Assembly (NCBI GenBank): GCA_013314775.1
Contig: JABUFB010000010.1
Span: 1 to 64,000, forward strand
Length of the DNA: 64,000 nucleotides
Reading direction: 5' to 3'
Origin: Armatimonadota bacterium
GTDB lineage: Bacteria > Armatimonadota > Zipacnadia > Zipacnadales > JABUFB01
The translations under genes and the position numbers were made by a program. Position 1 is the first letter of the stretch. The number at the start of each line of letters is the position of its first letter. Shown here piece after piece: positions 1-64,000 of the stretch. The notes beneath the pieces were generated by a model. That model did no database searches. It was given only the letters and a program-made list of their open reading frames with translations, and was not told where the DNA came from.

Positions 1-58
1 GTGGCTGTGGCTAAGGCTTCTTTCAGACCCCGCCTCGCGGCGACGCCCTTGCCTTCGC

Positions 59-616
59 TTAACGGTTACGGTCTCCGATACCGTAGAGGACTTCCACCTC
101 CGAGATCATGAACATGCCCGGCATACGGACGGCGTGGACTGCGTCCCGCTCCTCCTTGCGCTCAAGTACATCTTCAGGCCTTCTCGATTCATCCGGCACT
201 GACCTCGCTACTGCCCCGCCGTCCGTCTCGATCATCTCATCAAGGGACGGGCCAATCACAGCCCGGCGACGCTTGCGCCGGCGTAACTCATTGATGCTGG
301 CGTTCACGGCAATCCGGTACAGCCACGTCCGGAAACTCGCCTGCCCCTGATACTTGAACCCGCGGAGCGCCTGCAACGCACGGACAAAGATGTCCTGGGT
401 GAGGTCTTCAGCTTCGGCCGCCCCGCACATCCGGTAGACGATCCCATAGACCTGCCGGTGGTATCTCTCTACCAGGACGCCGAAGGCTTCCCCGTTCCCA
501 AGCTGCGCGGCGTGCACAAGGTAAGCGTCGGGACAGCCGGGGTCGCGGATCCGGCCGGCATCAATGATGCCGTCACCCACCGACCCGTTCCCGCCTACAA
601 ACACCCTCGCAGACAT
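59..616 (-). CDS. ECF-family RNA polymerase sigma factor, lacking region 4
   Basis: 185 residues from the ATG at 616, chosen because an AAGGTGG Shine-Dalgarno lies 7 nt upstream. Residues about 31-118 are a good sigma region 2: AEDLTQDIF (69-77) is the core-binding helix and FRTWLYRIAVNASINELRRR (95-114) the -10 recognition and melting segment, followed by a basic run. A normal ECF sigma factor of this length continues into region 4, the -35-binding helix-turn-helix. Here the frame runs from ERDAVHAV (157-163) into about 20 unrelated residues and stops, and neither other frame restores a region 4. It is therefore truncated or a region-2-only form. Any anti-sigma gene downstream would lie outside the window. 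Confidence 0.8.
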   Translation of the reverse strand: MSARVFVGGNGSVGDGIIDAGRIRDPGCPDAYLVHAAQLGNGEAFGVLVERYHRQVYGIVYRMCGAAEAEDLTQDIFVRALQALRGFKYQGQASFRTWLYRIAVNASINELRRRKRRRAVIGPSLDEMIETDGGAVARSVPDESRRPEDVLERKEERDAVHAVRMPGMFMISEVEVLYGIGDRNR

Positions 617-650
617 GCTGGTTCCACCTTGTCCCCTAAGGCTAGGCGTA

Positions 651-659
651 ATTATAGCA
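651..659 (-). promoter_or_regulatory. Extended -10 promoter for the sigma factor gene
   Basis: The minus strand reads TGCTATAAT here, a perfect extended -10 (TGnTATAAT), about 35 nt upstream of the sigma factor ATG. No good -35 hexamer is seen at 16-18 nt spacing, which an extended -10 tolerates. The predicted leader is about 28 nt. Confidence 0.6.
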
Positions 660-1152
660 CATGCGGCACAACTACCTGGAGTCGTACTTCCCAATCCGTG
701 AAGTACGTCTCCCGAGAATCCTCTGAGATTGAGTATACCCAAAGGGTCGGATGCTGTCTACTACAATTGGTCGCAGATAAGGAGCGTCGATTCTGTGGGA
801 TGCGTGCCGTGCCGTGTGTTGTTGGGCTCTCGGTGGAATAACGCCGGTTCGAAGCCGGGGGATTCCGGCCGCGCGACTGTGCCGCAAGCTCCGAAGGGGC
901 GGTCGGCCCCGATGTGCGAGGAATGGCCTGTCGCCCATCTTGAGCGGCTCAAGGGGCATCGCGGGGCGGCAATCCGGGGGATTCCCCCGCCCCCGGCTAT
1001 TGTCTTCCCTGCGCTCCGCGGGCTGTGCGCCAGCGGCTCATGGCGAATGGCATGCCGAGCGCGAATTCGGCCCCGGCCGGCAAGCATCCCACAAGACTGA
1101 TGCTCCTGGGTCGCAGACAACCAAGATACTCGACGACCGTGCCCTGGGTCGG

Positions 1153-1158
1153 TATAAT
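1153..1158 (+). promoter_or_regulatory. Candidate -10 box for the polysaccharide deacetylase gene
   Basis: A perfect TATAAT lies about 52 nt upstream of the chosen deacetylase start. The hexamer at 17-18 nt spacing (TCGACG) is a poor -35, so this rests on the -10 and its position. Confidence 0.4.
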
Positions 1159-1209
1159 GCCCTTCGGCACACCACCACAATATCTGCCCACAGCATACAC
1201 CACCGCATT

Positions 1210-2592
1210 ATGCGCAGGTACCCACGAAATAACACGATGGCGACTATGCTGATCGGAGCGATAGTGCTCCTGGCGCCGATCGCAGTATCCGGTGCACCCG
1301 GGCCTCCCTCCCACCTGGCACTCCACGCCGCTCTCTTGCCCCCCACTTCGCTGACGCGCGCTCTGACCGACGGAGGGTCGGCACTCAAGGGAATGAGTGT
1401 TCATGATGAGAACGCGCTTCTGGCGGCCCTGCAGAAGGCCGGTCTGAGCGAGCGCATTCTACGAGTTGCCATCGCGCGCCCAGGCGTGGTTCCAGTGGCG
1501 CTGATCAAGGTTCAGGCGGGTGATGCCCAGAGCCGATTGTTCTCGGTAGCCCAGACGGAACGGGACGCTGTTCTTGCTCTGGGCGCCGCCTTCTCGGTGC
1601 CCTCGCAACTTGAGCATGCGGACTTCTGGGCCGTCGTTCCGGAATTGGGGGAAGATGGGCTCGAATGGCACCGGCCGGTTTTCTCTGTGGCAGCTGAAAG
1701 GAGTCAGTACAGGCGTTGGGTCAACGGCGGCCTGACCGACCGCGAGTTCCTCTGCAGGCTCAGCGCGGTGCGTTACGACCCGGTTTTCACGCGGCACGCT
1801 CCGGACTGGTCTGAGGCCGCACAGAACATGCCCCGCACCGCCTACAGCGTCCACCGTCTTGCGGACCAATGGCGTGGGATGGTGACTGAAGGGCAGAGTG
1901 CGCTCCACGGCAATCCGTGGCGGCAGAGCCAGGTGAGAGTGGCGATGGGTGGGTCCCCGAACGGCCCCCAGGTAGCGCTCACGATCGACGACGGGCCTCA
2001 TCCGCTGATCACCCCGCTTTTTCTGGAAGTCCTGCGGCGCGAGAACGTAAAGGCCACGTTCTTTGTCGTCGGCGAAAAAGCCGAGGAGTTTCCCGGGCTT
2101 ATTCGCGAGATCGCCAACGAAGGCCACGAACTGGGCAATCATACGTACTCCCACAAGCGGTTTTCCTCTCTGTCGCCCGAGGAAGTCTACGCGGAACTGC
2201 GGGGCTGCTCGCGGATCGTCGGCGCGCTCACAGGACGGCAAATGCAGTTCATGCGGCCACCCGGGGGTGACTACACCGCCGATGCCCTGAGTATCGCCGA
2301 GAGCCTGGGCCTTGCGACCGCGCTTTGGACCCACAACACCGGGGACTGGGCCAAGCCGGAGCCGACGGCGATCGCGTACCACGCCACCCACGAACTGGGT
2401 GCCGGGGATATCATTCTCATGCATCAGGGCGACATGAAAAGCGTCCTGGCGCTGCCGATGATCATCGAGCGCGTGCGTGCCAGAGGACTGCAACCGGTGC
2501 CGCTATCCCGGGTGGCGGTCAACGGAGCGATGAGTAAGCTGTCTCCTGAGCAGGCCGTAGCGCAGCGCTCGCGTTTGCGTTTGACAGAGTAG
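1210..2592 (+). CDS. Secreted polysaccharide deacetylase (NodB domain, CE4)
   Basis: 460 residues from ATG 1210; ATG 1237 is an equally possible start, and neither has a strong ribosome site. An N-terminal signal peptide (basic start, then ATMLIGAIVLLAPIAVSGA) indicates export. Residues about 30-240 are an unassigned extracytoplasmic region. The C-terminal half is a complete NodB fold: TIDDGP (258-263, with the catalytic base and metal Asp), HTYSH (His311 and His315, metal ligands), RPPGGD (349-354), a THNTGDW segment and the late ILMHQG motif with the catalytic His. Family members remove N- or O-acetyl groups from peptidoglycan, chitin or other surface glycans, using a divalent metal. The substrate cannot be told from sequence. 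It lies divergent from the sigma factor gene, and the promoter of the next operon overlaps its last codons. Confidence 0.9.
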   Translation: MRRYPRNNTMATMLIGAIVLLAPIAVSGAPGPPSHLALHAALLPPTSLTRALTDGGSALKGMSVHDENALLAALQKAGLSERILRVAIARPGVVPVALIKVQAGDAQSRLFSVAQTERDAVLALGAAFSVPSQLEHADFWAVVPELGEDGLEWHRPVFSVAAERSQYRRWVNGGLTDREFLCRLSAVRYDPVFTRHAPDWSEAAQNMPRTAYSVHRLADQWRGMVTEGQSALHGNPWRQSQVRVAMGGSPNGPQVALTIDDGPHPLITPLFLEVLRRENVKATFFVVGEKAEEFPGLIREIANEGHELGNHTYSHKRFSSLSPEEVYAELRGCSRIVGALTGRQMQFMRPPGGDYTADALSIAESLGLATALWTHNTGDWAKPEPTAIAYHATHELGAGDIILMHQGDMKSVLALPMIIERVRARGLQPVPLSRVAVNGAMSKLSPEQAVAQRSRLRLTE

Positions 2593-2609
2593 CCGCACGC
2601 GGCTATACT
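2581..2609 (+). promoter_or_regulatory. Sigma-70 promoter of the ketosynthase/E1 operon, with internal palindrome
   Basis: TTGACA (2581-2586), a 17-nt spacer, then TATACT (2604-2609): 11 of 12 consensus positions at ideal spacing. The spacer and edge of the -10 contain the perfect palindrome TAGCCGC-AC-GCGGCTA (2590-2605), well placed for a repressor that blocks polymerase. The promoter overlaps the 3' end of the deacetylase gene and implies a leader of about 210 nt before the ketosynthase ATG. Confidence 0.65.
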
Positions 2610-2659
2610 GCGGCCTTGTTAGAGTCTCAGCCTGGGCAAAACAGGGGCAATGTGAACGG

Positions 2660-2679
2660 GCCGCGCACTGAAGCGCGGC
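2660..2679 (+). other. Leader hairpin upstream of the ketosynthase gene
   Basis: Perfect 7-bp stem GCCGCGC / GCGCGGC with loop ACTGAA, inside the predicted leader of the ketosynthase operon. No T-run follows, so it is not a typical intrinsic terminator. It could be a leader structure or the end of the deacetylase transcript. Confidence 0.35.
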
Positions 2680-2722
2680 TCGTTCCGTATCGAGCTGGAG
2701 CTGGACGGGAGAAGATCAGAGC

Positions 2723-2851
2723 ATGACTGAGCAAATCACGGGCCCGAACGTCAGACTCCCCGTGAGCCCGGAATTGCCCGACAATAAACGGCGGCATGGT
2801 TCCGAATCGTTCCGTCAGCGGAGAATGTCATGTCCACGCGCCGCGCTGTAG
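2723..2851 (+). CDS. Possible small leader ORF overlapping the ketosynthase start
   Basis: A 42-codon frame, ATG at 2723 and TAG at 2849-2851, in a different frame from the ketosynthase and overlapping its first 22 bases. A GGGAG lies about 10 nt upstream. No family is recognised. Its position in a long leader would suit translational coupling, but a frame this short arises easily by chance in GC-rich DNA. Confidence 0.22.
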   Translation: MTEQITGPNVRLPVSPELPDNKRRHGSESFRQRRMSCPRAAL

Positions 2852-4053
2852 TCACGGGCCTTGGGGCGGTCACGCCTTTGGGCGGTGACGTCGAGACAAG
2901 CTGGAGCGGCCTGATTGCCAATCAGCGAGCCATCCGACGCATCACGCTGTTCGACCCCACTGGCCTGCGCAACGAAAACGCCGGGCAGGTGGATGACTGG
3001 TCCTTCTCCCCCGATTCCTTCGGTCTGGACGCTCCGCCCGACCGCGGAGTGCAGTTCCTCCTGACTGCCGCGCGCGAAGCAGTCCTTGACGCAGGCCTCC
3101 CCTGTCCATTGCCGGGGAGGGCGGGCGCATGCGTGGCAACCAATTTTGGTGGCTCCAATGCCTGGGAGGAGTATGCGGCGGGGTTCTTGGCGGGTGAGCC
3201 GGACGCGAAGCTGTTTGGCCGCGCCCGGTTCGACGATGCCCTCGCCCTGCTGGAGTCCGCCTACGGGCTCACCGGGCCCGGGATGCTGATCTCGATGGCC
3301 TGCGCCTCAGGTTCGGCATCAGTGGGGCTGGGACTGGACGCCATCCGCTATGGACGCGCGGATGTGATGCTCTGCGGCGGCCACGACTCGCTGGCCCCCA
3401 CACATCTCGCGGGTCTCAGCGTGCTGCGCACCATGACCGCAGCGGATATCCTACCCTTCAGCGCCAATCGCAGCGGTACGTTGTTCGGCGAGGGATCTGG
3501 CGTGCTCGTCCTGGAAGAACTCGAGCATGCGCGCAGACGAGGGGCGCGGATCTATGCGGAAGTGCTGGGCTGGGCAGAAAACAACAACGCTTACCACCTC
3601 ACCGCTCCCGACCCCGGCGGGCGCGGGATGATCAGGGTCTTGGCCGCGGCCCTCGATGATGCCGGGATAGAGCCATCTCAGATTGACTACATCAACGCCC
3701 ACGGGACCGGCACTGAGTACCACGACCCGGAGGAGACCCACGCCATCAAGACCGTACTGGGCCATCACGCTTATGAGATCGCGGTGAGTTCGATCAAGGG
3801 CGCCATCGGGCACCTCATGGGAGCGGCGGGATCGGTAGAGGCGGTGGCCACTGTGAAGGCGATCCAGACTGGAACGGTGCCCCCAACTATGAACGACGGT
3901 GCAGCGGACCCCGACATGGATCTCGACTTTGTGGTGAACCGGTCAAAGAGGCTGCCCATCTCGTGCGCAGCCAGCATCAGCGCCGGTATCGGCGGGCACA
4001 ACTCCTGCGTGGTCTTCCGCGCGCTGTCCGAACAGGGAGGGGATGCCCAATGA
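2830..4053 (+). CDS. 3-oxoacyl-ACP synthase (FabF-like ketosynthase)
   Basis: 407 residues, full length for a FabF/KAS II-type condensing enzyme. All catalytic residues are visible: Cys158 in SMACASGS, His291 in NAHGTGTEYHDP, Lys323 in SSIKGAIGH and His328, with the GHLMGAAGSVE loop. It should condense an acyl-thioester with a malonyl-thioester. It is the first gene of a four-gene operon: its TGA overlaps the ATG of the next gene (ATGA), followed by the E1 alpha and beta genes. No fabD, fabG, acpP or other fatty-acid gene is beside it, so this is probably a specialised ketosynthase rather than the housekeeping one. The ATG at 2830 has a GGAG about 9 nt upstream. Confidence 0.88.
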   Translation: MSTRRAVVTGLGAVTPLGGDVETSWSGLIANQRAIRRITLFDPTGLRNENAGQVDDWSFSPDSFGLDAPPDRGVQFLLTAAREAVLDAGLPCPLPGRAGACVATNFGGSNAWEEYAAGFLAGEPDAKLFGRARFDDALALLESAYGLTGPGMLISMACASGSASVGLGLDAIRYGRADVMLCGGHDSLAPTHLAGLSVLRTMTAADILPFSANRSGTLFGEGSGVLVLEELEHARRRGARIYAEVLGWAENNNAYHLTAPDPGGRGMIRVLAAALDDAGIEPSQIDYINAHGTGTEYHDPEETHAIKTVLGHHAYEIAVSSIKGAIGHLMGAAGSVEAVATVKAIQTGTVPPTMNDGAADPDMDLDFVVNRSKRLPISCAASISAGIGGHNSCVVFRALSEQGGDAQ

Positions 4054-4967
4054 CAACGCTCCCTGTGGCCGTCACCGGCATCGCACCCGTCTGCGCGGTG
4101 GGAATAGGCCGCGAGGACTTCGCGAGTGGCGTGGCGGCGGGTCGCGACGGCCGGCGCCCAATTGAGCGCATTGAAGGCGACTTCGCGAACATTCCGCTGG
4201 TCGCCGAGTGCCTGGATTTCGCTGTGGAGGACTACCTGGAGAGCGAAAAGACCTATCTGGATCGATGTTCGGAACTGCTCCTGGCCGCATGCGCCCTGGC
4301 TATCGAGGACGCGGGCCTGGACGACGACACCGTCCGCTCCGCCGCCTGCGGACTGGCGATTGGCACGGCTTTCGGCTGCCTGGACTCGCTGATGAACGTG
4401 ACCGCGCGGGTGCAGAGCAAAGGCGTGCGGTTCGCGTCCCCCATGATCTTCACCCACGCCTTTGTCAACTCTCCAGCCAGCCTGGCGGCCATCGAATATG
4501 GCACCAGCGGACCGGCGTCGGTGTTCTGCACCGGGGACACGAGTTCTGCGACAGCTATCCAATACGCCTTCGACCTGGTGCGCCACCGCCGCGCTGAGGT
4601 CATGCTGGCGGGAGGCGTAGATGCCCTGAGCGCGCCGCTATTGCGCGCTCTGGACGCCGGCAGACTGTCCGGAGGGATTGTCCCGGGAGAGGGCTGCTGC
4701 CTGCTGGTGCTGGAGTCGATGGCCGCGGCCGAAGAGCGCGGCGCGCCGGTGTTGGCAGAACTGACTCAGGTGAATACTGGGCGAAGAACCGGACCGGCAG
4801 ACCAGTGGCCAACCGGAGACGCACTCTGGGGGCATGCTTTCGGCGCGGAGTTCGCGCTGCGCGTCGCCTCAGCCCTGGTGCAGGCAGGGCCCGCTGCGGA
4901 GGCTCTGGCCACCCTCGTAGACGAATCGGGCCGCTTCGCCGAAGCGGTGTTACGGAGAGAACCGTGA
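4050..4967 (+). CDS. Shortened ketosynthase-like protein (thiolase fold)
   Basis: 305 residues against about 410 for a complete ketosynthase. The N-terminal half aligns through the thiolase fold and retains Cys160 (PASVFCTGDTSSATAI) and a GHAFGAEFAL segment (His262) like the late GHxxGAAG loop. The stretch between them is about 100 residues short and has no equivalent of the HGTGT motif carrying the first catalytic His. This suggests a non-condensing partner of the preceding ketosynthase, in the manner of chain-length factors, or a subunit with altered chemistry; note that classical chain-length factors lose the Cys whereas this one keeps it. Start ATG 4050 overlaps the upstream stop, and its own TGA overlaps the next GTG start, so the three genes are translationally coupled. 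Confidence 0.7.
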   Translation: MTTLPVAVTGIAPVCAVGIGREDFASGVAAGRDGRRPIERIEGDFANIPLVAECLDFAVEDYLESEKTYLDRCSELLLAACALAIEDAGLDDDTVRSAACGLAIGTAFGCLDSLMNVTARVQSKGVRFASPMIFTHAFVNSPASLAAIEYGTSGPASVFCTGDTSSATAIQYAFDLVRHRRAEVMLAGGVDALSAPLLRALDAGRLSGGIVPGEGCCLLVLESMAAAEERGAPVLAELTQVNTGRRTGPADQWPTGDALWGHAFGAEFALRVASALVQAGPAAEALATLVDESGRFAEAVLRREP

Positions 4968-5932
4968 CCTACCCCGCTCACGAACTGCTCGAGCACTACC
5001 GCCAGATGCTTCTGATCCGCGCATTCGAGGAGGCACTGGACGGCCTTTTCGGGTCGGGCGTGATCAGCGGCACCTCCCACTTCTGCCTGGGGCAAGAGGC
5101 GTGTGCAGTGGGTGCGGTGGCGGCATTGGAACCGGGCGACCTGGTAACCAGCAATCACCGGGGTCATGGGCACTTCATCGCTCGAGGTGGCGATCCGGCG
5201 CGGATCATGGCTGAACTGTTCGGCAAGTCCACCGGGTATTCCGGCGGACGCGGCGGCAGCCAGCACATGGCCGATTTCTCCGTGGGTTTCCTGGGCTCGA
5301 ACGGAATTACCGGGGGCATGACGCCCATCGCCACCGGCGCCGCGCTAAGCCAGAAGCTTCTCGGGACCGGGAAGGTCGTGCTCTGCTTCTTCGGCGACGG
5401 CGCCACCGGTCAGGGAGCTTTCTACGAAGCCCTGAACATGGGGGCAACGTGGGAGCTGCCCATCATCTACCTGTGCGAAAATAACCAGTACGCCATGAGC
5501 ACCCCCACTGTCCAGGCATTCCGTGAGCCCAGTGTTGCACGGCGTGTCGAGGGATTTGGGGTAGCCACAGACACCGCCGACGGCAATGATTACTTCGACC
5601 TGCGCAGTCGCGTCGAAGCGGCGGTCGCCCCGGCACGGTCGGGCAATGGCGCCACATTAGTGGAAGCCATGACCTATCGCATGTGCGGCCACTCCAAGAG
5701 CGACCGATGCGAGTACCGCAGCGACGAGGAAGAAGCGCACTGGGCTTCGCGCGACCCGATCGGCCTTATGGGCGAGCGCCTGCTACAGATGGGAGTGGCC
5801 GACGAGGCACGTCTGCGTGAGCTGCGGCAGATGGCGACCGAGGAGATTGAGCAGGCACTGGACTATGCCCGAAAGTCTCCGGAGCCCGATCCCGTGACCG
5901 TCTCTCAGGGCCTGTTCGCGGATTTCGACTGA
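4964..5932 (+). CDS. 2-oxoacid dehydrogenase E1 component, alpha subunit (AcoA/PdhA-like)
   Basis: 322 residues from GTG 4964, which overlaps the preceding TGA and has GGAGAG 5 nt upstream. The thiamine-diphosphate motif is complete: GDG at 144-146, and NN at 173-174 about 27 residues later. HRGHGH (65-70), a GYSGGRGGSQH loop (91-101) and a late GHSKSDRCEYR segment are typical of pyruvate or acetoin dehydrogenase E1 alpha. The family decarboxylates a 2-oxoacid, or cleaves acetoin, and passes the acyl unit to a lipoyl E2. No E2 or E3 gene is in the window, so either remote E2/E3 are used or the acyl/acyloin unit goes to another acceptor, possibly the neighbouring ketosynthase pair. Confidence 0.88.
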   Translation: MTYPAHELLEHYRQMLLIRAFEEALDGLFGSGVISGTSHFCLGQEACAVGAVAALEPGDLVTSNHRGHGHFIARGGDPARIMAELFGKSTGYSGGRGGSQHMADFSVGFLGSNGITGGMTPIATGAALSQKLLGTGKVVLCFFGDGATGQGAFYEALNMGATWELPIIYLCENNQYAMSTPTVQAFREPSVARRVEGFGVATDTADGNDYFDLRSRVEAAVAPARSGNGATLVEAMTYRMCGHSKSDRCEYRSDEEEAHWASRDPIGLMGERLLQMGVADEARLRELRQMATEEIEQALDYARKSPEPDPVTVSQGLFADFD

Positions 5933-5967
5933 CACAATCGCAGGCGCCTTCCGAGCGCGAGGAAACC

Positions 5968-6945
5968 ATGCCCGAGCTGTTCTACTCACACGCAATCCGC
6001 CGGGCCATCGAAGAAGAAATGCATCGGGATTCTTCCGTGATCCTGCTGGGGGAGGACATCGCGGAATATGGCGGAGCGTTCAAGCTCACCGAAGGCATCG
6101 TCGACCAGTTCGGGCCTGAGCGTGTGCGCAACACACCGATCTCCGAAGGCGGCTTCGTGGGCGTTGCGATCGGTGCCGCGCTGACTGGGTTGCGTCCTGT
6201 TGTCGAGATTATGTTCATGGACTTCATCACGCTGGCCATGGACCAGCTCGCGAACCATGCGGCCAAGTTCCGCTACCAGTTCGGCGACCAGGCGCGCATC
6301 CCGCTCGTGCTCAGAACGCCCTCCGGGGCCGGTCGGGGCTACGGACCCACCCACTCCCAGTCGTTGGAACGCTGGCTGATATCCACACCCGGCCTGGTTG
6401 TGGCTGCTCCGGCGACCCCGGCGGACGCCTGCGGAATGCTCAAGAGCGCGATCCGCTGCAATGATCCCGTCATCTTTCTGGAAAGCAAGATCCTCTACGG
6501 CCGCAGGGGCGAGGTGCCGCAAGAGGAGTTCACCGTTCCCCTGGGCGAGGCCAAAGTGGTGCGCGAGGGCGATGATGTCACTCTTGTGGCATACTCACGC
6601 ATGACCGAGGAGGCATTGAAAGCATCGGAAGCACTGGCGAAACACGGGGTCGAGGCCGCAGTGGTGGACTTGCGGACACTTGCACCGCTGGACATGGAGA
6701 CGGTTGTGGATCAGGTGTCGGCATCCGGGCGCGTGGTGGTGGTCGAGGAGGGCTGCATGACTGGCGGCGTGTGCGCGGAGATCATCGCGCGGATCATCGA
6801 GGAGTGCTACGATGTGCTGGAGGCTCCGCCGAAAAGAGTGGCTTCGCTGGACATCCCAATGCCCGCCAGTCCGGTGCTGGAAGCAGTCGCGGTGCCTGAC
6901 TGGCAGGACATCGCGCGTGCGGCAGCCGCCGTAGTCCGCTACTGA
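5968..6945 (+). CDS. 2-oxoacid dehydrogenase E1 component, beta subunit (AcoB/PdhB-like)
   Basis: 325 residues, the normal length for an E1 beta chain. It starts with the usual AIRRAIEEEM/LLGEDIAEYGGAF region, continues through ISEGGFVGVAIGAAL and the GAGRGYGPTHSQSLE substrate-channel segment, and ends with the transketolase C-terminal domain (VDLRTLAPLDMETV, VVVEEGCMTGG). The ATG has a GAGG 5 nt upstream and follows the alpha gene by 35 nt. With the alpha subunit it should form the thiamine-diphosphate heterotetramer. Its last 7 bases overlap the convergent response regulator. Confidence 0.9.
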   Translation: MPELFYSHAIRRAIEEEMHRDSSVILLGEDIAEYGGAFKLTEGIVDQFGPERVRNTPISEGGFVGVAIGAALTGLRPVVEIMFMDFITLAMDQLANHAAKFRYQFGDQARIPLVLRTPSGAGRGYGPTHSQSLERWLISTPGLVVAAPATPADACGMLKSAIRCNDPVIFLESKILYGRRGEVPQEEFTVPLGEAKVVREGDDVTLVAYSRMTEEALKASEALAKHGVEAAVVDLRTLAPLDMETVVDQVSASGRVVVVEEGCMTGGVCAEIIARIIEECYDVLEAPPKRVASLDIPMPASPVLEAVAVPDWQDIARAAAAVVRY

Positions 6946-7349
6946 CCGCCCTTCGCTTCGCTGTCCCCGTATCGTATCTTCAGCAGACGGTTGACCCTCA
7001 AGAGCAACTCATGGGGCCGGATGGGCTTTGAGACGAAGTCGTCGCAGCCCGCCTCCAGAGCTTCCACGCAATGGCGATGAGTATCCTGCGCCGTGATCAT
7101 GATGCATGGCGCGCTGCAGAGTTCCTTGAGGGTGCTGATGAGGGTTGGTCCCTCGCCGTCAGGGAGAATCCAGTCAAGCAAGATAATATCGGGCGAGTTC
7201 TCGGCCGCCAGTAACATACCCTCGCGGCAAGTGCAGCCCGAGACGACTTCGAAGCCTTCGCGCTCAAGCAAGACTCTGAGGGTTGTTACTACTGCCTCGT
7301 TGTCGTCAATGATGAGTATCTTCTGGCCGCTTCGCATCTCGCCGGCCAT
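6939..7349 (-). CDS. Single-domain response regulator (REC)
   Basis: 136 residues from ATG 7349, preferred over the GTG at 7397 because an AGGGGGA lies just upstream. It is a complete receiver domain and nothing else: acidic pair Asp15-Asp16, phospho-acceptor Asp59 (IILLDWILPDGEG), Thr86 and Lys108 (SKPI). Without an output domain it probably acts by protein contact, as CheY or Spo0F proteins do. No histidine kinase is adjacent. It is convergent with the E1 beta gene (7-nt 3' overlap) and lies downstream of the lipoprotein gene on the same strand. Confidence 0.88.
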   Translation of the reverse strand: MAGEMRSGQKILIIDDNEAVVTTLRVLLEREGFEVVSGCTCREGMLLAAENSPDIILLDWILPDGEGPTLISTLKELCSAPCIMITAQDTHRHCVEALEAGCDDFVSKPIRPHELLLRVNRLLKIRYGDSEAKGGQ

Positions 7350-7422
7350 ACGCCGTTCCCCCTGGCCATAGATCACCTCGGAGCCCATCCGAGGCACCTC
7401 TGCGTTGGTTAGCGCACGAGAC

Positions 7423-8313
7423 TCACAAACCCCAGTCTACCCTTTTCAGCCGCTGTTCACTCACCAGGTCCTGTCCCGCGTAGTGACGGGTCTGCACGAG
7501 CCCCACGCCGGCTTTGAACCAAGCATGCTTGTAGTCAGGCGGATCCCAGTAGGTGTCGGTCTCGAGAATGCGCACGCAGTTGTCGTAAGTGCCGGCAGGA
7601 ACGATGACCTGCTCTGTGGTTGAGACCACTTCGAAGGTAATCGCCGGGTCCTCCGGGTCGGCCCATTTCATGCCTGCCTGCGGGTGAGCATCCAGGAACT
7701 TGACGGGCAGGGTGCCGTTTGCATCCCACCGCACCAGGCCTTCCGGATCGTGCCGCCAGTAGACATGGTTCGGCGCGGCACCAGTTGTGCCGCGAGCGAT
7801 CAACTCATACCAGACGGTTCCATCTCGGACCACCTGACCACTGACAAGGACGGTCAGAGTGGTGGTCTGAGTAGTATTGGCAACGCCGGTCGTCACCGCG
7901 GTGCCGGTGTAACTCCACTGGTTGTTCAGCGCCAGCGGCATGTATGAGGCGCTGGGTAGGGCAGGAACCGGGACGATGGTGACCCGCGCAACATTGCTGC
8001 TAATACCCGCAAGGCTTGCCGAGATGTCCACCGGTCCGGGCGACAGCGCGCTGAACAGCCCCAGGTTGCTCACGGTGGCAGTGCCAGGTGCGCTGGAGTT
8101 CCAGGCAACCTGTCGGGTTATGTAGCGCTCGGTATTGTTCGCATACTTGCCGCTGGCCGTGAGGTAGACTTCGTCTCCGACGCGCGCGGTGAACATGTCG
8201 GGCGAGACGGTGATTGAGGTGAGCGGGGTAGCGTCACCTCCGCCGCCGCAACCCCAGATGAGTGGCACTGCGATCGATGCTGCGATGATGAGCCCAAGCT
8301 GCGTGCGTGTCAA
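7423..8313 (-). CDS. Lipoprotein with a bacterial Ig-like domain
   Basis: 296 residues if started at TTG 8313, which has a perfect GGAGG 7 nt upstream; longer forms lack a ribosome site. The N-terminus is a lipoprotein signal ending IWGC (Cys22), followed by a GGGGD spacer. Residues about 28-105 look like a BIG2-type Ig-like domain (ITVSPDMFTARVGDEVYLTASG, ending VARVTI). The C-terminal part, rich in Trp/Tyr and beta strands, is a domain I cannot name. Probably anchored on the outer face of a membrane; function unknown. The next gene downstream is the response regulator, 74 nt away. Confidence 0.7.
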   Translation of the reverse strand: MTRTQLGLIIAASIAVPLIWGCGGGGDATPLTSITVSPDMFTARVGDEVYLTASGKYANNTERYITRQVAWNSSAPGTATVSNLGLFSALSPGPVDISASLAGISSNVARVTIVPVPALPSASYMPLALNNQWSYTGTAVTTGVANTTQTTTLTVLVSGQVVRDGTVWYELIARGTTGAAPNHVYWRHDPEGLVRWDANGTLPVKFLDAHPQAGMKWADPEDPAITFEVVSTTEQVIVPAGTYDNCVRILETDTYWDPPDYKHAWFKAGVGLVQTRHYAGQDLVSEQRLKRVDWGL

Positions 8314-8416
8314 CGTTTCGCCTCCAGAAATGGCACCAAGGCCGACGTTCGCGGCCCCGTGCACGCGTCCAGTTTAGCGCAATGATCGGCGTTCTGACAA
8401 GAACCGGCAGGGCCGG

Positions 8417-11400
8417 TCACAGCCTGCGCAGCGTGACCGTCCCGTCTCCGGCGGGCAGCGTGACCGATAGCGACTCGCCACTTACGCTTGTCTCGCGCGG
8501 TGCTCCGTCCACGGTCAGCTCGTACCGCGCGCCGGGAAGGAGCTGGTGAAAGGAGATATCCACCTCGCCTCCACGCTTACTGAGTTCCTTCATTTCGGGG
8601 CTCCATCTCGCGATGGTCACATCCGCAGGCTGTCCCGGCTTGCAGGCAACCGAAACCGGCACCTGACGGACGGATACAGCATTTCCACTGAACGCCACGA
8701 ATGGAGACTCGGCGGCGCAGCGGTTTGTTCCCGGCGCCAGGAGGCACGGTGCCTTCACGGTCCAGTCGCCGGCGGAGGGGGCCTGCATTGCGAGCATGCC
8801 GTTGTGGTCATGAACGCGGGATATCCCCGTCGCGCACCATGCGCGAGTGACAGACAAGTTCTGTTCCTGTCCCTTGCGCGTCGGGTAGGCGAACAGGAAC
8901 CGGTACCCGCCCTTGCCGTCGGGCTCCACCTGATACCCATCGCCACCGTGGACCTGCTGGTCCTGCCAGACGCCGTCGCGCCACAAGAGCGGGACGCCGT
9001 ATCCTTCGAAGCCCTCAACAATGACCGGCATGAGGTCGAACCCGCCGCGCAGGGCGAATTGGGCGGTCTCATCCACCGCCCGCATTGTTGCCGGGAAGTC
9101 CGCCAGCTTCTCCCCCACCTTCACCTCGATGGTGGCTCCGGGGTTGCCGAATCGTTCTCGCTCGCGCTTCGGCTTGACCAGCGGCGGAACGGGATCCCCG
9201 TGGGGCATAACCATCACCTGGGCTTCCACGAAGTCGCCCGGCTGTAGTTCCAGCTTCTCCCGGGGCACGGTGAACCAGTAGTCGCCGTTCCGCTCCGAAA
9301 GCACTGCTGAGGCTGCGGTGCGGTCCATGTCCACGCCGCCGAGACGCGCCTTGAAGCCGCGCACGAGCACCAGCGAGTGGTAGTCCTCGCCCTCTCCCCC
9401 GCCGTGTGCCGCGACTACCGGGCAGTCACCGGTGAGCAATTCTCCCAACAGCTCGGGCTCGTCGCCGGAGACTGCCTTCGATTGCCAGTTGCCCGCGGCA
9501 TCGGTCCAGATTAGGCTTTCGGCGCCCTGGCGTTCGTTGACATTGAACCAGCGGAAGTTCAGGCGCGCATCGCCTTCGATGACGGCCGGGGCATGCCAGT
9601 CATAGCGGAAGTTGAGGAAGGTGCGCAGTTCGTCGCGCTGCGGCACTTCCATGACATCCACGCGGCCCGTGGCGGCATTATCGGAGGTGTGATACAGCAT
9701 GGAAAACCGGGCGAGAGTGGGGCTGATGGACTGGAAAATGGTGCGCTCGTAGACCAGCTTCACATCGCCGCTGTTGTACTGCAAGAATCCCGGCCACTGG
9801 CCAACTCCGTGCTGGGGCTGCCCGGCCCACATTTCGCCGCTCATGGGGCGAAAGTCGGGTATCTGGAAAATCCCGCTGCCGTGGCGCATCCAGTTGTGGG
9901 TGAAGCACGTGGTCTCGTGCGCGCCCGTGGACAGGTGCCAGTAGATGTGGAAGAAACGGATCGACGAGACCTGTTTCAGCGGGTGATTGCCCCAGTCCTG
10001 GAGCAGATGCAGAATCTGGAACTCCCGCTGTTCACCGGGCGCGAGGTTCAGGGGGACATAACTGTCGCCGAAGGCCGAATCATCGGGCTCCTCTCGCTCG
10101 CCGCCGAAATTCTTGCACACGAAAGCGGGGGTGGGCAGGGGGAAGCCGAAGCGGTCAGTCACCACGGCCGCCTCGAGATTGCCCACTCCCGTGATGAACT
10201 TGCACAGGATGCGCCGGGGATACTGGTCATTTGCAACCCCGACGCCTGTCTCGATCCGACGCGAAGGGTTCTTGTAGGAGGCTTCGAAGCTGAAAGCCCC
10301 CCTGCTCGCAGAGGTGAGGAAGGAGTAAAGGCCGGCGTTGTAGTCATAACCCAGGGCGTAGCCGTCGGTCACTTCGAAGGCGGCCAGCGGGAGCGGATCC
10401 AGGTCATCGCGAAAGAGGTCGGCCAGAATCTGCCGCTGCGAGGGGAACTTCAGCACCCAGCAGACCGAGCGCGCGCCGGCAGGAAAGCCGGTGGAGATGG
10501 TGCCCGTGGCGGGGTCCAGGGTGGAACCCGCAGGGCACAGGAGCGCGGCCATGGGATGCCCGCCGCCCAGGTTCAGGAGAATGCGCCCGGAAAAGTCGGC
10601 AGGCTCCGCGGAAGCGCCCGGCGCGTTCACGATTGCCTGTGCCGGAACCCGTTGGTCCGCTTCCTCGTCGATGCGAAGTTCCACGCGTAACTGCTCGGGC
10701 TGGGCGTGGAAGACCAGGTGGCCCCGGATTGGCTGGAGCGTATTATCCGGTGGCTCCAGGCGGTCGATGCGCACCCAGTCCACGTCGACGACGCCATCCG
10801 AGCCCGGCGGGTCCAGCCGCAGACCGGCCAGGACTTCGTGGACATCCAGAGATACCTTGTAGACGTGCCACTCGCCGTCGCCCACGGTGCCGAAGGTGCG
10901 CACATGCCCGCCCGAGAAGCCCGGCTCGCCTTTGCAGTACCAGTAGACCGCCGCGCCGCCTCCATGTCGGCTCCTCATACGCAGGGAGACCTCAACCTGC
11001 CCGGGGATATGGACTTCCGGCGCCATGACATAGGGGTCTTCGCCTGAGATGGTCATGCGGGCGAAGCCTTCCGGGTCGTGGGTCATTTCCGAACTATGCA
11101 GGGCCTGCCAGCCCTGGAGACCATCGCCGAAGTCCCAGGATGCGAGAGCCGGGCGGCCGGGGCTGGTTGTCAGCTTCCCCAATTGCTCCTGGCTCATCAG
11201 GGGGATGTCGATGAGATGCGCATCCCAGTAGTGTGGCCCGGCACTCCAGACGTTCATGCGTGCGCGGGAGCTATTGGCGGGCTTGTAGTCCTGCCCCTGC
11301 CAGGTCTGCCAGGGCGGGACAACATCGCGCGGGGCCACTGAGTAACGCTGACCATCCCTCCCGACCACCGAGACGCTCATCCCGTCCGGCCCGAGGAGGT

Positions 11401-11641
11401 CCCGACCATCCACCTTGAGGGTCAGCAGGCGCGCGGGCCACGTCGACACCCGCGCCTGGTAGCGTTCTCCCTCCACGATGAAGACCTCGGATTGCCCGGG
11501 GTCCTCCCAGCGCACTGTCACCGGTCGCATGTCCTCGGGCGCGGGACCGTCCCAGGGTTCGGATGGCTCGCCCGCACATTGCGAGGCCGGCAGCAGGATC
11601 ACCAGCAGAGCGAGCAGAAACACAGATGGGCAGGTCATCAT
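8417..11641 (-). CDS. Very large secreted protein of unknown function (1074 aa)
   Basis: The N-terminus is a clear signal peptide (TCPSVFLLALLVILLPASQC). Residues about 160-290 resemble a carbohydrate-binding jelly-roll (ASWDFGDGLQGWQAL ... VDVDWVRIDRLEPPD). The middle has Trp/His/Tyr-rich segments (FHIYWHLSTGAHET, RYDWHAPAVIEGDARLNFR) but I cannot assign catalytic residues to any glycoside hydrolase or lyase family. The C-terminus is beta-rich and ends in short Ig-like strands. No membrane anchor or sorting signal is seen. By company and architecture it is probably a polysaccharide-binding or -cleaving enzyme; that is inference. It is transcribed divergently from the DUF3179 gene. Confidence 0.7.
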   Translation of the reverse strand: MMTCPSVFLLALLVILLPASQCAGEPSEPWDGPAPEDMRPVTVRWEDPGQSEVFIVEGERYQARVSTWPARLLTLKVDGRDLLGPDGMSVSVVGRDGQRYSVAPRDVVPPWQTWQGQDYKPANSSRARMNVWSAGPHYWDAHLIDIPLMSQEQLGKLTTSPGRPALASWDFGDGLQGWQALHSSEMTHDPEGFARMTISGEDPYVMAPEVHIPGQVEVSLRMRSRHGGGAAVYWYCKGEPGFSGGHVRTFGTVGDGEWHVYKVSLDVHEVLAGLRLDPPGSDGVVDVDWVRIDRLEPPDNTLQPIRGHLVFHAQPEQLRVELRIDEEADQRVPAQAIVNAPGASAEPADFSGRILLNLGGGHPMAALLCPAGSTLDPATGTISTGFPAGARSVCWVLKFPSQRQILADLFRDDLDPLPLAAFEVTDGYALGYDYNAGLYSFLTSASRGAFSFEASYKNPSRRIETGVGVANDQYPRRILCKFITGVGNLEAAVVTDRFGFPLPTPAFVCKNFGGEREEPDDSAFGDSYVPLNLAPGEQREFQILHLLQDWGNHPLKQVSSIRFFHIYWHLSTGAHETTCFTHNWMRHGSGIFQIPDFRPMSGEMWAGQPQHGVGQWPGFLQYNSGDVKLVYERTIFQSISPTLARFSMLYHTSDNAATGRVDVMEVPQRDELRTFLNFRYDWHAPAVIEGDARLNFRWFNVNERQGAESLIWTDAAGNWQSKAVSGDEPELLGELLTGDCPVVAAHGGGEGEDYHSLVLVRGFKARLGGVDMDRTAASAVLSERNGDYWFTVPREKLELQPGDFVEAQVMVMPHGDPVPPLVKPKRERERFGNPGATIEVKVGEKLADFPATMRAVDETAQFALRGGFDLMPVIVEGFEGYGVPLLWRDGVWQDQQVHGGDGYQVEPDGKGGYRFLFAYPTRKGQEQNLSVTRAWCATGISRVHDHNGMLAMQAPSAGDWTVKAPCLLAPGTNRCAAESPFVAFSGNAVSVRQVPVSVACKPGQPADVTIARWSPEMKELSKRGGEVDISFHQLLPGARYELTVDGAPRETSVSGESLSVTLPAGDGTVTLRRL

Positions 11642-11801
11642 GGGGCCTCCCGGTTAGGGGCAGCAGGGTAAAGCCGACTGGTCCGTCGGGGTACTTCGCC
11701 CGACTTGTCTTTCTGCCCTGCCTGTGAGAAGGACACCGATGTTTCCTCGCTGAATATCCACCATTGTGCAGCCGTGACGATGCAAGGGAAGGCCCGGGCG
11801 G

Positions 11802-12911
11802 GTGAAGGCGACGATCAAGCCGCACACAGACTGGCTGTGGGGAGTGTCGGGCGCTTTGTTCACGCTTGCCCTGGTGCTTGCGTGGGTGGGCCGGGCCGCA
11901 GGGATTCTGGATGAGACCGCGCCGCAGGTCGCAGCTCCTGTGACCGTGCCCGCGCCTGCAGCGGTAGCCGAAGACCCCTGGCGCCCGATCGCCGACAAGC
12001 CCTTGAACGGTTGGCTACCGGCCTCGCGCTACGATCCCACCCCCTTCTTCGACGTGCGCAAGTGCCTGGCACGGCCCGGCGAGATCCTGGACATGCCGCC
12101 GGGAGTGGATGACATCCCGGCGATCGACGCACCCTGCTACATACCGGGCGATGAGGTCTCATGGCTTGGCCCGCTGGATGAGATTATTGGGATTAGTTCC
12201 GGGGGGGAAGCACATTGTCTTCCTCTCTCGGTCCTGGTCTGGCATCAGCTTGTGAATGACACCATCGACGGGCGTTCGGTGGGGATAATGTACGACCCGG
12301 TGAGTGGTGCGGCGCTGGGGTTCTCGCGCAAGGGCAATGAAGAAAGCATCCTCTTCGGCATTTCCGGCAAGGCCTGGCGTGGCGCGGCACTCATCTACGA
12401 CCGCAACGAGCGCCGCCTTTGGCACCCCATCACCGGACTGTGCGTGAGCGGGCAAGGCACCGAGACAGGGGCGCGCCTGCTGCACGTCCAGGTCACCCGC
12501 ACCACCTGGGCGCACTGGCGGCGGATGCACCGCAAGACCCTGGTGTTGTCGCGAAACACCGGGCTCAGCAGGCCTTACGGTCTGGACCCCTATGCGGCGC
12601 TTGCAGAGGATGAGACGCTGGTACCTATCGCAGATAAGTCAGCGCTGCGCGGCATACCGCCGAAAACACTGGTTCTTGGGGTGCGCACGGGGAAGGTGGA
12701 AGTCGCTTTCATTCCCCCAGCGTCGGGCGACCGGCGCGAGTTCCGGGCAGCGGTGGGCAGCCTGCGGCCCAAGATTACCTGGGATCCGCGACCGGGCTCC
12801 CGGCAGTTCGCTGCCTCTCTTCCGTCGTCGGCTGATTCAGCCCAATTCACGTGCTATTGGTTCGCCTGGGTGGCCGCGTACCCGAACACCCAGGTGTTCC
12901 GGATTCACTGA
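11802..12911 (+). CDS. DUF3179 domain protein, membrane-anchored
   Basis: 369 residues from GTG 11802 (weak ribosome site). One N-terminal membrane helix (WGVSGALFTLALVLAWVG) is followed by an exported DUF3179 domain: AIDAPCYIPGDEVSWL, EIIGISSGGEAHCLPLSVLVWHQLVNDTIDG, and the late LIYDRNERRLWHPITG and TTWAHWRRMHRKTLVLS segments. Most family members I recall carry a CPxC-type motif after the VNDT block; here the position reads YDPVSGAA, so those cysteines are missing. Function of the family is unknown. It precedes glmU by 109 nt. Confidence 0.8.
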   Translation: MKATIKPHTDWLWGVSGALFTLALVLAWVGRAAGILDETAPQVAAPVTVPAPAAVAEDPWRPIADKPLNGWLPASRYDPTPFFDVRKCLARPGEILDMPPGVDDIPAIDAPCYIPGDEVSWLGPLDEIIGISSGGEAHCLPLSVLVWHQLVNDTIDGRSVGIMYDPVSGAALGFSRKGNEESILFGISGKAWRGAALIYDRNERRLWHPITGLCVSGQGTETGARLLHVQVTRTTWAHWRRMHRKTLVLSRNTGLSRPYGLDPYAALAEDETLVPIADKSALRGIPPKTLVLGVRTGKVEVAFIPPASGDRREFRAAVGSLRPKITWDPRPGSRQFAASLPSSADSAQFTCYWFAWVAAYPNTQVFRIH

Positions 12912-13020
12912 GCCGTTGCCAGGAACCCCGCGCGAGGCGCAAAGGGTTCAAGACAGTGGACACCCCTGTGCGCGGACTGCGTGGAGGGAACCCCAACAGG
13001 ACAGAAAGAGGTCGTTGGAA

Positions 13021-14424
13021 TTGGCTGCTCTTGCCTGCGTCGTGCTTGCCGCCGGGGAAGGTAAGCGCTTCAACTCCAAGTTCCCCAAGCCTTTGCAGCG
13101 CCTGTGCGGGCGCACGTTGATGGACCATGTGCTGGCGCCGCTGGAAGCCCTCGAACCAGACCGCATTGTCATTGTCGTGGGCAGCGGACGGGAGCAGATC
13201 TACGAGGTGCTGCGCGATCGCCGCCTGGAGTTCGCGGTCCAGGAAGAACCGCTGGGCACCGGCCATGCTGCGCTTTGCGCTGAGGAGCTCCTGCGTGACT
13301 TTGAGGGCACCATGCTGGTCACCTGCGCGGATATCCCACTGGTGAGCCGGGCCACGCTCCAGCGCCTGGTAGATGCCCACCGCGCGCGCAGGGCCACCGC
13401 GACGATCCTCACCGCGAACATGGCCGACCCCACCGGGTATGGCCGCATTGTGCGCTCCCGGGATGGCCGCGTCAGGGCAATCGTCGAACATCGCGACGCC
13501 ACTGACGAAATCCGGCAGATCCAGGAGATCAATGCGGGTATCTACTGCTTCGACGCGCGCCGCGCTTTCGAGGAACTCCACCAGGTCAAGCCCGACAATG
13601 TGCAGGGCGAGTACTACCTGCCCGATGTCATCGCGCGCCTGGTTGCGGGTGGCGACGTGGTCACGGCTGTCCTCGCGGAAAACTCCCGGGAAGTTATCGG
13701 AATCAATACCCGCGAACAACTGGCGCAGGCCGAACAGATCGCCCGCGACCGCGCGCGCATGGCTCTCCTGGAGTCCGGCGTGACCCTCATGGACCCAGCC
13801 ACCGTGTATGCAGATGAGGGCGTTCGAGCAGGCCGCGACACCATCATCGGCCCCGGTGTACTGCTCCTGGGCGACACGGTGATCGGCGAAGACTGCGAGA
13901 TCGGCCCGTACGCCCAACTTCGCGACTGCAAACTGGGCAACGGGGTCAAGGTCTTCCAGGGGGCGGTGGTTACAGACAGCGTCATCGCCGACCACTGCAT
14001 CGTTGGCCCATACTGCAACATTCGCAGCAATTCGGAGGTGGGCACTGGATCCCACGTGGGCAGCTTTGTGGAAGTGGTGCGCGGAAAGCTGGGACCCGGC
14101 GTGAAGAACCTGCACTTCGGCTACCTTGGCGATGCGGAGATCAAAGCCGGGGTGAACATCGGCGCAGGAACGATCACCTGCAACTTCGACGGCGTGAACA
14201 AGCACCACACGGTCATCGAGGAGAACGCGTTCATCGGCAGCGACTCGGTACTGATCGCGCCGGTGAACATCGGCGAGGGGGCCTTCGTGGCCGCTGGCTC
14301 GGTCATCACAGATGATGTTCCGCCCGGAGGCCTTGGCATCGCGCGCGGCCGGCAGTCGAACAAGGAAAACTGGACGCACCCGGCATTGCGGCCGCAGGAT
14401 GAAGAGCAAGAGCCTGAGAGCTGA
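13021..14424 (+). CDS. glmU: Bifunctional N-acetylglucosamine-1-phosphate uridyltransferase / glucosamine-1-phosphate acetyltransferase
   Basis: 467 residues from TTG 13021, chosen because GAGGT lies 8 nt upstream; the other in-frame TTG at 13015 is too close to it. The nucleotidyltransferase domain opens with LAAGEGKRFNSKFPKPL and contains the GTGHAALCAEE, LVTCADIPL and NAGIYCFD segments. The C-terminal left-handed beta-helix acetyltransferase contains the conserved His365 (NLHFGYLGDAEI), NIGAGTITCNFDG and IGSDSVLIAPVNIG. It makes UDP-GlcNAc for peptidoglycan and surface glycan in the cytoplasm. The dTDP-glucose dehydratase starts 10 nt downstream, so both nucleotide-sugar genes are probably co-transcribed. 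Confidence 0.95.
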   Translation: MAALACVVLAAGEGKRFNSKFPKPLQRLCGRTLMDHVLAPLEALEPDRIVIVVGSGREQIYEVLRDRRLEFAVQEEPLGTGHAALCAEELLRDFEGTMLVTCADIPLVSRATLQRLVDAHRARRATATILTANMADPTGYGRIVRSRDGRVRAIVEHRDATDEIRQIQEINAGIYCFDARRAFEELHQVKPDNVQGEYYLPDVIARLVAGGDVVTAVLAENSREVIGINTREQLAQAEQIARDRARMALLESGVTLMDPATVYADEGVRAGRDTIIGPGVLLLGDTVIGEDCEIGPYAQLRDCKLGNGVKVFQGAVVTDSVIADHCIVGPYCNIRSNSEVGTGSHVGSFVEVVRGKLGPGVKNLHFGYLGDAEIKAGVNIGAGTITCNFDGVNKHHTVIEENAFIGSDSVLIAPVNIGEGAFVAAGSVITDDVPPGGLGIARGRQSNKENWTHPALRPQDEEQEPES

Positions 14425-14434
14425 GGAGAGCACG

Positions 14435-15433
14435 ATGCGGTATCTCGTCACCGGCGGCGCGGGTTTCATCGGCTCTAATCTCGTGGACCATCTCCTGGCC
14501 ACCCGCCCGGACGCAGAGGTCACGGTGCTTGACATCCTCACGTACGCGGGCAGCGAGGAGAATCTCGCGCAGGCCCGGGAATGCCCACGTTTCCGCTTCA
14601 TGCGCGGCGATGTCTGCGATGTAAAGACGGCCGAGCTGGCCTGCGAGGAAGCCGATGTGGTCATCCACGCCGCCGCCGAGTCTCATGTGGACCGCAGCAT
14701 TCTGTCGGCGGAAGAAGCCGCGCGCACCAATTTCATGGGCACCTTCACCATGCTCGAAGCGGCGCGGCGCATGGGTGTGGAGCGCTTCCTGTATGTTTCC
14801 ACCGATGAAGTCTACGGCAGCCGGATGCAGGGGCGGTTCGTGGAATACGATGCCCTGAACCCGCGCAACCCGTACAGCGCTGCGAAAGCCGGGGCCGACC
14901 GCATGGCCCACGCGTACTTCGTCACCTACGGCCTGCCGGTGCTTATCACGCGGCCATCCAACAACTACGGCCCGCGGCAATTCCCCGAGAAACTGGTGCC
15001 ACTGTTCACCTGGAAAGCCCTGCGAGACGAGCCGCTTCCCGTCTACGGTGACGGCATGCAGATGCGCGACTGGCTCCATATAAGCGACCACTGCCGGGCC
15101 ATCGATGCCGTGCTGGACCGCGGGATTCCCGGCGAGGCGTATAACATCCCCGGCTACAATGAGCGGCACAACATGGACACCATCCGGGTGATACTGGACG
15201 AGCTCGGCAAGCCGGAAAGCCTGATCCGCCACGTTGAGGACAGACCGGGGCATGACCCGCGGTACCCGCTGAACGGAGACAAGATCGCGGGGCTCGGGTG
15301 GACGGCTCAGGTCCCGTGGGAAGAGGGCCTGCGGGCCACGGTGCGGTGGTACGCGGAGCATATTGACTGGCTGGAGCGTGCGGTTGCACGGGGCGAGGAT
15401 TTCCACCGGAAGTGGTACGCGGGGAGGGAATGA
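14435..15433 (+). CDS. rfbB: dTDP-glucose 4,6-dehydratase
   Basis: 332 residues, start ATG 14435 with GAGGAG 6 nt upstream. Extended SDR features are all present: GGAGFIGSN (7-15) for NAD binding, TDE at 123-125 (the Asp-Glu pair typical of dTDP-glucose dehydratases), YxxxK as Tyr147-Lys151, and the RPSNNYGPRQFPEKL substrate segment. The reaction is dTDP-glucose to dTDP-4-keto-6-deoxyglucose, the entry to dTDP-rhamnose and other deoxysugars. The companion rfbA, rfbC and rfbD genes are not in the window. A related UDP-sugar dehydratase is possible but less likely given the TDE and NNYGPRQFPEK motifs. Confidence 0.85.
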   Translation: MRYLVTGGAGFIGSNLVDHLLATRPDAEVTVLDILTYAGSEENLAQARECPRFRFMRGDVCDVKTAELACEEADVVIHAAAESHVDRSILSAEEAARTNFMGTFTMLEAARRMGVERFLYVSTDEVYGSRMQGRFVEYDALNPRNPYSAAKAGADRMAHAYFVTYGLPVLITRPSNNYGPRQFPEKLVPLFTWKALRDEPLPVYGDGMQMRDWLHISDHCRAIDAVLDRGIPGEAYNIPGYNERHNMDTIRVILDELGKPESLIRHVEDRPGHDPRYPLNGDKIAGLGWTAQVPWEEGLRATVRWYAEHIDWLERAVARGEDFHRKWYAGRE

Positions 15434-15435
15434 AG

Positions 15436-15545
15436 GGCGAATTGGGGGACTGGCATCCGACACCGAGCCTCACCCGGAGGCGATGCCTGTTCCCCAATGC
15501 GCACGTCTTGCCGGACGTGGCGCCGACCGGAACGGTCGGCCTAGG
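15436..15545. repeat. Multi-hairpin intergenic element, copy A
   Basis: Starts with a 17-nt inverted repeat with two mismatches (15441-15457 versus 15482-15498; arms begin ATTGGGG), followed by ACGTC/GACGT and the perfect palindrome GCCGACCG-GAA-CGGTCGGC (15522-15540). About 75 bases resemble the sequence at 46526-46600 by eye (shared blocks: ATTGGGGG, CTGGCA, ACCCGGA, TGCCTG, CCAATGCGC, TGCCGGA). Confidence 0.5.
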
Positions 15546-15584
15546 CGCACAGACCTGATACCCGATTGCTCCCGAGGTCCACCC

Positions 15585-16691
15585 ATGCCCACACAGCTCA
15601 AAGTCGGTGTTGTCGGTTCCGTCGGACGCGGGCGCAGCTTCTTCTCCGCGTTCCATGCTAATCCCGCCACCTGTCTGCATGCCCTGTGTGATCTCAATGA
15701 GGATGGCCTGCGCGCGCAGGCGTCCGAGCAGGGTGTGGAAAGGGTCTACACCGACTATGAGACCATGTTGGATGAGGCGGGGCTGGACATGGTGGTTGTG
15801 GGTACGCCCATGCCCCTGCATGCACCCCAGAGCATCGCGGCCCTTGAGCGCGGCATCCACGTGATGTGCGAGGTGCCCGCGGCGGTGAACATGGAGGAGG
15901 CGCGGCAGCTTGTGGGCGCCGCCCGGTGCAGTTCGGCAAAGTACATGATGGCCGAGAACTATACATACATCCGCACCAATGTACTGGTGCGCGAACTCGC
16001 CCGCAAAGGTCTTTTCGGCGACCTGTACTTCGGCGAGGGGGCGTATATCCACGAACTCAAGGGGCTCAACGAGATCACGAAGTGGCGGCGCAAGTGGCAG
16101 ACGGGGATAAATGGCTGCACCTATCCGACACACAGCCTGGGACCGGTGCTCCAGTGGTTCGGCGAGCGCGTGGTCAGCCTGTCGTGCGCTGGAACGGGCC
16201 ACCATTACCGGGATCCGCGGGGCGATGAGTACGAGAACGAGGACAGTATCACCATGCTCTGCAGACTGTCCGGCGGGGGGCTGGTGGATATCCGCGTGGA
16301 CATGCTCTCCAATCGTCCGCACTGCATGACATACTACTCGCTTCAGGGCACCGACGGGTGCTACGAGGCGCCCCGTGGACCTGCGGATCAGCACAAGATC
16401 TGGCTGCGCAGCCTGCATGGCGATGAACCGGCCTGGCACGATCTGTCGGAGCTTGAGCAGGACCACCTGCCCGAAAAGTGGCTCAACCCGCCGGAAGAGG
16501 CGCTGAAGTCCGGGCACTGGGGCGGGGATTACTGGGAGGTCGCGGAGTTCGTGGACGCCATCCTGAGCCGCGGCGAGCCGCCCATCGGGATCGATATCGC
16601 CATGGACTACACGCTCCCGGGCCTGGTGAGCCAGGAATCGATCACCCACGGGTCGGCGTGGCTGGAAGTGCCGGACTCGCGGCAGTGGTAA
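15585..16691 (+). CDS. Gfo/Idh/MocA-family oxidoreductase with altered catalytic motif
   Basis: 368 residues. An N-terminal Rossmann fold (KVGVVGSVGRGRSFF) is followed by the family's alpha/beta substrate domain with a GCTYPTHSLGPVLQW segment. The diagnostic EKP motif reads EVP (Glu96-Val97-Pro98), so the usual catalytic Lys is absent, although the neighbouring gene of the same family at 56417 has it. Family members oxidise or reduce sugars or cyclitols with NAD(P); GH109-type members use NAD in hydrolysis. With Lys replaced, the reaction is uncertain. Start ATG 15585 has GAGGT 8 nt upstream. It stops 3 nt before the convergent radical SAM gene. Confidence 0.82.
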   Translation: MPTQLKVGVVGSVGRGRSFFSAFHANPATCLHALCDLNEDGLRAQASEQGVERVYTDYETMLDEAGLDMVVVGTPMPLHAPQSIAALERGIHVMCEVPAAVNMEEARQLVGAARCSSAKYMMAENYTYIRTNVLVRELARKGLFGDLYFGEGAYIHELKGLNEITKWRRKWQTGINGCTYPTHSLGPVLQWFGERVVSLSCAGTGHHYRDPRGDEYENEDSITMLCRLSGGGLVDIRVDMLSNRPHCMTYYSLQGTDGCYEAPRGPADQHKIWLRSLHGDEPAWHDLSELEQDHLPEKWLNPPEEALKSGHWGGDYWEVAEFVDAILSRGEPPIGIDIAMDYTLPGLVSQESITHGSAWLEVPDSRQW

Positions 16692-16694
16692 AAG

Positions 16695-18149
16695 CTACTC
16701 GAAGGCACTTGAATCGGGGTCAGGCGCGGCCGTCTGAGGCTCTGGCTCATCAGAGGGCGGTTTGAGCCACGAGCGGATCAATTCGCGCAGGGCGTTCTCC
16801 ACGGACTGGTTGATGGCCTGGGTCGCCCCGGGGCAGGAAACGCACTGAGTTCCAGGCAGCTCGCGCATCTGGCCGATGTTCCGCGCGATGTTCTCCTGTG
16901 CCGAGGCTTCCAGCACATTGCCGACCGGTTCAGGCCGGCAGGTGGCATGCCCCCCGCACCAGTACTGGGCGCCGTCGGGCAGTATGAAAGCCTGTGTCGG
17001 GCCCACGTAGCAACGCCGGGTCGCCGACAGCGCCGCCGGACGACCGGTGGCCGCCTGTTCGGCCCACGCGCGCAGGTCGCCGCTATGCTGAACCCGGTGG
17101 AAGGGGCTCATATAGGGCACCTTCGCGTGGATCGGCCCGCGCTGGTCGTCGGGTATCCCCCAGTCCCTCTGGAACTCTTCCCAGACAGCGTTCGCCGCAT
17201 CCCACGTCTCGGTGAAGAACTCTTCGTACTCGTCGGCGGTCAGGCGCAAGTGCTGATTGTTCTCCCCGCCCACGGGGATCAGGTGCAGGTCGAAGTCACG
17301 CGCTTCGGGGCCGGAGCCCGCCAGTTTCATGCCCAGAAGGAAACGCAGGAAAGCGGGGAAGTCCGGAGCATTGAGCCGGGTGAGCACGCAGTTTATGTGG
17401 ACCACAGGGTGCTGTGCGCCGAGCAGGCGCTTGGCAAGCTGCAGATTGTGGATGCCCCTGACAACCGCGGCCCAGCGCCCTGAGCAACCGTAGATCGCGT
17501 CCTGCACTTCGGGCAGGTGGCTGTCGAGAGACACGTGCAGACGACTCAGCCCCGAGGAGATGAGCTGCAGGGAGACCTCGGGCATGAGTCGCAAGGCATT
17601 CGTGTTCACATTGCAGGCGGCCCCGGCCGAGGTTGCCGCGCGGATGATCCCCTGAGCCCCCCACAAGACCTCGCCCTCGAGCAACGGCTCGCCCCCGGTG
17701 ATGAACAGATACGGGCCGTCACCCTCCTCCGGTATCACACTGCGCACAAGGGACAGCCAATGCTCCGGCGTCATGCGGCGTTGAACCGGGCGCTGGTTGC
17801 AGTAGATGCACCGGGGTGACATGTCACAGGCGAAATCAAGGTTCATGCCCACGAAGGAGAGACGCACAGGCACATCGGCCGGCCATTGTTCCGGCCACTC
17901 TCCCAGGGCCTCCAGGAGCCGATCTTCGTCGCGCTCGCCGCACTCGATCAGCGCTCGCACGCGCGGTTCATTGATTCGCTGGAGTTGCTCCACCGGCAGC
18001 TTGAACACATTCACAGGCCGCGAGGGCACGATCATGTTCTCGCGGGCAGCCTCCACCGCGCCGCCGGAGATCAGCGCCTGCCACCGGGGCTCCCGGGCGA
18101 GGGAATCCAGTCGCGCGGCGTGTTGAGCCGCGAGTTCAGGGAACTTCAT
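16695..18149 (-). CDS. Radical SAM protein with C-terminal SPASM-like cysteine cluster
   Basis: 484 residues. The [4Fe-4S] cluster motif is CDMSPRCIYC (Cys108, Cys114, Cys117): C-x5-C-x2-C rather than the canonical C-x3-C-x2-C. The SAM-binding ITGGEPLLEG follows. The C-terminal quarter has spaced cysteines (RRCYVG, YWCGGHATC, TQCVSCPG) as in SPASM or twitch auxiliary-cluster domains, used by peptide-modifying enzymes and anaerobic sulfatase maturases. A sulfatase with a CxPxR motif is encoded 16 kb away, which makes a maturase role thinkable. No precursor peptide is evident nearby, so the substrate is unknown. Start ATG 18149; convergent with the oxidoreductase. Confidence 0.82.
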   Translation of the reverse strand: MKFPELAAQHAARLDSLAREPRWQALISGGAVEAARENMIVPSRPVNVFKLPVEQLQRINEPRVRALIECGERDEDRLLEALGEWPEQWPADVPVRLSFVGMNLDFACDMSPRCIYCNQRPVQRRMTPEHWLSLVRSVIPEEGDGPYLFITGGEPLLEGEVLWGAQGIIRAATSAGAACNVNTNALRLMPEVSLQLISSGLSRLHVSLDSHLPEVQDAIYGCSGRWAAVVRGIHNLQLAKRLLGAQHPVVHINCVLTRLNAPDFPAFLRFLLGMKLAGSGPEARDFDLHLIPVGGENNQHLRLTADEYEEFFTETWDAANAVWEEFQRDWGIPDDQRGPIHAKVPYMSPFHRVQHSGDLRAWAEQAATGRPAALSATRRCYVGPTQAFILPDGAQYWCGGHATCRPEPVGNVLEASAQENIARNIGQMRELPGTQCVSCPGATQAINQSVENALRELIRSWLKPPSDEPEPQTAAPDPDSSAFE

Positions 18150-18173
18150 GAAATCGCTTCCCCATGTGATGAT

Positions 18174-20612
18174 CTACCCCACAATCAGCAGCCCGTAGAT
18201 AGGCACTTCGGGCACCCGGTAGACTGCAATACCGTCGCGCAGTTGGGGCCGAATAGTCAACTCCAAGCCCTCGGGTGTGCGGAAGATGCCTGTCCGCGGC
18301 GCATCTCCCTCATCCAGCCAGACCTCGATGTCCCGAGCGGGGTTCACACGCAACTTTCCCATGAAGTCGGCAGCGGTCGCTACGCGGTCGGGGTCTTCCG
18401 GCAACCCAAGGCGCACCATGGCTTCGCCCTGCTGGGTTCCGGAGTCCAACGAGATATCCTCTTCGGTCCACGTCGCGCCGCCGTCATTGGACCACGAGGT
18501 GCGGCGGGTTCTGGCGGATGTATCCACCCGGATCGCCACCCAATCCGGGTGGCCGTTGGGTGCGCCGGTGGCCCGGAAGATCACCTCGTTCTCAGGCTTC
18601 AGCAGTCCGTCGGGCACCGGAAGCTGGAACCACCCCGCCCCATTGAGTTGCGAGCCGGGAAGAGATCCGATCTCCCGGCCGTTGAGGGTCACCAAAAGCG
18701 AGAAGGCGTCCGTGGCGATGCCGCAGGTCGCCGCGAAGAACTTGAGGCTCAGGCCCGCAGCGGCCTGCGGGTCCGGCGTGAGAAGCGTCTTGCGGATACG
18801 CGCCTTCGTACTTGACAGGAAGGTGCGGGCTTCGGGGAGACCATCGTCATCGCCGATGTCCGAAGACTTCGGGGTGTCATAGGTGAAGTCGGAGTTGGTC
18901 AGATGCACCATGCGCGTGCGGCCGTCACGGCTGGTGAGCAGGTTACAGAAGACCTTGCCGTCAGACGGCGTTCCCCCACCACGGGAGACGTGCTCCAGCG
19001 GCCCGGCCATGCGGGCCAGGTCGGCGAGGAGTTCTGCCGGCGCAACGTCATCCAGGGGCCCGTCAGGTCGCCAGGCCCAGCCTTCGCCGAAAGCGACGGG
19101 CTCACCCGGGACGAGGGTGCTGATCCCCGGAGGGTCGGCATGTGGCAGGTTCAGCTCATCCGCCTGCGCAAGCGAGCCGACCTGCACCAGTGTTCCGCCG
19201 CCGGCGACCCACGATTCCACGGCATCGCACCGTTCCCCACTCAGGCAGCGGACCTCTGGCATGAACACGAGGCGGTACCGGGCGAGCTGCTCAGGCGTCA
19301 GGTCCTCCTCGATGAGCACCTCGTATGGGATTCCACAATGCTGCAGGGCACGGGTGGTCTGCGCCAGGGCATGCCGGGTGCTGCGCAGGCCCATCTCCGT
19401 GATAATCGCATGAACCACGGCCACCTTTGCGCCGGGTTGGGGCAGGTCGAAGAGGGGCATGTGGCGCTGGTGGAACTGTACGTACTGGTGGATCGCCTCC
19501 CGGTTCTGCACCTGGTACGGCTCGTCATTGGCGGTGATCTTTTGCTCACGCAGGGCGAAGGAGACGCAGCAGGTGCCGCCGGTCGCCATGGCTTCGGCAA
19601 GGGCCAGCTTGTGCTCCTCGGGATAGACGAAGGACTCGAGGATGCCCATCTCATTGCTCTTGTCCAGAGCCAGAGCGCGTGAGCGGCGCAGTGTTTGCGA
19701 CAGGCCGAGAAGCTGGCCCGTGGTCTTGCCGTGAGATGCGGCAAGGCCCAGCTTATACTTGAGCACTGTGCTATCCGTGGGCGGGAAAGTAAAGCCTTCC
19801 TCGATGAACACCAGATCGGTTGCGCCCTTGTTCACGAGATAACTGCTCCAGCCATACCCCACGCCGATGTTCGGCGAGATGAGTATCCCCGGACCGTAGT
19901 TCTCGTCCAGGTAGCGCTTGATCTCCCGGAAGAACCGGACCGCAGTGTCCGCGTCATAGCAGGCTTTGGCGAAACGCAGGTTGGGGAAGGCCTCCGGGTG
20001 CGAGAGGTCCATCTCGACGCCGAACTTGTTGCGAGTATAGTCGCGAAAGCCCGATCGGCAGTCGGCGCAGTGGCAGTCATAGTTCATGCAGTTGTCGAAG
20101 AAGATCGAGCCGATCTTCCCGCCGGGCCTGGACATGAGGCGGTCTACACGCTCTTTCATATACTCCAGCCAGATGGGACTGGAGTAGCAGCCGCCGTAGC
20201 GCTCGGGGTTGCTGTAGAGCAAGACCCGGGTGCCATCCGGCTTGAGGATGGTGCAGTTCTCAAGTTGCGGCGCTTTGGGAAACTCGGTGCGCCACCAGAT
20301 GGTCTTGCTGCAGATGTACGGCTGGCGGATGACCCCCGCAGTCTCGCCGATGAGCTGGGCCTCGTCATCCAGGTAGCTGATGGTCTGCATCAGGTTCCGG
20401 CCGCAGTAGAGGAGCAGCCTGATATTCGGAACATCCACGCCGAAGCCACCATTTTCCGTCCACTTGATGCGGCCGTCAATGTTCGCACCGTGGCCCCACT
20501 GGCAATAGCCGCGCCGAGCCCACGCCGGCTGTTCAGCGTGATCTTCCCAGTGGGCGAAGACGGACGATGAGACAAAAGCGAGCATCAGGGCAAAGTAGAG
20601 ATGCACGTGCAT
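18174..20612 (-). CDS. Secreted TIM-barrel glycosidase-like protein with beta-galactosidase-trimerisation-like domain
   Basis: 812 residues from ATG 20612, supported by AAGGAG 7 nt upstream and a signal peptide (HVHLYFALMLAFVSSSVFA). Residues about 40-330 read as a TIM barrel with Cys-rich loops (SIFFDNCMNYDCHCADC, ILISPNIGVGYGWSS, DLVFIEEGF). Residues about 415-520 resemble the Rossmann-like domain of GH42-type enzymes (LIEEDLTPEQLARYRLVFMPE, WVAGGGTLVQVGSL). The remainder is beta-rich. I cannot fix the catalytic pair; Asp and Glu residues in the FFDN and IEEG segments are candidates. Probably acts on an extracellular sugar polymer. Divergent from the sugar-catabolic operon that starts at 20847. 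Confidence 0.65.
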   Translation of the reverse strand: MHVHLYFALMLAFVSSSVFAHWEDHAEQPAWARRGYCQWGHGANIDGRIKWTENGGFGVDVPNIRLLLYCGRNLMQTISYLDDEAQLIGETAGVIRQPYICSKTIWWRTEFPKAPQLENCTILKPDGTRVLLYSNPERYGGCYSSPIWLEYMKERVDRLMSRPGGKIGSIFFDNCMNYDCHCADCRSGFRDYTRNKFGVEMDLSHPEAFPNLRFAKACYDADTAVRFFREIKRYLDENYGPGILISPNIGVGYGWSSYLVNKGATDLVFIEEGFTFPPTDSTVLKYKLGLAASHGKTTGQLLGLSQTLRRSRALALDKSNEMGILESFVYPEEHKLALAEAMATGGTCCVSFALREQKITANDEPYQVQNREAIHQYVQFHQRHMPLFDLPQPGAKVAVVHAIITEMGLRSTRHALAQTTRALQHCGIPYEVLIEEDLTPEQLARYRLVFMPEVRCLSGERCDAVESWVAGGGTLVQVGSLAQADELNLPHADPPGISTLVPGEPVAFGEGWAWRPDGPLDDVAPAELLADLARMAGPLEHVSRGGGTPSDGKVFCNLLTSRDGRTRMVHLTNSDFTYDTPKSSDIGDDDGLPEARTFLSSTKARIRKTLLTPDPQAAAGLSLKFFAATCGIATDAFSLLVTLNGREIGSLPGSQLNGAGWFQLPVPDGLLKPENEVIFRATGAPNGHPDWVAIRVDTSARTRRTSWSNDGGATWTEEDISLDSGTQQGEAMVRLGLPEDPDRVATAADFMGKLRVNPARDIEVWLDEGDAPRTGIFRTPEGLELTIRPQLRDGIAVYRVPEVPIYGLLIVG

Positions 20613-20846
20613 GGGAAGCTCCTTCAGGTCGGCTAGCGATTCATGCGCCGCGCAGGTAGGGCAGACCTGCAGGCCGCAAACGGGCATAGCCTGCGGCGGA
20701 TGGTTTGGCACGCCCCATACAGACGATCTGCACCCCAGGGCGCCAAGGTGTAGTCGTGCCGTCCGGCGAAAGACCTACGCGCCATCGGGACTACCGTCGG
20801 GGCCCACGGGGCTTCCGGCTTGCCCACTATCGAGGAGACCTGATTC
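20613..20846. other. Divergent intergenic region before the sugar operon
   Basis: About 230 bases between two divergent genes. It contains the inverted repeat GCAGGT / ACCTGC (20652-20657, 20665-20670; 7-nt loop) and flanking GCCGC/GCGGC arms (about 20672-20697). No convincing -35/-10 pair is seen. It must hold the control region for both transcripts. Confidence 0.4.
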
Positions 20847-22286
20847 ATGGACGCTGTGAAGCTGGGATTTGTGCCGTCGTATCGGAACCGCTGGACTGAG
20901 TGGACCCAGCGCATGCGCGATGAGAGCATGCGGGCGCTGTCCGCACTTCCGGGGGTGGAGGTGATCTCACCAGGCAGACTGGACGATTCAGGGCAGGCGC
21001 CGGCCGGATGCACCCAGTTCGGCGCGGTGCATGACCTGGACGAGGCAGAGATCGTCGCCGCGTATTTCGCCGCGGAAGGTGTGGATGCGGTGGTCGTCTG
21101 CCCCACTGACTTCGGGGACGAGCGCTCCACCAGCAAGATCGCCGAAAAGCTGGGCGTCCCGCTCATGCTTTACGCAACAAAGGAGCCCCCGGCATCCACA
21201 CTGCCCGGAATGGCGCGAGTTTCGGACTCGTACTGCGGCACCCTGTCCATCGCCGCCGGGCTGCACCGCAGGAGAATCCCCTTTCGCTTCGCCGGGGTGC
21301 TCTTTCCGGACGAGCCGCAGTTCGCGAAGGAACTCGGGGATTTCGCGGCGGCAGTGTCTGCGGTTAAGAGCCTGCGGAACGCGCGCATCGGTCAGATCGG
21401 GGTGCGCCCGCCGACCTTCGAGACCGTTGCTTACGACGAAGTGGCGATGGCGCGGAAATTCGGGCAGAACGTGATCTTCGCCAATCTCGACGACATCCTG
21501 TATGAAGTCCGCGGGATGAGCGACGCTGATCCGCAGGTCCTTGAGATCATGGCCGCCATCCGAGCCAGCGTGCCGACCATCACCGTCGACGAGCGATACC
21601 TCCTCAACGCCGCGAAGCTTGAGGCAGCGCTGGCCGGCTTCTGGTCAAAGCACGGACTATCGGCGCTGTCAATGCAATGCTGGCCCAGTATTCAGCGAGA
21701 ACTGGGCATTTCCTTGTGCGCGCTGTTCGGACGGCTCACCGACCGGCACATGCTGACCGCGTGCGAGGCGGACATTCTCGGAGCGCTGTCCATGCTCGCC
21801 CAGTATGGGGCGGCGCTGGGCGACAGTCTCCCCCACTTCGTGGACTGGACCATCCAGCACCGGGACAACCCGAATCAGCTACTGGCGTGGCACTGCGGGA
21901 ACGCACCCGTATGCCTTGCGGCGGATCCGGCGTCTGTTGCGCTGCGCTCCCGCAAGGACATGAAAGGCGAACTCCCGCCGGACCCGGAAGACCCGCAGGC
22001 AGGGCTATACCAGTTCCAGGTCAAGCCCGGTCCGGTCACCTTCTGCCGGTTGGCCGAGTATGACGGCGCATGGAAAATGCTCATCGCACGCGGCGAGATC
22101 CAGGCGTCCCCGGAGACCCTCGCAGGCACCTGGGCCTGGGTGGAAGTGCGCGACCACGCGGCGCTGTACCGCACGCTGGTGGAGGAAGGGTTCATACACC
22201 ACGCCAGCATGATCCACGGGGACCAGACCGAACCACTGCGGCAGGCATGCCAGTTCATGGACATCCAGCCTGTCGTGGTGGAGTAA
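20847..22286 (+). CDS. L-fucose/L-arabinose isomerase family protein
   Basis: 479 residues. The fold follows the FucI/AraA family, and likely metal ligands sit where expected: Glu307 (TACEADILGAL), Asp333 (HFVDW) and His349 (AWHCGN). Such enzymes interconvert aldoses and ketoses with Mn2+. It is shorter than FucI (about 590 residues), and the exact sugar cannot be read from sequence. It is the first gene of an operon in which a PfkB kinase starts 10 nt downstream and a class II aldolase overlaps the kinase. Isomerase-kinase-aldolase is the logic of deoxyhexose and pentose breakdown to dihydroxyacetone phosphate plus an aldehyde. Confidence 0.8.
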   Translation: MDAVKLGFVPSYRNRWTEWTQRMRDESMRALSALPGVEVISPGRLDDSGQAPAGCTQFGAVHDLDEAEIVAAYFAAEGVDAVVVCPTDFGDERSTSKIAEKLGVPLMLYATKEPPASTLPGMARVSDSYCGTLSIAAGLHRRRIPFRFAGVLFPDEPQFAKELGDFAAAVSAVKSLRNARIGQIGVRPPTFETVAYDEVAMARKFGQNVIFANLDDILYEVRGMSDADPQVLEIMAAIRASVPTITVDERYLLNAAKLEAALAGFWSKHGLSALSMQCWPSIQRELGISLCALFGRLTDRHMLTACEADILGALSMLAQYGAALGDSLPHFVDWTIQHRDNPNQLLAWHCGNAPVCLAADPASVALRSRKDMKGELPPDPEDPQAGLYQFQVKPGPVTFCRLAEYDGAWKMLIARGEIQASPETLAGTWAWVEVRDHAALYRTLVEEGFIHHASMIHGDQTEPLRQACQFMDIQPVVVE

Positions 22287-22296
22287 GGAGCGGAGC

Positions 22297-23274
22297 ATGG
22301 CAAAGTGCGACATTGTGGGTGTGGGAATGTCCACGCTGGATGTGCTCCTGCGCGTCGGCGACATGCCCACCTGGGAGAGGCCCGGCAGGCTCGCGGATTT
22401 CGGGCTGGATGGCGGAGGACCAGTGGCGACCGCATGTGTTGCCGCAGCGAAGCTGGGCGCGCGCGTGGGGTACGTCGGTACGAAGGGCAATGATATCGCG
22501 GGCGAACTCAAGGCCCGATTCCTGGCAGATGCCGGAGTGGACATCAGCCGAATCGTGGAAACGGGAGTGCCGGAAGACCAGATTATCTGCGTCTACGTCC
22601 AGGAGGGCACTGGCGAGCGCGTTTTCAGCGGACTGAAGCGCCTCGGCGAGGCCAAGCTGCCGGTGGAGGCACTGGATCGCGAGTACATTCAGGCTGCCCG
22701 GTACCTGCACCTCGACGGATACCACGAGGACTGCGCGCGACAGGCGGCCATGTGGGTGCACGAGGCCGGAGGGCTGGTGTGTCTGGACGGGCGGCGCTCC
22801 GACGGCCATCCCCTGCCGCAGACTCTGGTTGAGCTGATTTCCCACGTCGATATACTGATCTGCGGCGCCGGGTTCTGCCAATCACTCTCGGGCGAGGAGG
22901 ACATTTGGATCGCGGGGCCCAGGGCGCTGGAGCACGGTCCGCGGATCGTGGTGGAGACCCGGGGCGAAGAAGGCGCGTACACTTTCACGGCCGACGAACA
23001 ATTCCACACCCCCGCCTTCGAGGTGGACGTGGTGGACACGACCGGCGCCGGCGACGTGTTCCATGGAGCATATCTCGTGGGGCTCTTACAAGGCTGGAAC
23101 CTGCGGGACGTCGCTGTTTTCGCCACTGCCGTCTCCGCGAGCAAGTGCACGAAACTCGGAGGACGCGCGGGTATCCCGTGTATAGAGGACGCCCTCGACT
23201 TTCTGCGACAACGCAGCATTCATTTTCTATCACGGATTGGAGCAACAGATGCCGCTGGTCTCAATCGTCAATGA
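22297..23274 (+). CDS. PfkB-family carbohydrate kinase
   Basis: 325 residues, typical ribokinase-family length. N-terminal GVGMSTLDVLLRVGDMP and GGGPVATACVAAAKLG give the sugar-binding region; the C-terminal VDTTGAGDVFHGAYL motif has the catalytic base Asp253. Expected to phosphorylate the ketose made by the upstream isomerase, probably at C1, as the downstream aldolase requires. Classic fucose or rhamnose pathways use FGGY kinases here, so the PfkB enzyme points to a different sugar or a replaced step. Start ATG 22297 with a GGAGCG just upstream. The last 26 bases overlap the aldolase gene. Confidence 0.88.
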   Translation: MAKCDIVGVGMSTLDVLLRVGDMPTWERPGRLADFGLDGGGPVATACVAAAKLGARVGYVGTKGNDIAGELKARFLADAGVDISRIVETGVPEDQIICVYVQEGTGERVFSGLKRLGEAKLPVEALDREYIQAARYLHLDGYHEDCARQAAMWVHEAGGLVCLDGRRSDGHPLPQTLVELISHVDILICGAGFCQSLSGEEDIWIAGPRALEHGPRIVVETRGEEGAYTFTADEQFHTPAFEVDVVDTTGAGDVFHGAYLVGLLQGWNLRDVAVFATAVSASKCTKLGGRAGIPCIEDALDFLRQRSIHFLSRIGATDAAGLNRQ

Positions 23275-24100
23275 ACTCAGACGCGCAAGCAAGGAGCATT
23301 TCGCTGTCCCGCTTTTCGGTGCATTCGACGGGTTCGCGGTGGAGGGAATCCTTGCCGCCGCCGAGGAGCAATCCGCGCCCGTAATCATCGGCATCTACGG
23401 AGGCGCGCTGGAACACCCGGATGGCCGCCCACTCGTGGAGTATGTCAAGGAACGCGCCAAAGCAAGCCCCGTGCCAGTCTCGCTCATGCTGGACCACGGG
23501 CGCTCGGTGCCGGAATGTCTCGAGGCCCTGGACTGCGGCTTCACGGACGTGATGTTCGACGGTTCGAAGCTGCCCCTGGAAGGCAACATCGCGAGCACCC
23601 GGCAAGTCATCGAGGCCGCGCGCAAGGCCGGCGCGGGAGTGGAGGCCGAACTCGGACACGTGGGCCTCGGGAGGGACTACCAGTCCTTCGGTGCACAGCG
23701 GGAGGGCTTCACAGACCCCGACGACGCCGCGCGGTTTGTGGAAGAGACCGGTGTGGACTGCCTCGCCATCGCCATCGGCACCGCCCATGGGCTGTATGCG
23801 GGCGATCCGGAGATCGACATGGAACTGCTGGCCACACTGAACGCCAGGCTTCCGCTGCCCCTGGTGCTCCACGGTGGCACGGGCTGCTCGGATGAGCAAT
23901 TCCGAGACGCCATTGCGGAGGGGATTGCGAAGGTCAACATCTCCACAGACCTCCTGGTGCAGACGGCGGCGAGGCTGCGGGAGCTGGGTAGAGACGACAC
24001 AACGGGGTATTTCGACTTCTGCAAGGCGATCAAAGCCAGTTACCGGGAGCTTTCGCTGCGGTACCTGGACGTGTTCGGGGCGTGCGGCAAAGTCTTGTGA
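23249..24100 (+). CDS. Class II fructose/tagatose-bisphosphate aldolase family protein
   Basis: 283 residues from ATG 23249 (TTGGAGC 8 nt upstream), inside the end of the kinase gene. Zinc and phosphate sites are visible: LMLDHGRS, EAELGHVG, AIGTAHGLY, LHGGTGCSDEQF and KVNISTDL, all typical of the FbaA/GatY family. The reaction would be cleavage of a ketose phosphate to dihydroxyacetone phosphate and an aldehyde, or the reverse. Operon position suggests it cleaves the product of the PfkB kinase. Substrate stereochemistry is not predictable. Confidence 0.9.
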   Translation: MPLVSIVNELRRASKEHFAVPLFGAFDGFAVEGILAAAEEQSAPVIIGIYGGALEHPDGRPLVEYVKERAKASPVPVSLMLDHGRSVPECLEALDCGFTDVMFDGSKLPLEGNIASTRQVIEAARKAGAGVEAELGHVGLGRDYQSFGAQREGFTDPDDAARFVEETGVDCLAIAIGTAHGLYAGDPEIDMELLATLNARLPLPLVLHGGTGCSDEQFRDAIAEGIAKVNISTDLLVQTAARLRELGRDDTTGYFDFCKAIKASYRELSLRYLDVFGACGKVL

Positions 24101-24158
24101 GTGCGCTTTCGCGGTGCACTCCGCGGCAGCAGACACCAGGAGAGGACTACTCTTTGCA

Positions 24159-25241
24159 ATGAAGCCCACCTGCATGAGGGACCGGATCATCGCGGTGATC
24201 CACGGATATGAACTGGACCGCGTGCCCTTCGTCCAGTATGACGGCATAGCCGCGCCAAACCAGGAGATCTGGGACGTCGTCGGACGTGACAACCTCGGCA
24301 TCTTGCGCTGGACCGCGGTACACAGCTTTCACACGCCGAACTGTTCGATGACGTCGGAGCAGGTGGAGATCGGCGGGCGCAGGGGCATGCGCAATACACT
24401 CTCGACACCCGCAGGGACCCTGAGCGAAGAGCGCCTGTATGAGCCTACCTACAACACCACCGCCGCTCACTCCCACTATGTGCGCGAGCCAGAGGACTAT
24501 GAGGTCCTCCTGTCGTACCTGCGCGACATCCAGGTGCACGAGTATCGCGACGGGTACCTCGCAAACCGGGAAGCTCTCGGCGAAGACGGGTTGCCATTGG
24601 TGGCCGTCGCCCGAACGGCCTACCAGCAGCTGTGGATCCAGTGGGTCAGCCTCGAAAACCTGGCGCTGCATCTCATTGACTGCCCCGAGATCATGGCGGA
24701 TGTCATCGCAGAGCTGAATCGCATCGAACTGCAGATCTTCGACTGTGTCTATGCGGTTGCGAAGGAGGAGCCCCTCCATTTCGTGGATTTCCCGGACAAC
24801 ATCACCGCGCCGACCATCGGCGAGCGGTACTTCCGGCAGTTCTGCCTTCCCATGTACCAGCGTCTGGCGGAGATGATGCAGGACGTGCATGTGAAGGTCT
24901 TCTGCCACATGGACGGCGACCTGAGGCCGCTGTGGAAGGCGATCGGCGAGTCCGGCCTGCAGGGCGTCGATTCCTTCTCACCGCCGCCGGACAATGACAC
25001 CTCGCCCGCAGACGCCTTGCGCGAGTGGCCCGAGATGCGCCTGTTCCTGAACTTCCCATCTTCGGTGCATGTAGCCGAACCGCAGCGCGTATACCAGGCG
25101 GCCATGGATATCCTGCAACAGGCGGGGGCGTCTGGACAGCTTCAGATCCAGATCTCGGAGAATGTTCCACCCGGTGTCTGGCGCAGCAGCTACCCGCAGA
25201 TCGTCCGGGCGATCCACGACTTCGCCTCAGAAATGGCGTAG
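24159..25241 (+). CDS. Uroporphyrinogen decarboxylase (URO-D)-like family protein
   Basis: 360 residues from ATG 24159; a GGAGAGG lies further upstream than usual, so ATG 24174 is an alternative. The overall pattern is that of the URO-D/MtaA barrel: RDRIIAVIHGYELDRVPFVQYDG at the start, a FVDFPDNITAPTIGERYFRQF helix, then KVFCHMDGDLRPLW and GVDSFSPPPDN. True HemE enzymes and corrinoid methyltransferases differ in the His/Cys pattern after the sixth strand; here it is CHMDGD. No haem or cobalamin gene is near. In a sugar operon it may be a demethylase for methylated sugars, which is speculative. Confidence 0.7.
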   Translation: MKPTCMRDRIIAVIHGYELDRVPFVQYDGIAAPNQEIWDVVGRDNLGILRWTAVHSFHTPNCSMTSEQVEIGGRRGMRNTLSTPAGTLSEERLYEPTYNTTAAHSHYVREPEDYEVLLSYLRDIQVHEYRDGYLANREALGEDGLPLVAVARTAYQQLWIQWVSLENLALHLIDCPEIMADVIAELNRIELQIFDCVYAVAKEEPLHFVDFPDNITAPTIGERYFRQFCLPMYQRLAEMMQDVHVKVFCHMDGDLRPLWKAIGESGLQGVDSFSPPPDNDTSPADALREWPEMRLFLNFPSSVHVAEPQRVYQAAMDILQQAGASGQLQIQISENVPPGVWRSSYPQIVRAIHDFASEMA

Positions 25242-25294
25242 CCATCTGCATCGCATACCACCTGCACCTGGTTGGAGGGCTCTGGAGATAACGC

Positions 25295-28200
25295 ATGAAC
25301 CCCACACTGATCACCTCTATCGCTGCGGCGCTTCTCATGACGGGCATGGCGTGCGCGGCCGAGTACCACGTCGCCCCCACGGGCGATGACGGCAATACGG
25401 GTCTCGGGCCCGGCGATGACCAGGCCCTGCGCACAATTCAGGCCGGAGTCAATAAGCTCCAGCCAGGCGATACACTGCTCATCCACGGCGGCGTGTATCG
25501 TGAGTCAGTGACCTTTCCCGCAAGCGGCACGGAGGGCAGGCCGATCACTATTCGCCCCTTCGATACTGGGAGAGTGACTGTGACGGGCTGCGACCTGGTC
25601 GAGGGCTGGACGCTGCATGATGCGGGGAAGGGAATCTGGAAGGCGCCGATGCCCTGGACGCTTGGCCCCGGGCGCAACCAGGTATTCGCCAACGGTCAGG
25701 TGATGATCGAGGCGCGCTTCCCCAATGAGCCGGGCGAGGACCTGGGGATGTACGTGTCCGACCTGTCTCCCCTTTGGCCCACCTCCGGCAAGTTCACGAT
25801 CCCGAAGGAGACCGTCGCGGAGCAACCCGGACGCATCGTCAGCGACCTCCTGGCCGGGCAGCCGGACGACTACTGGAAAGGCGCGTGTTACTACGGAATC
25901 CACTACGAGGGTTGGGCGGCGCAGACCGGGATCATCGAGAGCTCGAAAGCCGGCGAGATCACCGTCGGCGACCGCACACGCACCTGGTGGTTCGGCACCT
26001 CGTATGGATCGGGCTATGGCGACAGCGAAGGGCGGGGGATGATCGTGGGGCACATGAACGCCCTCGACCGCCCCGGCGAGTGGCACTGGCAGGACAACAC
26101 ACTGTACTTCATCCCGCCGGCCGGGGAGCGGCCCGGCAGTGTGGAAGCCAAGCGCCGGCAACTCGCCTTCGACCTGAGCGGGCAGCAGCATATCCGCATC
26201 GAGGGGCTCACTATCCGCGCCGCCTCGCTACGTCTGGATGAGTCTGCGCATTGCGTGGTGGACGGCTGCGACATCGCCTACGTCTCCCACTACACCCGAC
26301 ATTACGACATCGGGCAGATCGAGAACGGGCGCAACACGATCAAGTCCGGCGAGACCGGAATCTTCGTGGGCGGCCATGACAACTCGTTTCTCAACTGCAG
26401 CGTGCGATTCAGCGCCGGCGCAGGTTTCTACCTGCGGGGCTACCACCACACGATCCACAACTGCCTGATCGATGAAATCAGCTACACCAGCCATTACTTG
26501 AACGCGATCACCGACGCCGTGAGCGACTTTCCGGAATATGAGAACTTCCTGGTGGGCGGGCATGTCATCACCTTCAACACCATGCGCAATGCGGGGCGCC
26601 ATTTCTTCAATTTCCACGGAAACGGCACCAGCACACAGTCCCGAGACCGCGCCCCCATGGACTACATGGCCACGCTGTTTGCGCACAACCACCTTTACAA
26701 CGGGATGCTGCAGACCAAGGACGCGGGGTTCATCACCGGCTACTACTGCAGCGGCGGCACGCTGAATGACCTGAACTCGCAGGTCGTGTACAACGTGATG
26801 CATGACTGCTACGACCTGGCGGCCATGCGATGGGGCGTCCTCGGGATCGTGTACCTGGATGCCGGCACCTGCGACGTGGACCTGCACCACAACCTGCTTT
26901 GGGCCGCACCGGGTTCCCTGCAGCGAGGCCTTTGGTACAACACCATGTGCGTTGATGTGCACGAGCACAATAACGTGTTCCACCCCATGTTCGAGCGCAC
27001 CAGCGCGGAGCTCACCCCGGCCGATTTCCCCGACGGCGTCCCTTTCCGATTTGGCCACGATTTCTCGAATCCGCCTGCTCTGCCGGTCTGGCCGCAGATC
27101 GAGAGCAGCCGCATCGAGGCGGAGAGCAGTCCTGCGCGCTCCGACGGTGTAAAGCCCTCCGGTACGGGGCTGTCCGGGATCACCGATGGCGCGTGGTTCT
27201 CGCTGGGCGAAGTGGACTTCGACCAGAACTGGCAGTCGGCGATCATGCGCTTCGCCAGCGCCAATGGGAAAATGAACACGGATCGCTCGGGTCGCACTGC
27301 TCCCCGCCACACCAGGGCCACCGACCCGCTGGTGATGGAAGTCTCTCGCAATGACGGGCTCGAGGAGAGAATCCGGCGCCAGTGGACCTTCATGTATAAC
27401 GTCAACGACGGTGGGTGGATCCGGTTCAACCAGGTGCCGCTGGGCGAGGGCTACCGGCGGGTGCGCTTCATCTACGGGAACGATGCCCCCGGAGCGCGCT
27501 GGGCCGAGGTGCGCCTGGACAGCGTCGACGGAGAACTCGTGGGCCGCGTGGACCTGCCCCAGACTGACCGCAAGCGGGGCGGGCGCATCCAGATCTACGC
27601 TCAAGCCGTGGGCGAGCTTTCCGTGGACGCCGCAGGCACCCGGGATGTATTTCTGGTCTTCCACTCCGAAGACGGCCTGCCCGTTGGCGAGTTTGAGTAT
27701 TTCCGCTTCGAGCTGTACCGTGGGGACATCGCCCTGCAGCCCAATGAAGTCAAGATGGAGCTCCGCCTTGACGCGCCGCAGGGAGAGAAGATCGGAGAGT
27801 TCTACCCCCGCGCAACCGGCGGCGAGACAGTATTCCGGGACCTCGTCGCAAAACTGGAGCCGGTGCGCGGAACGCATGAGCTGTTCGTCTCGGTGCGGTC
27901 CGCCAGCGCCGATCCGGTGGGTCTCGTCGACTGGGTCAGTCTGGAGAAGGCCGCGGAGCCGATCGACTACTCAGGCGTTGGCGTGCCGCCGCTGATGCGC
28001 GACGGGAAAATGGTGCTGCCGGAGCCCACGAACCGCCCCTGTGCACGACCGGCTGACAGATTCCCGGCGCGATCAGCCGCTGCGGCCTCTCGTCCGCGGC
28101 CCATCTACCGTGTGATTCGGCTCGAATCGGCGCCGGAGATCGACGGGATTTCGGACGCCTGGACGGGCTCAGACGCCGCGGTGAAGATGACCCTCGCAGA

Positions 28201-29296
28201 GTCCTACGACGGGTCGCCTTCCTCCGGACCTGCAAGCACGGCTTGGCTCGGATACGATGATGATGCACTCTACGTCACCGTGCGAAACCCTGTGAGCAAT
28301 GCCGGGAATCTCGTGATCGGCAACCACAACTGGGGTGCTACGGATGCCATGGAGATCGCGCTCCAGGACGGCCTGGGCGCGAACCCCGGGCCGATCCTGA
28401 ACCTGTACGGGTGGCCGGACGGACACTTCATCAGCACGGATCAAGCCGGAGCACCCGCCGACGTTGTCGCCAAGTTGGGTCAGAGCGTAGCCTACGCCGC
28501 GAAAGTCGCCGAAGGTGAGTGGACCTGCGAGTGGCGCATACCCTTCGCGGCCTGCGGATTAGTGCCGAGAAACGCCCCCTTGCTTCTGTGCAATCTCGGC
28601 GTCCGGAAGATGGCGGAAAACGCCTGGGTCATCTGGCGCGGCACCGGGGACGCAACCTACCGCGTGGGCAACGCTGGGATCCTCTGCTTCCCCGATGAAG
28701 TGCGAGCAGCGGGCATTCCGACGGACGGCCTGAAGGTGAGGCTGGACGCATCCGCAGCCGGTGCCGTGGTGACGGATGAGGCCGGCAAGGTCTCCATCTG
28801 GAAGGACACCAGCGGCAACTCCCTGGACGCCAAACAGAACGACCCGCGCTTCCGGCCCATCTACGCACCCGAGGGCATCAACGGGAAGCCCGCGCTGCAG
28901 TTCCGGGAAGAGCTGTTCACGCGCATGGAACTGCCTGATCTCGCCGAGGGCAAGATCACCGCGACCATCTTCGCAGTGGTGAGCAACCCGGAGCCGGGTC
29001 TTGAGGTGAACCATGACCCGCGGATCCTCACCGCAAGCGACGGCAAAGAGTATGACTACATCTCAGGGCTTGCCTGCACGGTGCCTGGGATGGAGACTGG
29101 CGGCCCGCGCATCATGACTTTCGCCGGAGTGGACCGCTGGGCGAAACACGTGCGAGTGGGCTGCTTTTCGCCCAATGTCCAGACTTTCTTCAAGGGGCAT
29201 ATCGGCGAGATTCTGGTCTACACGAGAGCGGTAAGCCCCGAGGAGCAGGAGAGAATCCGCGCGTATCTCACGAGCAAGTGGGAGTTGGGGATGTAA
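25295..29296 (+). CDS. Giant secreted beta-helix protein with CBM9-like and LamG-like domains (1333 aa)
   Basis: A signal peptide (TLITSIAAALLMTGMACA) leads into a DUF1565/right-handed beta-helix region: EYHVAPTGDDGNTG, TIQAGVNKLQPGDTLLIHGGVY, then repeated His/Asn-rich turns to about residue 580 (IRIEGLTIRAAS, VDGCDIAYVS, HNNLLWAA-type units). Residues about 590-900 are beta-rich carbohydrate-binding-like modules. Residues about 930-1130 resemble CBM9 (IDGISDAWTGSD, AWLGYDDDALYVTV), and the C-terminus resembles a LamG/concanavalin fold ending YTRAVSPEEQERIRAYL. Beta-helix proteins of this type are often polysaccharide lyases, hydrolases or epimerases. It lies in the sugar-catabolic operon and probably works outside the cell on its polymer. 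Confidence 0.8.
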   Translation: MNPTLITSIAAALLMTGMACAAEYHVAPTGDDGNTGLGPGDDQALRTIQAGVNKLQPGDTLLIHGGVYRESVTFPASGTEGRPITIRPFDTGRVTVTGCDLVEGWTLHDAGKGIWKAPMPWTLGPGRNQVFANGQVMIEARFPNEPGEDLGMYVSDLSPLWPTSGKFTIPKETVAEQPGRIVSDLLAGQPDDYWKGACYYGIHYEGWAAQTGIIESSKAGEITVGDRTRTWWFGTSYGSGYGDSEGRGMIVGHMNALDRPGEWHWQDNTLYFIPPAGERPGSVEAKRRQLAFDLSGQQHIRIEGLTIRAASLRLDESAHCVVDGCDIAYVSHYTRHYDIGQIENGRNTIKSGETGIFVGGHDNSFLNCSVRFSAGAGFYLRGYHHTIHNCLIDEISYTSHYLNAITDAVSDFPEYENFLVGGHVITFNTMRNAGRHFFNFHGNGTSTQSRDRAPMDYMATLFAHNHLYNGMLQTKDAGFITGYYCSGGTLNDLNSQVVYNVMHDCYDLAAMRWGVLGIVYLDAGTCDVDLHHNLLWAAPGSLQRGLWYNTMCVDVHEHNNVFHPMFERTSAELTPADFPDGVPFRFGHDFSNPPALPVWPQIESSRIEAESSPARSDGVKPSGTGLSGITDGAWFSLGEVDFDQNWQSAIMRFASANGKMNTDRSGRTAPRHTRATDPLVMEVSRNDGLEERIRRQWTFMYNVNDGGWIRFNQVPLGEGYRRVRFIYGNDAPGARWAEVRLDSVDGELVGRVDLPQTDRKRGGRIQIYAQAVGELSVDAAGTRDVFLVFHSEDGLPVGEFEYFRFELYRGDIALQPNEVKMELRLDAPQGEKIGEFYPRATGGETVFRDLVAKLEPVRGTHELFVSVRSASADPVGLVDWVSLEKAAEPIDYSGVGVPPLMRDGKMVLPEPTNRPCARPADRFPARSAAAASRPRPIYRVIRLESAPEIDGISDAWTGSDAAVKMTLAESYDGSPSSGPASTAWLGYDDDALYVTVRNPVSNAGNLVIGNHNWGATDAMEIALQDGLGANPGPILNLYGWPDGHFISTDQAGAPADVVAKLGQSVAYAAKVAEGEWTCEWRIPFAACGLVPRNAPLLLCNLGVRKMAENAWVIWRGTGDATYRVGNAGILCFPDEVRAAGIPTDGLKVRLDASAAGAVVTDEAGKVSIWKDTSGNSLDAKQNDPRFRPIYAPEGINGKPALQFREELFTRMELPDLAEGKITATIFAVVSNPEPGLEVNHDPRILTASDGKEYDYISGLACTVPGMETGGPRIMTFAGVDRWAKHVRVGCFSPNVQTFFKGHIGEILVYTRAVSPEEQERIRAYLTSKWELGM

Positions 29297-29358
29297 AGCG
29301 GCCGGTGCGCAACGCCCTCGCCCTACCGCAGGGCAATCGAAAACCTGGAGACCAAACC

Positions 29359-30147
29359 ATGAACTGCCACTGGGAAGAGTTGACCGTCGGTGATTTCGCG
29401 CAGGCCGTGAAAGATGTGGGCGGCGTATGTGTCGTCCCCCTGGGGTGCCTGGAGAAACACGGCCCGCACCTTCCGCTGGGAACCGACGTGTTCGTGGCCC
29501 GCAAGGTGGCGGAGCTTGCTGTGCAGCAAGAGCCCGCGATCATCTTCCCACCCCACTTCATCGGCTGGATCCACGACGGCAAGCACCACCCCGGTGCCGT
29601 GGCCTTGCGGCCCGAACTGCTGCTGGACATGCTGGAGAACATCTGCGAGGAGATTGCGCGCAACGGGCTCACGAAGATCATCCTGGTGAATGGCCACGGC
29701 GGCAATGAGCCGATGCTCAACTACTTCGTCTGGAAGGGTATGGCGAAGAAGCGGGCATTTCAGCTCTATTACGCGCGGCTGCGTGATTACTACTGGGCGG
29801 AGAGTGACGCGGAGATCCTGGAAACGGGCCACGGCCACGCAGGTGAGGGCGAAACCAGCAGCGTGCTCGCGACCCGGCCAGACCTGGTGCAGATGGACAA
29901 CGCCACATCCGCCGGTGAACCGCGGGGACGGTTAGCGCATCTCCCGCCAATGTCCACGGGCTGGGAGTGGCACGCGGACTGGCCTGAGCACCACGCCGGC
30001 GATTCGACGCTGGGCACCGCTCAGAAGGGCGAGAAGCTGCTGGCACGGATGGCGCCGAGGCTCGCGGCGATCATCAAAGCGGTTCGCGAGGACACCGCTG
30101 CCCAGGCCCTGCAAAATGAGTTCTTCTCGCGCATCGATCACCGATGA
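29359..30147 (+). CDS. Creatininase-family amidohydrolase
   Basis: 262 residues, start ATG 29359 about 60 nt after the beta-helix gene. Metal-site motifs are complete: CLEKHGPHLPLGTD (Glu32, His34, Asp43), VNGHGGNE (His113, Glu117) and HGHAGEGETS (Glu163/Glu165). Members hydrolyse small cyclic or linear amides (creatinine, formamidopyrimidines, mycofactocin precursor). The context is carbohydrate use, so the substrate could be an amide of an amino sugar; this is inference. Last gene of the operon; followed by the convergent SGNH/beta-helix gene. Confidence 0.88.
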   Translation: MNCHWEELTVGDFAQAVKDVGGVCVVPLGCLEKHGPHLPLGTDVFVARKVAELAVQQEPAIIFPPHFIGWIHDGKHHPGAVALRPELLLDMLENICEEIARNGLTKIILVNGHGGNEPMLNYFVWKGMAKKRAFQLYYARLRDYYWAESDAEILETGHGHAGEGETSSVLATRPDLVQMDNATSAGEPRGRLAHLPPMSTGWEWHADWPEHHAGDSTLGTAQKGEKLLARMAPRLAAIIKAVREDTAAQALQNEFFSRIDHR

Positions 30148-30210
30148 TCGCCGGAGCAATTGACTGACGGTCCGGGCCGGACCGACTCGGGTTGCAGGCG
30201 GCGCGGGGCC

Positions 30211-33200
30211 TCAGGGCGTCTGCAGGACGCTGATCGCCCCAAAGTGAAGCGCTACTCCCTCGAAGTCGGCGGGCCGGTACTGATTCGCCTTCTTTGCGGC
30301 CTCGATGGGCACGCTTCGGTCGGGCACGTCCGGCAGAAGCTCAACCGTCACCGTGTGCTCTCCGGCAGGCAGGTTAGAACCGATCTCCAGGCTCCCCAGC
30401 CGGTAGTAGTATGACCACGAGTCCACCTGTTGCCGCACGCCGCGGTCCACCCCGTCGATAGTCACCTTCGCGCACCCGGTACCCGGCCCGAAGACGTCGA
30501 AGATCCATGCGCGCGTACCCGTGAAGGTGAAGGTTAGCTTCGAGCCCGGGGTCTTCGTCACCCACAGGCGGTCGAAGTGGTTGTCCCACTTGCTGGCACC
30601 GATCTGCGGAGGAACAACCTCCTCCCACTCCCCGCTCAGCATGTCCCGGGTGATCGGTATCTGCACCGCGCCCTCCATGTTCCGGCCGCGCATGGCTTTG
30701 GGCAGCGCGTGAGGCCCCGGCCTGCCTGCTTCGAGAAGCTCTGTGATCGCATCAGTCAGGCTCTCCGCGTACAGCCTGTTCCCGTCGGCCGTCACGGATA
30801 CGCCGTCCCGGCTGAAGACAGGGATGTCCGGGGCCTGCGCTCCGTCCGCTGCCGGCTTGAGCGCCACCTTGCCGTCTTTCACCATCGCCGCGATACGATA
30901 ACCCATGTTGACCGAAGGGATGTTGTAGTGCATCCCTACACGCTCGTAGGCTGATACAGTGCTGGGGCACATCCCCTTTGCATAGTCAGTTGCGTATTCC
31001 GGCCGGAATGCGTAGACGAAGAGCAGGTCTGTCTCGGGGTTGGCCTTCCACGCCTGTCGCACCATGCCTTCGGCATTGCCACGCACGGCCTCGTCCCCAC
31101 TCTCGAAGTCATCGGCGGCGAAGTCGATTATCACCAGGTCCGGGTTGTGACGCAGGGCATCATGACCGAACCGGAAAACGCTGGCGCCTGAGCCCCGGAA
31201 CCCGCCGTGGATTGAGGCATTGATGGCTGTGATCTCCGAGTTCGGATAGCCGGCGCGCAGCCAGTCGGCAAACTGGTTCAGCCAGCCGCCCTGCGCGTGA
31301 TTTCCTCCGGCAAAGGCCACAATGGTTACGGGCTTGCCTGCCTTGAGCTTCGCAGCGAGATTTCCCAGGCCGCCGCGGGTCTGCACTTCCGCTGCCGCGA
31401 CCGGCTCCACTCCCGGCAGTTTGAAGAAGCGCTGGGTTGTGAAGTCCCCCAGTGCAGAGACGCCCGGAGCCTCGACAACCGGCCAACTGGCGCGCAGTTC
31501 GTCTTCGTAGGGGCCGATCTGCTCCAGAGGTATCTGCTGGAAGCCCAGCTTGAGGGCCGGTGATTCGGGGCGAAGTCGGAAGTTACGTTTCTCGACATCC
31601 ACGAAAAGAGGATCGGCGAGGATAGAGTGGGGGTCCTGGCCGGTTCCGCGCCATTCGTCCCAGCTCATCAGCTTTTCGGCGCCCGGAGTGACCGTGCAGG
31701 AGAACTTGAGGGGCAGATCTGGCGGGCCAAAGACGCAGTTGCTGTCAAAGCGGAAGCCGTCGAAGGCCGCTTGCGGGCCGCGGAAAGTCCACACCAGCTG
31801 GCCGTCTCCCCATGCCCGGGCGTTCTTGTCGCGCATCCACTTGCCGCCTTCGGGGGTGTAGTAAACGATATTGCGCACGAATCGCCCCGGCGCGCAGGTG
31901 TTGTGGGTTGCGGTGTCATCGGTGTAGGTCGCCAGTTCGGGGTAATGCTCCAGATAGGTGTCGTAGCCCCCCTGTTCCCGCAGCTTCTTGATGTATGAGT
32001 ATGACTGCTCGTCCAGTTGCGGGTAGTTTCCGCTGCTCACGCGGAACGCGGGGGCGTCAATGATGATGTTGTTCTCCCAGGTATTGTCCCGGCCCTCGTG
32101 GTTGAACATCCCGCAGACCGGCACGCTGTACAGCACATTGCCGTAGATCGTGCAGCCCACCTCGGGCGCATCCAGGTAGATGCCCCAGGTGAAGCCGGGA
32201 TAGTGAAACTCCACCTGCCCGTTACGCACAGGCTGCCAGGAATTGGCTTTCCCGAACCCGCCGATGTGGCGGAAGATGTTGTAGCGGATTACGCTTCCGC
32301 GCTGGGTGTAGTCGCGCGAGGACATGTACAGACCGCCGGTGTCCTCGGAACCCAGGTTGGTGTGGTGTACGATATTATACTCTGCCACATTGTCGTTGCC
32401 GCCCAGCAGCAGCGCCTGGTGATAGCAGTCGTGGATCAGGTTGTGGCTGGCGCGGTTGCCCACACCGTTGAGATTCACGCCGGTGTTATAAGTGCGTTGG
32501 AAGGCGGCGATGTGGTGGATGTAGTTGTTGTCGGCGAAACAGTCGCCCCGGGTGAGGGTCTTGCGGTCGCCCGCATTGATGGTTATCCCTCCCGCGCCGG
32601 TGGCGTAAATGTCGTTGCCCTGCGCGCCGGACTCCCGACCGCCGGTGATGGAGACCGCCCACGAGCCCGTATTGCGGATGGTGCAGCCACCCACAAGACA
32701 GCGATCGCAGTCCTTCAGCGCCACGGCGGTTCCGCTGCACTGCTCCAGGGTGAAGCCGCGTACAGTGATCTCCGCGCCTTTTTCAACCACGAACAGTGAG
32801 TCGGCGACCGGGGCAGCGACCTCAGCGCTGTTGATGTCCGCCGGGGGCCAGAAGTAGAGCTTCGACTCATCGCGATCCAGGTACCACTCGCCCGGTGCGT
32901 CCAGTTCAGCCAGAAGATTCTGCACGAAGTAGCGGTCCCCGACCATGAGCCCGTAACTCACGGGTCTGGCCAGGTTGATGGTGTCGGTCTCGTCGTCCAC
33001 TGACTTGACTGGCACGATATTCCACGCCCAGCCATACGCGGGGTGAATCGCGACCTCGGCCTGGGACACCTTCTCCCACGTAGGCTTGATGACGTCGCCG
33101 GTTGCCGTGAAATGGTCCTTCACGGCGGCGATGTTGTCCGAGACGGACAGGTTGGTGGCCGGCGCCGGTTCCGCGTCCAGGACGTAGGCCCACTGCCCGA

Positions 33201-33708
33201 AATGGGGATCATCCGGGTCCACATTGGGGTAGCGCGCCATGGTCTGGCGCTGTCCGCCGAAGAAGAGTTGACGGAAAGCAACCTTCTCCAGCGGCGTGCC
33301 TTTCAGATCGGCGACCAGGATCTCGCCCTTCCAAGGGCCGAACCCGGTGATGGGCAATGACGCCAGGAGCGTGACCGGTTCCTTCTCGAATGCCCGCCAG
33401 ATGATGGGCGCGCCGGGAGCGCCGGAGTCCTCCGATCCCAGCCGGACCGGTTCGCTCAGCCGGTACGTGCCGCCGCGCACGTGGACTGTCGCCCCCTGCG
33501 CAAGGCGGCCGGCAGTCTTGAGCTGGCGCACTTCATCGCGCGCCCGGGTCAAGGTCGCGAAGGGCCCGTCGGTGCCGTCGGCATTGGGCGCGGCGAGGGT
33601 GCCGGACCAGGCATCGTTCCCTGAAGTCGAGACGAACAGATCGACCGGAGCAGCAAGAGCTCCGGCCGTCAGGATCAGCAGACAGATCAGCAGGGCGATT
33701 GGATTCAT
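30211..33708 (-). CDS. Giant secreted beta-helix protein with degenerate SGNH domain (1165 aa)
   Basis: A signal peptide (ALLICLLILTAGALA) is followed by VDLFVSTSGNDAWSG and a right-handed beta-helix to about residue 720. Residues about 790-985 align with the GDSL/SGNH esterase fold, but its motifs are altered: the GDS block reads AGGNHAQGG (Asn803 for Ser), the ND block reads DFAADD (Asp866 for Asn), and the DxxH block reads RDGVSVT (Ser971 for His). The C-terminal 150 residues are a beta-sandwich. The esterase activity is therefore probably lost and the domain may only bind glycan. It diverges from the sulfatase and is convergent with the creatininase. Confidence 0.8.
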   Translation of the reverse strand: MNPIALLICLLILTAGALAAPVDLFVSTSGNDAWSGTLAAPNADGTDGPFATLTRARDEVRQLKTAGRLAQGATVHVRGGTYRLSEPVRLGSEDSGAPGAPIIWRAFEKEPVTLLASLPITGFGPWKGEILVADLKGTPLEKVAFRQLFFGGQRQTMARYPNVDPDDPHFGQWAYVLDAEPAPATNLSVSDNIAAVKDHFTATGDVIKPTWEKVSQAEVAIHPAYGWAWNIVPVKSVDDETDTINLARPVSYGLMVGDRYFVQNLLAELDAPGEWYLDRDESKLYFWPPADINSAEVAAPVADSLFVVEKGAEITVRGFTLEQCSGTAVALKDCDRCLVGGCTIRNTGSWAVSITGGRESGAQGNDIYATGAGGITINAGDRKTLTRGDCFADNNYIHHIAAFQRTYNTGVNLNGVGNRASHNLIHDCYHQALLLGGNDNVAEYNIVHHTNLGSEDTGGLYMSSRDYTQRGSVIRYNIFRHIGGFGKANSWQPVRNGQVEFHYPGFTWGIYLDAPEVGCTIYGNVLYSVPVCGMFNHEGRDNTWENNIIIDAPAFRVSSGNYPQLDEQSYSYIKKLREQGGYDTYLEHYPELATYTDDTATHNTCAPGRFVRNIVYYTPEGGKWMRDKNARAWGDGQLVWTFRGPQAAFDGFRFDSNCVFGPPDLPLKFSCTVTPGAEKLMSWDEWRGTGQDPHSILADPLFVDVEKRNFRLRPESPALKLGFQQIPLEQIGPYEDELRASWPVVEAPGVSALGDFTTQRFFKLPGVEPVAAAEVQTRGGLGNLAAKLKAGKPVTIVAFAGGNHAQGGWLNQFADWLRAGYPNSEITAINASIHGGFRGSGASVFRFGHDALRHNPDLVIIDFAADDFESGDEAVRGNAEGMVRQAWKANPETDLLFVYAFRPEYATDYAKGMCPSTVSAYERVGMHYNIPSVNMGYRIAAMVKDGKVALKPAADGAQAPDIPVFSRDGVSVTADGNRLYAESLTDAITELLEAGRPGPHALPKAMRGRNMEGAVQIPITRDMLSGEWEEVVPPQIGASKWDNHFDRLWVTKTPGSKLTFTFTGTRAWIFDVFGPGTGCAKVTIDGVDRGVRQQVDSWSYYYRLGSLEIGSNLPAGEHTVTVELLPDVPDRSVPIEAAKKANQYRPADFEGVALHFGAISVLQTP

Positions 33709-33887
33709 GTGAGCTCACTTCCCGTCTCGGTGCGGTGGCAGGAGACCCGGCACCGGCTTGGTGATACCGGACATTTTCGCGCCGGCGGTGCTTCTTTCCT
33801 CCACGTGGCCCGCGCCCGGGAGGTCTGCGCGCCCAGAGCGGCAAATCTGTCCGCCTATCGTCACAGCAGACTGGTGAGGTGGGCCGC

Positions 33888-35348
33888 ATGCAAAAGGACA
33901 AGCCCAACGTGTTGCTGATCTGCACGGACCACTGGGGAGACATGTACACCCGCCCGGCGGGACACCCGGTGGTGATGACGCCGACCCTTGACCAACTCGC
34001 GCGCAGCGGAGTGCGATACACCCGGGCTTACTCGGCCTGCCCCTCGTGCATCCCGGCGCGCAAGAGCCTGATGACCGGCATGACCGCACGCATGCACGGC
34101 GACCGGGTCTACACCGACGGTGAAGAATGGCCGCGGGTGCCCACCCTCGCCCAGTGCTTCCGCGATGCAGGCTACCAGGCATACTGCGTGGGGAAGATGC
34201 ACGTCTGGCCGCAACGCGACCGCCTGGGATTCGACGATGTGCTGCTCGAGGAACAGGGGCGCCACCAGCACCGGGCGATCCCGGACGGAGTCGCGGATGA
34301 CTGGGAGCTCTTCCTCGCGGACCAGGGTTTCGGCGGCCAGGAGTATGCGGGTGGAATGACACAGAACGATTTTGTGGCCCGGCCCTGGCATCTGCCCGAG
34401 TACACCCACCCCATCAACTGGGCAGCGCGCGAGATGTGTCGCACCATTCGCAGGCGGGACCCACGCAAGCCCGGGTTCTGGTACCTGTCCTTCTCGGCCC
34501 CGCACCCGCCGCTATGGCCACTGCGGGACTACCTGGACCTGTATGATGACGCACAGATCGACCTTCCAGTGGTAGGCGACTGGGCGCAGCGTTTCGAGGA
34601 CCTGCCCCTGCACATGCAGGAACGCACGTACCCCACGGGATTGCACACAGCGACGGAACACGAGGTGCGGCTGGCCCGGAAGGCGTACTACGCCACCCTC
34701 ACCCACATTGATCACCAGATTCGCGTGGTCATCGGCTACCTGCGCGAGGCCGGACTGCTCGACGACACCATCATCGCATTCACTTCGGACCACGGCCACA
34801 TGCTCGGCGACCACAACATGTGGGCGATGACGCCGTTCTATGAGCCGTCGGCGCACATCCCCATGATCCTCGTCCCCGCACGGGGCGACGATCGCATTCA
34901 GCCGGCAACCGAAGACGACCGCTTCGTGGAGTTCGGCGACCTCATGCCGACGTTGCTTGAGATGGCGGGCATTCCGATCCCTGGACAGGTCAACCAGCTT
35001 TCGATGATCGGAAAGACGAAGCGTGAGTACATCTACGGCGAGCATGGAGAGGGTTACGCGGCGCAGAGGATGATCCGGCGCGGCAAGTACAAGCTTGTCT
35101 ACGCAGCGGCTGGGAACAAAGTCCAGCTCTTCGACATTGAGAACGATCCGCGCGAGACCCGCAACCTCTCCGAGGATCCCCGTTACTCGGACGAACGCGA
35201 GGCGCTGCTTCAATTGATCGTTGCCAACAGTCATGGCAATGATGACGAGTGGATCAGAGACGGGAGGGTGGTCGGTCTCCCGCACAGGCCCTTCGTGCCG
35301 GGAGACATCCGCCACATCCAGGGCCAGCGCGGGCTGCGGTTCATGTGA
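33888..35348 (+). CDS. Formylglycine-dependent sulfatase
   Basis: 486 residues from ATG 33888, supported by GAGGTGG 5 nt upstream (GTG 33879 is the alternative). Metal ligands NVLLICTDHWG near the N-terminus, the maturation motif CIPAR (Cys54 to Arg58; C-x-P-x-R, with Cys converted to formylglycine), VGKMH and FTSDHGHMLGDH are those of the alkaline-phosphatase-like sulfatases. It removes sulfate esters, most likely from a sulfated polysaccharide. No signal peptide is seen, so it may act on imported oligosaccharide. The cysteine form can be matured by FGE or by a radical SAM maturase. Divergent from the large beta-helix gene by 179 nt. Confidence 0.9.
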   Translation: MQKDKPNVLLICTDHWGDMYTRPAGHPVVMTPTLDQLARSGVRYTRAYSACPSCIPARKSLMTGMTARMHGDRVYTDGEEWPRVPTLAQCFRDAGYQAYCVGKMHVWPQRDRLGFDDVLLEEQGRHQHRAIPDGVADDWELFLADQGFGGQEYAGGMTQNDFVARPWHLPEYTHPINWAAREMCRTIRRRDPRKPGFWYLSFSAPHPPLWPLRDYLDLYDDAQIDLPVVGDWAQRFEDLPLHMQERTYPTGLHTATEHEVRLARKAYYATLTHIDHQIRVVIGYLREAGLLDDTIIAFTSDHGHMLGDHNMWAMTPFYEPSAHIPMILVPARGDDRIQPATEDDRFVEFGDLMPTLLEMAGIPIPGQVNQLSMIGKTKREYIYGEHGEGYAAQRMIRRGKYKLVYAAAGNKVQLFDIENDPRETRNLSEDPRYSDEREALLQLIVANSHGNDDEWIRDGRVVGLPHRPFVPGDIRHIQGQRGLRFM

Positions 35349-35692
35349 GAAGCACGGGGCAGGCCCCGGAGAGCCTGCCCCATCGAGACGCTGTGACGAG
35401 TTCCGGTCTTGTTCAGCACCAATGTCCCTCGTGCAAGTCATACCCCCGTCGCGGAAAAGGAGACGGTGTCGTTCAGCCTGATGAACGTTTTGGTGGCGGT
35501 TCCGGCGCAGTTCACGAGTCTAACCGCGGGGTTCGCTAGATTGCTGATGCCGCCGTTGGTTCGAAACAGCCCCCGGCGCTGCATGCAGGGAAAAGACGGG
35601 AGGACGAGGAATTGGGCGCTTTGTACCCTCAGCGCGTGGACGCGGAGCGTCGGGGTTGACGGCCGGGACCGGTCACCCACGGAGGCACGGTA
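35349..35692. other. Intergenic region with a terminator-like hairpin
   Basis: The sulfatase is followed by a strong hairpin (35357-35365 GGGGCAGGC paired with 35374-35382 GCCTGCCCC, 8-nt loop) with no T-run. The rest is anonymous except for a short protein-like frame on the minus strand, 35438-35584, listed separately. The last bases hold the GGAGG that sets the TTG start of the next gene. Confidence 0.5.
35438..35584 (-). pseudogene. Possible gene fragment of unknown origin
   Basis: A 48-codon minus-strand frame (ATG 35584) whose last 35 residues have protein-like composition (SNLANPAVRLVNCAGTATK, FIRLNDTVSFSATGV) and GC-rich third positions, unlike the other frames. There is no ribosome site and no recognised family. 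It may be a remnant of a larger protein or a chance frame. Confidence 0.2.
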
Positions 35693-37276
35693 TTGCAGAC
35701 GGACCACAGACCCGAGGAATGCAGGGCAAAGCAGCTCTCTCCGTTGTTGACCGGGTTGCTGGTCGCAGGCGTCGTCATCGCCCTCGCAGTGGCTGTTGAT
35801 CGTCTCCTCACGGCCGGCACCTACTACGATGAGGGCGGGTACCTGTACGAGGGTTGGCTGGCTTGCGCGAAGGGCATTGCGCCCTATCGGGATTTCTGGG
35901 CGAAAGTGCCCCCGCTGGCGTATTACTGGTACGGCTGGGTGCAGGCGCTGTTTGGGCCCGGGCTGGTTGAGGGCCGCTGGCAGTCCTTGATCTCCTCCAC
36001 AATCGCCGTGGGCCTGGGAGCGGTAGCGGCCCGCAGGCTCGGCGGCGCGGCGGCGGCGGTTCTTCTCATCTGGCTGGTTGCGGGTAGTGACCGCGGGCTC
36101 ACCCGCCACGTCATGGCCACCGCCCACGCGCCGGTGGCATTCTTTGCGATGGTCATGGTCTGGGGACTCGTGACCGACAGTCGCGCCGGGCGCTGGATTG
36201 CGGCCATTGCGGCGGCAGGCGTGACGCTGGTTCGCCAAGACCTGGCCATATTCGCGGTGCTCGGGATGGCCTACGCTGCATGGACTGGACGCACGGCGGC
36301 CCAGCGGTGGCTACCGGCGGTCCTGTGTGTCGGCGTGTTCGCGCTGGTGATTCTCCCCTTCGCCATCATGGCGCCGGGCCCGGTACTCAGTTCACTCAGC
36401 ATGGGGATGCTGGGGACCGCCAAAGAAGCCGGTCCGGCACCCTATGTAGACGGCGACATCTGGACAGTTCCCGCGGTCATGTCTTATGTGCGGATGATGG
36501 GTCGGGAATACCTGGCGCTTGCGATCTGGCCGCTGATCCTCGCGGCGTGGTACGTGATTGCCGGCCGCGCCCGGAAAGTCCCGTCGCGGACATTCGCACC
36601 ATATTTGATGCTGTTGGGGATCGTCCTGATCAATCCCCTGGGCCATGGCCTTGTGGCTTTCCGCAACAGCGGCCCCCTGTTCTACCTGCAGGACATCTAT
36701 GTCTGGACGCCCCTGCTCGTGCTTGGGGCCGCGAGTTTCGGGCTCCTGTACTCCTGGACGCGCTCACCAGCGGGGAGAACCGCGCTCGCAATGCTGGCAG
36801 TCGCGATGGTGCTGGTCCAGTTTGCCCTCACTGCCAGTCTGCGCCTGAATCGTCCGGCCGAGACCGCCCTGCAACTGGCCCACAGAGGCGGAGAGGTCAT
36901 CGCCGCACATGTGCCCCCGGAAGCTATGGTCTTCACCACCGATGACCCCCACATGTTCCTGGAGGCCGGTCGCGTTATGTTCCCGCCGCTGGCCCATGGG
37001 CTCTTTGCCTTCCGCGATACCGAAGACACGGCGCGCGTCGACCCGCGCTTCTTCTACAACATGGAAATCATGCGTCGGTGGTTGCGCGATGAGGCAGATT
37101 ACGTGGTCTATACCAGCAACTCTGTGAACTGGATGCTGAACTCGGGCAGGTACGACCGCGGCGCGGAGATCTGGCGGGCAATCCAGGAGGAACTGGACGC
37201 CGGGTACCGTCTGGAGACCACCGCGGAGGGCACTCTGGGCGGCAAGCTGTTCATCTACCGCCGTGCACCCGACTGA
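35693..37276 (+). CDS. Polytopic membrane glycosyltransferase, GT39/ArnT-like (GT-C fold)
   Basis: 527 residues from TTG 35693, where GGAGG sits 7 nt upstream. About ten membrane helices are visible, from LLTGLLVAGVVIALAVAV to LAMLAVAMVLVQFAL. The first periplasmic loop has YYDEGGYLYEGWLACAKG and PYRDFWAKVPPLAYYWYG; an Asp-Glu pair in this loop is the hallmark of GT-C transferases using lipid-linked sugars. A hydrophilic C-terminal domain follows (residues about 400-527). Acceptor unknown; protein O-glycosylation or surface-glycan modification is likely. Its 3' end overlaps the convergent GT4 gene by 22 nt. Confidence 0.75.
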   Translation: MQTDHRPEECRAKQLSPLLTGLLVAGVVIALAVAVDRLLTAGTYYDEGGYLYEGWLACAKGIAPYRDFWAKVPPLAYYWYGWVQALFGPGLVEGRWQSLISSTIAVGLGAVAARRLGGAAAAVLLIWLVAGSDRGLTRHVMATAHAPVAFFAMVMVWGLVTDSRAGRWIAAIAAAGVTLVRQDLAIFAVLGMAYAAWTGRTAAQRWLPAVLCVGVFALVILPFAIMAPGPVLSSLSMGMLGTAKEAGPAPYVDGDIWTVPAVMSYVRMMGREYLALAIWPLILAAWYVIAGRARKVPSRTFAPYLMLLGIVLINPLGHGLVAFRNSGPLFYLQDIYVWTPLLVLGAASFGLLYSWTRSPAGRTALAMLAVAMVLVQFALTASLRLNRPAETALQLAHRGGEVIAAHVPPEAMVFTTDDPHMFLEAGRVMFPPLAHGLFAFRDTEDTARVDPRFFYNMEIMRRWLRDEADYVVYTSNSVNWMLNSGRYDRGAEIWRAIQEELDAGYRLETTAEGTLGGKLFIYRRAPD

Positions 37277-38502
37277 GCGGCGGCACTGCGGACGCGGTTG
37301 TAGATGGCTTCATACTTTCGCGCCACCTGCTGCCACGTGAACTGCTCCTCGATGCGCTGTCTCCCCGCGCGGCCCATCTCGTAACGGCGATCCTCATCTG
37401 CTGCGAAGAAGCGCAGGGCATCACAGATTCCGTCCACATCTGCCGGCTCCACGAGAATCCCGTCGATCCCGTCACGCACGACCGAAGGGATTCCGCCCTC
37501 ATTCGCACCAAGGATGGGCAGTCCGCAGGCCATGGCCTCGGCGAACACGATGCCGAAAGACTCGGCCATCGAGGGCAGGGCGAACAGGTCGTACCGGGCG
37601 TAGATCGCGGGAAGTTCCTGGTGCTTCACGTGGCCGATGAAATGCACGCGGTCCCCAAGCTCAAGCTGCTGTGCCAGGGCGTGCAGATTCTCCTCGTAAG
37701 AGCCGCTGCCGATGATGTCCAGACGCGCGACTTCGGGCGTCCGGGCAACCGCCTCCAGCAGGTGCTGGACGCCTTTGCGCTTGATAAGGCGGCTCACGCA
37801 GACCACCCGCAGGCCGTCTTCGGCGCGGGTTGGCGGTCTGCCCGGCGGACTGAACACGCTGATATCGACTGCGTTCCCGATGATGTCCATGGGCATATCG
37901 AGGAAGCGGACGGCAAGCTCCTTCAGCGCCGGGCTGTTGGTCACGACCGCGCCCGCCTGCTGCCAAACCCTTCGGGTGATGGGGGCGCAGAGGCGGTGCA
38001 GCAGTTGCCCGTCGCGTCCCGGATCATACCCGGGGACATCCGATCCGCGCAACGAGACCACGTAGGGAATGCGGGCACGCTTCCACAGGTCCAGGGAGAG
38101 TACTCCGGTGGGCAGGCTGAAGAATGAGTGCGTGAGGTCGTACTGACGCTCGGATGCCAGTCGTCTCACCACGGGCAGGGCCCGGCAGATGTACTGCGCC
38201 GCAGCCTTCAGCCCGCAAGAGTGGATGCCCTTGCGAGTGGTGGGCACCGAGAAGACTTCGACACCGTCGGGCCGTTCAGGCAGAATGTCGCCCCAGTGGG
38301 CCGTGACCACGTCCACCGTCCAGCCCATGCTTACCAGCTCGCGGGTGATGTAGTAGGTGGCGTGTCCTGCGCCCCCGCCGAGAGGCGGGAACTCGTAGTT
38401 GAGCACGAGGACCCGACCCGGGCTGAATGTGCCGACCCCTGTGGATCGGCGGTCACCCGGCTCTGTCGTCTGTTTCGGGGCTGCGGTCACGATTTGTGCC
38501 AC
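37255..38502 (-). CDS. Glycosyltransferase family 4 (GT-B fold)
   Basis: 415 residues from GTG 38502, starting 16 nt inside the upstream flippase-like gene, so coupled. An N-terminal acceptor domain begins LVLNYEFPPLGGGAGHATYY. The C-terminal nucleotide-sugar domain has VVCVSRLIKRKGVQHLLEA, DIIGSGSYEENL, FIGHVKHQELPAIYARYDLF and the EX7E motif (ESFGIVFAE). It transfers sugar from a nucleotide donor to a growing glycan on the cytoplasmic side. With the flippase-like and CapK-like genes upstream it forms a three-gene surface-glycan operon. Confidence 0.9.
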   Translation of the reverse strand: MAQIVTAAPKQTTEPGDRRSTGVGTFSPGRVLVLNYEFPPLGGGAGHATYYITRELVSMGWTVDVVTAHWGDILPERPDGVEVFSVPTTRKGIHSCGLKAAAQYICRALPVVRRLASERQYDLTHSFFSLPTGVLSLDLWKRARIPYVVSLRGSDVPGYDPGRDGQLLHRLCAPITRRVWQQAGAVVTNSPALKELAVRFLDMPMDIIGNAVDISVFSPPGRPPTRAEDGLRVVCVSRLIKRKGVQHLLEAVARTPEVARLDIIGSGSYEENLHALAQQLELGDRVHFIGHVKHQELPAIYARYDLFALPSMAESFGIVFAEAMACGLPILGANEGGIPSVVRDGIDGILVEPADVDGICDALRFFAADEDRRYEMGRAGRQRIEEQFTWQQVARKYEAIYNRVRSAAAQSGARR

Positions 38503-39461
38503 CCGACGAATTGCACTGCCCCACCGAGCAGGTTGATGACAGTCCCCACCGCCCGGCGCCCCAGCGCAAACGCAAGAGCGTCGGCCTGGGACACTCCCGC
38601 CCAGCCGAGAATGACGACAAAACCGCCCTCAACGACCCCGAGCCCGCCAATGGTGGTGGGGATCGCCGCGAAGACGGTCATGATGATGTTGGTCGATACC
38701 CCGTCGCTTACCGTCACATCTGCACCGAGCGCCCGGCACCAGGCCCACATTCCCACGCCGCCGACGAGAATCCCTGTCCAGGAAATACACACCGCCGCGA
38801 TCAGGAGCATTGGCTGCTTGCGGTACAGCATGACCTGACTCGCGGCGCGCACCGCGCTCTCCCGCGCCCTGTCCAGCCACCGGGCCGGCAACGCACCCGG
38901 AACGCCGATCACCGGAGATTGGCGGGTCGCGAGCCAGGCGAAAAAAAGCAGCCCCGTCACGCCCATCGCAGTCACAGTCAGCAGTGAAGTGCGAATCGCT
39001 CCCTGTTGACCGGCGGTCAGGGGCACCAGCCCCATGGTGGCGATCGCGACGACGCCGGCCAGACGATCCACAAAAACGCAAGCGGTCAAGTCGGCCTTCC
39101 GGACCCCGTGGCGCTGTGCGGGGAGGACGACACGGGCAGCATCGAGACCCAGCGTGGAGATGGCGATCATGCCGTAGAAATAGCCGACCATCGCGACGGA
39201 AAGACTGTACAGCAGGCTCTGGCGCACCCCGATGGGCCGCAAGAGCAGGTGCCAGCGAGTGGCGAATACCACCCGGTCCAGCAACATGCAGGCCGTGCCG
39301 ATGACTACCCAGAGTGGATCAAGACGCTGTAGCGCTGCCAGCGCCTCGGCTGCCGGGAAGCGCAGCAGCACCGCCGCGAACACCAGTAGGGTGAGTGCGG
39401 CCTTGGCCGCCTTCGGCCAGTTGACCTGCGTTCGCACACGGGGAACGTCTGTCTCGTTCAA
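38487..39461 (-). CDS. Flippase-like integral membrane protein (LPG synthase TM / UPF0104 family)
   Basis: 324 residues with about eight membrane helices. Signature segments of the family are present: DPLWVVIGTACMLLDRVVFATRW, YFYGMIAISTLGLDAARVV, RLAGVVAIATMG, NIIMTVFAAIPTTIGGLGVVEGGF. Relatives sit beside glycosyltransferases and are thought to handle lipid-linked sugars or lipids. Start is TTG 39461, overlapping the upstream stop as TTGA, with GAGGAG 3-4 nt before it. Middle gene of the CapK-flippase-GT4 operon. Confidence 0.82.
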   Translation of the reverse strand: MNETDVPRVRTQVNWPKAAKAALTLLVFAAVLLRFPAAEALAALQRLDPLWVVIGTACMLLDRVVFATRWHLLLRPIGVRQSLLYSLSVAMVGYFYGMIAISTLGLDAARVVLPAQRHGVRKADLTACVFVDRLAGVVAIATMGLVPLTAGQQGAIRTSLLTVTAMGVTGLLFFAWLATRQSPVIGVPGALPARWLDRARESAVRAASQVMLYRKQPMLLIAAVCISWTGILVGGVGMWAWCRALGADVTVSDGVSTNIIMTVFAAIPTTIGGLGVVEGGFVVILGWAGVSQADALAFALGRRAVGTVINLLGGAVQFVGWHKS

Positions 39462-40825
39462 GACTCCTCTGCCCTGCTATCACCGGCCCAGATTGCGGGG
39501 GCCTGCAGTTTGGAGATCACGAACCGATGTTTGCCTGACGGCATGGGCGGTATCTCGCTTTCGAGAACTTCGAAGGTAACCCGGAACCCCGGGTCAAGCC
39601 GCCTGTGGATGCGCTCGAGCGCCTTGGCCTTGATTGCTTCCGGATCCGCCCCTGCGCAAGGCACGAAACGCACCGTAATGTCCTCGAGCGTCTCCTGTAC
39701 CACCTGGAACGCGGCAGCCCCGCCGGCAACCTGCATTACCCCGGAGAACGCCGTGCTGAATATGATCTTCCCGCCGGGAGACCGGACGAACTCGCCGGTG
39801 CGACCCGTCACTTCCTTCAGCCGCGGCCCCTGCCAGCCGCAGGCGCAGGGCCCATCGGCCCACGACGCAATGTCGCCCACTCGGTAACGAATGAAGGGCA
39901 TGGCATAGTTGTTCAGCCCGGTCAGCAGCACATCCCCGGGCTGGCCGGGAGGGCATGGCTCGCCCTTCTCATCCACGATCTCCACGATGCACGCCAGCGG
40001 AGAGACGTGTAGCCCGTCCTTCTCGCGGCATTCGTGGGCGACCATCCCCACCTCATGGCACCCGTAACGGTTGAACACCGGGCAACCGAGCACATTTTCG
40101 CACAACTCGCGCTCTTCGGGCATGAGCGGCTCGCCGGTGACCTGTGCTCCGCGCGGATTGGGCCGCGCCAGCCCGGTCTCACGCAGGAACTGGGAGTATA
40201 GCGTGAGTGACCGGGGGAAAGCGAACAACAGCGTCGGGTCATGCTTCAGCAAACGCTCGTGTCCCGAGAACAGCTCTTCGCGGGTGATTCCGTGGAAGTC
40301 CAGGAGGATTGCGTTCCGCAGGAGGCGGTCCCGCACCCGCGCTTTGCGGTTGTCGGAGACCTCGGTGGAGAGCCTTGACCCGGTGAGGACCGCTACCGGC
40401 TCGCCGATCCGATACCCGCAGAGCTCATAGTGCCACGACTTGATGCCCCAATTGGTGCGCACATGGTTCGAGTCGATATACATGATGACCGGCTGGCCGG
40501 TCGAGCCGGCGGTTGTCTCACGCTTCACGGGCAGAAACGGCGGCTGCGAGGAGCGCATCTCTTCCAGGTTCGCCTGGACGTCTTCCCGGGACATCAACGG
40601 CAGGCGGCGCAGGTCTTCGTAATGCTGGAACATCTCCGGCGTGAGCTGCTCCCGCTCCGCGATGGCCCTGTGCCACGGTGCGAACTCGAAGACATGAGCA
40701 AGGACGGAGCGCAGGCGCGCCATCGATATGGCCTCGAGTTCCGCGGCGGACAGCGTGCAGCACCGGTTGAGTTCAGCGATGACCCGATGCGTGCCGGTCA
40801 GCTGGTAGGAGACAGCCGTGGCCAT
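39458..40825 (-). CDS. Adenylate-forming enzyme, CapK/PaaK-like
   Basis: 455 residues if started at ATG 40825; the frame is open to 40990 but that extension has no family-like sequence, so the start is uncertain. Motifs: TTAGSTGQPVIMY (P-loop-like AMP motif), FNRYGCHEVGMVAHEC, and FIRYRVGDIA, as in phenylacetate-CoA ligases and CapK proteins. CapK-type members are linked to capsule synthesis, probably activating an acyl or aryl acid for transfer. Here it leads a coupled operon with a flippase-like protein and a GT4 transferase. It diverges from the DUF1549 gene. Confidence 0.82.
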   Translation of the reverse strand: MATAVSYQLTGTHRVIAELNRCCTLSAAELEAISMARLRSVLAHVFEFAPWHRAIAEREQLTPEMFQHYEDLRRLPLMSREDVQANLEEMRSSQPPFLPVKRETTAGSTGQPVIMYIDSNHVRTNWGIKSWHYELCGYRIGEPVAVLTGSRLSTEVSDNRKARVRDRLLRNAILLDFHGITREELFSGHERLLKHDPTLLFAFPRSLTLYSQFLRETGLARPNPRGAQVTGEPLMPEERELCENVLGCPVFNRYGCHEVGMVAHECREKDGLHVSPLACIVEIVDEKGEPCPPGQPGDVLLTGLNNYAMPFIRYRVGDIASWADGPCACGWQGPRLKEVTGRTGEFVRSPGGKIIFSTAFSGVMQVAGGAAAFQVVQETLEDITVRFVPCAGADPEAIKAKALERIHRRLDPGFRVTFEVLESEIPPMPSGKHRFVISKLQAPAIWAGDSRAEES

Positions 40826-41188
40826 GCGCAGGCCATACTGGTGCACTCGGCCTGGCAGGGGCCACCTACGCCTGGGTTCCTGATGGCCTGACAAATCTGG
40901 CACAGAACTGGCCTCCCGACCGCTAAGTGGGGAAGGGGCGTCCAGGGCGAAGTGCGAAGGCATCTGCTCCCCGGGCCCTACACTCCTCACGCCTGGCGCT
41001 ATTCCTTCCCCTCAAGCCGCGGACCTCCTCAGACCTTCACCTTTTCGGGCAGACGCTCAGCCTCTCCGCCCGGGCGAAACCGAATGCCTGCGTCAAGCGA
41101 TTGCGGATTGCTGAACATCGACGGGTATGCTTTCGTCCGTAACGCATCGAAGTCCCGGGTGGGGGCAGGGCCGCACATCACAACGGGG
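40826..41188. other. Divergent intergenic region before the DUF1549 operon
   Basis: About 360 bases if both chosen starts are right; part may encode the N-terminus of the CapK-like protein if its start is at 40990. No clear promoter pair, hairpin or small gene is seen. Confidence 0.35.
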
Positions 41189-42769
41189 ATGCACGCGCAA
41201 ATGATGAGGACCACATTCCTGCCATTTGCTGTGACGCTCTGTTTCCTGTCTTCCCAGGCAATCGACGCCCAGGTCACATACCCTTTCGAACGCAGCGACT
41301 GGCCAATTCCGATGACAGAGCTGGACGAACTGGTCCTGGGTGCCCTCCGCGAGCGGGGCATTGAGCCGGCTAACCCCTGCTCGGACGCCGTCTTTATTCG
41401 CCGCGTCTACCTGGACGTGATCGGCACCCTCCCCGACGCCCAGGAGGTCCGGGTGTTTCTCGGCGACGGATCGGCCGATAAGCGCCGGCGTCTGATAGAG
41501 TCCCTCTTCACCCGCAATGAGTTCGCCGACTACCGTGCGCTGAAGTGGTGTGACATTTTGCGCGTGAAGGCCGAGTTCCCCATCAACTTGTGGCCCAACG
41601 CAGTTCAGGCTTACCACCGGTGGATACACGACGCAGTTCGCACCAACATGCCCTACGACCAGTTCGCCCGGGAGCTTCTGACATCCAGCGGCAGCAACTT
41701 CCGGGTGCCGCAGGTCAACTTCTACCGGGCAATCCAGGGGCGCGACCCGGAAGCAATCGCCCAGGCCGTCGCGCTGACGTTCATGGGCACTCGGCTGAAC
41801 ACATGGCCCGAGGCCGACCGCGCCAATATGCAGGCCTTCTTCTCCAGAATCGCTTACAAGAAAACCGCGGAGTGGAAAGAGGAGATCATCCAGCCTGACC
41901 CGGAGAAGACCGGCGCCTTCAACGCCACGCTCCCGGACGGCACGCGGGTCACCATCGCCGAAGGTCAAGATCCGCGCGTGGTGTTCGCCGACTGGCTCCT
42001 TGCGCCGGATAATGAATGGTTCGCGCGAGCGGTGGTGAACCGCGTCTGGTCGTGGTTCATGGGGCGCGGCATCATCCACGAACCAGACGACATCCGCCCG
42101 GACAACCCCGCGGTCAACCCACAGCTTCTGGCATACCTGGAGAAAGAGTTGGCCGCATCAGGGTACGACCTGCGCCATCTGTACCGAATCATCCTCAATT
42201 CGCGCACTTACCAGCAATCCTGCATCAGCCGCAGCGATGACCCGGACGCGGAGAATCTGTTCGCGTGCTATCCGGTGCGGCGGCTTGATGCGGAGGTGCT
42301 GGTTGACGCCCTCTGCAAACTGGGTGGAGACCGCGAAAGCTACTCCAGCCCGATCCCCGAACCTTTCACGTACATCCCGGAGGAGCAGCGGACCATCGCC
42401 CTGGCCGACGGCAGCATCACCAGCCAGTTTCTGGAGATGTTCGGGCGGCCCGCGCGAGACACCGGGCTGGAATCCGAGCGCAACAACGAGCCGTCCGACG
42501 CCCAGCGCCTACACCTGCTCAACTCTACCGACATCCACCAGAAGGTGACCCGCAGTCCGGTGCTGACGGCGATCCTCATGCAGTCGCGGTGGAACAGGTC
42601 GGCAGTTGTTGACGGCATCTACCTGGCGGTCCTGTCGCGCCATCCGACGCCGACCGAAATGTCCGCGGCGAGTCGGAGGTTTGAGGCACAGGGAATCAAC
42701 ATGCGGCAAGCCGCAGAGGACATCTTCTGGGCGCTCATCAACACCACGGAGTTCCTCTACCGACACTGA
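41189..42769 (+). CDS. DUF1549/DUF1553 domain protein (planctomycete-type PSD1 family)
   Basis: 526 residues from ATG 41189 (ATG 41201 is the alternative), with a signal peptide (MRTTFLPFAVTLCFLSSQAIDA). DUF1549: LDELVLGALRERGIEPANPCSDAVFIRRVYLDVIGTLP. DUF1553: VNRVWSWFMGRGIIHEPDD, YRIILNSRTYQQS, VRRLDAEVLVDALCKL and the terminal INTTEFLYRH. Many relatives carry an N-terminal cytochrome-c (PSCyt1) domain; this one has no CxxCH motif and is correspondingly short. The family is always followed by a DUF1501 partner, as here, and is probably involved in binding or modifying extracellular polymers, though its biochemistry is unknown. Confidence 0.88.
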   Translation: MHAQMMRTTFLPFAVTLCFLSSQAIDAQVTYPFERSDWPIPMTELDELVLGALRERGIEPANPCSDAVFIRRVYLDVIGTLPDAQEVRVFLGDGSADKRRRLIESLFTRNEFADYRALKWCDILRVKAEFPINLWPNAVQAYHRWIHDAVRTNMPYDQFARELLTSSGSNFRVPQVNFYRAIQGRDPEAIAQAVALTFMGTRLNTWPEADRANMQAFFSRIAYKKTAEWKEEIIQPDPEKTGAFNATLPDGTRVTIAEGQDPRVVFADWLLAPDNEWFARAVVNRVWSWFMGRGIIHEPDDIRPDNPAVNPQLLAYLEKELAASGYDLRHLYRIILNSRTYQQSCISRSDDPDAENLFACYPVRRLDAEVLVDALCKLGGDRESYSSPIPEPFTYIPEEQRTIALADGSITSQFLEMFGRPARDTGLESERNNEPSDAQRLHLLNSTDIHQKVTRSPVLTAILMQSRWNRSAVVDGIYLAVLSRHPTPTEMSAASRRFEAQGINMRQAAEDIFWALINTTEFLYRH

Positions 42770-42830
42770 TGGCCGGTTCCCGGGTCGGCCGCGAGGCAGC
42801 CGGCACGAGACAGAACGCGGGAGAGCCAAC

Positions 42831-44153
42831 ATGACCAGGAACCTTTCTAAAGGCGCGATCAGCCGGCGGGAGATGCTCAAACTCGGAGCACTGGGAGCGG
42901 CCGGCCTTGCTCTGGGCGGGCCGCGGAGGGCCTGGGCGCAAGACGGGGCAACTCCAGCGAAGGCCAAGTCGATCATCCAGATCTGGATGTGGGGCGGTCC
43001 GTCGCACCTGGATACATTCGACCCCAAGCCTTCCGCGGGTTATGAGTACTGCGGTTCTCTCGCGAAGGCGATCCCCACAAACGTGGATGGGATCCAGATC
43101 GGGGAGTCCCTGCCGCTGCTTGCCCAGCAGGCGGACAAGTACGCCATCATCCGCAGCATGACCCACGGAATAAACGCCCACGAGACCGCCTCGTATGTCA
43201 TGCAGACGGGCCGCGAGCCCGGTGGTGGGCTGGTCTTCCCCTGCTTGGGAGCGGTGGTCTCGCTCATGAAGGGCTACGACCACGGCTACAAGGGGCTGAT
43301 CCCGCCGTACATTGTGCTCACCGAACCTCAGGGCCGATTCTCTGAGGCGGGCTTTCTCGGGCCAATCTACAAGCCCTTTGCCACCGGGGGAGACCCCAAC
43401 CAGAAGCGTTTCGAGGTGGCCGGTGTTATTGCGGCCGGCGTCAGTGACGAACGGCAGAAGGACCGACGCGAGCTGCTGCATACCCTCGACACTCTCGGTA
43501 AGGCGATGCCCGCCGATCCGCGTTTCGCCAAGCTCCAACAGTGCGAGGAGAAGGCCTATGACCTGATTCTCGGTGACGCCGGGAAGGTCTTCGACCTGTC
43601 CACCGAGACTGACGAATTGCGCGACCGCTACGGTCGGAATACCTTCGGGCAGTCGTGTCTCGCCGCGCGCCGGTTGGTGGAGCTCGGGGTGCCCTACGTG
43701 ACAATCAACTACAAGGGCTGGGACACCCACAAGCAGCATTTCGAGATCATGCGCCGGAAGCTCCCGGAGATGGATCGGGGAATGGCCACGCTCCTGCAGG
43801 ACCTTGCAGACCGGGGCCTGCTGGACAGCACCATCGTGTGGTGGGGGGGCGAATTTGGCCGCACCCCGAGGGTGCAGTGGGAAGCACCCTGGAACGGAGG
43901 CCGAGGACACTACGGCGCCTGCTTCAGCGTTGTGGTTGCGGGCGGAGGGTTCAAAGGGGGGCAGGTTGTTGGCGCTTCGGATGCCACCGGCGAGCACGTC
44001 GCCGAGCGTCCTGTCTACCCGCAGGACCTCCTGGGCAGCATATATCAGCTTATGGGGATCGACCCGGACGGACCGCTGCCGAACCCACGCGGACTGGCCC
44101 TGCCCTTGACCCTCCCTTCGAAGGGCAAGGGACGGCTGACTGAGATCATGTGA
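42831..44153 (+). CDS. DUF1501 protein with Tat signal
   Basis: 440 residues, start ATG 42831. A twin-arginine signal is explicit: SRREMLKLGALGAAGLALGG. The body resembles the alkaline-phosphatase/sulfatase-like DUF1501 family: IQIWMWGGPSHLDTFDPKP near the start, IIRSMTHGINAHET, WDTHKQHFEIM, TIVWWGGEFGRTPRV and GRGHYGACFSVVVAGGG with candidate metal ligands. Tat export suggests the protein folds with a metal cofactor before secretion. It lies 61 nt downstream of its usual DUF1549/DUF1553 partner and 16 nt before the PPC protein. Confidence 0.9.
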   Translation: MTRNLSKGAISRREMLKLGALGAAGLALGGPRRAWAQDGATPAKAKSIIQIWMWGGPSHLDTFDPKPSAGYEYCGSLAKAIPTNVDGIQIGESLPLLAQQADKYAIIRSMTHGINAHETASYVMQTGREPGGGLVFPCLGAVVSLMKGYDHGYKGLIPPYIVLTEPQGRFSEAGFLGPIYKPFATGGDPNQKRFEVAGVIAAGVSDERQKDRRELLHTLDTLGKAMPADPRFAKLQQCEEKAYDLILGDAGKVFDLSTETDELRDRYGRNTFGQSCLAARRLVELGVPYVTINYKGWDTHKQHFEIMRRKLPEMDRGMATLLQDLADRGLLDSTIVWWGGEFGRTPRVQWEAPWNGGRGHYGACFSVVVAGGGFKGGQVVGASDATGEHVAERPVYPQDLLGSIYQLMGIDPDGPLPNPRGLALPLTLPSKGKGRLTEIM

Positions 44154-44169
44154 CGATGGGGGCAGTACA

Positions 44170-46452
44170 ATGCAACGCTTCAGACCTGTGATCCTCGGCG
44201 CGATGGCGCTTTTCGCAGCGCACGCCTGGGGCCAGCCCCCCGGAGGCCCCCCGGGCATCGGATACCTCTACCCCGCTGGTGCGCAGCAAGGGACTACCGT
44301 GCGCGTCACCGCCGGCGGCCAGAACCTGCGCGGCGCAAGCAGCGTCATTGTGGTCGGCACCGGGGTGAGAGTGTCTGTGGTGGAGTACGTCCGGGCACTG
44401 AACAACGGCCAGCTGGGCGACATCGCCAAGCATATCCGGGCGTTGGTGAAGAAACGAATGGCCGAGGCGGGCATCCCCGTTCAGAACCTTCCCCCGCGGC
44501 GAGACGGCACAGAAGATAAGCCGGAAGAGGAACTGCCGGAGCTTCCCGACCACCCGCTGCTGCGCGGATTGGAGACCAAGAGCCTCAAGGAGCTGGACGA
44601 GCTGCGCAGGAAGCTTTTCGACCCAAAACGCCAGCAGAATGCCCAGATCGCCGATCAGGTCATCATGGACGTCACCGTGGATGCCGATGCTCCTCCCGGT
44701 TACCGCGAACTGCGGATCGTTACTGGCGAGGGCCTCACCAACCCGCTGTGGTTCCAGGTCGGCAATGCTCCCGAGGCGCTGGAGCAAGAACCCAATGAAC
44801 CCGGAGCACCTGCCCAGACGGCGCTTGCGCTGCCGGTCGTACTCAACGGCCAGATCATGCCAGGTGACGTGGACCGCTTCCGGTTCTCAGCCCGGGAAGG
44901 GCAGAGACTCGTGATTGAGGCCCAGGCGCGGCGGCTCATCCCCTACCTCGCCGATGCGGTCCCGGGCTGGTTCCAGGCGACATTGGCTCTCTTTGACGCT
45001 GCAGGCAGGGAAGTCGCCTTCACTGACGACTACCGTTTCAACCCCGACCCGGTGATCATGTACGAAGTCCCCCGGGACGGAGAATACTGCGTCGAGATCC
45101 GCGATTCAATCTACCGCGGGCGCGAGGATTTCGTTTACCGAATTAGCTTGGGTGAACACCCGTTCATCACGTCCATTTTCCCGCTGGGCGCACGCGTGGG
45201 GACCCAGACCGTTGTCTCGGCGCAGGGTTGGAACCTCCCGTGGGACAGCGTAGTCCTCGACACCGCGCCGGGCATTGAGACGGTCCGCGTTGGCGCCTGG
45301 CAGTGCGGTGGCGGTGTGTCCAATCCGGTCCCTTACCAGGTGAGTGACCTGCCCGAGATCGAGGAGTCGAGTGCCGCGAACGCCAAACCGCCGTGCATCA
45401 TCAACGGGCGCATCGAAAAGCCCGGCGAACGCGATGCCTTCCGGTTCAACGCGACCAGGGGCGAGACTGTGGTGGTTGAGGTGTACGCGAGACGACTTGG
45501 ATCGCCCCTCGACTCGCTCCTGCGTATCACCAACAATGCGGGCCATGTGCTCGCGCTCAACGATGATCACGAGGACAAGTCCACCGGCCTGATCACCCAT
45601 CATGCCGACTCCCGCGTGAGCTTCACGCCAACGGAAGACGGAACCTATTGCGCCGTCCTGGCCGACGCCCAATCCCACGGTGGCTCGGAGTATGGATACC
45701 GCCTGCACATCGGGCCGCCGAAGCCAAGATTCTCACTGCGTATCGCTCCTGCCAGCGTGACGATCAACGCTGGAAGATCCGCGCCGGTCTGCGTCTACGC
45801 GCTGCGGGAAGACGGTTTTGATGGAGCGATCGACCTGGCGCTGATGGGAGCCCCCCCAGCCCTGACGCTCAGTGGAGGACGCATACCTGCCGGATGTGAC
45901 AGGGTGCGAATGACCCTGGATGCGGCCTTCGAACTTCAGGGAAGCCAGTTCGTCCTTCAGGTTGCTGGCAGCGCGCAAATCGGCGGCAAAATGATTACCG
46001 TGCCTGCAATTCCCAGTCAAGACATGATGCAGGCGTTCGCATACCGTCACCTGGTGCCATCTCAGGCAATGGTCGGGCACGTCAATCCCACGCGCCGGTT
46101 CGCGCCTCCCATTGCGCTGGCTGGCGCGGGACCGCTTCGCATTCCCGCTGGGGGCAATGCCGCCGTGCACGTGATCATTCCCGCCGGGCCCGCTCTGCAG
46201 AGCATTCAGGTTGACCTCAGCGAACCGCCCGATGGGCTTTCGGTGCAGGAGGTCAAGCGGCGGAACAACGGGCTCGAACTCGTAGTCAGGGCGGATGGCG
46301 AGAAGCTGAAGACAGGTACGACAGGCAACCTGATCCTCGAGGCCTTCGCCGAAGTGGAGTTGCAGGCCCCCGGCGGCCAAGGCAAGAAGCAGAAACGCCG
46401 CTTTTCTCTGGGCTACCTGCCGGCGGTGCCCTTCGAGGTCACCGGCGGATAG
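44170..46452 (+). CDS. Secreted protein with two PPC (pre-peptidase C-terminal) domains
   Basis: 760 residues. A signal peptide (PVILGAMALFAAHAWG) is followed by a PPGGPPG linker and IPT/TIG-like beta domains (YLYPAGAQQGTTVRVTAGGQNLRG; HPFITSIFPLGARVGTQTVVSAQG). Two PPC domains follow the pattern EQEPNEPGAPA ... LNGQIMPGDVDRFRFSAREGQ and INGRIEKPGERDAFRFNATRG, each about 100 residues. The C-terminus is beta-rich and ends with a Lys/Arg-rich loop. No catalytic centre is seen. As third gene of the DUF1549-DUF1501-PPC operon it probably helps the complex bind polymer at the cell surface. Confidence 0.85.
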   Translation: MQRFRPVILGAMALFAAHAWGQPPGGPPGIGYLYPAGAQQGTTVRVTAGGQNLRGASSVIVVGTGVRVSVVEYVRALNNGQLGDIAKHIRALVKKRMAEAGIPVQNLPPRRDGTEDKPEEELPELPDHPLLRGLETKSLKELDELRRKLFDPKRQQNAQIADQVIMDVTVDADAPPGYRELRIVTGEGLTNPLWFQVGNAPEALEQEPNEPGAPAQTALALPVVLNGQIMPGDVDRFRFSAREGQRLVIEAQARRLIPYLADAVPGWFQATLALFDAAGREVAFTDDYRFNPDPVIMYEVPRDGEYCVEIRDSIYRGREDFVYRISLGEHPFITSIFPLGARVGTQTVVSAQGWNLPWDSVVLDTAPGIETVRVGAWQCGGGVSNPVPYQVSDLPEIEESSAANAKPPCIINGRIEKPGERDAFRFNATRGETVVVEVYARRLGSPLDSLLRITNNAGHVLALNDDHEDKSTGLITHHADSRVSFTPTEDGTYCAVLADAQSHGGSEYGYRLHIGPPKPRFSLRIAPASVTINAGRSAPVCVYALREDGFDGAIDLALMGAPPALTLSGGRIPAGCDRVRMTLDAAFELQGSQFVLQVAGSAQIGGKMITVPAIPSQDMMQAFAYRHLVPSQAMVGHVNPTRRFAPPIALAGAGPLRIPAGGNAAVHVIIPAGPALQSIQVDLSEPPDGLSVQEVKRRNNGLELVVRADGEKLKTGTTGNLILEAFAEVELQAPGGQGKKQKRRFSLGYLPAVPFEVTGG

Positions 46453-46525
46453 ACGCATCGCGAGCAATACCATCCAAGCCAACGAGGCGCCCTCGCCCTC
46501 ATCCGGGACAGAGGGCGCCGCACAC

Positions 46526-46610
46526 ATTGGGGGGCTGGCAGCGGGTTCCGAACCCTACCCGGAAACCGTGCCTGCAGCCAATGCGCCACCTGCCGGAGAC
46601 CGCCGTCCGG
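46526..46610. repeat. Multi-hairpin intergenic element, copy B
   Basis: Resembles 15441-15520 over about 75 bases by eye, with the same order of blocks: ATTGGGGGG, CTGGCA, ACCCGGA, TGCCTG, CCAATGCGC, TGCCGGA. As in copy A, the ATTGG start and CCAAT end are inverted repeats, and a second hairpin follows (GCCGGA / TCCGGC). Confidence 0.45.
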
Positions 46611-46692
46611 CCATCGTTCCCCTCCCATACGAGAAAGCCAACGCTACCCGTCTGCATGCTCTCTCTTTCCATCCAGATTGCGAGAAGTCCCG

Positions 46693-46736
46693 TTGACTCG
46701 GAACCTCATTTGTGCTATATATGTTTTAGACATATA
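46693..46736 (+). promoter_or_regulatory. Promoter and palindromic operator of the DUF5320/NifX operon
   Basis: TTGACT (46693-46698), 17-nt spacer, TATATA (46716-46721) with TG one base before it. Over the -10 and start point lies a perfect inverted repeat TATATGT-TTTAG-ACATATA (46718-46724 and 46730-46736). AT-rich sequence stands out sharply from the GC-rich surroundings. The position fits repression by a dimeric regulator, which is not encoded nearby. Confidence 0.7.
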
Positions 46737-46767
46737 GATGTTCACCAAGAAAATCGGAGGTGGAACC

Positions 46768-47046
46768 ATGAGAAACCGCAATATGTACTACGCAACCGGG
46801 TTGCCTGGCTGGTTGAGGTTTGGCTACAGCCCCGGGTGGGGCGGCATGCCTCCGTGCGCCCCGTACTTCATGGGGCAGTCAGCAGCTCAGTCGTGGCCTG
46901 TGCAGATGCCGATGGCAGGCCTGGGCTTCTCGCCGGTGGAAGCAGAGCGCAACATGATCGCGATGCAGCTCGAGGCCATCGCGGATCAACTGGCCTTCAT
47001 CGCGGACAGGCTGGATGCACTGGACAAGGTTGAACAGGACGAGTGA
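46768..47046 (+). CDS. Small DUF5320-like protein (C-terminal half type)
   Basis: 92 residues from ATG 46768 with GGAGGTG 5-6 nt upstream. The N-terminal part (NMYYATGLPGWLRFGYSPGW) matches what I recall of the middle of DUF5320 proteins, and the C-terminal part (EAERNMIAMQLEAIADQL, then FIADRLDALDKVEQ) matches their short terminal coiled coil. The Met/Gly-rich start usual in that family is missing here but is encoded separately by the third gene of the operon. It probably forms a helical oligomer or docks to the NifX-type protein encoded next. Function unknown. Confidence 0.7.
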   Translation: MRNRNMYYATGLPGWLRFGYSPGWGGMPPCAPYFMGQSAAQSWPVQMPMAGLGFSPVEAERNMIAMQLEAIADQLAFIADRLDALDKVEQDE

Positions 47047-47095
47047 GCGATGCGGGGCCGCAACACGACTGGTCCCGAGAGAGGACGGTAAAACC

Positions 47096-47731
47096 ATGAA
47101 AATCGCAGTATCAGCCACAGGAGACAATCTGGAAGCAGCGTCAGATCCGCGTTTCGGACGATGCCGTTACTTCGTGCTCGTGGACAGTGACACGCTGCAG
47201 TTCGAGGCGCTGGAGAACACGGCGGCGGCGCAGGGGTCGGGCGCGGGAATTGCGGCCGCCCAGATGGTGGCCGACGCAGGCGCGGAAGCAGTCATCGCCG
47301 GGAACTACGGCCCCAACGCTTTCACGGCGCTGTCGCAAGGCGGGATTCAGCTGTACTCCTGGTCCGGCGGGTCTGTCCGTCAGGCGATCGACGCCTACAA
47401 GGCCGGGCAGCTGGAGCCGGTTGGGGCCGCAACCACGGCGGCGAAGTCCGGCATGGGCGGCGCACCGGGGATCGGGCAGCCCGGCGGCGGTATGGGCATG
47501 GGCGGAGGACGTGGCATGGGCGGAGGGCGTGGCATGGGCGGGGGACGTGGCATGGGCGGAGGCATGGGCGGAGGCATGGGCCGCGGCGGCGCGGGTGGAG
47601 GCGGACGCAGGCGGTTCTCCTCACCCGGTGAAGAGCCCGCTGGAATAGACGCTCTGCGCAACACTGTTCGGACGCTACAGGAGCAGGTCTCCGAACTGAG
47701 CCGGCGGCTGCCCGGCCGCTCGAACAACTGA
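47096..47731 (+). CDS. Dinitrogenase iron-molybdenum cofactor-binding (NifX/NafY-type) protein with Gly-Met-Arg repeat
   Basis: 211 residues. Residues 1-105 are the NifX/NafY/NifB C-terminal-type fold: MKIAVSATGDNLEAASDPRFGRCRYF, FEALENTAAAQGSGAGIAAAQ and AVIAGNYGPNAF, which bind metal-sulfur clusters in characterised relatives. From Gly134 a tandem repeat encodes (GMGGGR)3 and (GMGG)2, with 18-bp and 12-bp DNA units at 47495-47572. The last 30 residues form a coiled coil (IDALRNTVRTLQEQVSELSR). No nitrogenase gene is present; such stand-alone proteins occur widely with DUF5320 partners. Its role may be metal or cluster carriage. Start ATG 47096. Confidence 0.85.
   Translation: MKIAVSATGDNLEAASDPRFGRCRYFVLVDSDTLQFEALENTAAAQGSGAGIAAAQMVADAGAEAVIAGNYGPNAFTALSQGGIQLYSWSGGSVRQAIDAYKAGQLEPVGAATTAAKSGMGGAPGIGQPGGGMGMGGGRGMGGGRGMGGGRGMGGGMGGGMGRGGAGGGGRRRFSSPGEEPAGIDALRNTVRTLQEQVSELSRRLPGRSNN
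47495..47572 (+). repeat. In-frame tandem repeat (18-bp and 12-bp units)
   Basis: Three 18-bp units (GGCATGGGCGGAGGACGT and near copies) followed by two 12-bp units (GGCATGGGCGGA), in frame with the NifX-type gene. Copy number could change by slippage without breaking the frame. Confidence 0.85.
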
Positions 47732-47797
47732 ACAACACAAACTCCCGCTGCCAACCGCAACGGGAATGCAATCATGAAAGAACGGAGGTGCGTAACA

Positions 47798-48052
47798 ATG
47801 CCAGGATTCGATGGCACTGGACCGCGTGGAATGGGACCGATGACCGGTGGCGGCCGGGGTTTCTGTACCGGTTATGCCCAGTCAATGGGCTATCCCAGGT
47901 ACCCCGTCTATGGCGGGTACCCGATCGCGCCCGGTATGATGCCCAACACCATGCTTCCGAACCCATATCTCCGCCGCGGATTGGGCCTTGGGCCCTGCGG
48001 GATGGGCATGGCCTGGGGCCGCGGCCGCGGTATGGGTCGCGGGCGCTGGTAG
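47798..48052 (+). CDS. Small Met/Gly-rich DUF5320-like protein (N-terminal half type)
   Basis: 84 residues from ATG 47798 with GGAGGTG 7 nt upstream; the ATG at 47774 lacks a ribosome site. It begins PGFDGTGPRGMGPMTGGG, then GRGFCTGYAQSMG, the hallmark start of DUF5320 proteins, and ends in a Gly/Arg run (GRGRGMGRGRW). The coiled-coil half of that family is absent here and is found in the first gene of the operon. Two cysteines and many methionines could bind soft metals. A strong terminator follows. Confidence 0.75.
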   Translation: MPGFDGTGPRGMGPMTGGGRGFCTGYAQSMGYPRYPVYGGYPIAPGMMPNTMLPNPYLRRGLGLGPCGMGMAWGRGRGMGRGRW

Positions 48053-48096
48053 CAGCGATCCCTTGCATGGGGTGAACTGAAGACGCTGGAGTAGGC

Positions 48097-48137
48097 GGGG
48101 CGCTCGCGGGTAAAACGAGCGCCCCTTCTTCTTCTGT
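48097..48137 (+). terminator. Intrinsic terminator of the DUF5320/NifX operon
   Basis: Perfect 10-bp GC-rich stem GGGGCGCTCG / CGAGCGCCCC (48097-48106 and 48116-48125) with a 9-nt loop, followed by the pyrimidine tail TTCTTCTTCTGTT. It lies 44 nt after the last stop codon. Confidence 0.85.
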
Positions 48138-48162
48138 TCGCGCAACCATCGGCCGGTGGCGC

Positions 48163-48181
48163 AGCAGGCGAGACGCCTGCT
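48163..48181. repeat. Short perfect palindrome
   Basis: AGCAGGCG-AGA-CGCCTGCT between convergent transcription units. One of several 2-3-nt-loop palindromes in intergenic DNA of this window. Confidence 0.5.
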
Positions 48182-48211
48182 CCACGCGGAGGCCTAAGGT
48201 CCCCGGATCGC

Positions 48212-49267
48212 TCACCGGCTCCAGCGCTCGTGGGGCTCCGGCAACTGGGGGAACGCCGCGTGCGGCAGCGTCTGGTACCAGTAGGCGGTGGAGCAAATGT
48301 CATCCGTAAGTGGCTGGAACTTTCCGTTGGGCCACCAACCCAGCTCTTGTATGGTCACCTTGAGGTCCTGATCAAATCGGATGGGGTCCATGACGTGCCA
48401 GCGGTACAGGCCGTGTTTGGGCACTCGCGTGTCCTCACGCTGCCACAGCGGATAGCCCAGGAAGGCTGTCGAAAATGTGTCGCCGAAGCCCCAGGCACCA
48501 CCGAAGTAGTCTTCAGTGCCGGTGCCGCAGATTGTGGGGTCATCCCCGTCCCCATCCATGTAGAACTTGATCTCGCCCTCGCCCCACCAGCCGTCGGAAA
48601 GCTGGGTCCACGCGAGATAGGTCCCCACGTACTGCCCTTTGCCCCTGACGCCATCCAGAATCACGTGCTCCGGGTACTCCCGGGTCCCCATGGAACGCCG
48701 CCACTGGGCGTGGAAGTAAGCAATGTCATCGGGCATCGGCGTCTCTGCGTAGGTGATCTGGTAGAAGAACCCGCCAATGTCCTCCCACCGCTGGTTCTCG
48801 ACGGTGATGCGAGCGCCTGACTTGAAGGGCATCGGCCAGTAGCTGTTGAAGCCGCCGCTGGGGTTGACTGCGATGGGCAGCGAGTTGATCTTCACCCGCA
48901 GGCTGTGGCCACAGCAGAACAGATCACCCAGGGGCACTTCCACCGAAGGCGTGTCGTCTCCGTCCCAGTACATCCGCAGGACGCAGTCCCGGTAAGCCTT
49001 CTCGGTGACCGTGATCCAGATATGCTGGATAATCCCAGAGCCTTTGATGTCCGCTAACGTGGCGGTCTCCCCCGCTTTCACAGTGATGCAGGGCCGCACT
49101 TTCCAGCCTTTGCCGAGCCAGCCGGCCGGGCCTTCACCGGGCGGCGGGACCTCCCGCGCACCGGCTCCGGGCGAGCCATCAGGGTTCTCCGCGCAAATTG
49201 ACCGCGTCTTCGCATCCGACAGTTGCCACACTCCGCCAAGACCGAACTGAAAGCTGTGGGGGTTCAT
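48212..49267 (-). CDS. DUF2961 / GH172-family glycoside hydrolase
   Basis: 351 residues from ATG 49267 with AAGGAGAC 6 nt upstream. The DUF2961 signature is complete: AGETATLADIKGSGIIQHIWITV, RMYWDGDDTPSVEVPLGDLFCCGH, FNSYWPMPFKSGARITVENQ, and WWGEGEIKFYMDGD...ICGTGTEDYFGGAWGF. Glu230 or Glu232 and Glu252 lie where the family's catalytic glutamates are found. Characterised GH172 enzymes cleave alpha-fructofuranosides or D-arabinofuranosides and form large oligomers. No signal peptide is visible, so it probably acts in the cytoplasm. First of three glycosidase-like genes on the minus strand. Confidence 0.88.
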   Translation of the reverse strand: MNPHSFQFGLGGVWQLSDAKTRSICAENPDGSPGAGAREVPPPGEGPAGWLGKGWKVRPCITVKAGETATLADIKGSGIIQHIWITVTEKAYRDCVLRMYWDGDDTPSVEVPLGDLFCCGHSLRVKINSLPIAVNPSGGFNSYWPMPFKSGARITVENQRWEDIGGFFYQITYAETPMPDDIAYFHAQWRRSMGTREYPEHVILDGVRGKGQYVGTYLAWTQLSDGWWGEGEIKFYMDGDGDDPTICGTGTEDYFGGAWGFGDTFSTAFLGYPLWQREDTRVPKHGLYRWHVMDPIRFDQDLKVTIQELGWWPNGKFQPLTDDICSTAYWYQTLPHAAFPQLPEPHERWSR

Positions 49268-49308
49268 AGCTTGTCTCCTTCTACAGGTATTCGCTCGCGA
49301 GCCGTAGC

Positions 49309-51603
49309 TCAATTCTCCGGGACGGTCGCGTCACCTTCAGGTTCTCCGACCTGAGCTGAGCGATAGATCGTCTCCAGTGCATTCCACGCGCCATCACCTT
49401 TGCATACCAGGTAGACCGGCTCGCGAGACAAGGGCAGTTTCAGCCTCCCGTCGGTCTTTTCGACGGGCGCCTCGTTGCCCATGAAATCCACGACGGTCAG
49501 GCGTCCGGCAAGATCTTCGGACAAGTCCAGGGCAAGAGCCGTCCGCTGGTCATGCCGCGGGAACTCCGCATACTGCACCGCCGTGGCGGAGTCGTCGCCC
49601 TCGAAGAAGAAGACCCGCATGGCGTTGCGGTCCAGGCGGGACACGTAGCGCTTGCCGTCAATAACCAGCGCGAGCGCCGCATGGGCGGCGGCAATGGGTT
49701 TGTACATCCGTCCTTCATCCCACATGCCGTTGTTCACGGGGCGAATGCCTTCCGTACGCGGCTTGTCGAAGGCCCTGAATCGCCACGGATCCGCCTGGTC
49801 GTAGTAGAAAATCCGGTCGATGCCGTTGGCGAGGTTCTCCATGTACGTCCGCACCAGTTCATGGCAGGCATTGCGATAGTGGTACCGCGCATCGCTGTCC
49901 AGATAGTCGGCGCGCAGCTGGTCCAGGAAGCTGGTGCTGGGCACGGACTCCTCGGAATTCCAGACGGGCCCGGTGACACCGTACTCGCGTAGAAGTGCGC
50001 GGATTTTGGGCATGATCTCCCGCGCATAGTCGGGTTCGAGGTAATGAATGGAGAAACCGTCCATGAACCTGCCGCCACCGGCTTCCAGCATCGCCCGCAT
50101 CCAGTCCATGGACCGCGGGTGCACCCCGCCGCCTCCCAGTATCATGCAGGTCGGGTCCGCCCCCTTCGCCTCGCGGTGCGCGATCTCAATGAGCTTGGCA
50201 TACTCCTGAGGCGTGCCGCGCCAGAAGCCGCTGTAATGCGGCTCGTTCCAGACCTCCCAGACATGGATGCTCCCCTTGTAGCGGTTCACCGTCTCCCGCA
50301 CATACCGGGCGAACTGGTCCCAGTCTTTCGGCGGGCTTGCGATGCGCCGGCCTGTATCACCGGGCGGGGCCGAAGAGGCCCAATCGGGAACATACAGGAA
50401 CTGACCCAGCGTACTGAAACCGAGGCGGTCCACCAGCGCCTGGGCCTCATCCCCCCAGATCCACTCTTCCGGCCCGTTGGGCTGGATCCGCGTCCACCAC
50501 GTCCACTGCATCATATTGTGACAGCGCGCCCACTGGATGCCGATCTTCCGGCCCGCCTGCAGGTGCCATTCGAGATTGATGCCATCCATGTGCCCGCCGA
50601 AGATGGAGTCTGGATTTCGTGGGCGGTCATACAATTCTCGCGGAACCACGGTGAAGCTGCCGACATCCTCCACCCAGTTCATGGTTCGCGCGCTCACACC
50701 CGCATCCAGCGCCACCTTGAAGCAGCCCCGCCGGGTGACGCAAGCCCTCAACTCCAGTTCTCGTGATGCGCCCGGCGCAAGTGTAACCTCCTTTCCCTCC
50801 TGAGCGACCTCCCGGCCGCGCACGTCGATCACGCGCCAGCGCAGGGAGAGGTCACGCTGTTCATCCGACGGATTGCGCACGGTCACGGTAAAGCCCGGGG
50901 ACTCTGCCTCGAAGTACACGTTGTCGGGGGAATCTCCGCGCACTCGCACGACCTCAATCAGTCCCGGATCGCAGCGCTGCGGAAGACTGTCCATGCGCCA
51001 CTGGGTGGTGTCCAGCTCGTCGCTGAGCGAAATGCCCTGCCAGGCAAGTTGAGTCCCCCAGCCGCTCACCAGGCTGAACTCACCGCCGGGAGCGACCGGG
51101 TCGGGGTCCGCAAAGTCTATGAGTTGCTTATCATCCAGGAAGCCCATGACCCGGTTGCCGTGGATCACCAGGCGCATCTCAAACTGCTGGGTATTTCGCA
51201 CGTACTCCAGCGGGCCGGGCGTCTTCGCAACGGTCTGCCACTCCTTGCCGACCAGCCGCATCAGTGCGAGATGGACGAACTGGCGATTGATCTCCAGACG
51301 ATAAACTCCGCGCGCGACCAGCCCTGCCCAGTGGCAATTCTGAGCGCCGCGGACTGTGGCGCGGAAGGTGCAGTCTCCGTCGTGGGTTGCATCAAGGCGG
51401 ATGACGGGGTTTGACCTGTCACTGCGTACTTCCAGCCAACCGTCGCGCACGGTGAACTGGCCGGACTCGAGTTTCAGGCCGGGCACACTCCAGGAGCCGT
51501 CAGGGACGGCTTCCAGGTTGCTGCGATAGAGATCACGCGCGAGACAGGATGACGCAAGCGCGAACATACCGAAGACGGGGAGAAGCATCAATCGCGACGG
51601 CAT
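49309..51603 (-). CDS. Secreted clan GH-A glycoside hydrolase (GH39/GH5-like)
   Basis: 764 residues with a signal peptide (LMLLPVFGMFALASSCLA). Residues about 25-195 are a laminin-G-like or CBM sandwich, about 225-320 an Ig-like domain (FTVTVRNPSDEQRDLSL). The TIM barrel runs from about 330 to 650: WEVWNEPHYSG gives the acid/base Glu454, and PVWNSEES the nucleophile (Glu551 likely). C-terminal beta domain to 764. The pairing of WNEP with a late Trp-x-x-Glu is typical of GH39 and GH5 relatives acting on xylosides, idoses or mannosides; the substrate is not predictable. Exported, probably degrading the same glycan as its neighbours. Confidence 0.82.
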   Translation of the reverse strand: MPSRLMLLPVFGMFALASSCLARDLYRSNLEAVPDGSWSVPGLKLESGQFTVRDGWLEVRSDRSNPVIRLDATHDGDCTFRATVRGAQNCHWAGLVARGVYRLEINRQFVHLALMRLVGKEWQTVAKTPGPLEYVRNTQQFEMRLVIHGNRVMGFLDDKQLIDFADPDPVAPGGEFSLVSGWGTQLAWQGISLSDELDTTQWRMDSLPQRCDPGLIEVVRVRGDSPDNVYFEAESPGFTVTVRNPSDEQRDLSLRWRVIDVRGREVAQEGKEVTLAPGASRELELRACVTRRGCFKVALDAGVSARTMNWVEDVGSFTVVPRELYDRPRNPDSIFGGHMDGINLEWHLQAGRKIGIQWARCHNMMQWTWWTRIQPNGPEEWIWGDEAQALVDRLGFSTLGQFLYVPDWASSAPPGDTGRRIASPPKDWDQFARYVRETVNRYKGSIHVWEVWNEPHYSGFWRGTPQEYAKLIEIAHREAKGADPTCMILGGGGVHPRSMDWMRAMLEAGGGRFMDGFSIHYLEPDYAREIMPKIRALLREYGVTGPVWNSEESVPSTSFLDQLRADYLDSDARYHYRNACHELVRTYMENLANGIDRIFYYDQADPWRFRAFDKPRTEGIRPVNNGMWDEGRMYKPIAAAHAALALVIDGKRYVSRLDRNAMRVFFFEGDDSATAVQYAEFPRHDQRTALALDLSEDLAGRLTVVDFMGNEAPVEKTDGRLKLPLSREPVYLVCKGDGAWNALETIYRSAQVGEPEGDATVPEN

Positions 51604-51754
51604 TCACGGCCTCCAGAAACAGGGTCAAGGTAGTCGCTTGGTGCCAGCGACCGGCAACAGACGTCGCTCTCAGGTGACCACAGACCGCGTCCGGCAGGAC
51701 GCCCGGCCGCAGGCCCAAAGCCCCCGGGTTTCAACCCGGGGCACGGACTCGCGC
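51604..51754. repeat. Intergenic gap with perfect 9-bp hairpin
   Basis: 151 bases between two minus-strand glycosidase genes. At 51722-51741 lies CCCCGGGTT-TC-AACCCGGGG, a perfect palindrome with a 2-nt centre. It could be a transcript-end hairpin for the upstream 1112-residue gene or a dispersed repeat; no other function is seen. Confidence 0.5.
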
Positions 51755-54700
51755 CTACTCAACTGCCTCCAGCGGCCACAGGCGGTAAAGCAAGACCTGC
51801 AGATCGCCCGGGAATGGCTGCCCATCGGGGAGCGCAAGCTCCACTCGATTCTCTCCCGGTGCAAGACGCAGGGCCGCTGTATCCAGGGCCACTTTCTCGC
51901 CGGGTACCATGCCTCCGGGCCAGAGCGTCGCTCCGTCCGGGCCTGCTACCGTGAATGCCTGTCCCTGGTTCAGACTGATCGGAAGCCTCACTTCGCGGCC
52001 GTTCACTCGCAGTACTGGGTTCACAAGGCCACCCGGTTCGGTAAGTTCTGGCAGACCGCGAAGCTCGTCGAACATCACACTCGCTGACGAGTTGGGCGAC
52101 AGGTTGTTGAAATACAGCACCAGGTATTCTACCTTCGTCAGGTCGAATGGCCCGGTTTTCGGCAGTTCGAAGACAAGCACTCGCCAGCCTTTGAAGTTGA
52201 CCACCGGCGTGAAGTCCAGATTGCGGCCGGCGCTGTCGCGGAACTGTATGCGCAAGATCTCCTGGTTTGCGTCGCCGTTCACCCATAGCCCGATGCCCTC
52301 GAAGCCGGACAGGTCAACGGGCGCCTGGAAACGCTTGCCGATGCCGCCCCAGCCGCCGGGGCCGCCGGAGTTCGTGGCATCATACTTCAGGGAGGCGGAG
52401 CCCTGTCGCGCATCGGGCACTACCTCGAAGGACTGGGCCACATCAGCGCGCACCGGACCGTTCTCCGTGAGCTTCTTCTCCCCGCCCTGCACGAACTTCT
52501 CGAAATCGTTCCACTCGCTCATCCTGAAAGGTGCGGCGTCGTCGAAGGCCTCGATCGTCACCGCATTCTCATGCTGGTAGTCCTGGCCCGTGCCGCGCGG
52601 ACGCACGCCCAGGACCAGCTCGACGCCCAGGTCGCAGGGCGTGTCCAGATCGTTCCTGATGGTCCAGACATTGCCCACCCCGTCGAGCAGGTCGAGAAGC
52701 CGCGGCTCCTCGTACGCTGCACGGTAGAGCGTCCAGTCTCCATCGCCTTCGCCGAAAAGCCGGAAGTCCTTCTTGGGCTCCCGGAGCTTCGCCCGAATTG
52801 CTTCGCCGAAATGCTTCTCAGCCCGACAGCGCTCCCAGCGGCCGATGGTCTCCCACAACTGGCGCGTCTGCGTCAGTCGGTCCATGGCCTCGCGCGAAGT
52901 CTCCACAGAAATAGAGCCATCCACACCGAGGGCTTTCGCGCAGACATACTCGATCTGGTCCGGCCGGCAGTCTCTGAACCAGTAGTACCAGCCGATGTCC
53001 GCCTTGGTGAGATTGCTCTCCATACCCAGAATGGCCGGCCACCGGTCATCCAGGTAGCCCTTGATGTCCCCGTGGCCGTCTGCCGAGGCGCTCCGCGGCA
53101 CGATATGCCAGGTGAAGTTGCTGCCCGTCCCGTTGCTGGTCTGGTAGAGGACGTCGCGCCCGAAACCGTCCCAATACCCCTTGTGCAGCTTATTCAGGTA
53201 GTACCAGCGGTCGAGGTATGGCTCGATGATCCCGTCGCTGGCGTCGAAGTAAACGAAGTCAAGGTTGCACTCATTGAAAACCCTGGCGAAGTTGCCGGTC
53301 ATTTCCTCCACGAGAGTGCTGTCGGGGTCCACCAGGAAAAAGCCCCACATGGACAGCAGCCCCTTGACCTCGGCTCCCGCGGGGTGACTGGACGCTTTCG
53401 TCCCGAATGCCCCGCGCCGACAGTTGAGCATCCGGTAGGGTGCCCCCGGTTCCACCTGATCAGTGTACTGGATGATCTCATCGCCGATTTGGATGCAAGA
53501 GCCGGGGAAGGCTATGCTCCTCGGGCCATTCGGCGGCAGTGGCGGAGCTTCAGCAAGCGCGATCGTGGTCGCTGTCTCATCCAGCGCCTCCGCCAGTGGC
53601 GGGCACTTCACCGAAGCCAGGCGCGGATCCGGGACCGGCGTGATGTACGGGTCGCCGGGGCTGATGGACGGACCGAATACATGCACGCCGGCATCCAGAC
53701 CAGCGGCGTGAATCCGGCGAACCGCTTCCTTCACGTCTTCCAATCCCCGCGGGAAGTTCTTCGTGTTCGTGTCAAAATGCCCATGATTGGCGAGCCACGA
53801 GTCTTTCAGGAAGATGATGGTGCCGAATCCGCCGACTTTCGCGTATTCGATGAGCGTGTCGATGTCATCCATCACCACACCCGTTGCGAAAAGATACGAC
53901 TTGCGGGCGGCATCCGAGACCCGGTTCCATTGGCCGTCCAGCATCGGACAGGGCAGGCCATTCTCACGCTGGGCTTCCATGATCGCTTCGAAGAACGCCT
54001 CGCGCGGCGCGGCGGCAAGCGCGAAGGAGGTACCGACCATCCCGTGTTCCCGCGTGCAGATCGAGCGCGGCGCGAAGACCTGAGAACTGCGGGCCTGGGG
54101 CTGGTTGAAGGTGTTCACAGTTGTGCCGAACATGCAGGCCCCGAAGCGGTCGTCGAAGGTGCCGTTCAGGGCGAATCCGGTCTTCTCAAGGCGTCTCAGC
54201 GGGAACTGAATCTCGAACTGTGAGACGCTCTCCGGCTCAATGGAGACGAGAGTGAACAGCAGGTGGTGACCGCGGACCGAAACGTCCACACTCGCCCTGA
54301 TGTCCGGATCGATGAAGCCGATCTCCAGCCTGTTGCCCTGAGCGCGCACGGTCCGGGCGGGGATCGTCGCTCCGCTGCGGACTACCTGGAAGACCGGCAC
54401 CGGGAGGGCCCCGGCATACTGCTCGCCCGACGCAAGATCGGTGAACTCCTTGAGCAGACAGTTGGGGGTGAAGCTCAGCCGGAAGGTCTTCGTCTCGAAG
54501 GTCACGTCCGCGCCACCCTGCTCACCTTCCGGCAAGTCAATCGGTTCCACGGACACATCATCCACCTCCACCCAGTGACCGGGCGACGGGTAGATTGCCA
54601 GCGCCGAACGCAGATAGCCGTCTCCCGCAGGCATGTACAGGGCGCTGAACTGCCGCCAGCCTCCGGTCGCTTCGCCGGCCATAATGGTCTGGCCGCCGAT

Positions 54701-55093
54701 TGGCGCGTTCTGATAGTACTCGTAGAAATGGACGTTGAAAGGCCCGCCGCGCGCCCAGAGCGTAACCCGGTACCATTTCTCGGCCGCCAGGCCTTGCAGC
54801 ATGCTGTACAGGTGCGCGGTGCCTTTTTCGGGCGAGGTCAAGCGCACGAAAGACGCGCCGCCATGGGCGCCCTCCGTGCCGATCTCGAAGTGCCCGGTGT
54901 ACGCGCTGTTCAGCGTCCAATTCTCGGGCAGACGGGGCGGATCGGCAAGCGTCCAGCCGCTGGCCTTGCCCTCCGCATCCAGACCGATGGGGTATAGCTT
55001 CTCGAACCCGCCATTGACTACGAGATTCTGCGCTGGAGTGGCTGAAGCAAAGGCGAGCAACAACAGAACGTTGGGAAGGCGAAGCGCGCTCAT
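51755..55093 (-). CDS. Large secreted TIM-barrel glycoside hydrolase-like protein with carbohydrate-binding domains (1112 aa)
   Basis: Start ATG 55093 has GGAGG 7-8 nt upstream and gives a clean signal peptide (LPNVLLLLAFASATPAQ). Residues about 22-190 form a CBM4/CBM22-like jelly roll (NLVVNGGFEKLYP). The middle resembles clan GH-D/GH31-type barrels: a Trp-rich entry, VGGFGTIIFLKDSW, AAGLDAGVHVFGPS and LDFVYFDASDG, where Asp617 is a candidate nucleophile. Residues about 950-1070 resemble CBM11 (LSGFEGIGLWVNGD, FKGWRVLVFELP). The precise family is not recognised. Divergent from the aldo/keto reductase gene. Confidence 0.75.
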   Translation of the reverse strand: MSALRLPNVLLLLAFASATPAQNLVVNGGFEKLYPIGLDAEGKASGWTLADPPRLPENWTLNSAYTGHFEIGTEGAHGGASFVRLTSPEKGTAHLYSMLQGLAAEKWYRVTLWARGGPFNVHFYEYYQNAPIGGQTIMAGEATGGWRQFSALYMPAGDGYLRSALAIYPSPGHWVEVDDVSVEPIDLPEGEQGGADVTFETKTFRLSFTPNCLLKEFTDLASGEQYAGALPVPVFQVVRSGATIPARTVRAQGNRLEIGFIDPDIRASVDVSVRGHHLLFTLVSIEPESVSQFEIQFPLRRLEKTGFALNGTFDDRFGACMFGTTVNTFNQPQARSSQVFAPRSICTREHGMVGTSFALAAAPREAFFEAIMEAQRENGLPCPMLDGQWNRVSDAARKSYLFATGVVMDDIDTLIEYAKVGGFGTIIFLKDSWLANHGHFDTNTKNFPRGLEDVKEAVRRIHAAGLDAGVHVFGPSISPGDPYITPVPDPRLASVKCPPLAEALDETATTIALAEAPPLPPNGPRSIAFPGSCIQIGDEIIQYTDQVEPGAPYRMLNCRRGAFGTKASSHPAGAEVKGLLSMWGFFLVDPDSTLVEEMTGNFARVFNECNLDFVYFDASDGIIEPYLDRWYYLNKLHKGYWDGFGRDVLYQTSNGTGSNFTWHIVPRSASADGHGDIKGYLDDRWPAILGMESNLTKADIGWYYWFRDCRPDQIEYVCAKALGVDGSISVETSREAMDRLTQTRQLWETIGRWERCRAEKHFGEAIRAKLREPKKDFRLFGEGDGDWTLYRAAYEEPRLLDLLDGVGNVWTIRNDLDTPCDLGVELVLGVRPRGTGQDYQHENAVTIEAFDDAAPFRMSEWNDFEKFVQGGEKKLTENGPVRADVAQSFEVVPDARQGSASLKYDATNSGGPGGWGGIGKRFQAPVDLSGFEGIGLWVNGDANQEILRIQFRDSAGRNLDFTPVVNFKGWRVLVFELPKTGPFDLTKVEYLVLYFNNLSPNSSASVMFDELRGLPELTEPGGLVNPVLRVNGREVRLPISLNQGQAFTVAGPDGATLWPGGMVPGEKVALDTAALRLAPGENRVELALPDGQPFPGDLQVLLYRLWPLEAVE

Positions 55094-55272
55094 AGACGGT
55101 CCTCCGTGCGGCGATGGATTGCGTTGGCTGGAAGGTTCCCCACGCCCGGCCTTCCGCCCTCCGCTCCCTGGGCCGAGTGAGGCCGGGAGGTCTCGCTCCG
55201 TGGACGAGGAACACTTTTGCCGCCCGGGCTTCTTCGGACTGCTCGGCAGACTGTGCGCGAAAGGAGCAAGCC

Positions 55273-56310
55273 ATGCCCGCAACGCCATTCAGGATCGCCG
55301 AGGACGCGGTGGACCCCGCCCTCGTCCCAAAGTTCACGGTCTGGACCGGCGCGCAGATACCCGCCATCGGCCTGGGGACCTTCGGCTCCGACCGTTTCTC
55401 CGGCGAGCAGATCGCCGAGGCTGTCTTTGGTGCCGCCAGCGTCGGCTACCGGCATTTTGACTGTGCTGCAGTGTACGGCAATGAAGCACTGATAGGCGAA
55501 GCGCTTGAGGCCGTCATCAAGGGCGGCGTGCCGCGCGAGGAACTCTGGGTCACCTCCAAACTGTGGAACGACAAGCACGGCGAGGAGGACGTGATCCCGG
55601 CTTTCGAGCAGTCACTTGCCGACCTGCGTCTGGACTACCTGGACCTGTATCTGATCCACTGGCCCTTCCCCAACTTCCACCCGCCCGGTTGTGATGTGAG
55701 TTCGCGCTCCGCCGATGCGAAACCCTATATCCACGAAAGCTACATGAAGACATGGCGGAAGCTGGAGGAACTCGTGGATCGCGGGCTCGTGAGGCACATC
55801 GGCACCTCCAACATGACCGTGCCCAAGTTACGCCTGCTCCTGCGGGATGCGCGCATCAAGCCCGCCTGCAACGAGATGGAACTGCACCCCCATTTCCAAC
55901 AGCCCGAACTGTTCGAGTACGTAAAGGCCAACGGCATCGTGCCCATCGGCTACTGCCCCATCGGCTCGCCGAATCGTCCGGATCGCGACCGCACACCGGA
56001 AGACACCTCGCCCACCGAAGACCCGGTGATTGTCGACATCGCCCAGCAGCACGGTGTGCACCCGGCGGTGATCTGCGTGAAATGGGCCGTCCAGCGCGGG
56101 CAGATCCCCATCCCGTTCTCGATCAAGCGCCACCAGTATCTCGCCAGCATCCGGGCGATCTGCGAGGATCCGCTGACGGACCAGGAAATGGCGGCCATCG
56201 CGGGCATCGACCGCAACTGCCGGCTGATCAAGGGCCAGGTCTTCCTGTGGAAGGAGGGGCAAGACTGGGAAGACCTCTGGGACCCGGATGGGGAGATCAC
56301 GCCGCCCTAG
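55273..56310 (+). CDS. Aldo/keto reductase
   Basis: 345 residues from ATG 55273 with AAGGAGC 7 nt upstream. The catalytic tetrad is intact: Asp63 and Tyr68 (FDCAAVYGNE), Lys96 (VTSKLWN) and His129 (LIHWP). Cofactor-binding features near the C-terminus (PIPFSIKRHQYLASI) suggest NADP. It would interconvert a sugar aldehyde and alcohol. It heads a plus-strand run with a Gfo/Idh oxidoreductase, a PEP-CTERM protein and a glycyl radical enzyme, opposite the glycosidases, consistent with processing of released sugars. Confidence 0.92.
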   Translation: MPATPFRIAEDAVDPALVPKFTVWTGAQIPAIGLGTFGSDRFSGEQIAEAVFGAASVGYRHFDCAAVYGNEALIGEALEAVIKGGVPREELWVTSKLWNDKHGEEDVIPAFEQSLADLRLDYLDLYLIHWPFPNFHPPGCDVSSRSADAKPYIHESYMKTWRKLEELVDRGLVRHIGTSNMTVPKLRLLLRDARIKPACNEMELHPHFQQPELFEYVKANGIVPIGYCPIGSPNRPDRDRTPEDTSPTEDPVIVDIAQQHGVHPAVICVKWAVQRGQIPIPFSIKRHQYLASIRAICEDPLTDQEMAAIAGIDRNCRLIKGQVFLWKEGQDWEDLWDPDGEITPP

Positions 56311-56416
56311 CCGGAAGGACTGCCGGCACCTCTGGGGGAAAGTATGGACGAGCCGCTCAGGCCCCGGCCGGAGCGAATTCTTGATTCGCAACGCACTGCA
56401 TGGAGGAACCAGAACG

Positions 56417-57454
56417 ATGTCTGAGAAGCTCGGATGCGCAATCTGGGGCGCCGGTTGGGTCTCCGGCGAGCACCTGAAGGCCTACGTGAAGCACGCCGAC
56501 TGCGAAGTCGTTGCCGTTGGTAGCCGCAGAGAGTCCTCGGCGCGCAATGTAGCCGCCGCTGCGGGCCTTGACCCGGATGCAATCAGCGTTTACACGGACT
56601 ATGACCAGTTGATGGCCGACGATCGGGTGCAGCTTGTGTCCATCTGCACGCCGAATCATCTACACGTTGCCGAGGGCGTCAAGGCGGCTGCCGCAGGCAA
56701 ACACATGATCATGGAAAAGCCTATGGCCATGAGCGTGGACGGGATCCGCGAGCTCCGCGATGCCGTGCGTGAGAGCGGCGTGAAGAGCCTGGTGAGTTTC
56801 GTCCTCCACTGGAACCCGGGCCTGATGAACACCAAGGCGCTGATGGAGGCAGGGGCCATCGGCGATGTGTTCTATGCCGAAGCGGACTACTGGCACGGTG
56901 TCAGCGACTGGTACTCGGGCTGGGAGTGGGCGCGGAAGATCGAGACCGGGGGCAGCAGCTTTCTCTTCGGCGGTTGCCATGCGGTGGACGCGATCCGCTG
57001 GCTGACCGGGCTGGAGATCGTGGAAGTTGCCGGGTATGCCGGCGGTTGGGACGACCGGTACGAGTACCCGGCTACTGTGGTCGCAGCGGTCAAGTGGAGC
57101 AACGGTGCAGTGGGCAAGATCTCCAGTTCCGTGGATTGTGTAATGCCATACCAGTTCAACATTGATATCATGGGTCGGGACGGGTCCATTCGCGGCAATC
57201 GCGTGTGGTCAAAGAAACTGCTCCCGGCTGCCAACGGGTGGACCGAAGTGCCCGGCGTGCAGCCCGACAGCGGCGATGTAGAGCATCACCCCTTCGAGGG
57301 CGAGATTGACCACATGGTCAATGCCATTCTCACGGACACCCGCCCGTGCCCGGACATCGAGGATGCGGTAAAAACCCACGAGGTCTGCATCGCTGTGGAC
57401 ATGTCCGCGGCCAACGGCGGTGAACCGGTCAGGCTGCCGCTCGTCGGGGATTGA
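56417..57454 (+). CDS. Gfo/Idh/MocA-family oxidoreductase
   Basis: 345 residues, start ATG 56417 with GGAGG 11 nt upstream. Rossmann motif AIWGAGWVSGEHL, NAD-site ICTPNHLH and the catalytic EKP (Glu100-Lys101-Pro102) are intact, followed by GGSSFLFGGCHAVDAIRWL with the family's substrate-site His. Expected to oxidise or reduce a sugar, sugar acid or cyclitol with NAD(P). It lies between the aldo/keto reductase and the PEP-CTERM gene. Confidence 0.9.
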   Translation: MSEKLGCAIWGAGWVSGEHLKAYVKHADCEVVAVGSRRESSARNVAAAAGLDPDAISVYTDYDQLMADDRVQLVSICTPNHLHVAEGVKAAAAGKHMIMEKPMAMSVDGIRELRDAVRESGVKSLVSFVLHWNPGLMNTKALMEAGAIGDVFYAEADYWHGVSDWYSGWEWARKIETGGSSFLFGGCHAVDAIRWLTGLEIVEVAGYAGGWDDRYEYPATVVAAVKWSNGAVGKISSSVDCVMPYQFNIDIMGRDGSIRGNRVWSKKLLPAANGWTEVPGVQPDSGDVEHHPFEGEIDHMVNAILTDTRPCPDIEDAVKTHEVCIAVDMSAANGGEPVRLPLVGD

Positions 57455-57462
57455 AGGCGCAG

Positions 57463-58212
57463 ATGAGCACACCGAGACTGCGATCAGGGAGCATGATGGT
57501 CGGACTGTGTCTGCTCGTGCCGCTGCTTGGGTGGTGCGTTCCCGGTCACTGCTTCAGTCTGGTGGATTTCGACCACGATACAGCAGGCAACAGCATTGTC
57601 ACGGGCACCCAGATCACGGCCCTGTATGCTCCCTGGGGCCTGAGTTTCGGGAGCGTGGCATCCGGCAACTACGGCGCGCCCGGAACCACGTATGAGGGAG
57701 AGAGCATCCTTCCCGGCGGGTACGTGGGCAACAGCGCACATGCCAACCACTGGGTCACTGCGCCCAACGTGGTGAGCTTCCGCTCCTCCATCGGGCGCAA
57801 CTGGCGCATATTCAGGGACGACTGGGCTTACGGGTACGTGGACTTCCTGAATGCGGGGGTCTGCAATGTCTCCATCGTGGCATCGCTCAACTTCCCCAGC
57901 ACAGGGCACAATGCCTACGTCGTGGCCTGGTTCGATGACGGCAGCAGCGCGACCGACCTGATGACCGATGGTGAATGGCGCGACACACTCTCCGTCAGCG
58001 CCCCCGCCGGCCACTACATCACCCGGTTCGAGTACCACGGGCAGGGCTTTGACAGCCTTCCTGTAGAAACCGGAGCGTATTTTGACAATCTGACTTACCA
58101 GACACCAGAACCGGGCAGCCTCGCGCTGGTTGGTGCGGGTCTTGCAGCCCTTGCCCTCATCGCCCGCAGGCACTCAGCCCGCGGCGCAGACACGGGAGCC
58201 ACAATTAGATGA
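57463..58212 (+). CDS. PEP-CTERM sorting domain protein
   Basis: 249 residues from ATG 57463 (AAGG 5 nt upstream); TTG 57451 overlapping the previous stop is the alternative. It has a signal peptide (MMVGLCLLVPLLGWCVPGHC), a beta-rich body of about 190 residues without catalytic motif, and a textbook PEP-CTERM tail: TPEPGSLALVGAGLAALALIA then RRHSARG. Exosortase recognises this tail and releases the protein to the cell surface or extracellular matrix. No exosortase gene is in the window, so the system must lie elsewhere. Its stop codon overlaps the next gene's ATG. Confidence 0.85.
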   Translation: MSTPRLRSGSMMVGLCLLVPLLGWCVPGHCFSLVDFDHDTAGNSIVTGTQITALYAPWGLSFGSVASGNYGAPGTTYEGESILPGGYVGNSAHANHWVTAPNVVSFRSSIGRNWRIFRDDWAYGYVDFLNAGVCNVSIVASLNFPSTGHNAYVVAWFDDGSSATDLMTDGEWRDTLSVSAPAGHYITRFEYHGQGFDSLPVETGAYFDNLTYQTPEPGSLALVGAGLAALALIARRHSARGADTGATIR

Positions 58213-60560
58213 CCCAAGTCGCCCACGACCCGGCACATCTCACCCACGAACGCAACACCCAACTCCTCGAGCGCCTCAAGGCCCGGATGCTCGAAGGCCC
58301 GCGCACGCCCACGGGATGGCGGCTGCTCGGTTTCTGTAGAGGCGCACTGGAGAACGAATCGCGACCACTCATCCAGCGCCGAGCAGCCGGCCTCGCGAAA
58401 ACCCTGGAACTGTACCCCGCCCTGATCGAGGATGACGAGATCATCGTGGGCACTCACCATTTCGGTGAGGAGCCCGGCATTGACGGGTGCATTGACTTTC
58501 CGGACATGTACCCGCACCATTTCGCGTCGGCCTTCGACAAGCTGGAAACCGAACTGGCGAAGACCACCCTGTGCGATCGGGCGAAGGCGGAGATCCTCGC
58601 CCTGCGCGGCCGCGCTGACCTCTTCTCAATGCCCGGACCGATCCCCCCAAAACCCGAAGAAGTGCGCCTTGCGGAAGAGGCGGGCTGCATCTTCGGCTGG
58701 GGCAAATCTCTGAACCACAGCGTGCGGGACTTTGCCAAGGTCCTGCGCGTCGGGTTCGAGGGGATTGAGCGCGAAATCGACGAGCAACTGGCCGGGCTGC
58801 GCATTGAAGAGCCCGAAGACCTGGAGCGCGAGGTGTTCCTGCGTGCTGCGAAAACCGTGGCCTGCGCCTGCGCCGGAATCGGCCGCAAGTACGCGCAGAG
58901 GGCCCGCGAGCTCGCGACGGCCTGCGACTGCCCGGTGCGCCGCGAGGAGCTCCTGGGCATCGCAGAGGCCTGTGATCAGGTCCCCGCGAAGCCGGCGCGC
59001 AATCTCCGAGAGGCCATCCAGGCCCTGTGGTTCGCGCATATCATTACCTGCGCCGAGGACCACATCAACGCCAATTCCATTGGCCGCATCGACCAGATTC
59101 TCGGACCTTACTGTCAGGCGGACATTGAGTCCGGGCTGCTGGACGAGACCGGCGCGCTGAACCTGCTCAAGCACCTGTGGCTCAAGCTCTGGCGGGCCTA
59201 TGATGTCCAGCAGATGCAGGTGGGCGGGCAACTTGCCGACGGTTCGGACGCCACCAACCTGATCAGCCATCTCGCATTGCGGGCCACACGGGAGCTCGGC
59301 CTCGTGCGCTGCCTGTCTGTGCGGGTGCATCGGGGGACGCCCGACGCCCTCCTGGATGACGCAGTGGACGTGCTCAGCCGCGGCGGTGGCGTCCCATTCT
59401 TCTTCAATGACGAGGCCATCGTGCCCGCGCTTGTGGACAAGGGCATCACCCTCGAAGATGCCCGGAACTACGCCATCATCGGCTGCGTCGAGGTCACGAT
59501 TCCCGGCCGGGCGTGCCCTCATGCCGTGAGCCACAACACCAACCTCGCCAAGTGCATGGAGCTTGCCCTGCACAATGGCGTCGATGCGCTCACAGGCCTC
59601 CAGGTGGGCCCGCGCACCGGCGATCCGGCGGAGTTCACCTGCATCGAGGACCTCTGGGAAGCCTATCGCCTGCAGGCCGAGCACGTGAACCGCGTAGGTG
59701 CCTTCATCTCCAACTGCGGCCAACTGGATCAGATCCACACCTGGCCCCAGGTGTACCACTCGATCCTCACCGACGACTGCATCGCCCGCGGGCGCGAGAT
59801 GAACGCCGGGGGTGCAATCTACAACTACCATTCGGTCTCTGCCATCGGCATCCCAAACGTCGCGGATTCACTCTGGGCCGTAGAGAAACTGGTGTTTCGC
59901 GAGGGCGCGCTGACCATGCAGGAACTTGTGGACGCTCTGGATGCCAACTTCGAAGGCTGCGAACCCCTGCGGCTCATGCTGCTCAATCGCGCGGAGAAAT
60001 ACGGGAATGACTGCCCGGAAGTGGACGAATGGGCTGCGCGGGTAGCCGGGCACTATTGCGATCACGTGGGCTCGCTCAGGACGTGGTTCGGCGGCACTTT
60101 CCACGCCCATCTGTTCTCGTTTCTGTGGAATGTGAACCCCTGCGGGATGAAAACCGCTGCCCTCCCGGACGGCCGCAAAGCCCACGAGCCACTGGCCTAC
60201 AGCCTGTCATCCACCGCGGGCCGCGACCGCCAGGGAGTCACCGCATTCTTCAACTCCCTGTCCCGCATTCCCCATGAGAAGGCCGCCGGGAGCAGCTCGG
60301 CGATCATCGAACTCGCGCCCTCGTTCTTCGAAGGGGAGGGCCGAGGCAAGTTCATGCAGGTCCTGCGGGCGGCGATCGACGCCGGGGTGGGCCAGATGCA
60401 GTTCAACGTGGTCAGCGCCCAACGCCTGCGTCAGGCCCAGGAGGACCCGGAGCATTACGGCAACATCATCGTGCGGGTGTCGGGCTTCAGCCAGGAGTTC
60501 CGGCTGGTGGACAAGCCCCTTCAGGACCATATCATCGAGCGCACAAAGCACGAGGGGTGA
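58209..60560 (+). CDS. Glycyl radical enzyme (pyruvate formate-lyase/dehydratase superfamily)
   Basis: 783 residues, full length for the superfamily. The radical site is RVSGFS near the C-terminus (Gly759), and the thiyl cysteine is Cys426 in IIGCVEVTIPGR; the following Glu428 is the general base of the eliminase branch (glycerol and propanediol dehydratases, choline and hydroxyproline enzymes) rather than true pyruvate formate-lyase. The exact substrate cannot be assigned. It needs a radical SAM activase, normally adjacent, but none lies nearby. The gene overlaps the PEP-CTERM stop (ATGA). Oxygen sensitivity implies function under anoxic conditions; a sugar-derived diol is a reasonable substrate guess. 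Confidence 0.9.
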   Translation: MTQVAHDPAHLTHERNTQLLERLKARMLEGPRTPTGWRLLGFCRGALENESRPLIQRRAAGLAKTLELYPALIEDDEIIVGTHHFGEEPGIDGCIDFPDMYPHHFASAFDKLETELAKTTLCDRAKAEILALRGRADLFSMPGPIPPKPEEVRLAEEAGCIFGWGKSLNHSVRDFAKVLRVGFEGIEREIDEQLAGLRIEEPEDLEREVFLRAAKTVACACAGIGRKYAQRARELATACDCPVRREELLGIAEACDQVPAKPARNLREAIQALWFAHIITCAEDHINANSIGRIDQILGPYCQADIESGLLDETGALNLLKHLWLKLWRAYDVQQMQVGGQLADGSDATNLISHLALRATRELGLVRCLSVRVHRGTPDALLDDAVDVLSRGGGVPFFFNDEAIVPALVDKGITLEDARNYAIIGCVEVTIPGRACPHAVSHNTNLAKCMELALHNGVDALTGLQVGPRTGDPAEFTCIEDLWEAYRLQAEHVNRVGAFISNCGQLDQIHTWPQVYHSILTDDCIARGREMNAGGAIYNYHSVSAIGIPNVADSLWAVEKLVFREGALTMQELVDALDANFEGCEPLRLMLLNRAEKYGNDCPEVDEWAARVAGHYCDHVGSLRTWFGGTFHAHLFSFLWNVNPCGMKTAALPDGRKAHEPLAYSLSSTAGRDRQGVTAFFNSLSRIPHEKAAGSSSAIIELAPSFFEGEGRGKFMQVLRAAIDAGVGQMQFNVVSAQRLRQAQEDPEHYGNIIVRVSGFSQEFRLVDKPLQDHIIERTKHEG

Positions 60561-60980
60561 GGGGGTAGTCAAACACCCCATGCCCTTTGACGAACCGTCA
60601 TGTGCCGGCCTCGAAAACTCATCGCCAGATGCCGAGGTCGTCGCGCTGGATCTGGACGCAGCTGCCATCGTACACAAAGGGTGCTAACGCACAAAACACC
60701 CCGCTCTCTTCGTATGGCTTCCCACAGTCCGGGTCACAGATTCCCGTGACGTTTCCTGCGTCGTCCCAGGTCAGCACCCATGCTCACGCGACCACCGCCT
60801 CCTCAAGTGTAACGGCACGTGCGCCTGTTCGAACGTCTACCCCCGCTAACGGATGACCGATCCCAGCCCATCCCAACTGCACGCTTCCCCGATCTCAGGT
60901 GCCAACCATGCGAGGCTCTGCAGAGCCCCGAGTGCGTCCATTTTCCTGGGCGCCGCTATCCCGAAACGGACCTAACACGT
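60561..60980. other. Intergenic region downstream of the glycyl radical enzyme
   Basis: 420 bases with no intact gene. A weak GGGGT/ACCCC hairpin (60562-60579) follows the glycyl radical gene. Most of the rest is covered by a decayed minus-strand reading frame, listed separately. Confidence 0.5.
60619..60941 (-). pseudogene. Decayed small ORF downstream of the HARE-HTH gene
   Basis: Minus-strand sequence with protein-like composition in pieces. A frame starting at ATG 60941 (MDALGALQSLAWLAPEI...) stops at 60846. A second frame runs from about 60894 through VDVRTGARAVTLEEAVVA, meets an in-frame TGA at 60784-60786, then continues as WVLTWDDAGNVTGICDPDCG and further to a stop at 60619-60621. 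One frameshift and one nonsense change would join them into a protein of about 100 residues. The C-terminal part has four cysteines. No family recognised. Confidence 0.3.
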
Positions 60981-61790
60981 TCACCCGCGCCCACCCCAGA
61001 CAGCGCCGTACCGTCTCCAACGTTCGACCACTCCGAATTCCGCCTGGAGTGCCTGGTGCCTCACGGCCGCGTTGAACAACTGCTCGAGCTGCCTATACAG
61101 GCGGAAGGTGAAACGGTCACGGTGGTCACGGAAGGGGGCTTGGCCCACTTTCTTCTCAAACAAACGCGCTTCCTCCTCAGTCGGTCCCACGATGAACAAC
61201 TCAGTTGAGTAGCGTTTCGGTATCTTGAGCAGCCGGTTTAGCCCGTCCGCTATGCGTGTGCTGTGCTCAACTTCAAAGGCGGCAACGGGGAACAGCCCGT
61301 CTTCGTCCTCCTCAAGCCACAGCACGTCTATCATGGCAACCTGACTAAGGTTCGAGCTGGAGAACACCGTGCTCACGTCGCGGACGGAAACAATCTTGGA
61401 GAGGGGCAGGTCCTGGAAAGTGCGGCTGGTCTGGTCAGACTTGGGCACGAAAGTCTCATATCCGTAGGTGTTACCAAGCGCGACGAGCATTCCCTGAGCG
61501 GCGGAGTGGTCCGTGGTGGCATGACTCGCCGATAGTTCTTGTTCGGAAAGGCGAACTTCCTCTTTCGCGACCAATCGGTACCTGCCGCTTCTGGCAGGTG
61601 GCACGGGCGCGAATGCACTATATTGGCGCACCACTCGACGGATGGTGTCACGCCAGGTAGGATTGGTCGCCGTCTTGGGGTGTCCCTCCAGTAGTGAGTT
61701 GATCTCCGATAGATGAGCTTCGCCCCCCAGCTCCACCAGGGCATCACGTACGACTTCGAACCAGGTCTGTTTTGGGCCATCATTGGTCAC
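60981..61790 (-). CDS. HARE-HTH domain protein with restriction-endonuclease-like C-terminus
   Basis: 269 residues from GTG 61790, with GGGAGGA 8 nt upstream. Residues about 8-75 fit the HB1/ASXL-type winged helix (HARE-HTH): TWFEVVRDALVELGGEAHL, EINSLLEGHPKT, WRDTIRRVVRQYSAF, then RSGRYRLV. Residues about 100-235 look like a PD-(D/E)xK fold: MIDVLWLEE (Asp155) followed by PVAAFEVEHSTRIADGL (Glu173-x-Glu175; Glu in place of the usual Lys). HARE-HTH domains have been linked to restriction enzymes and DNA modification. A stand-alone protein of this sort may be a defence nuclease. Its GTG overlaps the stop of the small membrane-protein gene. Confidence 0.7.
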   Translation of the reverse strand: MTNDGPKQTWFEVVRDALVELGGEAHLSEINSLLEGHPKTATNPTWRDTIRRVVRQYSAFAPVPPARSGRYRLVAKEEVRLSEQELSASHATTDHSAAQGMLVALGNTYGYETFVPKSDQTSRTFQDLPLSKIVSVRDVSTVFSSSNLSQVAMIDVLWLEEDEDGLFPVAAFEVEHSTRIADGLNRLLKIPKRYSTELFIVGPTEEEARLFEKKVGQAPFRDHRDRFTFRLYRQLEQLFNAAVRHQALQAEFGVVERWRRYGAVWGGRG

Positions 61791-61999
61791 CAGTCAGTTC
61801 CTCCCTGCGGGGCGGGCCCTCTCCCCCGCTCCCGCCTGATCCTCTCTGCATCCCGTTTTGAGCGGCGATGCAAGGGAATGCCGAGGCCGGTACACCATGC
61901 GCCGCCGCCGACAATCAGGATGCCCATGCCGATCAAGGGCATCAGGCCGCCCCAGACAGGGATCGCGGCATAGCCGTCGTTGATCCACCTGTTGCCCAT
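61787..61999 (-). CDS. Small membrane protein
   Basis: 70 residues from ATG 61999 with AAGG 4-5 nt upstream. One glycine-rich membrane helix ([19 protein letters not shown]) is followed by a basic tail ([18 protein letters not shown]). No family recognised. Its stop overlaps the start of the HARE-HTH gene (GTGA), so the two are translationally coupled and probably work together. Confidence 0.55.
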
Positions 62000-62092
62000 G
62001 GCGCCTTCCCGCGCGTCTCACCCACACCATTCCGCGCCGATCCCCCATTCCCTCCCGGCAGGCAATCCACGGACGACGGGTGAGCATACCCT

Positions 62093-62121
62093 TTGACAAG
62101 GCGCACAATCTGAGCCATTAT
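62093..62121 (+). promoter_or_regulatory. Promoter of the cysteine synthase / Rrf2 operon
   Basis: Perfect TTGACA (62093-62098), 17-nt spacer, CATTAT (62116-62121, 4 of 6). The AT-rich stretch just after the -10 (62119-62145) is a plausible operator for the Rrf2 regulator encoded downstream, though its dyad symmetry is weak. Confidence 0.55.
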
Positions 62122-62160
62122 CTACTGAAATTGTCGACTAACCTCTGCGAGGTTTTTCCC

Positions 62161-63117
62161 ATGCGTGTCTATGAGGACAACTCGTACTCAATTGGCAACA
62201 CTCCTCTTGTGCGGCTCAACAAGCTGACCCGCGGCTGCGGAGCCACGGTTCTCGTCAAGACCGAAGGCCGGAACCCGGCCTACTCGGTGAAATGCCGGGT
62301 GGGCGCGTCTATGATCTGGGATGGCGAGGCCCGCGGACTTATCAAGCCCGGCACGCGCATCGTCGAGCCCACCAGCGGCAATACCGGGATCGCTCTGGCG
62401 TTCGTCTGCGCAGCCCGGGGCTATGACTGTGTGCTGACCATGCCCGAGACCATGAGCCTCGAGCGCCGCAAAGTGCTCCAGGCCCTGGGGGCTGAGATCG
62501 TGCTGACTCCCGGGGCGGAAGGCATGCGCGGGGCGATCAAGCGGGCCGAGGAAATCGTGGCCGAAGACCCCGACCGCCACTATCTGCCCCAACAGTTCAA
62601 GAACCCGGCCAATCCGGCGATCCACGAACGCACCACCGGGCCAGAAATCTGGCACGACACCGAAGGCCGCGTGGACGTGGTGGTTTCGTGCGTGGGCACC
62701 GGCGGCACAATCACAGGGATTGGCCGGCACCTGAAGAAGATCTCCCACCACCCCGTCACGATGGTGGCCGTTGAGCCGAAGAACAGCCCCGTGATTGCCC
62801 AGACGCTCGCGGGTGAAACGCCGGTACCCGGCGCTCATAAGATCCAGGGAATGGGTGCGGGATTCGTCCCTGACGTCCTCGATCTGAGCATCATCGACCG
62901 TGTGGAGCACGTGGTGGACGAAGAGGCCTTCGAGACTGCGCGCCGCCTTGCAACCGATGAGGGGATACTATGCGGGATCTCATCGGGCGCCGCTGCGGCT
63001 GTTGCGATCCGGCTTGCAGGTATGGAGGAATTCGCGGGGAAAATGATCGTGGCGATCCTTCCCGACCTTGGTGAACGCTACCTCTCGACCGATCTGTTTA
63101 AGGTGGCAGCCGACTGA
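62161..63117 (+). CDS. cysK: Cysteine synthase (O-acetylserine sulfhydrylase)
   Basis: 318 residues from ATG 62161, with GAGGT about 7 nt upstream. The PLP lysine is Lys44 ([13 protein letters not shown]), the substrate loop TSGNTGIAL (71-79), the phosphate site VGTGGTITG and the late [11 protein letters not shown] are all present, as in CysK/CysM. It makes cysteine from O-acetylserine and sulfide. No membrane or regulatory domain. The Rrf2 regulator gene follows 15 nt later, probably in the same transcript, and a second cysteine synthase of different sequence lies beyond. Confidence 0.93.
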
Positions 63118-63132
63118 AACGGAGAGCCGACT

Positions 63133-63600
63133 ATGCCGCTGCTATCGCGAAAAGCCACGTATGGACTGCGCGCCATGTGCGCGTTGGCGGACGCTGCCGA
63201 GAGGGGGGAAGCGGTGACCATCGCGAGCCTCGCCAACTCCGATGGTCTGCCCCGGAAATACCTGGAACGCATCATCGGCCAACTCGCGGCTGCCGGCTTG
63301 ATTCGGGGAAAGCCGGGACCCGGCGGAGGCTGCCGCCTGACCGCGCCGGCAGATCAGATCAGCGTCCTGGCGATTGTGGAAGCGCTGGAGGGGCCTACCG
63401 CTCCCGCACCGTGTTTCAGTCCAGAATCCGAGGCCAGCGGCGAAGGGTGCGAGGGTTGTCGCGGGCTTACTCGCTGCGCAGTCCACGAACTGCTATCTCG
63501 GGTGCAGGCTTCCGTCGACCGCGAGCTCTCGGGCGTCACTCTCGCCCAACTGGCGTCGCGCCAGAGGGAGATGTCGGTGCGACGCGATCAGGCGGGCTAG
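63133..63600 (+). CDS. Rrf2-family transcriptional regulator
   Basis: 155 residues. The winged helix covers residues about 1-80: LLSRKATYGLRAMCALAD, IASLANSDGLPRKYLERI, AAGLIRGKPGPGGGCRLT. A cysteine group follows (CFSPESEASGEGCEGCRGLTRCAVHE), as in IscR/NsrR/CymR members that sense Fe-S clusters, nitric oxide or cysteine supply. Between two cysteine synthase genes, a CymR-like role in sulfur control is the best guess, although CymR itself lacks these cysteines. The 3' end overlaps the convergent cysteine synthase by 4 nt. Confidence 0.88.
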   Translation: MPLLSRKATYGLRAMCALADAAERGEAVTIASLANSDGLPRKYLERIIGQLAAAGLIRGKPGPGGGCRLTAPADQISVLAIVEALEGPTAPAPCFSPESEASGEGCEGCRGLTRCAVHELLSRVQASVDRELSGVTLAQLASRQREMSVRRDQAG

Positions 63601-64000
63601 ATCAGCGCAGTGCTGAAGTACCTTTCAGCGCGATCCGGCAAGATCGTGACGATCTTGCGCCCCGGTGGCAGGCGCCGGGACAGTTCCAGCGCCGCCCAGA
63701 CATTAGCCCCCGATGATGTGCCCACCAGACAGGCCTCCTTGCGGGCAAGCATTCGGGCCGTCTCCACCGCGTCCTCGTCGGTGACCTCGATCACCTGATC
63801 CACGTATTTCACGTCCAGCACTGCCGGGATAAACCCGTCGCCGATCCCCTGGATCTGGTGCAGGCCGGGTTCGTGCCCGAGAAGCGCCGATGCATTCGCA
63901 GGTTCCACCGCCACGCACAGGACGTGGGGATTGCGCTCCTTCAAGTAGCGCGCCACGCCCTGAAATGTCCCGCCGCTGCCAATTCCCGCCACGAAAGCGT
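63597..64000 (-). CDS. Second cysteine synthase, partial (runs off the window)
   Basis: The C-terminal 134 residues of a PLP-dependent cysteine synthase/cystathionine beta-synthase-type protein: AFVAGIGSGGTFQGVARYL, VEPANASALLGHEPG, HQIQGIGDGFIP and LVGTSSGANVWAAL. The frame is open to base 64000, so the N-terminus and PLP lysine are outside. It differs clearly from the cysK-type protein at 62161 and may be CysM-like or a paralog for another thiol acceptor. Convergent with the Rrf2 gene. Confidence 0.85.
   Translation of the reverse strand, partial: AFVAGIGSGGTFQGVARYLKERNPHVLCVAVEPANASALLGHEPGLHQIQGIGDGFIPAVLDVKYVDQVIEVTDEDAVETARMLARKEACLVGTSSGANVWAALELSRRLPPGRKIVTILPDRAERYFSTALI

What the first reader, a model, noticed from the sequence alone, without database searches (positions are those of the whole stretch)
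46768..48052. DUF5320 protein split in two around a NifX-type gene
As I recall the family, one DUF5320 protein carries the DGTGPRGMGPMTG start, a YYATGLPGW middle and a coiled-coil end. Here the start is encoded by the third gene and the middle plus coiled coil by the first, in reversed order, with a NifX/NafY-type protein between. The stand-alone metal-cluster system may assemble from three small proteins.
Basis: partly seen in the sequence, partly recalled or inferred. Interest (0 to 1): 0.6.

Follow-up and report, generated by a model that had tools for sequence, protein, structure and literature searches.

The report
Split DUF5320 modules in orange-protein-like operon
Three small neighbouring genes in an uncultured anaerobic Armatimonadota bacterium look like the displaced part of a metal-sulfide (orange-protein-like) system, whose other part lies elsewhere in the genome and carries the same DNA switch; two of the genes match the two ends of a protein family that is sometimes made as one piece.

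Summary
The three genes are real. Gene 3 (N, 47798-48052) is DUF5320, matching only the front of the model. Gene 1 (A, 46768-47046) has no Pfam hit, but its family aligns to the back half of full-length DUF5320 relatives (hhalign 99.5%). Gene 2 (X) is a NifX-fold protein closest to orange protein (ORP), with a glycine/arginine linker and a C-terminal helix, as in IssA/IssX.

The 'split around' and 'reversed order' readings are weak. A is an old, widespread stand-alone family whose regular neighbour is X, often without N; N also occurs without A; full-length forms and adjacent N-A gene pairs both exist. A-X-N is the gene order of the relatives' larger operon minus the ATPases.

It is probably not stand-alone. 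The genome encodes both ferredoxin-MinD ATPases, PadR and a hydrolase at another locus, and a palindrome TATATGT-N5-ACATATA occurs exactly twice in 6.1 Mb: in front of that operon and in front of A-X-N.

Best explanation: a dispersed, PadR-controlled ORP/IssX-type metal-sulfide system. A shared coiled-coil assembly is plausible but unproven; the window's own A and X tails are not alike.

The parts
46718..46736 (.). palindrome TATATGTTTTAGACATATA, proposed PadR operator
   Evidence: exact match to TATATGTN5ACATATA; only two exact sites in the 6.12-Mb genome, the other before the PadR-MBL-ATPase-ATPase operon at C9:144322
46768..47046 (+). gene A: stand-alone relative of the back half of DUF5320 (RNMYYATGLPGW module plus C-terminal helix), 92 aa
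   Evidence: hhalign of its family to full-length DUF5320 99.5%, E 3e-22; helix 56-91 at high pLDDT, rest low confidence
47096..47731 (+). gene X: ORP/NifX-fold protein with Gly/Arg/Met linker and C-terminal helix, 211 aa
   Evidence: PF02579 6.7e-22; Foldseek best hit ORP 2wfb TM 0.92; linker residues 112-177 pI 12.0, 52% Gly; helix 184-208
47495..47562 (+). 18-bp tandem repeat coding GMGGGR units in the linker of X
   Evidence: Tandem Repeats Finder 3.8 copies, 92% match
47798..48052 (+). gene N: front half of DUF5320 (MPGFDGTGPRGMGPMTG...GFC) with a GRGRGMGRGRW tail, 84 aa
   Evidence: PF17253 30.7 bits over cut-off 27, model 1-54/99; pI 10.6, net +8
48097..48125 (+). intrinsic terminator: 10-bp GC stem, 9-nt loop, then TTCTTCTTCTGTT
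   Evidence: RNA fold -28.7 kcal/mol, z -3.5; loop too long for the consensus scan

Best explanation
A-X-N is the detached accessory/scaffold part of an orange-protein-type (ORP) metal-sulfide system of an anaerobic Zipacnadia bacterium. X folds like ORP, and its globular domain would hold an anionic metal-sulfide cluster or chain that its cationic Gly/Arg/Met linker wraps, as proposed for IssA/IssX. A would join X through the C-terminal helices; N, a small cationic Gly/Tyr/Met/Arg protein, would be an additional binding or assembly subunit. The two MinD-type ATPases with paired 4Fe-4S motifs at C9 (Orp3/Orp4-like) would supply or move clusters. One PadR repressor encoded at C9 would control both loci through the shared palindrome. 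Shown by sequence: gene identities, predicted fold of X, operon boundaries, the two exact sites, the neighbours in relatives. Inferred: binding of PadR, metal-sulfide binding, physical assembly. A and N are separable modules that can also occur as one DUF5320 chain; they are not two obligate halves.
For: Fold of X nearest ORP and sequence hits TM1290, MTH1175, ORP. Relatives' operons hold PadR, small NifX, MBL-fold protein, A, X, ATPase, N, ATPase in order. Both ATPases with PadR and MBL in the same genome. Palindrome: two exact sites in the genome, both at these operons; 14 exact sites in 13 of 46 genomes (own included), none for the reversed control, 13 of 14 at PadR/ORP-type operons. A has a NifX-domain gene within 600 bp on the same strand in 81 of 87 loci from archaea and bacteria; a Gly-rich X lies within 1.1 kb in all 72 loci where one was found. 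A and X tails are more alike within a locus than between loci of the same broad group (67.9 against 62.7, sd 1.1), and the tail of the A profile matches the X gene in G299. ORP complex biochemistry and Fe-S transfer: PMC6345978; IssA tail model: PMC5524996. Zipacnadia are predicted anaerobes with sulfite reductase (PMC10290634).
Against: No metal-ligand set is proven; N and A have two and one Cys, and that of A is not invariant in its family. The window's own A and X tails score 23, no better than shuffled sequence (25), so their pairing rests on relatives; the tail effect is near zero within the archaeal and Bipolaricaulota groups. A is absent from most Thermococci (found in 3 of 81 genomes), so the class of the IssA organism mostly lacks it. 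The linker of X has only 2% aromatic residues, unlike P. furiosus IssA. PadR sites described elsewhere have 8-10 nt spacers (PMC3506622), here 5. No expression data.
Confidence: 0.6

Rival explanations
1. A true local fission: a full-length DUF5320 gene was broken in this lineage, its two parts rearranged around X, and they must re-associate to work.
For: Full-length forms with the same motif exist in the phylum; adjacent N-then-A gene pairs that look like split full-length genes occur in Halobacteriota (L245-L251) and N-A neighbours in L077, L093, L128.
Against: A of the window has the SPGW...P..A.Y...G extension of the widespread stand-alone family, lacking in the full-length forms inspected; A-X-N order is shared by other families of the class; either half occurs without the other.
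Confidence: 0.12
2. An IssA-like iron-sulfur storage operon: X, with A and N as helpers, forms thioferrate particles and does not depend on the ATPases.
For: X has the IPR003731-type domain and a high-pI glycine tail as described for IssA and IssX (PMC5524996); N is cationic, glycine-rich and partly aromatic; A-X-N stands apart from the ATPases.
Against: The ATPases are present behind the same palindrome; A is missing in most of 81 Thermococci genomes; few aromatics in the linker; the nearest fold is ORP.
Confidence: 0.2
3. A nitrogenase cofactor-handling set (NifX/NafY in the strict sense).
For: Shared PF02579 domain.
Against: Structural and sequence neighbours are ORP, TM1290 and MTH1175; NafY and NifX rank far lower; relatives' operons carry PadR and MinD-ferredoxin ATPases, and no nif genes were seen in those inspected. 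The genome was not searched for nifHDK.
Confidence: 0.04

Closest known systems
Orange protein (ORP) complex of Desulfovibrio (Orp3, Orp4, Orp5, Orp8, Orp9/MrpORP; PMC6345978, PMC3897727)
   Same: ORP-fold protein (X, best hit 2wfb) and two related MinD-type ATPases each with two 4Fe-4S motifs, in an anaerobe.
   Different: No fused MrpORP: both PF02579 proteins over the cut-off in the genome are small forms without a P-loop domain. Control appears to be PadR with a palindrome, whereas the Desulfovibrio operons use sigma-54, DVU2106 and IHF. The system is spread over three loci; whether any of the five ORP proteins resembles A or N was not tested.
IssA / IssX thioferrate-type proteins (Pyrococcus furiosus PF2025; PMC5524996)
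   Same: IPR003731-type globular domain plus glycine-rich cationic tail of high pI.
   Different: Linker poor in aromatics, extra C-terminal helix, companions A and N; A is absent from most Thermococci genomes searched.
Pfam DUF5320 (PF17253)
   Same: N passes its cut-off; the A family aligns to the back half of full-length members.
   Different: Two genes with X between; A carries a conserved extension and P0001 itself is not recognised by Pfam.

Membership tests
DUF5320 PF17253 (gene N) | passes the Pfam gathering score | tested here: met
   30.7 bits against 27, model positions 1-54 of 99
DUF5320 PF17253 (gene A) | passes the Pfam gathering score | tested here: not met
   P0001: no Pfam family at E 1 or 10; 13 of 15 family members hit the model, best 2.6e-7; homology by profile only
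Nitro_FeMo-Co PF02579 (gene X) | passes the Pfam gathering score | tested here: met
   78 bits against 26.3
ORP system | ORP/NifX-fold protein | tested here: met
   Foldseek best hit 2wfb, TM-score 0.92 on the target
ORP system | two MinD-type ATPases each with two 4Fe-4S motifs | tested here: met
   adjacent genes at C9:145698 onward; CbiA/ParA plus Fer4 domains
ORP system | fused MrpORP (P-loop plus NifX domain) | tested here: not met
   both PF02579 matches over the cut-off in the genome are proteins of 211 and 109 aa without a P-loop domain
ORP system | Mo-Cu sulfide or Fe-S cluster bound | not testable with these tools
   needs anoxic purification and metal analysis
IssA/IssX | glycine-rich, high-pI C-terminal tail | tested here: met
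   linker 112-177: 52% Gly, pI 12.0, net +8
IssA (P. furiosus type) | aromatic-rich tail | tested here: not met
   2% aromatic in the linker against 14 of 70 in IssA (PMC5524996)
PadR regulon | PadR gene behind the same palindrome | tested here: met
   PF03551 1.1e-18 at C9; exact site at its start
PadR regulon | ATGT/ACAT inverted repeat with 8-10 nt spacer | tested here: not met
   ATGT/ACAT present but the spacer is 5 nt (PMC3506622)

The most novel reading that the evidence does not exclude
A, X and N belong to an undescribed modular kit for building metal-sulfide assemblies. A few short modules (the MPGxDGTGP tag, the RNMYYATGLPGW module, the ORP-fold scaffold, Gly/Arg tails and a shared C-terminal coiled coil) are recombined among operon proteins, and Pfam DUF5320 is one fused combination of them.
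Probability: 0.3. Interest if true: 0.7.

Novelty: new variant of a known kind. Interest (0 to 1): 0.45.

Why it matters
DUF5320 has no known function; only two papers of the library searched mention it, each once and not in title or abstract. The data here tie its two ends to ORP-type proteins and Fe-S ATPases from archaea to bacteria, define an unnamed companion family (A) that regularly neighbours the NifX-fold gene, and give a concrete presumptive regulon (two sites, one repressor) in an anaerobic class. What ORP and IssX proteins do is an open question that this gene set makes testable.

Tried and rejected
Pfam, NCBIfam and PHROGs with P0001: no family. A in plasmids: none. A against the PDB: no match to its motif, mostly weak coiled-coil hits. 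Rejected: that A and X tails match in the window itself (score 23, null 25). Rejected: that model coverage alone means a fused protein with the motif; several full-length DUF5320 matches in Armatimonadota and Bipolaricaulota lack ATGLPGW. The promoter scan gave only a weak hit overlapping the palindrome; by eye TTGACT-17-TATATA (46693-46721) overlaps the palindrome, kept as a suggestion only. The key 2011 ORP operon paper is not held. Searches of other phyla with locus handles as centre failed and were repeated with genome handles.

Full report
Observation. The window holds three small genes in a row on the + strand: A (46768-47046, 92 aa), X (47096-47731, 211 aa) and N (47798-48052, 84 aa). 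The unit starts with a 19-bp palindrome at 46718-46736 and ends with a strong hairpin terminator at 48097-48125. N is DUF5320 by Pfam but matches only the front of the model; X is PF02579; A hits nothing. A and N do correspond to the two ends of DUF5320.

Where the window comes from. The class is therefore Zipacnadia of the Armatimonadota, described as anaerobic and as carrying a predicted sulfite reductase (PMC10290634).

Is it one protein split in two? Mostly no. (1) A is a family of its own. A scan of genomes of 84,980 species found 227 relatives of A; the best 80, from ANME-1 and Methanosarcinales archaea, Bipolaricaulota, Omnitrophota, Actinomycetota, Chloroflexota, Poribacteria and others, showed no N motif in the same reading frame (one, L102, escaped the pattern used). 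The start RNMYYxTGLPGWMRFGYSPGW and the following P..A.Y...G are conserved from archaea to bacteria, while the full-length proteins inspected lack the SPGW extension. The 80 are the best matches to a stand-alone query, so this sample leans towards stand-alone forms. (2) Genome-wide, 30 genomes with stand-alone A gave a full-length or front-half match in only five (mostly draft genomes, so a lower bound). (3) In Armatimonadota, N without A occurs in the operons of G022, G019, G028, G006 and G020, A without N in G043, G044 and G045, and both in about ten genomes. (4) Full-length matches occur in about 20 of 291 genomes of the phylum, in two of them (G010, G036) beside split genes; of those inspected, six carry the ATGLP or ATGQP motif. 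(5) In Halobacteriota about 9 of 197 genomes have adjacent N-then-A pairs that do look like a split DUF5320 (examples in L245-L251), and about 12 have full-length matches. Front and back are therefore separable modules that are joined in some lineages. Counts in (3)-(5) were made by hand from the printed tables.

Why the order is 'reversed'. The relatives' larger operon reads PadR, small NifX (CxH end), MBL-fold hydrolase, A, X, ferredoxin-MinD ATPase, N, second ATPase. A-X-N in the window is this order with the ATPase missing. In the same-family genome G002, A-X-N is followed by the same convergent DUF2961-like gene as in the window (85% identical), so the move is at least as old as the family.

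It is probably not stand-alone. A search of the window's own genome found both ATPases as neighbours at C9:145698 onward, behind a PadR gene and the MBL-fold gene, and the small NifX at C5:57401. The palindrome TATATGT-N5-ACATATA has exactly two exact sites in 6.12 Mb: C10:46718 before A and C9:144322 at the PadR gene. In 46 genomes of the class (own included) there are 14 exact sites in 13 genomes and none for the reversed control; 13 of the 14 sit at PadR/ORP-type operons and one beside an ArsR-permease set. This ties the two loci into one presumptive regulon. The half-sites ATGT/ACAT are those known for PadR proteins, but the spacer is 5 instead of 8-10 nt (PMC3506622), and binding is untested.

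What X is. AlphaFold2 gives a confident NifX fold (1-110), a disordered linker and a helix at 184-208. Foldseek ranks orange protein 2wfb first (TM-score 0.92 on the target, rmsd 0.8), ahead of TM1290, MTH1175 and, far below, NafY and NifX. The linker is 52% Gly with pI 12 and is coded in part by an 18-bp tandem repeat. This is the build described for IssA and, more closely, the uncharacterised IssX group: a globular domain plus a cationic glycine tail proposed to wrap anionic thioferrate (PMC5524996). Orp8 of Desulfovibrio carries a Mo-Cu sulfide and works in a complex with Orp3 and Orp4 (PMC6345978).

How the parts may join. A is predicted as a low-confidence N-terminal stretch plus one confident helix 56-91. 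A's nearest same-strand NifX-domain gene is within 600 bp in 81 of 87 loci. C-terminal tails of A and X are more alike within a locus than after shuffling partners inside broad groups (67.9 against 62.7, sd 1.1, none of 5000 shuffles), with near-identity in L077 and L041. Limits: the groups are broad, base composition is not controlled, the effect is carried by Armatimonadota and mixed other phyla and is near zero in archaea and Bipolaricaulota, and the window pair itself shows none (23 against a null of 25). The small ferredoxin next to A in ANME-1 and an extra N in G002 end in similar helices by eye. Assembly is thus an inference from relatives.

Verdict. Observation confirmed. Interpretation partly supported: the family assignment holds; split-and-reversed, stand-alone and NafY-type do not. 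Best reading: the displaced, co-regulated scaffold part of an ORP/IssX-type metal-sulfide system. Metal identity, direction of fusion and physical assembly remain open.

Noticed in passing
L045:9450-9680, L128:3144-3416: The DUF5320 front motif (MPRGDGTGPxGxGPxTG) also heads a small zinc-ribbon-like protein in the same operons, so the tag travels between proteins.
   Followed up: partly
L040:10264-10584 (G002, same family): A second N gene with a C-terminal coiled coil close to that of the neighbouring X (DEIQALREQMNALQQQVQGLAQMLED against DEVQALRGQVSALQQQVQSLMKMLED).
   Followed up: partly
L067:10413-10727 and similar ANME-1 loci: A small 2x[4Fe-4S] ferredoxin with a coiled-coil-like tail sits directly after A.
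   Followed up: no
G011:C72:1529 (L195): The only exact palindrome not at an ORP-type operon lies upstream of an ArsR-permease-thioredoxin-like gene set.
   Followed up: partly
L056:7798-10210 (G000:C5): The small CxH NifX of this genome sits beside a transposase-like gene and a radical SAM gene, away from its usual operon.
   Followed up: partly
L193 (same-genus genome G001:C394): PadR-MBL-ATPase-ATPase operon with the palindrome, but no A found in that 85% complete genome.
   Followed up: partly
window 40952-46452: By eye, a planctomycete-like DUF1549/DUF1553, DUF1501 and pre-peptidase-domain gene set lies directly upstream.
   Followed up: no
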